The position numbers and the translations under genes were made by a program. The notes beneath the pieces are model-generated. The model ran no database searches. It saw nothing but the letters and a program-made list of their open reading frames with translations, and was not told where the DNA came from. DNA of 37,143 nt from Desulfuromonadales bacterium (lineage in GTDB: Bacteria; Desulfobacterota; Desulfuromonadia; Desulfuromonadales; JAHYIW01), in contig JARGFI010000026.1 of assembly GCA_029210745.1 (NCBI GenBank), positions 1 through 37,143 of the forward strand. Reading direction: 5' to 3'. How positions within the stretch are numbered: the first letter of the stretch is position 1; every line of letters begins with the position of its first letter. Shown here piece by piece: positions 1 through 37,143 of this stretch.

Positions 1-1363
1 CGGCCCCTTGCGAAAGGGACTGACTCGAATCGGACACCTGCGCACTTCCCGAGGCGATCTGCTCGGCAGCCACATGGACCTGACCGAGAATGCCATTGAG
101 ATCCTGCCCCAGTTTCTGCAATGCACCGCGCAGGCTGTCGCGCTCATCGCGGGGTGTAACCGAAAAGGTCAAGTCGCCGTCGGCGAGGCGTTGCAGGGGA
201 TGGATCACTTCGTTTTCAAGGCTGTCGGCAAAGGCGTCCATGGTGGCCCCCATCTGGCCGATTTCATCGGAGCGATTGAGGTTGAGACGGGTGCCGAGGC
301 GACCGCGTTCCATTTCGCGGATCATGACGACCAGTTGCTGGACCGGACCTTGAATGCCGCGAGCGATAATCAGCGCGAGGAGGATGCCGAGGGGCAGGGC
401 GACGAGGAGAATGATCAGCACGCCGACGCGTGTGGTTGAGGCTTCGGCAAGCATCTCTTCGTCGCTCATGATATTGGCGGTTGTTGTGGCAACAACTTCC
501 TTGAGCAGTTTCTGGATTTCTACCAGACTCGGAGTGGTTTCGCTCGCATAAACCTGGCGGGCGGCAGTGACCCCGGCAATCAACTCGTCAGCGCGTTGCT
601 GAAGCTGCTCAATCACCTGCCGGGTATTGTCGAGCGCGGGGAGCGTGCGGTCACGGAATAATTGTTGGGCACGTTCGTAATTGGTCCCTGCTTGCTCAAT
701 GGCGATTGCGGAGTCGTGGAGCTGCCGGTGGGGTTCTTTGATCTGTTCGAGCAGACTGGCGAGTTGTGCATCAGTATTGCTCAACTCTTTACCTTTTTCG
801 CCGTAGATAAATTTCCCCAGACCACAAAGATGATCATCCGTCTGTATGCCGATGCGTGATTTTTTCAAGAGCAGGTAATCATAGATCTTATTGACCCAAA
901 TGAGGTGATCGACCTCTTTCTGGGCGAGAAAGGTACTGATTGTCGGGTCAATGGCGCGGTTGAGTTTTTCAATCTTGATTGCCGAAGCGTGCAACTGCCG
1001 ATGCGGTTCTTCAATCCGCTCCAGCGTACCGCGCAATTCGGGGATTAATTGCTGCGCCCTGGTGCGCCCCTCGCCGTAATACCACTGGCCGAACCCGCAT
1101 TTGTGCTCATCCGTTTCAATGTCCAGCTTGGTAACGTGTTCGTCGTTGAGAAAATCGCTGAGTTTTTTTAACCAGTTGAGATGGTCAACCTCACGCTGGG
1201 CAATCATCCCGCGTAGCTGATTGCCGGCAATCACCTGCCCGGCATCGTCAACAATATTGTTGACCCCAAAAAATGACCACGCGCCGATGGCACTCATCAA
1301 TAGCAGCAGTGAACCGAAACCGGCGGTGAACTTTAGTCCCAGACGCAAATCTTTCCAGCGCAT
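1..1363 (-). CDS. methyl-accepting chemotaxis protein with tandem CZB-like sensor repeats (N-terminal part; runs off the window)
   Basis: This is the first 454 residues of a transmembrane chemoreceptor; the signalling tip lies beyond base 1. Reading the minus strand from ATG at 1363 gives a first membrane segment (about residues 10-33), a long extracytoplasmic region, a second membrane segment (about 312-334) and a HAMP-like linker (about 335-390). The sensor region contains two copies of a CZB-like module (chemoreceptor zinc-binding, normally three His and one Cys). Copy 1 has H61, C89, H121 and H125; copy 2 has H153, C180, H212 and H216. Both share the pattern VDHLxW ... CGxGxxxYGE ... EPHRQLH. 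The start is supported by GGAGG six bases upstream. A sigma-54-like promoter lies about 60 bases ahead. The ligand of the sensor is unknown; zinc or a redox/oxidant signal is the family-based guess. Confidence 0.88.
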   Translation of the reverse strand, partial: MRWKDLRLGLKFTAGFGSLLLLMSAIGAWSFFGVNNIVDDAGQVIAGNQLRGMIAQREVDHLNWLKKLSDFLNDEHVTKLDIETDEHKCGFGQWYYGEGRTRAQQLIPELRGTLERIEEPHRQLHASAIKIEKLNRAIDPTISTFLAQKEVDHLIWVNKIYDYLLLKKSRIGIQTDDHLCGLGKFIYGEKGKELSNTDAQLASLLEQIKEPHRQLHDSAIAIEQAGTNYERAQQLFRDRTLPALDNTRQVIEQLQQRADELIAGVTAARQVYASETTPSLVEIQKLLKEVVATTTANIMSDEEMLAEASTTRVGVLIILLVALPLGILLALIIARGIQGPVQQLVVMIREMERGRLGTRLNLNRSDEIGQMGATMDAFADSLENEVIHPLQRLADGDLTFSVTPRDERDSLRGALQKLGQDLNGILGQVHVAAEQIASGSAQVSDSSQSLSQGA

Positions 1364-1419
1364 AAATGTCCTCCAGTGGCGGGTGTCCGCCTGTGGTTTG
1401 ACTTAGGTTTGACTGTCTT

Positions 1420-1435
1420 AGCAAATAATGTGCCT
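1420..1435 (-). promoter_or_regulatory. sigma-54 (RpoN)-type promoter for the chemoreceptor
   Basis: The minus strand reads AGGCACATTATTTGCT. It has the invariant GG (-24) and GC (-12) at the correct spacing and matches the consensus TGGCACG-N4-TTGCW at all but two positions. Transcription would start near 1410, giving a leader of roughly 47 bases to the ATG at 1363. Sigma-54 control of motility and chemotaxis genes is known in Geobacter relatives; its use here is inferred. Confidence 0.6.
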
Positions 1436-1880
1436 TTGTAAAGAGCTTGTTTTAATTGAGCGGCTGTGGTCGCGGTTCTTCGATGAATATCAGGGACATT
1501 GGACTCATATTTGTGGCGGGGGGTCTATTTCATCATGATACGATGCAAGACGATTAACGTGGAAACTGTAAGTGGTATTAAATAGCCAATATGGTAATTA
1601 CGGTCGTTGTCGTATCTGTTGCGTACGCAATAAAAGTTGTTAAAGCCAATTGAAATAAGGGTTTATTGCGCGGAGAGTGCATGTAATGCTTGTTCTCGGC
1701 GACGGAGAACGACTAATATCGTGACGGCGATGGAGGATAAACCATATTTGATATAAAGTTAATGAGTGTGACAGTGCGACACAGTATGTTGTGCCACTGT
1801 GCCAACGCATCATTACCGTAGAACTTTTGCCGGAAGAGAGGACGGGGGAGTGCCGATCGTTGAAAAAAGCGTTGTTGAAG
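1436..1880. other. intergenic stretch without a recognisable gene
   Basis: About 450 bases lie between the chemoreceptor promoter and the tRNA terminator. I see no reading frame with a convincing start and ribosome binding site. A short inverted repeat (GTTCTC / GAGAAC, 1692-1710) and a second one (CAGTG / CACTG, within about 1770-1805) are visible but have no T-tract and no assigned role. An open frame on the minus strand here runs into the tRNA gene and is not credible. Confidence 0.6.
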
Positions 1881-1920
1881 AATAAATAAAAAGGACTTGC
1901 AGCATCGACCGCAAGTCCTT
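1881..1920 (-). terminator. Rho-independent terminator of tRNA-Ala
   Basis: A perfect 10-bp stem (AAGGACTTGC / GCAAGTCCTT, 1891-1920) with a 10-base loop is followed on the minus strand by a T-rich tail (1881-1890). It lies 9 bases beyond the CCA end of the tRNA. Confidence 0.85.
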
Positions 1921-1929
1921 GATCGTTTT

Positions 1930-2005
<76 letters not shown>

Positions 2006-2018
2006 GAAACGGAGCCAA

Positions 2019-2048
2019 CTTATATCAAAGCCCCTCTTGCCCTGTCAA
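2019..2048 (-). promoter_or_regulatory. sigma-70-type promoter of tRNA-Ala
   Basis: A perfect -35 box TTGACA (2048-2043) and a -10 box TATAAG (2024-2019) are separated by 18 bases. Transcription would begin about 2012, a few bases before the mature tRNA 5' end at 2005. Confidence 0.75.
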
Positions 2049-2180
2049 TAAAATTCTGCAACGCTAAGAAGCAATCCGCGCGGTGGTTCAGTGTTGAATG
2101 CTGTTCGATAGCGAAAAGACTGGAAAGCTTGGGGAAAATCAATTAAACTCCGATGTCGAATTTAATCTATGGAGGATCGG

Positions 2181-3290
2181 ATGTCCAGACCAAGAGTCCT
2201 TATTTGCTTGTTGCTTGTCACCTGGTGCTTGCTGACTTCCGCTTGCAGCAGAAAAGATACAGGTGAGACGGTGATGTTTCGCGGCGATGCGAGCCGCAGC
2301 GGCATTACAAAGGCCACTGCCGTGAAGACCCTCAGCGGGGTGCAGTGGCAAGTGCCGACCGGGTATGTGGTTACAGCGTCACCGACGGTGGCGAACAATG
2401 TGGTGTATATCGGCAGCATGGATCGAACTTTTCGGGCGCTGGAGGCAGCAACTGGCAAAGAACTCTGGAAGTTTGACTCGCAGGGGAAAATTTTGTCGAG
2501 TGCGGCGGTTGCCGGAGATGTTGTCTGTTTCGGGACCGATAAAGGACGGTTCCTTGCGTTGAACCGCACGACCGGTGCGTTGCTGTGGGAAATCGACGTC
2601 AAGGATGGGGGAATCAACGCGTCTCCGGCGATAGTCGGCAAGCAGGTAGTTTTTGCCGACAGCAACGGTCGTTTACTGGCCGCGGAGCTGAAGACCGGCA
2701 AGCAGGTCTGGCAGTTTGAAGCGGGAGCAGCGATCGAATCGTCGCCGGCAGTCAACGATAAGCTGGTTTTTTTTGGAACGCGCAAGGGGCACCTGATCGC
2801 CGTCAATCTTGATGATGGCAAGGAAGTCTGGCGTTATCAGACAAAGCGCGCAATCGTGGCAACGCCTGCAGTTCAAGCGGGCATCCTGGTGGTCGGGAGC
2901 CTTGACCGTCGGCTTTATGCGTTTGATCCGGCCAGCGGCAAACTGCGTTGGCAACAACGGTTGGGGAATGAAATTACATCCTCTGCGGCACTGCTGGGGG
3001 AAACCCTTTATGTGGGCTGCGATGACAATAATCTTTATGCGCTGGAATTGGCTACGGGGAAATTGCGCTGGCGTTTTAAAACCGGCGGGATGGTCAATTC
3101 ATCGCCGACCGTTGCCGACGGTGTGGTCTATTTTGGCAGTCGTGACAGTCATTTTTATGCGGTTGCGGCAGAGACCGGCAAGGAGCTCTGGAAATTCAAG
3201 GCCGGTGGGTGGGTGCGAACGACTCCTGCGGTGGTCAAGGGGACGGTTTATTTCGGCAGTGATGACCGCAACATCTATGCGTTGCACTGA
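2181..3290 (+). CDS. PQQ-like beta-propeller lipoprotein (BamB-like fold)
   Basis: This 369-residue predicted lipoprotein has a hydrophobic signal ending in LLTSAC, with Cys as the likely lipidated residue. It is followed by a run of about seven beta-propeller repeats, each marked by a tryptophan-docking motif such as TGKELWKF, TGALLWEI, TGKQVWQF or DGKEVWRY, and VVYFGS-type strands. The fold is that of PQQ-repeat proteins such as BamB, but I see no BamA or other outer-membrane assembly gene beside it, so its partner is unknown. I prefer ATG at 2181 because GGAGG sits five bases upstream; the in-frame ATG at 2169 would overlap that ribosome binding site. It appears monocistronic and ends at a hairpin. 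Confidence 0.88.
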   Translation: MSRPRVLICLLLVTWCLLTSACSRKDTGETVMFRGDASRSGITKATAVKTLSGVQWQVPTGYVVTASPTVANNVVYIGSMDRTFRALEAATGKELWKFDSQGKILSSAAVAGDVVCFGTDKGRFLALNRTTGALLWEIDVKDGGINASPAIVGKQVVFADSNGRLLAAELKTGKQVWQFEAGAAIESSPAVNDKLVFFGTRKGHLIAVNLDDGKEVWRYQTKRAIVATPAVQAGILVVGSLDRRLYAFDPASGKLRWQQRLGNEITSSAALLGETLYVGCDDNNLYALELATGKLRWRFKTGGMVNSSPTVADGVVYFGSRDSHFYAVAAETGKELWKFKAGGWVRTTPAVVKGTVYFGSDDRNIYALH

Positions 3291-3326
3291 TCCCCTGTAA
3301 ATGATGGAATTGGTCTGTTGAATAAA

Positions 3327-3356
3327 CATGGCCCGATTCAAATGAGTCGGGTCATG
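3327..3356. terminator. hairpin between convergent genes
   Basis: A 13-bp stem with G-T pairs (CATGGCCCGATTC / GAGTCGGGTCATG) around an AAAT loop lies between the propeller gene and the minus-strand TPR gene. The following sequence is only moderately T-rich. It probably terminates transcription from one or both sides. Confidence 0.6.
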
Positions 3357-3391
3357 TTGTGTGTCGATGCCTGAAATATTCCCGCCCGGAA

Positions 3392-4078
3392 TCAATATTC
3401 TCCATATTTTTCCTTGAGCGCACTCCAGTCAGCTTCAATCTCTTTTTCCAAAGCAGGTTTGCGCCCCGCCAGGTTGATGGCGTTGAACAAGGTGCCGAAG
3501 GCCGCTGGAATCTGATCAAGACGCACGTAAGCAGTGGTGGCGTGCTGCAGGATACGCGCGGCAACTTCTTTGCTCGGTTGTGCCGCCAAGCCGCGATTAA
3601 AAAAACGCAGGGCGTCGCGCATATCGCCGTCCCGCGCCGTAAGCACACCCTGAATATCGTAGTACGCTGCGCTGTTTTCTGAAAGTTGCTGACTCAATTG
3701 TTTGGCGGTTTCGGGGTCATCCAGCTTGAACAATGCCAGGAGCGACAGGCGATAAATAAACTCGTTGCGCCGCGGGTGCTCGGGGGGGAGGTGCTCCAGT
3801 CCCTTCTGGTAGTGGGTGCGGGCATCCTGCCAGCGAGACAGAACTTCAAGAATTTCACCGTAGCGCAGGGCGTGGTCGGCGTCATCCGGGGCAAGCTTAA
3901 TGGCCGCTGCCAGCTCAGCCGCTGCGGCAGAGAATTGTCTGTCGGTAATGTGCGATTCAGCGCTGAGACGTAAATCCTCCGCGCTGCGCTGCGGCGGGGC
4001 CGGTGTCCCGGCACAGCCGGACAGAATGAGCGCGACAAAAGTGGTCAGGAGCCAGATTGCGAACGCCGGTCGATTCAT
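3392..4078 (-). CDS. TPR-repeat lipoprotein of unknown role
   Basis: The protein is about 228 residues from ATG at 4078, with a signal peptide ending in the lipobox LSGC, so it is a predicted lipoprotein. The remainder is helical and TPR-like (for example AAAELAAAIKLAPDDADHALRYGEIL and the following RWQDARTHYQKGLEHLP stretch), suggesting a protein-interaction scaffold. The frame extends upstream to GTG 4129, adjoining the purC stop; the extension contains an in-frame 9-residue duplication (ETKNMYRPA / KTKDMNRPA). I favour 4078 because the signal peptide begins there, but the ribosome binding sequence is poor (AAAGGA only one base from ATG). It is the last gene of the ppiD-purC unit. Function not recognised. 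Confidence 0.75.
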   Translation of the reverse strand: MNRPAFAIWLLTTFVALILSGCAGTPAPPQRSAEDLRLSAESHITDRQFSAAAAELAAAIKLAPDDADHALRYGEILEVLSRWQDARTHYQKGLEHLPPEHPRRNEFIYRLSLLALFKLDDPETAKQLSQQLSENSAAYYDIQGVLTARDGDMRDALRFFNRGLAAQPSKEVAARILQHATTAYVRLDQIPAAFGTLFNAINLAGRKPALEKEIEADWSALKEKYGEY

Positions 4079-4119
4079 GTCCTTTGTTTTAGCCGGTCGA
4101 TACATGTTCTTTGTTTCAA
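4066..4119 (-). repeat. 27-bp imperfect tandem duplication at the start of the TPR lipoprotein gene
   Basis: Two adjacent 27-base copies beginning CCGGTCGATTCATGT and CCGGTCGATACATGT (plus strand) differ at a few positions. The unit is a multiple of three and keeps the frame. Each copy carries an ATG on the coding strand, so the duplication creates alternative starts. Confidence 0.65.
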
Positions 4120-4130
4120 CACGATTCACA

Positions 4131-5021
4131 TCACAAGGTGATACCGGTTAGCAGCTTGAGTGCTTCACAATACTTTTCAGCGGTTTTGGTGACGATTTCT
4201 TCCGGCAGGGGGGGGGGCGGAGCGGTTTTCCCCCAGTCAAGGGTTTCAAGGTAGTCGCGTAGAAACTGCTTGTCAAAGCTCGGTTGCGGACCGCCGGGGC
4301 GGTAGCGGTCTTGCGGCCAGAAACGCGATGAGTCGGGGGTTAGTGCTTCATCAATCCAGATCAGCTGGCCGTTGCGCAAGCCGAATTCAAATTTGGTGTC
4401 GGCAATGATGATGCCCTTTTCGGCGGCGATTGAACGTGCCCGTTGGTAAATCTTCAGTGAGATTTCACTGACTTGCTCGGCGATATCTTTGCCGCACAAT
4501 TCAATGGCTCGCGCCAGTGAGATGTTTTCGTCATGGTCGCCCAGCTCGGCCTTGGTCGAAGGCGTAAAGAGGTCTTCGGGAAGTTTGTCGCTTTCGACTA
4601 AACCTGGCGGCAGAGCAATGGAGCAGATGCTCCCCTGTTCACGGTACTCTTTCCAGCCCGAACCGGAGACGTAGCCGCGCACGATACACTCGATGGGGAG
4701 TGGCTCGGCCTTGACCACCAGCATCGAGCGCCCTTCCAGTTGCTCTCGATACTGGTGGGTCACGGCGGGAAAATCATCGACGTCGGTGGCGATGATATGG
4801 TGCGGAACAAGGTCTCCCATCTGTTCAAACCAGAATTTGGAGATTTGGGTCAGAACGACACCCTTTTGCGGTATCCCTTGATCCATAATCACGTCAAAAG
4901 CCGATATCCGGTCACTGGTGACGATCAGCAAATGCTCGCCAAGATCGTAAATGTCGCGGACCTTGCCGCGATTGACCAGCTTGAGCCCGGGAAAGTTTGT
5001 GTTCATCACTAATGGTGTCAT
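4131..5021 (-). CDS. purC: phosphoribosylaminoimidazole-succinocarboxamide synthase (SAICAR synthetase)
   Basis: PurC joins CAIR and aspartate using ATP to make SAICAR in purine biosynthesis. The 296-residue protein has the family's hallmarks: [14 protein letters not shown] near the N-terminus (nucleotide-binding beta-hairpin), the [20 protein letters not shown] segment, [16 protein letters not shown], and the DTKFEFG and [12 protein letters not shown] motifs. Its length fits the longer bacterial and yeast-type form. ATG at 5021 has GGAGG nine bases upstream, lying within the end of the ppiD-type gene, whose stop is one base away; translational coupling is likely. The downstream TPR lipoprotein follows directly. 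Confidence 0.97.
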
Positions 5022-5022
5022 G

Positions 5023-6960
5023 TTATTTCTCCTCCAAAAAGTTGCGCAGAATCGGAGTATAGGCGATGGTTGCGGCGTCTTTCAGCGCTTTGATGCGCGT
5101 ATTAACGGCCTCATCTTCCTTGCGGGCCAGCAATGCCTTTTCAATCTCGGCACGCTCGCCGTCGAGTTGACTCATGTCTGCCGCAAGCTGTTCGGTGCGT
5201 TTGGCAAGCACATAATTACCGTCAACGGTGTAGACTTCGGGAAGAATCGACTGACCCGCCGGCAGTGCGAATGCGGCATCAACCAGTGCTGCGGCATTGC
5301 CGAGCCGAGGAACAAAATCACCGTAAGAGCGGCTGAATGGCTCTGTTTCCTCCAGCTCAACGTTGAATTTTTTGGCCAGTTCCCCCAGCCGTGCGCCATC
5401 CTGGGCTAATTTTAACGCTTGTTCCGCGGTATTTTTCGCCAATGTTACGCTCGCTGCGGAACGCAAGGCTTTTTCTACCTTGGCGCGGACTTCGCTCAAT
5501 TTCGGAAGCCGACTGGGCTGTCGTTCCTTGACGGTCAACAGAATGACTCCCTGTCCGTCGATGGTGATTGGTCGTGCCAGCTTGCCGTCTTCGAGGCTGA
5601 ACGCAGCGCTGCTGATTTCAGCGGAGACCCCGATGCCGTCGATCGCTTCATCACGCGCAAAAAAACCGGTTTCCTTGATGCCAAGATTATTGTCTTTGGC
5701 GGCGGCGTCGAGGTTCCCCGTTTTGCGATTGATATTAAAGGCATCCATGGCTTTTTCCATCGCTAACTCACGGGCCTTTTGCGTGCGTAAGGCGCTTTTG
5801 ACGAGGTCGCTGACCTCGGCAAGCGGTTTGACTCCGGCGGCAATGTAGCCGGTTGTCTTGATGATATGCAGGCCGAACGATGTTTCGACAATATCGCTGA
5901 CCGCGCCCGGTTGCAAAGCGAAAGCAGCCTTTTCAAAGGAGGCAACCATTGCGCCGCGACCGAAATAACCAAGGGAACCGCCCTGCTTGGCGGTTCCCTG
6001 ATCATCAGAATATTTTTTCGCCAGCGCGGCAAAATCACCATCGTCGCGAACTTCAGCAAGAATTTTTTCGGCCAGTTCGCGCTTCGCCTGACGGGTGTCC
6101 TCATCGGCATTTTCGGCGATTTTGATCAGAATGTGTGAGGCTTCGACCTGTTCGGGGATGTCATATTCGACCAGATGACGGCGATAATAACGGTTGATTT
6201 CCTCATCGCTGAAGGTAATCTCATCTGCGTAACGCGCCGGTTCAAACTGCAAGTAACGCAACGAAAGCCGCTCCGGAAGGCGGAATTCCTCGCGTTTGTC
6301 AGCGAAAAAATCTTCCAGGGCACGCTCCGTTACCTTGACCTTGTTTTCAAAGAGCGCCGGAACCATGCGGATAAAAGCCAACGTGACCTTTTCGTTGCGT
6401 GCCTTAAATTCTGTTTCGATCTCCGCGTCGCTGACAGTAATCCCCGCTTTGAGCTGATTACGCACCTTTTCTGCCAGCAGTTCATTGGTTTGCAGCGCTT
6501 CAAATTCGTCACTTGTCATGCGCTGATAAGCCAGACTTTGCAGATAGCGTTCCTTGCTGAATACGCCGTTTTCCTGAAATGCCGGGATTTGCGCTATGCG
6601 TGCAACCAGCTCTGATTTGCTGACCGATAAACCGAGCTTTTTCGCTTCCTGTAGCAACAGGGTTTCCTCTACGATCATCTCCAGGGCCTGCTGGCGCAGC
6701 CCAAGTTGTTTCTCCAGTGCCGGGGAAAACTGTTCCCGGTAGACATTCTGGTAAAAACGATAGAGATTGCCGTAAGTCGTCTGGTAGGATTGGTAGCTGA
6801 TCGGCTCGCCGTTGACCGTGGCGGCAAGCGTTGTGTCGTCGGTGCCGCTGCCGCCAGGGGCAGTCATCATCGCATAACCGATAACGAAGCTGAGAATGAT
6901 TATGGCAAAGGCTACCTTGATCAAGACCGATTTTTGTTGTGAACGCATATGACCGAGCAT
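5023..6960 (-). CDS. ppiD: membrane-anchored periplasmic peptidyl-prolyl isomerase (PpiD/SurA type)
   Basis: This is a predicted inner-membrane-anchored folding helper. From ATG at 6960 (645 residues) there is one membrane segment (about 14-33, [20 protein letters not shown]), a SurA_N-like chaperone region (about 45-190) and a parvulin domain (about 270-360) with [23 protein letters not shown] and SFGLHIIK. A second C-terminal region (about 390-640) resembles the distal part of PpiD. The frame is open back to 7023, but ATG 6960 has AAGGAG upstream (about 11 bases) and starts just before the membrane helix; ATG 6948 is also possible. It is the first gene of the unit with purC. PpiD versus another SurA-like paralogue cannot be settled from sequence alone. 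Confidence 0.88.
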
Positions 6961-7062
6961 GGGCGGTATAACTCCTTGTGAGTAATTTGTGGCACCATAT
7001 AAACAGCGCCGCATGTTAGCCAATCAAGGGGTGTTTTGCAATAGCAAAGTTCCTTTTAGTTC

Positions 7063-7091
7063 TTGAAAATCCACTGTTTATTTGCTAGGTT
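7063..7091 (+). promoter_or_regulatory. predicted promoter of the mre operon
   Basis: TTGAAA (7063-7068) and an extended -10 TGC-TAGGTT (7083-7091) are separated by 17 bases. It lies in the divergent region between the ppiD-type gene and mreB, giving a leader of about 65 bases before GTG 7162. Confidence 0.5.
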
Positions 7092-7104
7092 GGTGCGGAT
7101 TTAA

Positions 7105-8202
<1,098 letters not shown>

Positions 8203-8254
8203 TCACGGCACATCAGGCTGCCGGCCGACGGTGGATGTCGTTCCGTATTGATTG

Positions 8255-8275
8255 AAGAGGGCCGTGGCCCTCTTT
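8255..8275 (+). terminator. GC-rich hairpin between mreB and mreC
   Basis: AAGAGGGCC / GGCCCTCTT form a perfect inverted repeat with almost no loop, followed by TTGCCTATTTTG, a weak T-tract. It sits in the 96-base mreB-mreC gap. It may be an attenuator or a processing/stability hairpin that sets MreB above the other cluster proteins. Confidence 0.45.
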
Positions 8276-8298
8276 GCCTATTTTGAAACGCGGGACTG

Positions 8299-9114
8299 AT
8301 GAATTTTTTCTCCCGGTATCGTCCGAAAATTCTTGCCCTGCTGCTGCTTCTGGCGGCACTGCTTTTCTATACGGTCGGTTTGCGCGTCACTGCTTCGAGC
8401 AGTCTTTTTGAACGCGCGGTGATCTCCCTCACTGCCCCGCTCCAGAATCTCATCACCTCCGCGTGTCAGCGTACTGCTGAACTCTGGACCCATTACCTGT
8501 GGTTGGTTGAAACCGCTTCCCGCAACGAACAGTTGCAGGACGAAAATCGCGACTTGCGTGGTCAGTTGGCGGCGGTTACAGAAGTCAGCCTTGAGAACGA
8601 TCGTTTGCGCAAGTTGCTCAACTTCAAGCAGGAAATCAAGTTACGCACCTTGCCTGCCCGCGTAATCGCCGAGGACGCGACCAACTGGTTTCAGACGGTC
8701 GTTATCGACAAAGGTGCGAAACACGGGCTGCGTGAAGGGCTGCCGGTGGTTGTCGCGGAAGGCGTGGTAGGCCGAATCATTCGTGTTTCCGTGCGCGAGT
8801 CGCGGGTGCTGTTGATTACCGATGCGTCCTCAGCGGTTGCGGCGATTATTCAGCATAGCCGGACCCGCGGTATCTGCCGCGGTCGGGGCACAAACCTCTC
8901 TTTTGAATTTGTTTTACGTCAGCAGCCGATTGCAGTAGGTGACCGGATTGTTACTGCCGGGACCGGCGGGGTCTTCCCCAAAGGTCTGCCGCTCGGGATT
9001 GCCAGCAAGGTTGACGTTGACGAGTATGGGCTTTTTCAGCAGGTTGAAATGGTGCCGCTGGCCGATTTTTCTCGCCTTGAGGACGTGCTGGTCTTGCTGC
9101 CGGAGGAATCATGA
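8299..9114 (+). CDS. mreC: rod shape-determining protein MreC
   Basis: MreC is a bitopic inner-membrane protein that links MreB and MreD to the periplasmic penicillin-binding protein. The 271-residue product has a short cytoplasmic N-terminus, one membrane segment (about residues 10-27, ILALLLLLAALLFYTVGL), a coiled coil (about 70-110, NEQLQDENRDLRGQLAAV) and the beta-rich MreC domain with DKGAKHGLREGLPVV, GVVGRII and DRIVTAGTGGVFPKGLPLG. The start has no clear Shine-Dalgarno sequence. Its stop overlaps the mreD start (ATGA). Confidence 0.95.
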   Translation: MNFFSRYRPKILALLLLLAALLFYTVGLRVTASSSLFERAVISLTAPLQNLITSACQRTAELWTHYLWLVETASRNEQLQDENRDLRGQLAAVTEVSLENDRLRKLLNFKQEIKLRTLPARVIAEDATNWFQTVVIDKGAKHGLREGLPVVVAEGVVGRIIRVSVRESRVLLITDASSAVAAIIQHSRTRGICRGRGTNLSFEFVLRQQPIAVGDRIVTAGTGGVFPKGLPLGIASKVDVDEYGLFQQVEMVPLADFSRLEDVLVLLPEES

Positions 9115-9632
9115 GGCTGATGGTTTATCTGTCGATAGGATTACTCGTTGTCCTGCTGCAAACAGCGTTCCTCGCGTTCTTCCCGCTCCGCCCGCTCAAA
9201 CCGGAATTTTTATTAATTCTGACAGTTTATCTCGCGCTGCACGAATCACTCATCAAAGGCGGTCTGCTGGTTTATCTGCTCGGTTGCCTTTACGATGTCT
9301 TTGCCGGCCCCTTTTTGGGATTGCATGGTTTCACTTTTTTGCTCGTTTACTATTTTACGCGGGGGATTGCCAGTCGCATGAACACCGAAAGTTCCGCTTC
9401 GCTGATCGTTCTGGTGGCGAGTGGAACGGTCTTGCATGTCGTCGCTGTGTTTTTTTCACTGGCCTATTTTGCAGACATTGCTGGTGGTATCTGGCTGATT
9501 TTCGGGCAACTCTTTCCGCAGACGCTCCTTAATTTACTCGCGACCGGGCTGTTGATCATGTTTTTCAGTACACTTCAACGCCGTTTCCCCCGCCTGGATA
9601 TTTCCGGTGTCCAGCGTCTGGATGATGTCTGA
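9111..9632 (+). CDS. mreD: rod shape-determining protein MreD
   Basis: MreD is a small integral membrane partner of MreC. The 173-residue sequence is almost entirely hydrophobic, with about five membrane segments (for example LVVLLQTAFLAFF, FLLILTVYLAL, LLVYLLGCLYDVFAGPFLG and LLATGLLIMFF), and has the LYDVFAG-type loop seen in the family. It overlaps mreC by four bases (ATGA) and mrdA by one base (TGATG), so the three are translationally coupled. Confidence 0.92.
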   Translation: MRLMVYLSIGLLVVLLQTAFLAFFPLRPLKPEFLLILTVYLALHESLIKGGLLVYLLGCLYDVFAGPFLGLHGFTFLLVYYFTRGIASRMNTESSASLIVLVASGTVLHVVAVFFSLAYFADIAGGIWLIFGQLFPQTLLNLLATGLLIMFFSTLQRRFPRLDISGVQRLDDV

Positions 9633-11485
9633 TGAAACTGAAGCCGGGGTGGGCCGAACTACCAGTTTTCAGGCGACGTTTCATTTATCTGTCGATTTTC
9701 GCCGCAGTTGTTTTCCTCCTTTTGATCCTGCGTCTCTGGTATCTCCAGGGGGTGCGCAGTGAATATTATCAGCAACTGGCTGAAAAAAACCGCAGCCGTT
9801 TTCTTCCGGTTGAAGCGCCGCGCGGATATGTCTATGATCGCAACGGCAATCTGTTGCTCGACAACCGCCCGGCTTTCGACATTGTTGCCTTGCGTCAGGA
9901 AGTCGAGGATCCCGAGCGCCTGTTTGCGCAATTAGCGCCCCTGCTCGATGTGCCGGTCCCGTTATTGCGTGAACGGTGGGTGAGAGGGAAAAAACAGCCG
10001 CGTTATCAGCCGGTATTGCTGGCCGGGGATGTGAATCGCGACTGCGTTGATCGGGTGCAGGAAAATTCTGTGCATTTGCCGGGCGTGCTGGTCGAAGTCA
10101 AGCCATTGCGCGCCTACCCTTACGGGGAACTGGCGTCTCACCTGTTTGGCTACCTGGGAATGATTTCCGAACAGGAACTGCGCTCGGCGGCATTTGTCGG
10201 CTATCGTCCCGATGCATTGGTCGGGCGTGCCGGTCTGGAACGTGAGTTTGAATCGTATCTGCGCGGGATTGATGGCGAACGGCGGGTCGAGGTGGATGTC
10301 CGTGGCCGAGAGCTGCGGATTCTCAACCTGGTTACACCGGTACCGGGGAACAAGGTCTTTATGACCATTCGCCGCGATGTCCAGCAGGTGGCAGAAGACG
10401 CTTTTGGCGATCAGTCAGGGGCGATTGTCGCGCTTGATGTTCGTAATGGTGAAATTCTGGCGCTGGCCAGTCGTCCGCCCTACGGCCCCGCCTCCTTTGC
10501 GCGGGGGATCAATACCGAAGAGTGGCAGACGTTGCTCAACAACCCCCGTCATCCGATGCAGGACAAGGCTTTACGCGGCCAGTACCCGCCGGGATCGACC
10601 TTCAAACCGGTTACTGCGTTGGCCGCGTTGCAGTCAGGGAGTGTCAATGCAGACTTTAGCGTTGACTGCAAGGGCAGCTTTGAACTCGGACCGGCGGCCT
10701 ATCGCTGCTGGAAGAAGGAGGGGCATGGCCCGACCGATCTGAAAAAAGCAATGCGCGAGAGTTGCGATGTCTGGTTTTATCAAGCTGGCGTTGCCACCGG
10801 GATCGACCAGCTTGCAAAGATGGCGTTCGCCCTCGGTCTGGGCAAAGAACTTGGATTTTCCCTGGACACCGAACGGTCAGGATTGATTCCCACTCAGCAG
10901 TGGAAAAAGCGGCGTTTTAATGATCGCTGGTACGATGGCGAGACGGTTATCGCCGCGATCGGTCAGGGGTATGTACTCACCACGCCGCTCCAGTTGGCGG
11001 TGATGACCGCCGCGATTGCCAACGGGGGGAAGGTTTGGCGACCCCGCGCGGTCAACCGGGTCGAATCGCTGGACGGAGAGACTCTGTTTGCGACCGAACC
11101 GGAAATGCTCATCGACACGGCTCTCGACCCACGGGCCTTGAAAGCAGTACAGCAGGGGATGGAGGCGGTTGTCAACGAGAGCGGCGGAACCGGGTGGGCC
11201 GCTCGTCTGGCGGGGATCAGGGTTGCCGGAAAGACCGGGACGGCACAAGTGGTGCGGCGTAAAAGCGATGAAGAAGAAGAACGGTCCCAAGGAGAGGAAA
11301 TTCCCTACCAGTTCCGTGATCACGCGCTCTTTATTGCCTATGCCCCGGCACAAAATCCGGAAATTGCGGTTGCGGTAGTGGTAGAACACGGCGAACACGG
11401 CAGCAGCGCGGCCGCGCCCATTGTCAGAGCGGTCCTCGCCAGCTATTTCGACAGCGCAGACAGCAAACCGGAAAGAAAAAGATGA
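9632..11485 (+). CDS. mrdA: penicillin-binding protein 2 (elongation transpeptidase)
   Basis: PBP2 cross-links peptidoglycan during side-wall growth with RodA. The 617-residue protein has one N-terminal membrane segment (about 18-38), a dimerisation/pedestal region (APRGYVYDRNGNLLLDNR; LVGRAGLEREFESYLRG) and a transpeptidase domain. The active-site motifs are complete: S322-T-F-K (PPGSTFKPV), S377-C-D (RESCDVWFYQAG) and K534-T-G-T (VAGKTGTAQVV). Length and motif spacing are typical. It overlaps mreD by one base and is followed by rodA after nine bases. Confidence 0.96.
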   Translation: MKLKPGWAELPVFRRRFIYLSIFAAVVFLLLILRLWYLQGVRSEYYQQLAEKNRSRFLPVEAPRGYVYDRNGNLLLDNRPAFDIVALRQEVEDPERLFAQLAPLLDVPVPLLRERWVRGKKQPRYQPVLLAGDVNRDCVDRVQENSVHLPGVLVEVKPLRAYPYGELASHLFGYLGMISEQELRSAAFVGYRPDALVGRAGLEREFESYLRGIDGERRVEVDVRGRELRILNLVTPVPGNKVFMTIRRDVQQVAEDAFGDQSGAIVALDVRNGEILALASRPPYGPASFARGINTEEWQTLLNNPRHPMQDKALRGQYPPGSTFKPVTALAALQSGSVNADFSVDCKGSFELGPAAYRCWKKEGHGPTDLKKAMRESCDVWFYQAGVATGIDQLAKMAFALGLGKELGFSLDTERSGLIPTQQWKKRRFNDRWYDGETVIAAIGQGYVLTTPLQLAVMTAAIANGGKVWRPRAVNRVESLDGETLFATEPEMLIDTALDPRALKAVQQGMEAVVNESGGTGWAARLAGIRVAGKTGTAQVVRRKSDEEEERSQGEEIPYQFRDHALFIAYAPAQNPEIAVAVVVEHGEHGSSAAAPIVRAVLASYFDSADSKPERKR

Positions 11486-11494
11486 ATACACGCC

Positions 11495-12589
11495 ATGTTT
11501 GATCGACGGTTACTGACCAACTTTGACTGGGTTCTGGTTTTGATCGTGCTGTTGCTGGCAACCGCCGGGGTGGTCAACCTTTACAGTGCGACCTCCAGCG
11601 AAGCAGTCCATTCGCCGTTTTACCTGAAACAGCTGACCTGGATCGGGGTTGGGCTGGTGATTGCCCTGGGCGTCAGTCTGTTCGATTATCGTCACCTGCA
11701 ATATGCCAGCTTTTACCTTTATGCCATAAATCTGCTGCTGCTGCTCTTTGTGCTTGTCGCGGGGGAAAACAGAATGGGGGCGACCCGCTGGATTCGTCTC
11801 GGCTTCATGAATATGCAACCGAGTGAATTGATGAAGATTGTGATCATCATCGCTCTGGCATATTACCTGAGTGAACGCAGTTCGTTGTTCGGTTTCAGTC
11901 TTCTTGAACTGACGATACCGCTGGCGTTGATCGGGGTTCCGGTGGTGATGATCATGAAACAACCCGACCTCGGCACGGCATTGATGGTGGTCTTCATTGG
12001 CGGAACGATGGGGATGTTCGCCGGAATCAAGAAACCCGCACTGATCTTTCTTGGTGGTTCGGGGGGGCTGCTGGCGGTGGGGGGGTGGTTTTTACTGCAC
12101 GCTTATCAAAAGCGCCGGATCATGACTTTTCTCAATCCCGAGCTTGATCCGCTGGGTGCCGGTTACCACATCATTCAGTCAAAGATTGCGGTCGGCAGCG
12201 GCGGTTTCTGGGGGCGCGGGTATATGCATGGCACCCAGTCACAACTGTCCTTTCTCCCCGAACGTCACACCGACTTCGCTTTTTCCGTCTTTGCCGAGGA
12301 GTGGGGTTTTTCCGGCTCATTCCTCCTCCTTGTGCTCTACCTGCTGTTGATTTTATGGGGCATCTATATCGCGCGCGTCGCCGCCGATCCGTTCGGCATG
12401 TTCCTCGCCGTTGGCGTAACCGCCATGCTTTTCTGGCACATTGTCGTCAACCTCGCCATGGTCATCGGCCTGTTGCCGGTCGTCGGTGTGCCTCTGCCGC
12501 TCTTTTCCTACGGCGGGACCAGTATGGTGACCACGATGCTGGGGGTGGGGGTGCTGCTCAATGTCAGTATGCGCCGGTTTGTTTTTTAG
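11495..12589 (+). CDS. rodA: SEDS-family peptidoglycan glycosyltransferase RodA
   Basis: RodA polymerises lipid II into glycan strands for cell elongation. The 364-residue protein has about ten membrane segments and SEDS signatures: NRMGATRWIRLGFMNMQPSELMK, KQPDLGTALM, RRIMTFLNPELDPLGAGYHIIQSKIAVGSGG and LPERHTDFAFSVFAEEWGF, ending PLPLFSYGGTSMVTTMLGVGVLLNV. It belongs with the upstream PBP2 as a functional pair. A Shine-Dalgarno sequence is not evident. It ends ten bases from the convergent S4-domain gene. Confidence 0.96.
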   Translation: MFDRRLLTNFDWVLVLIVLLLATAGVVNLYSATSSEAVHSPFYLKQLTWIGVGLVIALGVSLFDYRHLQYASFYLYAINLLLLLFVLVAGENRMGATRWIRLGFMNMQPSELMKIVIIIALAYYLSERSSLFGFSLLELTIPLALIGVPVVMIMKQPDLGTALMVVFIGGTMGMFAGIKKPALIFLGGSGGLLAVGGWFLLHAYQKRRIMTFLNPELDPLGAGYHIIQSKIAVGSGGFWGRGYMHGTQSQLSFLPERHTDFAFSVFAEEWGFSGSFLLLVLYLLLILWGIYIARVAADPFGMFLAVGVTAMLFWHIVVNLAMVIGLLPVVGVPLPLFSYGGTSMVTTMLGVGVLLNVSMRRFVF

Positions 12590-12598
12590 CCGGAGCGA

Positions 12599-12808
12599 TT
12601 ACACAACAGTGACCTGCCGGTCATTAAACACCACCTGTTGCCCTGCTCTGATTTTGCAGCGTTTACGCAACTCCACCTGACCATCGACGGTGACCAGTCC
12701 GTCCGCGATCAACGCCTTCGCCAGTCCGCCGCTGGACACCAGCCCGGTGATTTTGAGCAGATTGTTGAGTTCAATGTAGGCACTGTCTTCAAGTTCAAAG
12801 GTGATCAT
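12599..12808 (-). CDS. small S4-domain RNA-binding protein (YbcJ-like)
   Basis: The product is about 69 residues and consists almost wholly of an S4 RNA-binding domain: ELNNLLKITGLVSSGGLAKALI, followed by DGLVTVDGQVELRKRCKIRAG. This matches the pattern I know from E. coli YbcJ, a single-domain RNA-binding protein of uncertain role. Starts are ambiguous: ATG 12808 has GAGGAG 11 bases away, whereas TTG 12814 (two codons longer) has it five bases away. It lies 44 bases downstream of resB and is probably cotranscribed. Confidence 0.88.
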   Translation of the reverse strand: MITFELEDSAYIELNNLLKITGLVSSGGLAKALIADGLVTVDGQVELRKRCKIRAGQQVVFNDRQVTVV

Positions 12809-12852
12809 GGCCAAAACAACTCCTCATTATTGCGGGCAAATTTAGCGCGCAC

Positions 12853-13920
12853 TCACGCCACATCCGGGCGATCGCCGCGCGCGCGTTTGTAGTAGAACGA
12901 AAAGAGCGCCAGCCATACACCTACCCCGATGAAGACCGAACCGACCAGCGCCAGATACGCCCCCGGATCATAATTGGCGGTGAGGACGCTGTAGTAACGA
13001 CCGAGCGGGTCGGTGGGGCGGAGGATCACCCCGTGGCGACGCAGCTCCTGCGGCAAGCCCTCGCGCAACAGATACCAGCCGCGCCAGAGCGGCTGACCGG
13101 CGCGACTCAGGACGAATTCAAAAGCCGGATTGTTCAGCTGGTCTCCCCGGTACACCACCTGACCAGCGCCGGAGCGGGCGGCATCGGGCCAGAAGTTCAG
13201 TACCTGAAGATCTAAACCGTTATCCGCCAGCGCCAGCTGCGCTCCCTGGCGCAGGTCGATTATCCCGTTGGCCGTGGCGAAGCGGAAGCCGTCGGCACGC
13301 TGGCCAAACGAGACCGGCACGACCACCAGCCCACCGTAAATCAGCGGAGTATTGGTCTTCACTTGCTCCTGTTTGAGCACCAGATCACCGCGCAACAATG
13401 AAAGGTCACTGAGCATGTCGAGGGGGCGACCACTGTCGCCGATCACCGGTTGGAAATGATCCAGGCGCAGATAGTGGCCGGGCAATTCCGGCAGGGGCAA
13501 GGTCTGGCCGACCTGAAGGACCTGTTCCGGCAGACGCCAACCGCCGAAACCACCCCAGCAGAAGGCGGTGACGATCAGGATGAAACCGCAGTGGATGCAG
13601 TATTCGCCGCTTTTTCGCCAGCGGGTTTTAACCTTGCCCAGCCAATCGATCAGGCAACACAGGGTATTGAGCGCGAGCAGAACCGAGCTGATCCCGGCCG
13701 CTGGCAGCCACCAGCTCAAGCGCAGATTGTCGGCCCCGCGCAGCTGCCACCAGTCGTTGAGGACCTGCATGTCCATGCCGCTGAAAACCCGTGGGTTGAA
13801 GTGCATCACCAGTGAGCCGCCCATGGTCAGCAGGGTGGCGAGGGAGGCGAGGACGATGGTCAACTTGAGTGAGCAGCACCAGCTCCAGAGCGATTGCGCA
13901 AATGTCTTGTCCGTGGCCAT
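12853..13920 (-). CDS. resB: cytochrome c biogenesis protein ResB (Ccs1)
   Basis: ResB is half of the system II cytochrome c synthase; with the CcsA-type partner it moves heme across the membrane and attaches it to apocytochrome CXXCH motifs. The 355-residue protein has hydrophobic segments at about 17-40, 73-92, 112-128 and a final one near 320-343, with a large extracytoplasmic domain between the last two, as in compact ResB proteins. A CIHC pair occurs at the start of the third segment (GEYCIHCGFILIV). GGAG lies nine bases before the start. The gap to the upstream ccsB-type gene is six bases. Confidence 0.9.
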   Translation of the reverse strand: MATDKTFAQSLWSWCCSLKLTIVLASLATLLTMGGSLVMHFNPRVFSGMDMQVLNDWWQLRGADNLRLSWWLPAAGISSVLLALNTLCCLIDWLGKVKTRWRKSGEYCIHCGFILIVTAFCWGGFGGWRLPEQVLQVGQTLPLPELPGHYLRLDHFQPVIGDSGRPLDMLSDLSLLRGDLVLKQEQVKTNTPLIYGGLVVVPVSFGQRADGFRFATANGIIDLRQGAQLALADNGLDLQVLNFWPDAARSGAGQVVYRGDQLNNPAFEFVLSRAGQPLWRGWYLLREGLPQELRRHGVILRPTDPLGRYYSVLTANYDPGAYLALVGSVFIGVGVWLALFSFYYKRARGDRPDVA

Positions 13921-13926
13921 GGCGTC

Positions 13927-14721
13927 TTACTCCAGCGGATGGTTGCTTTCGAGCAGCAGCCCGATGCCGAGATAGGTAAACAGGACGACGCCGAATCCAG
14001 CGATCGACAGCCAGGCGTAGCCGCTCCCCTGCCAGCGGCGGATAAACTTGGCATGACACATCCCGGCGTAGAAGATCCACACCAACGTTGACCAGACACT
14101 CTTGATATTCCATGAAAAATAAGTCCCCCAGGCGATATACGCCCAGAGGCTGCCGGCGATCATGCACAGGGTAAAGAGGGCGAACCCGAGAAAAATCGCC
14201 TCTTCGTTCAGCTTGCGCAACTGACTCAATTCCGGCAACTGGTGCGCGCCGATATGGCGTTGAAACAAGTAGAGGACGCCGAGCGAAAACGCCATCGCAA
14301 AGAGGGCGTAACCGACGAACGAGAAGATGATATGCAAGGTAAAGAGTGGCGTGTCGAGACTCGGAATCAGCGGTGGCAACTGCGGGTCGCGAGGCAGGGC
14401 GCTGCCGAGCAGAAGCAGATTCATAAACATCACAAACAGGCCACTGGCGTGAATCCGGTAACGCAGTTCGAAGTAGAGATAGGTTGCGGCGAGCGCCCAG
14501 CTGAAGAAAAACTGGGTGGCAAAAAGATTGGTCACCGGCAGAAATCCGGCAGCATTCCAGCGCAGGCCAAGCTGGGTGGTCTGAATGACAAAACCGATCA
14601 GCACCAGGAGCAGGGCGACGGTTTGCAGGCTCCGGCGCTTCAGTCCGACATTGAGCAGGTAACAAAGAACGGATGCGGCATAGGCGGCGAAGGCAGAGTA
14701 GAGCATGATTTTGGTCATCAT
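13927..14721 (-). CDS. ccsB: CcsA/ResC-type cytochrome c assembly protein with variant WWD motif
   Basis: This is the heme-handling partner of ResB. The 264-residue protein has about eight membrane segments and the family's tryptophan-rich region near 198-210, which reads WGTYFSWNIKSVW. The usual form is close to WGxYWSWDPKExW, so Asp, Pro and Glu of the common motif are replaced by Asn, Ile and Ser. Candidate heme-ligand histidines remain in LHIIFSFVGYALFA and GMCHAKF. I start at ATG 14721; a TTG at 14757 would add a charged, unlikely extension. No clear ribosome site is seen. It is the first gene of the ccsB-resB-S4 unit. Confidence 0.88.
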   Translation of the reverse strand: MMTKIMLYSAFAAYAASVLCYLLNVGLKRRSLQTVALLLVLIGFVIQTTQLGLRWNAAGFLPVTNLFATQFFFSWALAATYLYFELRYRIHASGLFVMFMNLLLLGSALPRDPQLPPLIPSLDTPLFTLHIIFSFVGYALFAMAFSLGVLYLFQRHIGAHQLPELSQLRKLNEEAIFLGFALFTLCMIAGSLWAYIAWGTYFSWNIKSVWSTLVWIFYAGMCHAKFIRRWQGSGYAWLSIAGFGVVLFTYLGIGLLLESNHPLE

Positions 14722-14782
14722 TGCAGTGTCTTTTTCTGTGGTCGTTGGAGGTGCCAAATCATTTCACCACCCGTTCACGTTG

Positions 14783-14863
14783 TTCACTGAAGGCACGAAG
14801 GTCACGAAGAAGCAACCCTGTGGTGTCTTGTTTGCTTCGTGTGCTTCGTGCTCTTCGTGGTGA
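14783..14863. repeat. imperfect palindromic element built of CACGAAG-type repeats
   Basis: Left arm 14783-14815 (TTCACTGAAGGCACGAAGGT...) and right arm 14830-14863 (TTTGCTTCGTGTGCTTCGTG...) are imperfect reverse complements around a short spacer; each is made of three to four CACGAAG / CTTCGTG units. Similar GAAG/CTTC-rich palindromes are scattered in environmental bacterial genomes and look like small non-autonomous repeat elements. It lies in the divergent gap between ccsB and bioW and could form a large hairpin. Confidence 0.6.
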
Positions 14864-14924
14864 AAGAAGGCTCTTTTCTAACATAAATCGGGATCACAAC
14901 AAAGCGAAACCGGCTTTTATTTGA

Positions 14925-14956
14925 TTGTCAACCATGGCTCACAGTTCAGTTGACAA
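14925..14956 (+). promoter_or_regulatory. BirA-type biotin operator ahead of bioW
   Basis: TTGTCAACC (14925-14933) and AGTTGACAA (14948-14956) are inverted half-sites separated by 14 bases. The known BirA operator pattern is TTGTnAACC-N14/15-GGTTnACAA, so only one position of the right half-site departs. It sits directly before the biotin operon and overlaps the -35 box, the expected place for repression when biotin is plentiful. Confidence 0.68.
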
Positions 14957-14978
14957 GGCTGTTGCTGCATGATAATTT
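14950..14978 (+). promoter_or_regulatory. predicted promoter of the biotin operon
   Basis: TTGACA (14950-14955) and TAATTT (14973-14978) are 17 bases apart; GATAAT (14971-14976) is an alternative with a 15-base spacer. Transcription would start at or next to the bioW ATG (14985), so the message may be nearly leaderless; no ribosome binding site is visible. Confidence 0.55.
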
Positions 14979-14984
14979 TCCGCC

Positions 14985-15800
14985 ATGACACCCTGCGATA
15001 AAGATCTGCTCTACAGCATCCGCATGCGTGCCGAACGCGGCGGCAGTCACCTCTCCGGCGCGGAACGGATCGGCAGTGCGCTCGATGTCGAGAGGATGGC
15101 GGCTGCGTTGGCGCGCCGGGCGATGACCCATCCGCGCGGCTGCGCCGAATCGATCCGCATTACCGTCGAGGCACTGACCGGTGAACCGCAATGTGCGCGG
15201 CTGCCCGAGCTGACCACGCTGACGGTGAGCGATTACCGGCACGGCCGCGAACTGGCGGGGCGCTGTCTGGAACGCTGCGGCGTCGCGCCCCCGGTCGTTG
15301 CGCGCGCCATCGACCTGTTAAGCGCCGGGGCGGCTCCCGGTGGCGTCAGCATGCGCGGCGCGTTGCTCCTCGACGCCACGACCGGCGAACGGCTCGACCC
15401 CGATCCGGCGCGCGGCGTGCGCGTCAGCCGCATGGATCTCACCGCGCTGGCGGCGTCCGAACTGGCCCACCAGTTACGTACCGTCGGCCTTGATAATCCC
15501 CATGTGCGCGAGGCGCTGATTCTGGCCGGCAAGGTGCTGCTCACCCCCGGTATTATCGCCGAGCTCTGCTGGTCCGACGATCCGGACTATGTGGCTGGTT
15601 ATGTCGCCGCCGCCGCGATCGGCTATGTGCGCTTCCCGCAGCTTAAACCGGCGGGAGAGGAGTGCGGCGGCCGGGTCTTTTTTGTCGACCGCGCACATTT
15701 CGAGCTTGCCGCTGCCATCGAGTTTTTGCAGCGCACCCCGGTGCTCTTCGATCGGGTCGGGCTGATTCGCTCGCCGCGCCTGTGGGAGGAATGGATATGA
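14985..15800 (+). CDS. bioW: 6-carboxyhexanoate--CoA ligase (pimeloyl-CoA synthetase)
   Basis: BioW activates free pimelate with ATP and CoA to pimeloyl-CoA, the substrate of BioF. The 271-residue protein closely follows the Bacillus BioW pattern: YSIRMRAERGGSHLSGAERI at the start, RGALLLDATTGERLDPD, GVRVSRMD, ELCWSDDPDYVAGYVA and GGRVFFV. The last three are near-identical to the family signatures. ATG 14985 follows the putative promoter by only a few bases. The stop overlaps the bioF start (ATGA). Having BioW in the same operon as BioC and BioH is unexpected because they supply the pimeloyl group by different routes. Confidence 0.94.
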   Translation: MTPCDKDLLYSIRMRAERGGSHLSGAERIGSALDVERMAAALARRAMTHPRGCAESIRITVEALTGEPQCARLPELTTLTVSDYRHGRELAGRCLERCGVAPPVVARAIDLLSAGAAPGGVSMRGALLLDATTGERLDPDPARGVRVSRMDLTALAASELAHQLRTVGLDNPHVREALILAGKVLLTPGIIAELCWSDDPDYVAGYVAAAAIGYVRFPQLKPAGEECGGRVFFVDRAHFELAAAIEFLQRTPVLFDRVGLIRSPRLWEEWI

Positions 15801-16972
15801 AGGCATGGCAGGCACATCTGGATGATCTCGCACAACGCAATATGTTGCGTTCGCTGCGCGATATCGACGGCATCCAGGGCCCCTGGGTGGAACTCAACGG
15901 GCGGCACGTCCTGCTGCTCTGTTCCAATAACTATCTCGGTCTGGCCGGACATCCGCGCCTGATCGAGGCCGCCTGTCAGGCGCTCACCGACTATGGAGTT
16001 GGCTCCGGTGCCAGCCGTCTGGTTTCCGGGTCGATGCGTGCGCACCACGCCCTGGAAGATGCGCTCGCCGCCTTCAAGGGGACTGAGGGTGCCTTGCTCT
16101 TCAATTCCGGCTACGCCGCCAATACCGGTATCCCGCAGGGGTTGTTCGGTCCCGACGACCTGATCTTTTCCGATGCCCTCAACCATGCCTCGATTATCGA
16201 CGGGTGCCGTCTGGCGCAGGCGCGCACCGTTGTTTATCCGCACAACGACAGCGTTGCACTTGAACAACTGATGATCGCCGAGTTGCCACGACGCAAGGGG
16301 CGCTGGGTGATCATTACCGACGGGGTATTCAGCATGGACGGGGATCTGGCGCGTCTGCCCGAGCTGGTGGCGCTGAAGCGACGTTATGACACGCTGCTGA
16401 TGGTCGACGATGCCCACGGCACCGGGGTCCTCGGTGCCACCGGTCGTGGTAGCGCCGAAGCCCTCGGCTGCCTTGCTGATGTCGATCTGCACATGGGCAC
16501 CCTCGGCAAAGCACTGGGTTGCGCCGGCGCCTATCTGGCCGCCGAGCGTACGGTGATCGATATGTTGATCAACCATAGCCGCCCCTTCATCTTTTCCACC
16601 AGCCTGCCGCCGGCGGTGGCCGCCGCCGCCTGCGCAGCGCTGGCGATAATCGACAGTGATGAGGGACGACGGCGGCGCAACCAGCTGAGTGCCAATCGCG
16701 ACTACTTTGCCGCACGACTGCACGCCGGTGGTGCCGATCTGCTGGGCAGTGAAACCCAGATTGTGCCGATCCTCACCGGCGAGCCCGCGCCGACCATGGC
16801 GGCGGCGGGGGCGTTGCTCGATCAGGATATCTTCCTTTCGGGGATTCGTCCGCCGACCGTTCCCGCCGGACAGTGTCGTCTGCGGGCGACGCTGATGGCC
16901 GACCATCAGCGCGTCGATCTGGAACGCGCGGCTGACGCGATTCTCAAACTTCTCGCCCCGGTGAAGAGGTGA
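15797..16972 (+). CDS. bioF: 8-amino-7-oxononanoate synthase
   Basis: BioF is a PLP enzyme that condenses a pimeloyl thioester with L-alanine to give 8-amino-7-oxononanoate. The 391-residue protein has NNYLGLAGHPRLIEAA, GVGSGASRLVSGSMRAHHALE, SDALNHASIIDGCRLA, VDDAHGTGVLG and the PLP lysine in HMGTLGKALG (K238). I start at ATG 15797 because GGGAGG is seven bases upstream; the ATG at 15791 is too close to it, and an open frame continues upstream without a better start. It overlaps bioW (ATGA) and bioH (GTGA). Confidence 0.97.
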   Translation: MKAWQAHLDDLAQRNMLRSLRDIDGIQGPWVELNGRHVLLLCSNNYLGLAGHPRLIEAACQALTDYGVGSGASRLVSGSMRAHHALEDALAAFKGTEGALLFNSGYAANTGIPQGLFGPDDLIFSDALNHASIIDGCRLAQARTVVYPHNDSVALEQLMIAELPRRKGRWVIITDGVFSMDGDLARLPELVALKRRYDTLLMVDDAHGTGVLGATGRGSAEALGCLADVDLHMGTLGKALGCAGAYLAAERTVIDMLINHSRPFIFSTSLPPAVAAAACAALAIIDSDEGRRRRNQLSANRDYFAARLHAGGADLLGSETQIVPILTGEPAPTMAAAGALLDQDIFLSGIRPPTVPAGQCRLRATLMADHQRVDLERAADAILKLLAPVKR

Positions 16973-17772
16973 AGTCGTTCATCCTCGCCGACGGTCGGCT
17001 GCTGTCTTACCGCGACCTTGGCAACGGTCCGCCGTTGATCATGCTCCACGGCTGGACGATGTCGTCGCTGGTCTTCAGTGAGGTGGCGCAGCAGCTGGCG
17101 GATGATTTTCGGGTCCTGATCCCTGATCTGCGCGGCCACGGCGCGTCAGCACCGGGAGACGGCTACGCGCTGGCCGATTTCGTCGCCGATCTGCGCCAAT
17201 GGATTGCGGGCCTCGGCCTGGAACGCTGTTCGCTCCTCGGCTGGTCCCTCGGTGGCCAGGTGGCATGTGAACTTTGCTCCCTCCCGCAGGGGCCGGTCGA
17301 ACGCCTGGTGCTGATTGCGACCACCCCCCGGTTTGCCAACGGTGACGGCTGGGAGGGGGGCTTGCCGACGGCTCAGGTAAAGGCGATGGGACGCAATATC
17401 CGTCGCGCCTACGCTAAAACGATGGAAGAGTTCTTTCATCTCCAGTTCGCCGGTGAGGCGCTGCCCCGCGAGCGGCTGCGTGCAATTGCGCAATTTGCCG
17501 TACGACCGGCAAAATTACCCGCCAGCGAAGTCGCCTTGGCGGCGCTGGAGACCCTCACCGGTGCCGATCAGCGCGCCCAGTTGGCGCAGATCAAGGTGCC
17601 GACCCTGATCGTTCACGGAAGCAGTGACCCGATCGTCCCGATCGCCGCCGGGCGTTATCTGGCGACGCAGTTGCCGCACGCCGACCTGGTCACCCTGCCC
17701 GGCATCGGCCATGCGCCGTTTCTCAGTCGCCCCGAAGAGATGCTCACCTTGTGGCGCGAGTTTCTGTCATGA
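16969..17772 (+). CDS. bioH: pimeloyl-[ACP] methyl ester esterase (BioH-type alpha/beta hydrolase)
   Basis: BioH removes the methyl group from pimeloyl-ACP methyl ester after chain elongation, releasing pimeloyl-ACP. The 267-residue protein is an alpha/beta hydrolase with the nucleophile elbow GWSLGG (S93), acid D220 in GSSDPIVP and H248 in GIGHAPF. The oxyanion motif LHGWTMSS matches BioH. Start is GTG 16969, overlapping the bioF stop (GTGA). The position between bioF and bioC is strong support for BioH over other hydrolases. Confidence 0.92.
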   Translation: MKSFILADGRLLSYRDLGNGPPLIMLHGWTMSSLVFSEVAQQLADDFRVLIPDLRGHGASAPGDGYALADFVADLRQWIAGLGLERCSLLGWSLGGQVACELCSLPQGPVERLVLIATTPRFANGDGWEGGLPTAQVKAMGRNIRRAYAKTMEEFFHLQFAGEALPRERLRAIAQFAVRPAKLPASEVALAALETLTGADQRAQLAQIKVPTLIVHGSSDPIVPIAAGRYLATQLPHADLVTLPGIGHAPFLSRPEEMLTLWREFLS

Positions 17773-18581
17773 CTCCCACTGAAGTTGTCCCGCGCCAGGT
17801 CAGCCGCCACTTTTCCGCCCACGCCGTCGAGTACGACCGCTATGCGGTGGTGCAGAAACAGGTCGTCCGCCGACTGCTGACCCTGCTGCCGAGCGACGCC
17901 GCCGACCTCGGTCCGGTGCTCGACATCGGCTGCGGCACCGGCGAACTGGCACGGCAACTTTCCACTCGTTTTCCGCGCTTGCCGCTGGCGATCGCCGATA
18001 TCGCCCACGGCATGACCTGCTGCGCCGCCACTCAGTTGGCCGGGGTGACGGCGTTCGATGCCGACGCGCAAGCGCTCCCGGTCGGCCCCACGCGCTTCGG
18101 CATGGTGGTGTCCTCATCAATGTACCAGTGGGTCAACGATCTGCCCGGCGCCTTCACCGAAAATCACCGGGTCCTGCGTCCGGGGGGGGCGTTTGTGTTT
18201 GCGCTCTTCGTCGCCGACACACTGAAAGAGCTGCGCGTCTCCTATCAGCAGGCGCTCGATGAACTCGGCAACCCCTACCCCTCACATATGCAGAAGTTTG
18301 TCGGCGTCGCCGAGGTGCGGCAGGCGCTGGCCAGCGCCGGATTTGAAGCGGTGCGGCTGGAGACGGCTTATGAGGTGGAACATCATCCGGATGTGGTGAC
18401 GCTGCTGAAGAACATTAAGCATATCGGCGCCCAGAACGCCGCCAAAGAGCGTCCGGCGGGGCTGGGGTTGCGGCGGGTCACCCAGCGGATGATAGAGCTT
18501 TATACCGCGATCTACGCAACCGGCGGTACGGTCCCGGCGACGTATCAGGTGGTGTACGGGGTGGGGCGGAAGAAGGATTAG
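17769..18581 (+). CDS. bioC: malonyl-[ACP] O-methyltransferase
   Basis: BioC methylates malonyl-ACP with S-adenosylmethionine, disguising it so that fatty-acid enzymes can build pimeloyl-ACP methyl ester. The 270-residue protein has the SAM-binding loop VLDIGCGTGELARQL (about residues 54-68), an acidic post-II segment (AIADIAHGM), and SSSMYQWVNDLPGAFTENHRVLRPGG, typical of BioC. The N-terminal QVSRHFSAHAVEYDRYA also fits. ATG 17769 overlaps the bioH stop (ATGA). It ends the operon; no strong terminator is seen. Confidence 0.93.
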   Translation: MTPTEVVPRQVSRHFSAHAVEYDRYAVVQKQVVRRLLTLLPSDAADLGPVLDIGCGTGELARQLSTRFPRLPLAIADIAHGMTCCAATQLAGVTAFDADAQALPVGPTRFGMVVSSSMYQWVNDLPGAFTENHRVLRPGGAFVFALFVADTLKELRVSYQQALDELGNPYPSHMQKFVGVAEVRQALASAGFEAVRLETAYEVEHHPDVVTLLKNIKHIGAQNAAKERPAGLGLRRVTQRMIELYTAIYATGGTVPATYQVVYGVGRKKD

Positions 18582-18610
18582 TTGACTGATTTTTATGGTT
18601 TTTGTATAAG
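18582..18610 (+). promoter_or_regulatory. predicted sigma-70-type promoter after bioC
   Basis: TTGACT (18582-18587) and TATAAG (18605-18610) are separated by 17 bases, directly after the bioC stop. A transcript would begin near 18617 and cover the small frame at 18641 and possibly the FG-GAP gene. Confidence 0.55.
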
Positions 18611-18640
18611 GATGAAGTTCTGGTGTTTCAGGAGGATGAG

Positions 18641-18703
18641 ATGGTGTTGATTCCCATCAAAAATGGTACAGAAGAGGCGAGATATTGTCAGTTTAAGAGT
18701 TGA
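18641..18703 (+). CDS. possible 20-residue small ORF or gene remnant
   Basis: AGGAGG lies five bases before ATG 18641, and a good promoter lies upstream, so translation is plausible. The 20-codon product contains VLIPIKNGTEEA, which resembles the N-terminal strand of DJ-1/ThiJ-family proteins (VLxPxxxGxEE). It ends at TGA 18701-18703, which lies within the -35 box TTGACA of the next promoter. It could be a leader peptide, a small protein, or the preserved 5' end of a lost DJ-1-type gene. The similarity is short and may be chance. Confidence 0.35.
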   Translation: MVLIPIKNGTEEARYCQFKS

Positions 18704-18728
18704 CAACCCCAGGGCAACAAACTAACGT
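18700..18728 (+). promoter_or_regulatory. predicted promoter of the FG-GAP protein gene
   Basis: TTGACA (18700-18705) and TAACGT (18723-18728) with a 17-base spacer give a leader of about 40 bases to ATG 18773. The -10 box is only fair. Confidence 0.45.
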
Positions 18729-18772
18729 GAGCCGCGTCATCACTTTCAGGCATATCTCACGAGGACATGAGC

Positions 18773-20434
18773 ATGAAAAAATATCTTATCGGCGCCGCTA
18801 CCGGCTTGTTACTGACCCTTGGGCTGACAACGATGGCTGCTGCTGCAGATTGGGTTGACGCTGTCGTGCAAGACTTCGCCCCTCGGCAAGCCGTGGTGGT
18901 GATGCAGGTTGGCGACGAATACCTGATCGATAAAGATGCCACCGCCGGGGTGCGGGTGGGTGATCTGTTCAGCAGTATTCGTCCGGGCAAAAGTGTCGTT
19001 CATCCGCTGACCGGCGAGATTCTTGGTTCCCTTGATGAATTGCTCGGCGTGGTGCGGGTGACGCGGATTAAACCAGGCTATTCCTACGTTCAGGCCGTTG
19101 GCATGCCCCAAACGTATGCGCCGGGTGATAATCTGCTGCGTTTTGCGCAGATTCCGGCAATGGTGACGGGAGGGACGGCGGAGGCGGTGCGGGCTCTCCA
19201 GGCGGCGTTGCCACAGTTTGAATGGCTGGAGGAGACAGAGCAGAGCAGCCCACGCTTGCAGGCGCCGGGATTGGAAAAGCCGCTGTTGGTTTTTGTCTTT
19301 GAAGGAGGGCAGTTGCTGGTCCGTGATGATCAGGGCACCCTGCGCGGAAGCTACCCGCTAGCGACTGTTGCGGCACCAAGCGTGTCGCCTGCGGCGCTGG
19401 CACCGGCAGCAGCGACCCTGCCGACAGGCCTGGTCCCGGTCGACACCGGCAGCTCGTTGTCAACTCAGGGGGTGGTGCACAGTCCGCCGCTGAAAGGGGC
19501 TCCGAACGGGGTGGCGGTGGCGGATTTCGATGGAGACAAACGTCAGGAAATCGCTGTCGGTTATCACGACAAGATCGTCATCATGCAACTTGCCGGGGGA
19601 GAATTCACGTCGCTTGGCGAAATTCCCGCGCCACGGCAGGTAAAAATATTGGCTGTTGATGCCATCGACCTCGATGGCGACGGACAATCCGAACTCTATG
19701 TCACCGCCACGCGCGATGGCATCATGCATTCGTTACGGGTGGTTCACCGTGCTGGTACATATCAAACCGATATCACCGCACTCCCGTGGATGTTCCGGGT
19801 CGTTACGACCGGCGGGCAGAAAAAACTGCTGGGGCAGCCATTGGGTGACACCGCCAATCCTTTCAGTGAAAAAGTTGTCGCTCTTGGCATTGGTACCGCT
19901 GGGCTGATCGCGGGGAGTGAAGACGCCGGGCTGGCAGCGGGGAGAAGTCTTTACGGCGCGCTGCCGATCCCCGGTGCCCCTCAGGTAACCGCCCTGCTCA
20001 CGCCGAGCGATCAGCTCCGGGTGCTCGACGCTGCCGGTGAGGTGATGTGGGAAAGTGCTGCAAAGTTTGGCGGTACCGAGCGCAATATTATTCGCGAGAA
20101 GTTCATTGTCGGCGGTGTCGAATATCATCAGACCCCTCTGCAAGGGGCTATGGTGCAGTATGGCGATACGTTGCTGGTGCCGCAGAATGATGGTTCGAGA
20201 ACGCTCAGTCACAGCATGGAGTTTGAATCGAGTCGGGTAGTGGCGATGAGCTGGGATGGTTACGCCTTGCAGGAGATCTGGTCAACCCAAAAAGAGGCCG
20301 GATATCTGTCCGATTTTGAAGTCGCCGATGCCGATCACGATGGTCGCGATGAAATTGTCATGGCGGTAGTTTACAGTCGTGCCGGATTTTTCTCCGCGAG
20401 TCGCGCCGCGCTGCTGGTTTATGCGTTGCCCTGA
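18773..20434 (+). CDS. exported FG-GAP/VCBS-repeat protein of unknown function
   Basis: The product is about 553 residues with a Sec signal peptide (KKYLIGAATGLLLTLGLTTMAAAA, cleavage before AD). The N-terminal part (about 25-120) is a beta-rich domain with TAGVRVGDLFS. The C-terminal half has FG-GAP-like calcium-binding repeats: VAVADFDGDKRQEIAVGY, VDAIDLDGDGQSELYVTA and FEVADADHDGRDEIVMAV. These usually build a beta-propeller outside the cytoplasm. ATG 18773 has GAGG eight bases upstream; ATG 18767 is too close to it. No neighbour indicates a role. It converges with the GAF gene, nine bases between stops. Confidence 0.82.
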   Translation: MKKYLIGAATGLLLTLGLTTMAAAADWVDAVVQDFAPRQAVVVMQVGDEYLIDKDATAGVRVGDLFSSIRPGKSVVHPLTGEILGSLDELLGVVRVTRIKPGYSYVQAVGMPQTYAPGDNLLRFAQIPAMVTGGTAEAVRALQAALPQFEWLEETEQSSPRLQAPGLEKPLLVFVFEGGQLLVRDDQGTLRGSYPLATVAAPSVSPAALAPAAATLPTGLVPVDTGSSLSTQGVVHSPPLKGAPNGVAVADFDGDKRQEIAVGYHDKIVIMQLAGGEFTSLGEIPAPRQVKILAVDAIDLDGDGQSELYVTATRDGIMHSLRVVHRAGTYQTDITALPWMFRVVTTGGQKKLLGQPLGDTANPFSEKVVALGIGTAGLIAGSEDAGLAAGRSLYGALPIPGAPQVTALLTPSDQLRVLDAAGEVMWESAAKFGGTERNIIREKFIVGGVEYHQTPLQGAMVQYGDTLLVPQNDGSRTLSHSMEFESSRVVAMSWDGYALQEIWSTQKEAGYLSDFEVADADHDGRDEIVMAVVYSRAGFFSASRAALLVYALP

Positions 20435-20443
20435 CGGAAAAAC

Positions 20444-20956
20444 TTAAACGTACCTGGCAATCACTTTGGCCAGATCGGCCAGCAAGGCCAACTCATTTTT
20501 GCCGAAATCGGGCCCGGCGCTGGGGCCGTCGGTACCTTTGCGGGAGAGCTGGATGGCGCCGACCTTTTCACCGTCGCGAAGCAGCGGAATACTCATGATC
20601 TTTTGAATGCGTTGCGGCGCTTCAGGCTGGTCTTTGTCGATTTTGACGGTCTCAAAAATAGTCGCGTGGCTGAGGGAGCCGAAGGAATTATTAACGAAGG
20701 CCTTGCCGTCACGGATGGTGCGTGCCACGAGCGCGGTGTTTGACGACAGCGGCAGGTTGCCGGTTGCCTTCAGCTTCGGTGGCCAGAGAAACCCGACCAT
20801 CTCCCGTTTTTGATCGAGCGAAAAAATAGCCACCTCGTCCGCCCGGAGCTTAAAAAGCTGAGTTAATGCTTGCGCGGCCAGTTTCAGGCGAGGTTCCCCT
20901 GCGGCCAGGGCAGCCAGCTGAGTGTCGAGTTTTTGGCTGATTGCTTCCGCACTCAT
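20444..20956 (-). CDS. GAF-domain protein
   Basis: This 170-residue soluble protein consists mainly of a GAF-like domain (about 20-165): LRADEVAIFSLDQKREMVGFLWP, VARTIRDGKAFVNNSF, IQKIMSIPLLRDGEKVGAIQLSRK and a final NELALLADLAKVIARYV helix. GAF domains bind small molecules or sense redox state; no output domain is fused, so it may act on a partner. ATG 20956 has GGAGG five bases upstream and a TATAAT box (20984-20979). The open frame continues far upstream only because it runs antisense to pepF. Confidence 0.85.
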   Translation of the reverse strand: MSAEAISQKLDTQLAALAAGEPRLKLAAQALTQLFKLRADEVAIFSLDQKREMVGFLWPPKLKATGNLPLSSNTALVARTIRDGKAFVNNSFGSLSHATIFETVKIDKDQPEAPQRIQKIMSIPLLRDGEKVGAIQLSRKGTDGPSAGPDFGKNELALLADLAKVIARYV

Positions 20957-20978
20957 GACGTCCTCCTGATAATACACA

Positions 20979-20984
20979 ATTATA
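20979..20984 (-). promoter_or_regulatory. -10 box of the GAF-domain gene
   Basis: The minus strand has a perfect TATAAT about 23 bases ahead of ATG 20956. No good -35 box is seen at 16-18 bases, so an activator may be needed. Confidence 0.4.
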
Positions 20985-21142
20985 TAAAGAGGCAGAACCT
21001 TAGCACAGCTCTTCCGACAGGTCAAAGTAAAGTGTCGTCGGGTTGCCGCTAACGCACGTCGGGGTTGACAGCTACCAGCTCCTCGAAGGTGTGAAGCTGG
21101 CACATCCTTTATCCGACTCATCCCCCGCAATAGAGCCAGAAA

Positions 21143-22954
21143 ATGAACCGAACCATGACGAACGACAATGACAATTCTCCCCGCTGGAATTTGACCGCAC
21201 TTTATCGCAGTGACGATGATCCCGCCATTGATCGCGACCTGGATCTGGCGGCGCGGCGTGCGGAGTCGCTGCGTAAGGCGTATCGTTCGCGCATTGCCAG
21301 CGCACCGACAGCGGAGTTGATACGTCAGGCGCTTGCGGCGCAGCTGGAGGTGCAGCGACCGCTGCTCAAGGTCTACGGCTACGCTCAATTGCTCTTTAGC
21401 GCCGACGGCGCGCATGAAGGGCATAAACAGCTGCTGGCACGCGTGCGCGAAGCGTGGAGCGCGGTCAGTGAAATCATCCTCTTTCTGGAACTGGAAATTG
21501 TCCACATCGCTGATGAGACCTTCGACGAACTGATTCTCTCCCCGCGGCTCACCGATTATCGGCACTATTTGACTCGCCTGCGGGCCGAGAAACCTTACAC
21601 TCTGGACGAGGCTGTCGAACAGGCGCTGAAGCGCAAGGATCTGTCGGGCAAGGAAGCCTTCTCGCAACTGTTTGATGAATTGACCGCGGCGCTGCGCTAC
21701 ACCTTTACCATGCCTGGCGAAAAGGTGCCGCGGCAGGTCAGCGGTGAGGAGATTTTGGCGCTCCTCTACCATCCAGATGCCCCGCTGCGGGAGGCGGCTT
21801 TTACCACCTATCTCGATGAGCATGCGCGACAGGGACTGGTGCTGACCAGCTGTTTTAATAATATCCTGCTTGATCACGGGCGCGAAGCGGAATTGCGCAA
21901 TTACCCCGAGTTGATGACTCCGACCCATTTGAGCAGCGAAACCGAGCCGGAGATGGTGGCGCGAATGATGGCGGTGACCGAGGATAATTACGGTCTGGCG
22001 CAGGAGTACTTTCGTCTCAAAGCCGAACTGCTCGGGGTCGAACGACTGAAGAATACCGATCTTTATGCGCCGCTCGGAACCGCCGCCCGCAAAGTTTCGT
22101 ACGCAGAGGCCCAGCAGCTGGTACTCGCCGCGTATGGTGGATTCTCGCCGCGCCTGGCGCAGCTCGTTACAGGTTTTTTTGATGCCGGGCGGATTGATCC
22201 TTTCCCGCGTGATGGCAAGAGCGGCGGGGCTTTTTGTCTGGGGGTGTTGCCGGAATATCCGCCGTATCTGCTGCTCAACCATACTGACAGTCTGCGCGAT
22301 GTGACAACGCTGGCGCATGAGCTCGGGCACGGTGTTCATTTTGCCCTCTCTGGTCGGCAGAATCTCTATTATTATCATGCGCCGTTGCCGTTGGCTGAAA
22401 CTGCGAGTGTTTTCGGTGAAATGCTCCTCACGCGCCATTTGCTCGATCATGAGGACGATCCGGCGCTCAAGGTGGAGCTGTTGTGCGCCAAACTGGAAGA
22501 CATTATTGCCACCACCTTTCGGCAGAACGTGCTGACCCGTTTTGAACTCGCTGCCCACCGCTTACGTGGTGAACGGCTGCTGGCGGCGGAAGATTTTTGC
22601 GATCTGTGGTGGCAGGAAAACCGCAAACTGTTTGGCGATGCCGTGACGATGATCGAGGCGTATCGCTGGGGGTGGAGTTATATCAGCCATTTCATCCACG
22701 CCCGTTTCTACTGTTACTCGTACGTCTTTGGTGAATTGCTGACGTTGTCGTTGTATCGGCGTTATCAAAAGATGGGGGCGGAGTTCGTGCCCCTCTATGA
22801 AGAATTGCTGGCGGCGGGGGGGAGTCAGTCGCCGCAGGAATTATTGCGACCGTTCGGGATCGATCTGGATGCCGCAGATTTCTGGCAGCAGGGGTATGAG
22901 GTGGTCAGGGAGCTGTTGAGAGAATTGCGCGGTGCGTTGGCGGAGCTGAATTGA
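21143..22954 (+). CDS. pepF: oligoendopeptidase F (M3 family zinc metallopeptidase)
   Basis: PepF-type enzymes cut short peptides in the cytoplasm. The 603-residue protein has the M3 zinc motif HELGHGVH with H392 and H396 as zinc ligands and E393 catalytic, and the third-ligand region ETASVFGEMLLTRHLL downstream (Glu). The N-terminal helical part (about 15-200) and the FYCYSYVFGELLTLSLY substrate-site segment fit the PepF branch. No ribosome site is obvious at either ATG 21143 or ATG 21155. It stands alone, converging on mqnD with 18 bases between stops. Confidence 0.93.
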   Translation: MNRTMTNDNDNSPRWNLTALYRSDDDPAIDRDLDLAARRAESLRKAYRSRIASAPTAELIRQALAAQLEVQRPLLKVYGYAQLLFSADGAHEGHKQLLARVREAWSAVSEIILFLELEIVHIADETFDELILSPRLTDYRHYLTRLRAEKPYTLDEAVEQALKRKDLSGKEAFSQLFDELTAALRYTFTMPGEKVPRQVSGEEILALLYHPDAPLREAAFTTYLDEHARQGLVLTSCFNNILLDHGREAELRNYPELMTPTHLSSETEPEMVARMMAVTEDNYGLAQEYFRLKAELLGVERLKNTDLYAPLGTAARKVSYAEAQQLVLAAYGGFSPRLAQLVTGFFDAGRIDPFPRDGKSGGAFCLGVLPEYPPYLLLNHTDSLRDVTTLAHELGHGVHFALSGRQNLYYYHAPLPLAETASVFGEMLLTRHLLDHEDDPALKVELLCAKLEDIIATTFRQNVLTRFELAAHRLRGERLLAAEDFCDLWWQENRKLFGDAVTMIEAYRWGWSYISHFIHARFYCYSYVFGELLTLSLYRRYQKMGAEFVPLYEELLAAGGSQSPQELLRPFGIDLDAADFWQQGYEVVRELLRELRGALAELN

Positions 22955-22972
22955 CGGTTTTCCGGTACCGCT

Positions 22973-23815
22973 TTACGCGGCGAACAAAGACAACGTACAG
23001 CCCGGCACAATCCCTCGTTCCTCGGCCCGGCGGAATAACTCCGTCACCGCCAAAATCCCGGCACCCCCCAGATCAAAAGAAAAATCGTTCACGTAGAGCG
23101 CGATATGACTGTCGATCACCGCGTCTGACAGTTCCTGGGCGTGGCGCTTGATGTAGCTGCGGGGGGCATGAGGGTGGGCGTAGGCGTAACCGATGCTGGT
23201 GCGAATGGCGCGGTCAACCCGCTCAATCAGCGCGCCACCGAGGGAGCGTTTGGCCAGAATACCGCCGAGTGGCAACGGGAGCCCGGTGGTTTGCTCCCAC
23301 CAGACGCCGAGATCCAGCGCGGCGACCAGGCCGTGCTCCTGGTAGGTAAAGCGCGATTCATGGATGATGACCCCGGCGTCAGCCTGGCCGCTGGTGACGG
23401 CGGCGATGATGCGATCAAAGGGGAGAATCAACAGTTGATCAAACCCTTCGCCGTACAGTTGCAGCAGCAGGTTGGCGGTGGTCAGTTGGCCGGGGATGGC
23501 GATCCGTTTGCCGCGCAGCTCGTCCATGGTCGTCGCACGGCGCGCGATGACCAGCGGGCCACAGCCACGGCCCAACGCTCCGCCGCTGCGCAGCAGGCAG
23601 TATTCTTCACGCAGGTGGCCGAACGCGTGGTAGGAAATTTTGGTCAGGTCAAGGGTGCCTGCAATGGCCAGACGATTGAGCGTCTCGACATCCTCCAGCC
23701 GCTCGCGAACATAAAAATCCCCGCTATCGACCAGCCCGTGGGTGAGGGCGTGAAAGATGAACGTGTCGTTCGGGCAGGGAGAATAGCCGAGAGTCAGTTC
23801 GCGCCTGGTGGTCAT
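22973..23815 (-). CDS. mqnD: 1,4-dihydroxy-6-naphthoate synthase (futalosine pathway)
   Basis: MqnD converts cyclic dehypoxanthinyl futalosine to 1,4-dihydroxy-6-naphthoate in the alternative menaquinone pathway. The 280-residue protein begins LTLGYSPCPNDTFIFHALTH, the MqnD hallmark, and continues with DLTKISYHAFGHL, GPLVIARR, GKRIAIPGQLTTANLLLQLY and HESRFTYQEHGL. It has the periplasmic-binding-protein fold but no signal peptide. The start overlaps the mqnB stop (ATGA), so the two are coupled. Confidence 0.95.
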   Translation of the reverse strand: MTTRRELTLGYSPCPNDTFIFHALTHGLVDSGDFYVRERLEDVETLNRLAIAGTLDLTKISYHAFGHLREEYCLLRSGGALGRGCGPLVIARRATTMDELRGKRIAIPGQLTTANLLLQLYGEGFDQLLILPFDRIIAAVTSGQADAGVIIHESRFTYQEHGLVAALDLGVWWEQTTGLPLPLGGILAKRSLGGALIERVDRAIRTSIGYAYAHPHAPRSYIKRHAQELSDAVIDSHIALYVNDFSFDLGGAGILAVTELFRRAEERGIVPGCTLSLFAA

Positions 23816-24558
23816 AGCAACGGGAGCAGGTCAATGACCGCCTGCTGGGCGAGTGTTGCCGCGCCGCGCAGATCCCAGCGGGTCAGGTCACGATCCTCGG
23901 TCAGGTTGGAGATGCCGCGAATTTCGAGGAGCGGAATGGTGTAACGGGTACAGACGCTGGCGATGGCGGCCCCTTCCATATTTTCACAGATGCCCCCGGT
24001 GCGTTGTGCAAGCTCTGCCCCCAGTGCCGCGCGACCGGAGCATGTGGACACCGTCACAAAGGGGCCGCTGACACAGCGGGCGCCGCACGCGGCGGCGGTA
24101 GCATCGAGGGTCGATTGCAGGTGTTCGACGCAGAGGGTGTTGACCGGAAACGTGTTGAAAAAGGTCTGGCTGATGGTTGTCAGCAACGGCAAATCGAGCG
24201 CCGCCATATCCTGAAAACCGGTCGGGGTTGACACCCCTTCATCGCCAAAAATCTCTGCTGTCGCGACGGCCAGATCGCCGACGCGCAGGCCACTGTCAGG
24301 ATAAGCACCGCCGCAACCGCAGACGATAATGGCGCGAGGGGTGATCCGTTCAAGAAGTGCCGTGGCTGCACTGGCGGCGTTGACCTTGCCGACACCGGTA
24401 TGCAGCAAGAGGGTGTCGCCCCCCCCGCTGAAGGCAGCGAACGGGCTTAGCCCGTCGCTCGGGGTCAACTCCAGCAGCTCGCGCAGGCGCAGGGTCTCCT
24501 GCGGTACCGCCGCGAGCACAACGACAGGAGAGCGCCCCCGGTGCGTGGCTTCAACCAC
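23812..24558 (-). CDS. mqnB: futalosine hydrolase
   Basis: MqnB removes the nucleobase from futalosine (or aminodeoxyfutalosine) in menaquinone synthesis. The 248-residue protein belongs to the MTA/SAH nucleosidase-like family: LLHTGVGKVNAASAATALLE, IIVCGCGGAYPDSGLRVGDL, AEIFGDEGVSTPTGFQDM and the ENMEGAAIASVCTRYTIPLLEIRGISN catalytic region with the purine-binding Glu-Met-Glu. It starts with GTG 24558, eight bases inside the upstream gene, with AAGGG eight bases ahead. MqnA and MqnC must be encoded elsewhere. Confidence 0.94.
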   Translation of the reverse strand: MVEATHRGRSPVVVLAAVPQETLRLRELLELTPSDGLSPFAAFSGGGDTLLLHTGVGKVNAASAATALLERITPRAIIVCGCGGAYPDSGLRVGDLAVATAEIFGDEGVSTPTGFQDMAALDLPLLTTISQTFFNTFPVNTLCVEHLQSTLDATAAACGARCVSGPFVTVSTCSGRAALGAELAQRTGGICENMEGAAIASVCTRYTIPLLEIRGISNLTEDRDLTRWDLRGAATLAQQAVIDLLPLL

Positions 24559-25630
24559 GAAACCAGCCCTTGCGGATCAGATCGCGGCGCAACGTAACCC
24601 CCTGATTGCGCACCATGCCGTGATACCAGAATTGTTCGCCGACAACCGGAATATCGTCAGCCGGATCGAGTCGTTTGCGACAGTCGGTGAGGTTCTGGCG
24701 GAACATCTGGTCGGCTTCGCCGACAATCTCCTCGATTTTCGAACGCACTGCTTCCGGAACTCCTTCGACGACATACTGGATCAGGTCGCGCAACCGCAGA
24801 CCGTAGCGATATTCTTCCAGCCCCCCCTCGAACGCCGCTTCACATTCACTGACAAAATCGTTCCAATCAAGGAGCAGGCCGCCGAAATCCTCTTCGGCAA
24901 AATTCTCGAAATCGGGATGATTGCGCAGGCGCAACTCGATTTCGTCCTGTTCGCGCTTGGACAGGAAGAAAGACATGCCCTCTTCAACCTTGTACATATC
25001 CAGATCATCGGCAAGATCGACACAAAATTTCATGTAATCGAGTTCGGTGTCGCTGTACTCGACCAATTCATCGGGCAGATCGCGGCGCTTGTGGCAGAGG
25101 AGAGACAGATGGTCATGCCCCCAGTCGGTCGGGAAAGCCAGCTCGACTGTGTGGGGGACCGCGTGTTGCCGCAGCAGGTTGGTGACCCTGATATGATTGT
25201 CGATGAAGCAGGTCAAAACCTTTTCTTCGGAATAAAAAATCTCCATCCCGGCACGATTGTTTGCCAGTCCAAACCCCACAAAACCGTCGTGGAGGATGCG
25301 CGGCAAATAACGTTCCAGGGTGTCCATCAGTTCTTCTGTCGGCAGGTAAGGGGAGTAATAGACCTCCGGCTCGCATTGCTCGGCATCCTTGTCGGTTTGT
25401 TCCTCGCGATAGAATTCAAGCAGCAAAAAGGCTTCGTCCGGCAGCAGCGTCACGAGGTCGCGCAGCAGGGGGAGCATTCTGGCCGCGCCGATCATGATGG
25501 TGAAACGGTACGTATCGGTGGCATCTTCAAGCAAGCCGAAAGTGTATCCCTCACAAAACGCAGGACGGCTGCGGAAGAGTTCGGAGCGCCAGGGGCGCAA
25601 GCCGAGGGGGAAGTCAAAATCTACATTCAT
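24551..25630 (-). CDS. uncharacterised protein coupled to mqnB-mqnD
   Basis: The 359-residue product is acidic and soluble, without signal peptide or membrane segments. I do not recognise its family. Visible features are a Trp/Tyr-rich N-terminus (FPLGLRPWRSELFRSRPAF), a hydrophobic MLPLLRDLVTLLPDEAFLLLEF segment, a conserved-looking FPTDWGHDHLSLL stretch and an acidic middle with many Asp/Glu. It is the first gene of an operon whose next genes make menaquinone; its stop overlaps mqnB by eight bases. That suggests coregulation, not necessarily a pathway role. No clear ribosome site precedes ATG 25630. Confidence 0.82.
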   Translation of the reverse strand: MNVDFDFPLGLRPWRSELFRSRPAFCEGYTFGLLEDATDTYRFTIMIGAARMLPLLRDLVTLLPDEAFLLLEFYREEQTDKDAEQCEPEVYYSPYLPTEELMDTLERYLPRILHDGFVGFGLANNRAGMEIFYSEEKVLTCFIDNHIRVTNLLRQHAVPHTVELAFPTDWGHDHLSLLCHKRRDLPDELVEYSDTELDYMKFCVDLADDLDMYKVEEGMSFFLSKREQDEIELRLRNHPDFENFAEEDFGGLLLDWNDFVSECEAAFEGGLEEYRYGLRLRDLIQYVVEGVPEAVRSKIEEIVGEADQMFRQNLTDCRKRLDPADDIPVVGEQFWYHGMVRNQGVTLRRDLIRKGWFRG

Positions 25631-25693
25631 GATTCGGTACTTAATAACTCAACGTTGAGGGGATGGCAAAGCGCCAGGAAATACACATAGGAC

Positions 25694-25723
25694 ATAATAA
25701 GGATAGAGACCTGCAAAAGTCAA
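25694..25723 (-). promoter_or_regulatory. promoter of the mqnB-mqnD operon
   Basis: On the minus strand TTGACT (25723-25718) and TATTAT (25699-25694) are 18 bases apart. The leader to ATG 25630 would be about 57 bases. Confidence 0.55.
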
Positions 25724-25870
25724 CCAGTGTCATTTTGAGACTTTTTAACAATGTCGCTGAAAAAATTTACACCGCTATTACCACTGAATTGTACGTGCAG
25801 GGCACTGAATTCATTAATAAAATTGCACTTTATTGTGAGTAAATCTTTTTATCATAAATAAATAATTTTA
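25724..25870. other. AT-rich divergent intergenic region
   Basis: This part of the 381-base gap between the mqn operon and the carboxylase genes has no gene. It is strongly AT-rich, with A/T tracts immediately upstream of the -35 box at 25871 that could act as an UP element. Confidence 0.5.
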
Positions 25871-25899
25871 TTGACAATGAGCGCCATTTTAGCTATATC
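25871..25899 (+). promoter_or_regulatory. strong promoter of the acyl-CoA carboxylase operon
   Basis: A perfect TTGACA (25871-25876), a 17-base spacer and TATATC (25894-25899) lie downstream of AT-rich tracts. The leader is about 105 bases and contains a short inverted repeat around GCCGGTTAACGG. Confidence 0.7.
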
Positions 25900-26011
25900 C
25901 GGCGGGAATAAAACCATTTTCTATTTGTGAGCTCAAGTGCCTGGAACACACGCCGGTTAACGGTGTGCCCCGGAAAATCTCATTCGAATAATCAGCAAAA
26001 GGAAGCGAGAC

Positions 26012-27736
26012 ATGGCGAAAAAATCGATTGCACCAACGTTGAAAAATCCCTTCGATCCGCCCGAAAAGGTGGAGTTTACGATCCCCGGTGAGGTCGCTGG
26101 CGTCAGTGGTGGCTACGAAGAAGTTATGCGTGAAGGGTATGAGCTGATTCAACGCCCGATCAAATCGGTGGCAGTCAGTTCGATCGAGAAGCAGCATTTC
26201 AAAAAGCGGATGACGGTTTGGGAGCGGATCAAGGTTCTGTCCCAGGATGAGCCGAATGTCCTTTATCAGAACTGGGGCAAAAACCTTGATGGTGCCTCGC
26301 TGATGACCGGCATTCTCAACATCAAAGGACGTGACGTTGCGGTTTATGGCCATGATTTTACGGTGCGGGCCGGATCGATTGACGCCACCAACGGGAACAA
26401 ACTGGCCCGCCTGTTTAATATGTGCGGTGAAAAAAAGATTCCGTTGATCGGCATGAACGACAGCGCCGGGGCATTTGTCCCCGCCGGGGTCGGCGGTCTT
26501 GATGGTTACGCCGAAGCATTTACTGCCCTGCGCAAGATCAGCGGCGTGGTGCCGTCAATCATGTGCATGTTCGGTTTTAATGCCGGTGGCGGGTCCTACT
26601 TGCCGCGTCAGGGCAGCTTTGTTATCCAGCCGAACGACACCTTCTTCGGGCTTACCGGACCGGGTGTCGTCAAGTCGGTCCTCGGTGAGGACGTGACTCC
26701 CGAGGAGCTTGGTGGTCCGAAGGTTCATGGCAACTCTGGAGTGGCCGACCTGACCGTGGCTGACGAAGTTGCTGCGCTGCGCACGGCGACGCGCCTGCTC
26801 AGCTACATCCCCGACAACAACAGCGTCATGGCGCCGTATCAGGAAACCAGTGACCCGCTTGATCGCAAGACCTGGGAGATCAATACGCTGCTGAAAAAAG
26901 CTTTCAACTCGCCAACCGGGTTTAATACCCCTTTTGACGTGTCGATCATTATTCAGCAGATCTGCGATCACGGAGACTATTTCGAGTTGCAACCGGAACG
27001 TGCTCGCGAGGTAGTGACCGCTTTCGGTCGCCTCGGCGGCAATGTTGTCGGTTTCTGCGCCAACAACTCGGCGGTTTCTTCGGGGCAGATCGACTGTGAT
27101 TCTGCCGTGAAAATTGCCCGTTTTATTCGTTTCTGCAATATTTACAACATCCCGGTTATCTTCATGGAAGATACCACCGGCTTCCTGCCAGGGCGCGAGC
27201 AGGAAGCGCGCGGCATCGTTCAGGCCGGCCGGTCGATGCTTGACTCGATCGTCGATTTGCGCACCCCGCGGATCCTGCTGATCCTGCGTAACGCCTACGG
27301 CGGGGCCTACGCCTCATACAACAACTACCCGACCGGGGCCGATCTGGTGCTGGCGCTGCCGACCACCCGTCTTGCGGTCATGGGCCCGGCCGGCAAGGAG
27401 TTCGTCTACAAGAATGAGCTGCGCAAGTTGCGCGGAGCGATTGCGGGGCGTATCAAGCAGGGCATGCTGGAGCGGGTTACTGCCGGGATGGATGGTGATG
27501 CAGCCAAGAAAGACGCTGAGAATGAAGCGGCTGAATGGCTTAAAGCAGAAGAAGCGATGCTCAACACCCGTTATGAAAAAGAGTTGATGAACCCGAAAGA
27601 GGGGCTGGCGCTGGGCTCGATTTCCTCTATTGTCATGCCGACCGATCTGCGCAAAGTCCTCGGTGAAAACCTGAACTTCTTCCTGCGGCACTACACGCCG
27701 GGGCCGATGCAGTCGGTTCAGCGTGAGTTCCATTAG
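26012..27736 (+). CDS. acyl-CoA carboxylase, carboxyltransferase subunit
   Basis: This subunit moves the carboxyl group from carboxybiotin to an acyl-CoA. The 574-residue protein has the two crotonase-like halves of the PccB/AccB family: N-terminal [40 protein letters not shown] and [10 protein letters not shown]-terminal [28 protein letters not shown] and [13 protein letters not shown]. It is longer than typical PccB (about 510). AAGGAA lies seven to eight bases before ATG 26012. The next gene, starting 22 bases after its stop, carries the biotin carboxylase and biotin. The acyl-CoA used cannot be read from the sequence. Confidence 0.92.
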
Positions 27737-27758
27737 GCCGCTGGAGGGAGAGGTGACG

Positions 27759-30698
27759 ATGAAAGCAAATCTAAGTTTTGACGTGGAGATAGAGCCAATG
27801 GCACAGACTACTGATTACTACCGAAACAATCCGCTGATTCATCGTGATCGCCGCTTGAGTCAATCTGCTTCCCCGTGGATCAGATCGTTCTCGTGTGAGG
27901 ATCTCAAACCGTTGATCGTTTGTCGCGGCCCGATCCGCAAGGAGGCGATGGATGTATACAGCGAAATGGGGATCACCCATTTCGGCATCCTGCTGTCTGA
28001 AAAAGACTCGATCGTTTACCCGAACGCCTTGTCGCCGGAGTTGCGGCAACTCACCGATTCGACGCGTGTGCATCGCGTTCCCGATTATTCCGGTGCCAGC
28101 AAGGAAGAGCGGATCGAGCGCATCAACCAGATTATTCAAATCGCCAAGGATAACGGCTACGATTCGGTCTTTGCCGGTTATGGTTTCATGGCCGAAGATG
28201 ACGAGTTCGTCGCCGCGATAGAGAACGCCGGTCTGAAATTTATCGGTCCGTGCGCGCACACCCAGGCGAGTGCCGGGAAGAAAGATGAAGCGAAGCGTAC
28301 CGCTCTCAAGGTTGATGTTTCGGTCACCCCGGGAATCGATAATGTTACCGCGCGGACGCTCGTGGCGAAACATCCGAGCCGCGCGGCGCTGCTGGCAGTG
28401 GTCAAGGCCGAAGAGTTGGCGGTCGACAAGAAGATTCTTGCCGACAGCGAACTCTCGCTCGAAGATCTGGCCGACAAAATTCTTTTTGCTGCCTACGAAA
28501 AGGGGATTGATCTGTTCTCGATCAACGAACTTGGCAAGCAAACGGAAAAAGAGGTTGCGGCGATGTTCAAGGCGAACCCGAACGCCCGCATCCGCCTCAA
28601 GGCGATCGGCGGTGGTGGTGGCAAGGGACAACGCATTCTCGGTGCTTCACTGCTGACCAAGAAGAATGTCAGCGATGCTGATATTGCCAAAGCCGCTGCT
28701 GATACACCGGGGCTGGTGCTGGAAATCCTTAACGAAGTCAAGGCGAACGGCGTTGGCGACAACAAGAACGTGTTGGTCGAGCTCAACATCGAGCAAACGC
28801 GTCACAACGAAATTCAACTGCTTGGCAACGGCAAGTGGTGCGTTTCCCTGGGGGGGCGCGATTGCTCGTTGCAGATGCATGAGCAGAAGCTGCTCGAAAT
28901 CTCCGTCACCCAGGAGGGGTTGGCGCTGGAGATTGAAAAAGCGAAAAAAGCCGGCAATAAAGTCGTTACCAAGGCGCTTGAAACCGATCTCAAGGTACTC
29001 AAGCGGATGGAAGATGAAGCGGCGCGATTCGGCGCGGCGGTCGGCCTCGATTCGGCGTCAACCTTTGAGTGTATCGTTGATCGTGATCGTCACTACTTCA
29101 TGGAAGTCAATACCCGGATTCAGGTTGAACACCGGGTTTCTGAGCTTTGTTACAGCCTCAAGTTCACCAATCCCAAGGATCAGAACGATTTCTTTATCGT
29201 TGAATCACTGGTCGAGGCCATGGCGCTGCTCGCCGAACACAAAGAGCGCCTGCCGAAGCCGGAGCGGATTGTCCGCTTTGCTGCCGCCGCCGAAGCGCGC
29301 CTCAACGCGACCGATAGCTCGCTGACACCGAGTGCCGGGGGGATGATCCGTTACTGGAGCAAACCGCTGGAAGGCGAAATTCGTGACGATCAGGGGATCT
29401 GTCTGCCGAACCCCGATACCGGCCTCTTCATGCGCTACAAGGTTGCCGGCGCTTACGATTCAAACATTGCCCTGCTGCTGACCAAAGGGGTTGATCGTCT
29501 CGACAGCTATCAGGCGCTGTCACGCGTTATCTGTAACACCAAGATTCGCGGTACCGATCTGGCGACCAACCTGGAATTTCACTACGGGCTGGTCAACTGG
29601 TTTATCGGGCGCAACGTCATGGCCAAGCCGACCACGCGTTTTGTCGTCCCCTATCTGACGCTGGTGGGAACACTGAAGGAGGAAGCGAGCAAGCTCGATC
29701 CGGTTTTCGCTTTCCTGGCGATGAAAAAGGCTTACGCCCAGCGGGTTGCCGAGCAGTACGCCGATGACCCCACAACCCTGGCGGAGCAGAAAGCCAATAT
29801 TTCGGAACTCCTTGACCGTAAGGGAACGCTGATCACCCGTCCGATGGAACAATTGCTGGCCGATCCGCACCTTCTTTCCGGCTGGTTGAGTCTCAATCAG
29901 AAGAACTTCCAGGTTGCTGGCGGCAAAGCGACCTGGCTGCGTAACCCGATGGTTGTGCTGGACGAAACTTACGTTTATCTGAATATGGCTTATCGTCCGC
30001 ACGAACCGGCCGCTGAAGTGATCTGGGATCACGACAAGGCATTGCTCGACAGCGCCTTGCGTTTTTATGCCGAGCTGCGGACAACGTTGAAGCTGGAAAA
30101 GGACGATTTCGCCAAACTTAACGAGTTACTGGGGAAAGACAAGCCGCAGGGTGGTTATGATCAGGCGATGTGGACGCAGGTTCAGTCTGCCCACGCCGGT
30201 TATCAAGCGGGAACCGAACTGCTCGCGATCATTTTTCTGATCGCCGACAACACCCGTTTCTGGGATCTGAAGGTGGAAGAAGATCTGGAGATCACCATTC
30301 CGGAGTATCTCGCCGACCCCGACCTGCAAGCGCGAATGAAAAAGATCCTGGTTCCGCCGCCGTCGACCAAGGCCGACGAGATTGTCACGCCGGGTGGCGG
30401 GATGTACTATGCTCAGGAAGCACCGGGGATGCCGCCGTTCGTGACCGAAGGGATGCATTTCGAGAAGGGGCAGCCGTTGTTTATCATCGAGGTCATGAAG
30501 ATGTTCAACAAGATCCCGGCGCCGTTTTCCGGCACTATCGACAGGATTCTGATCGAAGGCAAGGAAGGGGTCATCGTGTCGAAAGGGCAGCCGCTCTTCA
30601 AGGTGACTCCGGACGAGAAGTTTGTCGAGGTTGATCCGAAGGCCATTGAGCGCGAGCGGCGCGAGACGACCAGCGCCTATCTGCAAGCGGTGCTCTAA
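27759..30698 (+). CDS. fused biotin carboxylase-biotin carrier subunit of acyl-CoA carboxylase
   Basis: This 979-residue subunit charges its own biotin with bicarbonate and ATP. An N-terminal biotin carboxylase region (about 30-590) contains the glycine-rich ATP loop LKAIGGGGGKGQRIL, HNEIQLLGNGKW, GGRDCSLQMHEQKLLE and the catalytic MEVNTRIQVEHRVSEL. A helical middle region (about 600-860) is not one I recognise. The C-terminal biotinyl domain (about 880-960) has EVMKMFNK with K914 as biotin site. About 80 extra residues lie between VTPGIDN and the ATP loop compared with E. coli AccC. ATG 27759 has AGAGG five bases upstream; ATG 27798 is an alternative. Confidence 0.9.
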   Translation: MKANLSFDVEIEPMAQTTDYYRNNPLIHRDRRLSQSASPWIRSFSCEDLKPLIVCRGPIRKEAMDVYSEMGITHFGILLSEKDSIVYPNALSPELRQLTDSTRVHRVPDYSGASKEERIERINQIIQIAKDNGYDSVFAGYGFMAEDDEFVAAIENAGLKFIGPCAHTQASAGKKDEAKRTALKVDVSVTPGIDNVTARTLVAKHPSRAALLAVVKAEELAVDKKILADSELSLEDLADKILFAAYEKGIDLFSINELGKQTEKEVAAMFKANPNARIRLKAIGGGGGKGQRILGASLLTKKNVSDADIAKAAADTPGLVLEILNEVKANGVGDNKNVLVELNIEQTRHNEIQLLGNGKWCVSLGGRDCSLQMHEQKLLEISVTQEGLALEIEKAKKAGNKVVTKALETDLKVLKRMEDEAARFGAAVGLDSASTFECIVDRDRHYFMEVNTRIQVEHRVSELCYSLKFTNPKDQNDFFIVESLVEAMALLAEHKERLPKPERIVRFAAAAEARLNATDSSLTPSAGGMIRYWSKPLEGEIRDDQGICLPNPDTGLFMRYKVAGAYDSNIALLLTKGVDRLDSYQALSRVICNTKIRGTDLATNLEFHYGLVNWFIGRNVMAKPTTRFVVPYLTLVGTLKEEASKLDPVFAFLAMKKAYAQRVAEQYADDPTTLAEQKANISELLDRKGTLITRPMEQLLADPHLLSGWLSLNQKNFQVAGGKATWLRNPMVVLDETYVYLNMAYRPHEPAAEVIWDHDKALLDSALRFYAELRTTLKLEKDDFAKLNELLGKDKPQGGYDQAMWTQVQSAHAGYQAGTELLAIIFLIADNTRFWDLKVEEDLEITIPEYLADPDLQARMKKILVPPPSTKADEIVTPGGGMYYAQEAPGMPPFVTEGMHFEKGQPLFIIEVMKMFNKIPAPFSGTIDRILIEGKEGVIVSKGQPLFKVTPDEKFVEVDPKAIERERRETTSAYLQAVL

Positions 30699-30721
30699 AC
30701 ACAGGTGCCAGCAACCGATAA

Positions 30722-30758
30722 GAAGGCCCCGGACTCATCCTCCGGGGCCTTCTTTATA
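30722..30758 (+). terminator. Rho-independent terminator of the carboxylase operon
   Basis: A perfect 12-bp stem GAAGGCCCCGGA / TCCGGGGCCTTC with a 7-base loop is followed by TTTATA. It lies about 25 bases after the stop at 30698. Confidence 0.9.
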
Positions 30759-30778
30759 GATAAAGTTTGGTAATTTCT

Positions 30779-30997
30779 CTAGGCGCCGACGTAGTTGTAG
30801 TCATCCGCTTCGACGCACTCGGTCTGGGCTTGTAAAAACGAAGCAACCTGCGTATCGTTGACAATCTCGACCGTACCGTGATTGACCGACCAGGTCGTTC
30901 CGCAAAGATCGCAGGAAATGATCGATTCATCAAAGCCGTTGACGTGCATGTTCATCTCAATATGTTGTTTACGGGTTTTGCAAACCGGGCACTGCAT
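30779..30997 (-). CDS. small zinc-ribbon protein
   Basis: This 72-residue protein has two CXXC knuckles, CPVC near residue 3 and CDLC about 25 residues later, consistent with one zinc ribbon. The rest is acidic and ends in a tail with a further Cys. Function unknown; such small ribbons may bind nucleic acid or a protein partner. ATG 30997 has AAGGAG six bases upstream, so the open frame reaching 31063 is not used. It has its own promoter. Confidence 0.8.
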   Translation of the reverse strand: MQCPVCKTRKQHIEMNMHVNGFDESIISCDLCGTTWSVNHGTVEIVNDTQVASFLQAQTECVEADDYNYVGA

Positions 30998-31050
30998 AAT
31001 AAACTCCTTGGATGTGCTGTGATTGAAATTATCATCAATGTTCTGTCTTA

Positions 31051-31078
31051 AATATAGGTACAAAATTTCTTATTGCAA
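31051..31078 (-). promoter_or_regulatory. promoter of the zinc-ribbon gene
   Basis: On the minus strand TTGCAA (31078-31073) and TATATT (31056-31051) are 16 bases apart in AT-rich sequence, giving a leader of roughly 47 bases. Confidence 0.5.
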
Positions 31079-31164
31079 GCGAAAAGTTCAAAAAAGTCCT
31101 TATAAAACAGCATGTTACAGATTTTTTTGTTTTGTCTGCCAAAGTGTTTTTTGATATCCACCCG

Positions 31165-31193
31165 GTTGACATGCCAACCCGGTCTGAATAAAA
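31165..31193 (+). promoter_or_regulatory. promoter of the MBL-fold hydrolase gene
   Basis: TTGACA (31165-31170), a 17-base spacer and TAAAAT (31188-31193) give a near-consensus promoter. The leader to ATG 31311 is about 110 bases; I see no clear structure in it. Confidence 0.65.
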
Positions 31194-31310
31194 TCGCCTA
31201 GACGACTGATTTTAATGAGTTTTTTTGCAAACAACCAGTATTTTGAAAAATATCGGCAGCGCGCTTTCAATCGCTTTGCATAATCAATTTATTTCACGGT
31301 TAAAACGCAT

Positions 31311-32201
31311 ATGGATCGACAACAACTGCATTCTATCGATCTTGACCAGCCTGATCTGCCCGGATTTCGTCAGTTTATCAGTGCGTGGGTGTATCACACC
31401 CCAAACGGGACATTGTTGATTGACCCCGGACCGAGTTCATCGATTCCCTCTCTGCTACGGGAGCTGAGACGGATCGGGGTCGAGCGGCTCGACTATATCT
31501 TGCTGACGCACATCCATATCGATCATGCCGGTGGCACCGGCACTTTGCTGCAAACATTTCCCGACGCACAAGTGATCTGTCACCCGGATGGTGTTGCACA
31601 CCTGGTGGCTCCGGAGAAACTGTGGCAGGGATCACTCAAGGTCCTTGGCAAAACAGCCGACATTTATGGCGAGATTCTGCCGGTGCCCGCGCAGCAGACC
31701 GGTTTTTGTGAAACAATCGGCTCACTCGGGGTACGGGCCTACAAAACCCCTGGTCATGCACCGCACCATCTGTGTTATCTGCTCGATGATTTGCTCTTTG
31801 CAGGGGAGGTTGCCGGAGTGCGCTGCGAGCTTGCCGGACAAATTTACATGCGTCCGGCCACCCCGCCGCGCTTTTTGCTGCCGGTTGCTTTAGCCTCCCT
31901 TGACAGGATGATTGCCTTGCAGCCGCAAACGATGGTGTTTGCTCATTATGGTTGGGTCGATGATGCCCTGACCCATCTGCGGATCGCACGGGCGCAGCTG
32001 CTGTTATGGGTGGAGGGGGTGAAGGCGCTTGCCGTGCTGCCGGAAGCGACACGGGAAGAGGCGTTCTTTTGCTGGTTGCAGGAGCGTGATGCGCATTATC
32101 GCCTGATCGATCAATTACCTGGGGATATTCGTGAGCGCGAGAGGATGTTCCTGCGCAATACCCTGCAAGGGATGGCGGCGTATGTCAAGGGTCTCCCGTG
32201 A
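31311..32201 (+). CDS. MBL-fold metallo-hydrolase
   Basis: This 296-residue protein has the metallo-beta-lactamase fold. Metal ligands are seen in LTHIHIDHAGG (HxHxDH), a distal His in KTPGHAPHHLCYLLDDLLFAGEVAG (with the bridging Asp/Glu position), and FAHYGW near residue 206. A helical C-terminal region (about 220-296) follows, as in the broad glyoxalase II/hydrolase-like group. No signal peptide. Substrate not predictable. No Shine-Dalgarno sequence is seen at ATG 31311. It stands alone under its own promoter and converges on the transglutaminase gene. Confidence 0.88.
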   Translation: MDRQQLHSIDLDQPDLPGFRQFISAWVYHTPNGTLLIDPGPSSSIPSLLRELRRIGVERLDYILLTHIHIDHAGGTGTLLQTFPDAQVICHPDGVAHLVAPEKLWQGSLKVLGKTADIYGEILPVPAQQTGFCETIGSLGVRAYKTPGHAPHHLCYLLDDLLFAGEVAGVRCELAGQIYMRPATPPRFLLPVALASLDRMIALQPQTMVFAHYGWVDDALTHLRIARAQLLLWVEGVKALAVLPEATREEAFFCWLQERDAHYRLIDQLPGDIRERERMFLRNTLQGMAAYVKGLP

Positions 32202-32234
32202 TCCGTGGCACAGGTCTCGCCGTGCCCCTTAGTG

Positions 32235-34142
32235 TTAATGCTGCGCTGACTTGAGCTGGTCAATAATCTCCCGCAACGCCTCACGTTCCTCCCTCGTCAA
32301 CAGTCGATCGCGATAAAACGCCCCGCCATAGATGTCAGCGAAGCGCTGACAGCGCGGATCATTCACCGCTTCAGCCAGCTCTGTCAGACCGCAACGGGGC
32401 GGCAGCACGGCAGCAGGGTAACGGCGAGCTACGCAGCGCAGGTAGGCGCGCAGTAGCGGATGAGCGCGGTGGCGGGTACGTCGCCAGTAGCCGCTGACGA
32501 CGATCATGCCCAGCCCGCCGAGTACCATCAGCACGGTTGTGGTGGCCGGTTTTTTGAGCTGCGGGCGCAGGGCGCGCAGGTTGCGACCGGTGGCAAAGAG
32601 CAAGGTCATCTGCCGATCAAAGTCATAGACGATAACCGCGCGCTGCCAGAAATAATCAGCGGCATCGGTCAGCCGTTGTGCCAACGAAAGCGCAGCGTCG
32701 CTCCGTTGCAGTTCCTCCGCGGCATTGACCGCCAGCGTACTTGGGTCAAAACGCCGCCACCCTTCGCCCTCAAACAGCACCTCGACCCAGACGTGTGCCT
32801 GATCCTCGCTGACCAGATAGTAGCCGCCAAGGTCATTATAATCCCCTCCATAGTAGCCGCCGACCAGCCGGGCCGGGATATCGCTCAAGCGTGCCAAAAG
32901 GGCGAAAGACGACGCGAAAAATTCACAGTAGCCGGCTTTGCGCTCGAATAAAAATTCATCGACGGGGTCGCTGCTGCGGGGTAGATCGCGGTGGGAATAT
33001 GAAAACTTTGCCGTGCGAAAATAGTTTACCAGCGCGGCAAACCGTTGATCATCTGTTGCCCCGGCGGCACGCAGTTGTTGCGCCAGATTGACAATGCGTG
33101 GTGAAATATTTTCCGGTACCTGGAGCCAGCGATCTGCTCGCACTGGTGCCTTAAGGGTTGCCCCGAGGTGCGAGACAATTTCATAGAAAAAGCGTTTACG
33201 CGGTGTCCGGTGCAGCGTCAGTACCCCTTCAGCATCGCGCGCGGCCCTGATACCGCTGATTTGTCCCGGCACATCGAGAGCAAAAAGGTAACGGCGCTCA
33301 TTCAGCTCGGGGTAAACCGTTACGGCAACGGCACGCCCTCCTCTGATATCTGGCGTGGTGCCGGGGACTTCCGGCAAGCGTTTCCAGTTGTTCCCCTCCA
33401 GTTGACTGAGAACAATGCCGCGCCAGTAGAGATCTTCCTTCGGCAGCTCCATAGTTTTTGCGCGGAAAACCGGAGTTTTGGTTTCCGCCAGATTCGAAAC
33501 CGTGCCGGGGCGCACCTCTTCACTGAACCCGACCTTGCTGGTGCCGCCAGGATTGAGAAAGTTCCACAGCGGGTATTGGGTGCGCGGCAAGATGACAAAG
33601 AAGGCGAGCATCAACAGCAGTGCAATCCCCGGCATCAGCAGGGCGACGGTGATGATCTTGCGAAATTCAGCAGCGCTCAAGCGCATCTTTTCATCGCTCT
33701 CGACATAGGTCAAAAGTACCAGTGAGACAGCGATGGCGAAGACCATCAGGATCAGGTAGCTGAGGAAGCTGGCATCGAGTTTCAAAAGCGCCGAGGCGGC
33801 CAGACTGAAGAGCGCCAGGGTGTAGTTTTGCAACAGGTGCCGACCGCTCTTGGCACCAAGCAGCCGAATCGCGATCAGCAGGGCGAGGATGTTCATCACC
33901 GGATCGATCAGATTAACAAAGCTGACCTGCCAGCCATAAAAGATGAAAAAGATGAGCGAAGCGAGCGTTGCCCCCCGGTCGGGGATCACGGTGCGCTGCT
34001 GTCGATCAGCGCCGATACCGCCGAGCAGCGCCAGTGGCAGAGCGATCTGGGCTGGCAGCGCGAGAGCGGAGTAGACCGGGGCAACGCCGAGCAGGCAGAT
34101 CACGTAGTGGAGCCAGTTAAGCGGGGTGCGAAGGTTGACCAT
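32235..34142 (-). CDS. TgpA-type membrane transglutaminase-like protein
   Basis: The 635-residue protein has about six N-terminal membrane segments (to about residue 180), an extracytoplasmic transglutaminase-like domain, a further membrane segment near 520-540 and a cytoplasmic tail. The catalytic triad is visible: C406 in KAGYCEFFASSFALLAR, H450 in AHVWVEV and D466 in RRFDPS. Members form operons with MoxR and DUF58 proteins, as here, and are thought to act on envelope proteins. The open frame extends back to 34319 over the DUF58 gene; ATG 34142 fits the first membrane helix and overlaps the DUF58 end by 26 bases. Confidence 0.92.
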   Translation of the reverse strand: MVNLRTPLNWLHYVICLLGVAPVYSALALPAQIALPLALLGGIGADRQQRTVIPDRGATLASLIFFIFYGWQVSFVNLIDPVMNILALLIAIRLLGAKSGRHLLQNYTLALFSLAASALLKLDASFLSYLILMVFAIAVSLVLLTYVESDEKMRLSAAEFRKIITVALLMPGIALLLMLAFFVILPRTQYPLWNFLNPGGTSKVGFSEEVRPGTVSNLAETKTPVFRAKTMELPKEDLYWRGIVLSQLEGNNWKRLPEVPGTTPDIRGGRAVAVTVYPELNERRYLFALDVPGQISGIRAARDAEGVLTLHRTPRKRFFYEIVSHLGATLKAPVRADRWLQVPENISPRIVNLAQQLRAAGATDDQRFAALVNYFRTAKFSYSHRDLPRSSDPVDEFLFERKAGYCEFFASSFALLARLSDIPARLVGGYYGGDYNDLGGYYLVSEDQAHVWVEVLFEGEGWRRFDPSTLAVNAAEELQRSDAALSLAQRLTDAADYFWQRAVIVYDFDRQMTLLFATGRNLRALRPQLKKPATTTVLMVLGGLGMIVVSGYWRRTRHRAHPLLRAYLRCVARRYPAAVLPPRCGLTELAEAVNDPRCQRFADIYGGAFYRDRLLTREEREALREIIDQLKSAQH

Positions 34143-34995
34143 AGAGCGCAAGTTCAGTAAGGAGTTGATGTTTATGGGGCAGACCGACCTGCGCCGGGAC
34201 GGTGACGTGCGGAAGTTTGAGACCGACAGGACGCCCGTTGCGCTGGCTGCGGTCGATGAGGAACACCGCCTGACGCAGTTGCTCTTCAATCGTCCGACCG
34301 GGAAGTTTAAGCAGATCAATCACTAACGGTTCCCGCTGGGTGGCGGACAGTTCCCGCACTTTGAGACTGCCGTGTTTGGCGCTCAGACGCCAGTGAATCA
34401 GTTTGACCGGTTCGCCGCCGCGATAATCGCTGATCTGGCGCAGTTCTCCGGTGCTCCCGCGATTGGCGGTGGAAATGCCTTCTCGCGGGCGTGATCGGCC
34501 CTGTTCATCATCCGCTACGCAGTGCAGTGGAGCGGGGAAAACCAGCAGTTGACGATCCGCGATGATGGTGCGCGCGCGGACAAAGAAATTGACCGGAAAG
34601 GGGGAGCTGATGGTGACTGCCGGGGCGGCGTGGTAGCCGCGACCGTCAAGACACAAGCGGACGGTGGCGTGGGTGTCGCGTTGCCGTGACAGATAGGGGA
34701 CCACGGTCTGGTTGTTGCCGACGCTGAGGCAAAGCAGAAAACCGGGGAGAAAACGGCGTTGATTGCGAAGCCTGATCGTCAGCAGGGTGGTGACCCCGGC
34801 ATAAATCTCGCTTGGGGGAAGAATCGTGACCTGCAACCGGTCGAGATTGCCTTTGCCCAGCACACCGGTGATCGACATGAAGCCGAGCAGCGCCGAAACG
34901 ATCAGATAGATCAGGTTGTTGCCGGTATTGACGGCGGCGAAACCGAGGAGCAAGGTGATGGCGATATAAAATCCGCCCGCCTTGGTCAGCTTCAG
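34117..34995 (-). CDS. DUF58 membrane protein (non-canonical start)
   Basis: DUF58 proteins accompany MoxR ATPases and carry two N-terminal membrane helices and a vWA-like cytoplasmic region. Here TLLLGFAAVNTGNNLIYLIVSALLGF forms the helices and GELRQISDYRGGEPVKLIHWRLSAKHGSLKVREL is the DUF58 core signature. The frame has no ATG or GTG before this region. The first TTG is at 34953, inside the first helix; the usual leading segment (GLKLTKAGGFYIAI) would need a CTG start at 34995, which overlaps the moxR stop (CTGA). I give that longer extent; the true start is uncertain. About 292 residues if CTG is used. Confidence 0.85.
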   Translation of the reverse strand: MKLTKAGGFYIAITLLLGFAAVNTGNNLIYLIVSALLGFMSITGVLGKGNLDRLQVTILPPSEIYAGVTTLLTIRLRNQRRFLPGFLLCLSVGNNQTVVPYLSRQRDTHATVRLCLDGRGYHAAPAVTISSPFPVNFFVRARTIIADRQLLVFPAPLHCVADDEQGRSRPREGISTANRGSTGELRQISDYRGGEPVKLIHWRLSAKHGSLKVRELSATQREPLVIDLLKLPGRTIEEQLRQAVFLIDRSQRNGRPVGLKLPHVTVPAQVGLPHKHQLLTELALYGQPSHPA

Positions 34996-35933
34996 GCCAA
35001 AGGAACCGGTCGGGCGGCGACGATCGATTGCAGCACCTCTCTCTTGCCGAGGGTTTCATGTTCGGCGCGCGGAATCAGCCGGTGGGCACCGACCGGGAGG
35101 ATCATCTCGCGCACATCTTCGGGGATGACGTAAGCGCGGCCGCGCAGGTAGGCGGCGGCACGGGCGGCATCGGCGATGGCGATCCCGCCGCGGGTCGAGA
35201 TGCCGGAGAGGAGCATCTCATGGTCGCGGGTGGCAACGATCAGAGTGTGAATGTAATCGAGCACCCGGTCGCCAAGCTGGATTTCCTCGTGGATGAAACG
35301 GCGCGCGGTGAGAATGTCGTCAAGGGTCAGCAACGCGTGCATGGCGCGGATTTCCTCGCGGATACTCCCCGCGCGGATAATCTCTTTTTCGATCGCCGGC
35401 GGAGGATAACCGACGCCGGTAGTGATCAGAAAACGATCCATCTGCGATTCAGGCAACGGGTAGGTGCCGACCTGTTCGAGCGGATTCTGGGTGGCGATCA
35501 CCAGAAAAGGATCGGGCAGATTGTGGGTCGTCCCCTCAATCGTCACCCGGCGTTCCTCCATCGCTTCGAGCAGGGCACTCTGGGTTTTCGGCGTGGCGCG
35601 ATTGATTTCGTCGACCAGCAGCAGATTGTTGAAGATCGGGCCGGGCATGAATTTGAATGCGTTCTTTTCCCGGTCGAAGATCGACAGCCCGGTGATGTCG
35701 GACGGCAGCAGATCGCTGGTACATTGCACCCGCCCGAAACTGAGCCCGAGAGCACCCGAAAGAGCCAACGCCAAAGTGGTTTTGCCGAGGCCGGGGATAT
35801 CTTCAAGGAGCAGATGCCCTCCTGCCAGCAGCGCGGTCATGGCCAGGCGCAGCGCTTCAATCTTTCCTTGCAAAAAATCGGCAACAAGGATGTCGATCGT
35901 TTTGGTTATCAGTGCGTGGCGGGGCAGACTCAT
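34992..35933 (-). CDS. MoxR-family AAA+ ATPase
   Basis: MoxR ATPases are chaperone-like and work with vWA/DUF58 partners in envelope or metal-enzyme maturation. The 313-residue protein has Walker A in EDIPGLGKTTLAL, Walker B in LLLVDEINRA, and sensor segments ATQNPLEQVGTYPLPESQMDRFL and SGISTRGGIAIADAARA. ATG 35933 has AAGGA six bases upstream. It heads the moxR-DUF58-TgpA unit, a well-known arrangement. Confidence 0.94.
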   Translation of the reverse strand: MSLPRHALITKTIDILVADFLQGKIEALRLAMTALLAGGHLLLEDIPGLGKTTLALALSGALGLSFGRVQCTSDLLPSDITGLSIFDREKNAFKFMPGPIFNNLLLVDEINRATPKTQSALLEAMEERRVTIEGTTHNLPDPFLVIATQNPLEQVGTYPLPESQMDRFLITTGVGYPPPAIEKEIIRAGSIREEIRAMHALLTLDDILTARRFIHEEIQLGDRVLDYIHTLIVATRDHEMLLSGISTRGGIAIADAARAAAYLRGRAYVIPEDVREMILPVGAHRLIPRAEHETLGKREVLQSIVAARPVPLA

Positions 35934-36078
35934 GAAATGTCCTTCCGGGAGGATTGATGTCAACACGAGTGTAGGATTACATTATTGCAGGTTTAGGAGA
36001 AAAGACGCAAGAGAGGTGAGATTTATTTCTTTTGGATGCAGAGTTTTGATGGTGGAAATTTAAAATGATCGTTATTGA

Positions 36079-36108
36079 AGCGCCCCCGCAGGGATCAGCG
36101 AGGGCGCT
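36079..36108 (-). terminator. hairpin downstream of the last gene
   Basis: AGCGCCC (36079-36085) and GGGCGCT (36102-36108) pair, with an inner CGC/GCG extension and an 8-base loop. It lies about 32 bases past the stop of the minus-strand gene ending at 36141. The T-run is better on the plus strand (36114-36119), so direction is uncertain. Confidence 0.45.
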
Positions 36109-36140
36109 GGATCGTTTTTCTAATAGCGAAATTAATGCGT

Positions 36141-37143
36141 TTATTTACGCAATCTGACAAAATCTACATATAGATTCCATTCTGGAAGAGAGGTGGTGTC
36201 ATATCCCAACGATTGCAGTTTATTTAGCGTATATGAACTCCAGGTTCGTTTGATTGTCAGAGGCGTAACCGTGTATGGATATAATGGGAGCAAACTACCA
36301 ATTTTATCATTGTACTCTCTCCAGCTTTCGCCTGCACCATAGCGTATTTCTTCGCCATAACGGTATTCCTTATAAAGGTACTCCCCCCCATTGTACTCAT
36401 AATAACCAAGATCCTTCCAAGGACTCTGGAAGGGCGTAATGTTTTCTAGACCGTAGTTTGCGGGCAGCTGCACGCACATGTGTGAATACCTCGTATGGTT
36501 TCTGAAATTGGAATAAATTCTGCGGCTATACTCATTGCACTCATACGCCTCAAATGCAACCTCAGTGTAAACTTGACTGAAAGCAATGAAAACTGGTTCG
36601 GAATAGTATTGTAAAGCACCATTTTTATCTTTTGTCGTAACTGTAAGGTACGGAGAAAAGGGGGCACCCTTGACGTTCGCATAAATTGACCCTTTATTTT
36701 TCTGTTTATTGATATATTCAATTTTTCCATTTGAGCTTGGTGTGAGTGATACAATGATCTTATTTGTACATTCCCATCTAGAAGGGTAGCTGGCAATTTC
36801 GATGGAGACTATTTCGGCAGGTTTGCCAAGCCACTCAAACTCCCACTCAATGAAATTAATGCCAGTAGAAAAGTTGATAAACTTAGAAATTTTTTCACCA
36901 CCAAATTCACTGGACCCTTCGTGAAAGAAAGCTTCAGAGGAGGTTTCCTGAGATATTTGCTTGATGATTAGATACGACCAGCTGTTGTCCTTAATTTCTA
37001 CCACCCGTCCAACCACCGCGCCAGTCTCATTCCCCAGCGCCCCCTGAAACACCAACACAAATTGCCCGTCGGGATCGGCATCTTCGGGGACCTTTACTGT
37101 GAGTGGGCTGCTGGTTACTCCGGCGGCGAGGGTGCGTGTCCAT
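36141..37143 (-). CDS. C-terminal part of an unrecognised protein with composition break (runs off the window)
   Basis: The frame is open from the window end (about 333 residues) to the stop at 36141; the N-terminus lies beyond 37143, so the GTG at 37058 is internal. The first part (VTSSPLTVKVPEDADPDG, then FVLVFQGALGNETGAVVGRV) looks like a beta-sandwich-type repeat and is GC-rich. From about 36990 downward the coding sequence becomes AT-rich and the protein is rich in Tyr, Asn, Ser and Lys, with two Cys near the middle. I recognise no family. The pattern suggests a conserved presentation part joined to a variable, possibly acquired, C-terminal domain, probably extracellular. Confidence 0.7.
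   Translation of the reverse strand, partial: WTRTLAAGVTSSPLTVKVPEDADPDGQFVLVFQGALGNETGAVVGRVVEIKDNSWSYLIIKQISQETSSEAFFHEGSSEFGGEKISKFINFSTGINFIEWEFEWLGKPAEIVSIEIASYPSRWECTNKIIVSLTPSSNGKIEYINKQKNKGSIYANVKGAPFSPYLTVTTKDKNGALQYYSEPVFIAFSQVYTEVAFEAYECNEYSRRIYSNFRNHTRYSHMCVQLPANYGLENITPFQSPWKDLGYYEYNGGEYLYKEYRYGEEIRYGAGESWREYNDKIGSLLPLYPYTVTPLTIKRTWSSYTLNKLQSLGYDTTSLPEWNLYVDFVRLRK

Follow-up and report, generated by a model that had tools for sequence, protein, structure and literature searches.

A single operon in a Desulfuromonadales genome encodes both pimelate routes of biotin synthesis, with a BioW for the activation of free pimelate and a BioC/BioH pair for the de novo synthesis of the pimeloyl precursor. 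The genes bioW-bioF-bioH-bioC lie head to tail on the forward strand at 14985-18581 of the window (the whole stretch of DNA analysed, 37,143 nucleotides; Table 1). The pairing of BioW with BioC/BioH is a rediscovery, in another genome, of an arrangement of known kind (PMC545781); its order-wide fixation and a model for the insertion of bioW are new. In the reading we favour, which we hold at a probability of roughly 0.6, BioC and BioH would represent the original de novo route, to which BioW was added as an activator of free pimelate that has since been stably retained; both would feed BioF.

Table 1 Features of the biotin operon in the window
Feature	Position	Strand	Description
BirA operator (predicted)	14925-14956	+	TTGTCAACC-N14-AGTTGACAA; 15/16 consensus positions; ~60 bases 5' of bioW start
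bioW (pimeloyl-CoA synthetase; 6-carboxyhexanoate--CoA ligase)	14985-15800	+	271 aa; Pfam and NCBIfam cut-offs passed
bioF	15797-16972	+	391 aa; TIGR00858 above cut-off
bioH (pimeloyl-ACP methyl ester esterase)	16969-17772	+	267 aa; top NCBIfam match, under cut-off
bioC (malonyl-ACP O-methyltransferase)	17769-18581	+	270 aa; top NCBIfam match, slightly under cut-off

A sequence-only reading of this stretch had claimed that one operon carries both routes with intact-looking enzymes and that its genes overlap by ATGA and GTGA junctions. Both claims stand: the BioW substrate pocket, the BioH triad and the BioC S-adenosylmethionine (SAM) motif are present, and the open reading frame coordinates give four-base overlaps at all three junctions (ATGA for bioW/bioF, GTGA for bioF/bioH and ATGA for bioH/bioC). 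For bioC we took the ATG at 17769 as the start; the mechanically called frame begins with a GTG at 17751. Chance does not explain this gene order, which recurs without exception in the 24 related loci where all four genes are readable.

The predicted operator is the only BirA-type site in the window scoring at least 13, and sites scoring at least 14 are expected 0.03 times per shuffled window. Of 32 related bioW loci, 29 have a site scoring at least 13 in a similar position, compared with 0.1% of shuffles, and among 24 loci that lack bioW, 19 have a BirA-type site 5' of bioF, G025 being one of them. The genome encodes one BirA, a 333-aa open reading frame assigned as a ligase by TIGR00121, with an apparent N-terminal helix-turn-helix read from its sequence. 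The remaining biotin genes, bioB, bioD and bioA, form a separate cluster elsewhere in the genome, with a second BirA-type site 5' of bioB. We thus predict that the operon is regulated by BirA through the putative operator. About 7.5 kb away from the operon, the window also encodes a biotin-dependent enzyme (26012-30698): after a carboxyltransferase gene comes one for a biotin carboxylase of 991 aa whose C-terminus bears a biotinyl domain.

The first gene proved to encode a BioW, as had been proposed, and not a member of another family. It scores above the cut-offs of PF03744 (249.8 bits; cut-off 25), TIGR01204 (200.3; 193.6) and NF002360 (241.2; 226), and it matches the solved BioW structures 5tv5 (5e-41) and 5flg (5e-39). 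In B. subtilis BioW, Tyr199, Tyr211 and Arg213 bind the terminal carboxylate of pimelate (PMC9544090). Alignment to the solved chain places Y202, Y214 and R216 at these positions, and all three are invariant in an alignment of 24 sequences. With a dN/dS of 0.13 against a same-genus relative, bioW is under purifying selection. Family membership suggests that this BioW would act as a pimelate- and ATP-dependent CoA ligase. Family f18, also in this order, contains a divergent BioW-fold homologue (33% identity), seen in genomes G132 (locus L181, 4927-5703) and G161 (L182, 861-1637). The L181 copy, whose neighbours look like genes for a 2-oxoacid:ferredoxin oxidoreductase, shows GAMFF where BioW has GYxR; with the equivalents of Tyr211 and Arg213 missing, its substrate is probably another acid.

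BioH and BioC each have their biotin equivalog family as top match by a wide margin, in keeping with the earlier naming. BioH scores 168.6 bits against TIGR01738, under the cut-off of 206.95, with the next family at 125; BioC scores 181.9 bits against TIGR02072, 3 bits under the cut-off of 184.95, with the next family at 96, a gap of 86 bits. Since both scores fall below their cut-offs, the names also rest on synteny, motifs and class-wide orthologues. The BioH triad of S93 (in GWSLGG), D220 and H248 (in GHAPF) is invariant in an alignment of 23 sequences, and E. coli BioH has GWSLGG and AHAPF. BioC carries the SAM-binding motif DIGCGTGEL, its top PDB match is the solved BioC 8x8i, and its gene adjoins bioH in the biotin operon, as do bioC orthologues across the whole class. 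The catalytic motifs of both proteins are intact and are invariant or near-invariant among relatives. Rank, motifs, synteny and orthology, rather than a cut-off, thus point to a BioH-type function for the third gene product.

The dN/dS of bioC against the same-genus relative is 0.19. That of bioH, at 0.41, clearly exceeds the range of 0.05-0.19 for bioW, bioF and bioC. BioH also has long terminal branches in two genomes, G025 (L179, 2668-3402; 1.56) and G149 (L180, 5385-6119; 2.29), against a median of 0.38; BioC in the same two genomes is ordinary, unlike the BioH there.

To place the operon in its wider context, we surveyed a class sample of 194 genomes and an order sample of 107 genomes that are at least 85% complete. 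BioW occurs in 62 genomes of the class sample, every one of them in this order, and is absent from that sample's genomes of other orders. Orthologous BioC and BioH are common in those other orders, and 23 of 23 loci sampled from them have bioF-bioH-bioC without bioW. Within the order sample, 73 of the 107 genomes have an orthologous BioC, and 70 of these 73 also have BioW. Two of the three remaining genomes (G149 and G198) have contigs that end inside bioF and were left out, which gives an informative set of 71 bioC-bearing genomes; the third, G025, is a true loss, in which bioW is gone and a BirA-type operator followed by bioF-bioH-bioC is retained. BioW is therefore kept in all but one of the 71 informative genomes, and in many families; the 70 that keep it include G018, where bioW is a fragment at a contig edge. 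Another 28 genomes of the order have neither BioW nor BioC. A Fisher p value for this co-occurrence overstates independence, the genomes being related. The suggestion that BioW be searched for alongside BioC/BioH in Desulfuromonadales thus found the two together nearly throughout. The accompanying statement that organisms usually rely on one route is fair in general; the present order, however, is on record as an exception (PMC545781), and one in which the pairing is almost fixed.

Apparent departures from the pairing mostly dissolved on inspection. BioC without BioW is not a repeated loss, as G149, G198 and G018 are contig edges and only G025 is real. This BioW is never seen in the order without BioC, except possibly in G204, where the contig stops too soon to judge; the other two candidates, G132 and G161, carry the divergent BioW-fold homologue described above. 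The BioW proteins of these operons form a single clade (SH-aLRT 99), and BioW distances are correlated with BioF, BioH and BioC distances. Most simply, bioW would have been inserted a single time, between the BirA operator and bioF, and inherited vertically thereafter; a recent or genome-specific gain is ruled out by the clade-wide conservation and the single clade. Elsewhere in the phylum, one genus (family f60) combines BioW with BioF in loci that have neither bioH nor bioC next to them: in four (L241, L242, L245 and L246) the two are fused in open frames of 659-707 aa, and in two (L243 and L244) they are unfused neighbours.

BioF scores 444 bits against TIGR00858 (cut-off 426), and its dN/dS of 0.045 was again obtained against the same-genus relative. 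In the phylogeny, the BioF of this order has as its sister group the BioF of the class's bioW-less orders, which rules out that BioF was gained along with BioW. Because those orders have BioC/BioH only, the ancestor of this BioF presumably used pimeloyl-ACP; for its present donor the phylogeny is suggestive only. B. subtilis BioF uses pimeloyl-CoA only and E. coli BioF prefers pimeloyl-ACP (PMC7645780). Given this contrast, the donor of the BioF studied here decides how the two routes relate, and the sequence-only reading was right to single out the choice of acyl donor as the key question. Its further claim, that BioF must accept both thioesters, holds if the routes run in parallel; if they run in series, CoA alone is needed.

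The analysis shows the gene content and order, the conserved motifs, the operator, the distribution and the single BioW clade; with the enzyme reactions taken from family membership, we infer the following scheme for parallel entry. BioC would methylate malonyl-ACP, fatty acid synthesis would extend the product, and BioH would cleave the methyl ester, leaving pimeloyl-ACP; this would be the class's ancestral route for de novo synthesis. A single gain, dating to the origin of the order or close to it, would have put bioW between operator and bioF. BioW would turn free pimelate, either imported or freed in the cell by thioester hydrolysis, into pimeloyl-CoA; the same BioF would take both donors, and bioB, bioD and bioA would complete biotin. 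Aromatic breakdown, offered earlier as a possible pimelate source, is not supported: the genome has only sub-threshold relatives of the BamA-type ring hydrolase of the benzoyl-CoA pathway (TIGR03200), the best at 71.7 bits against a cut-off of 464.

The retention of operator and bioF-bioH-bioC in G025 implies that BioC/BioH can suffice there, and they apparently do so in the sister orders as well. This could mean that BioW is redundant, in the process of being lost and kept only as the first gene of the operon. We regard such passive carry-over as highly improbable in light of the invariant pocket residues, the dN/dS of bioW and its presence in all but one informative genome over many families. 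A salvage enzyme is expected to be lost often, yet BioW persists, which hints at a more integral role. One such role would make the routes serial, with BioC/BioH (or BioH plus a thioesterase) providing free pimelate via fatty acid synthesis for activation by BioW and use by a CoA-dependent BioF. The near-constant co-retention of bioW with bioH-bioC, and the fact that this BioW never occurs without BioC, agree with such a series, and B. subtilis offers a precedent in which free pimelate comes from fatty acid synthesis and BioF is CoA-only (PMC7645780). The unusual divergence of BioH in bioW-less G025 and in G149 points the same way, but this argument consists of two long branches only. Moreover, the operon contains no thioesterase gene, BioF is orthologous to that of the BioW-less orders, and G025 keeps operator and bioF-bioH-bioC without bioW. 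We therefore consider a serial route unlikely, and quite unlikely its strict form, in which both routes would be one linear pathway in this order and BioW would re-activate pimelate for a BioF that has lost the use of pimeloyl-ACP.

A changed role of BioW or BioH, such as recycling pimelate lost by hydrolysis or activating another acid, appears very unlikely. The faster evolution of bioH relative to its operon partners, seen between two same-genus genomes, and the family f18 homologue without the pimelate pocket would fit a change of this kind; against it, the BioW of the window retains all three terminal-carboxylate residues, the BioH triad is retained, and both genes lie downstream of a BirA-type operator. 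Parallel entry of two donors into BioF is thus the reading we prefer.

Order-wide fixation turns the relationship of the two routes into a question for a whole clade and not for one genome, with the bioW-less sister orders and G025 as natural controls. Our literature search found no test of how the two pimelate routes relate. Where the free pimelate used by BioW comes from is an acknowledged gap (PMC11089781), and a lineage that combines BioW with BioC/BioH is well suited to a search for the link.

The closest known system is that of Desulfuromonas, for which Rodionov et al. (2004, PMC545781) described bioC-bioH plus bioW; like the window, it has both routes, with a BirA site (aTGTcAACC-N14-GGTTgACAg) 5' of bioW and another before bioB. 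That work considered one Desulfuromonas genome, and its biotin section is silent on wider conservation or origin. The Geobacter-type bioF-bioH-bioC operon of the class's other orders shares with the window its gene order, the usual upstream BirA-type site and an orthologous BioF, but has no bioW. In the B. subtilis bioWAFDBI operon, too, BioF is supplied by a BioW whose pocket residues match; that operon differs in having no bioC or bioH and in a BioF that reportedly uses CoA only (PMC7645780). In the BioWF fusions of Corynebacterium amycolatum and Desulfosporosinus orientis (PMC9544090), BioW is directly coupled to BioF as in the window, where, unlike in the fusions, bioW and bioF are distinct genes that overlap, and bioH and bioC come after them.
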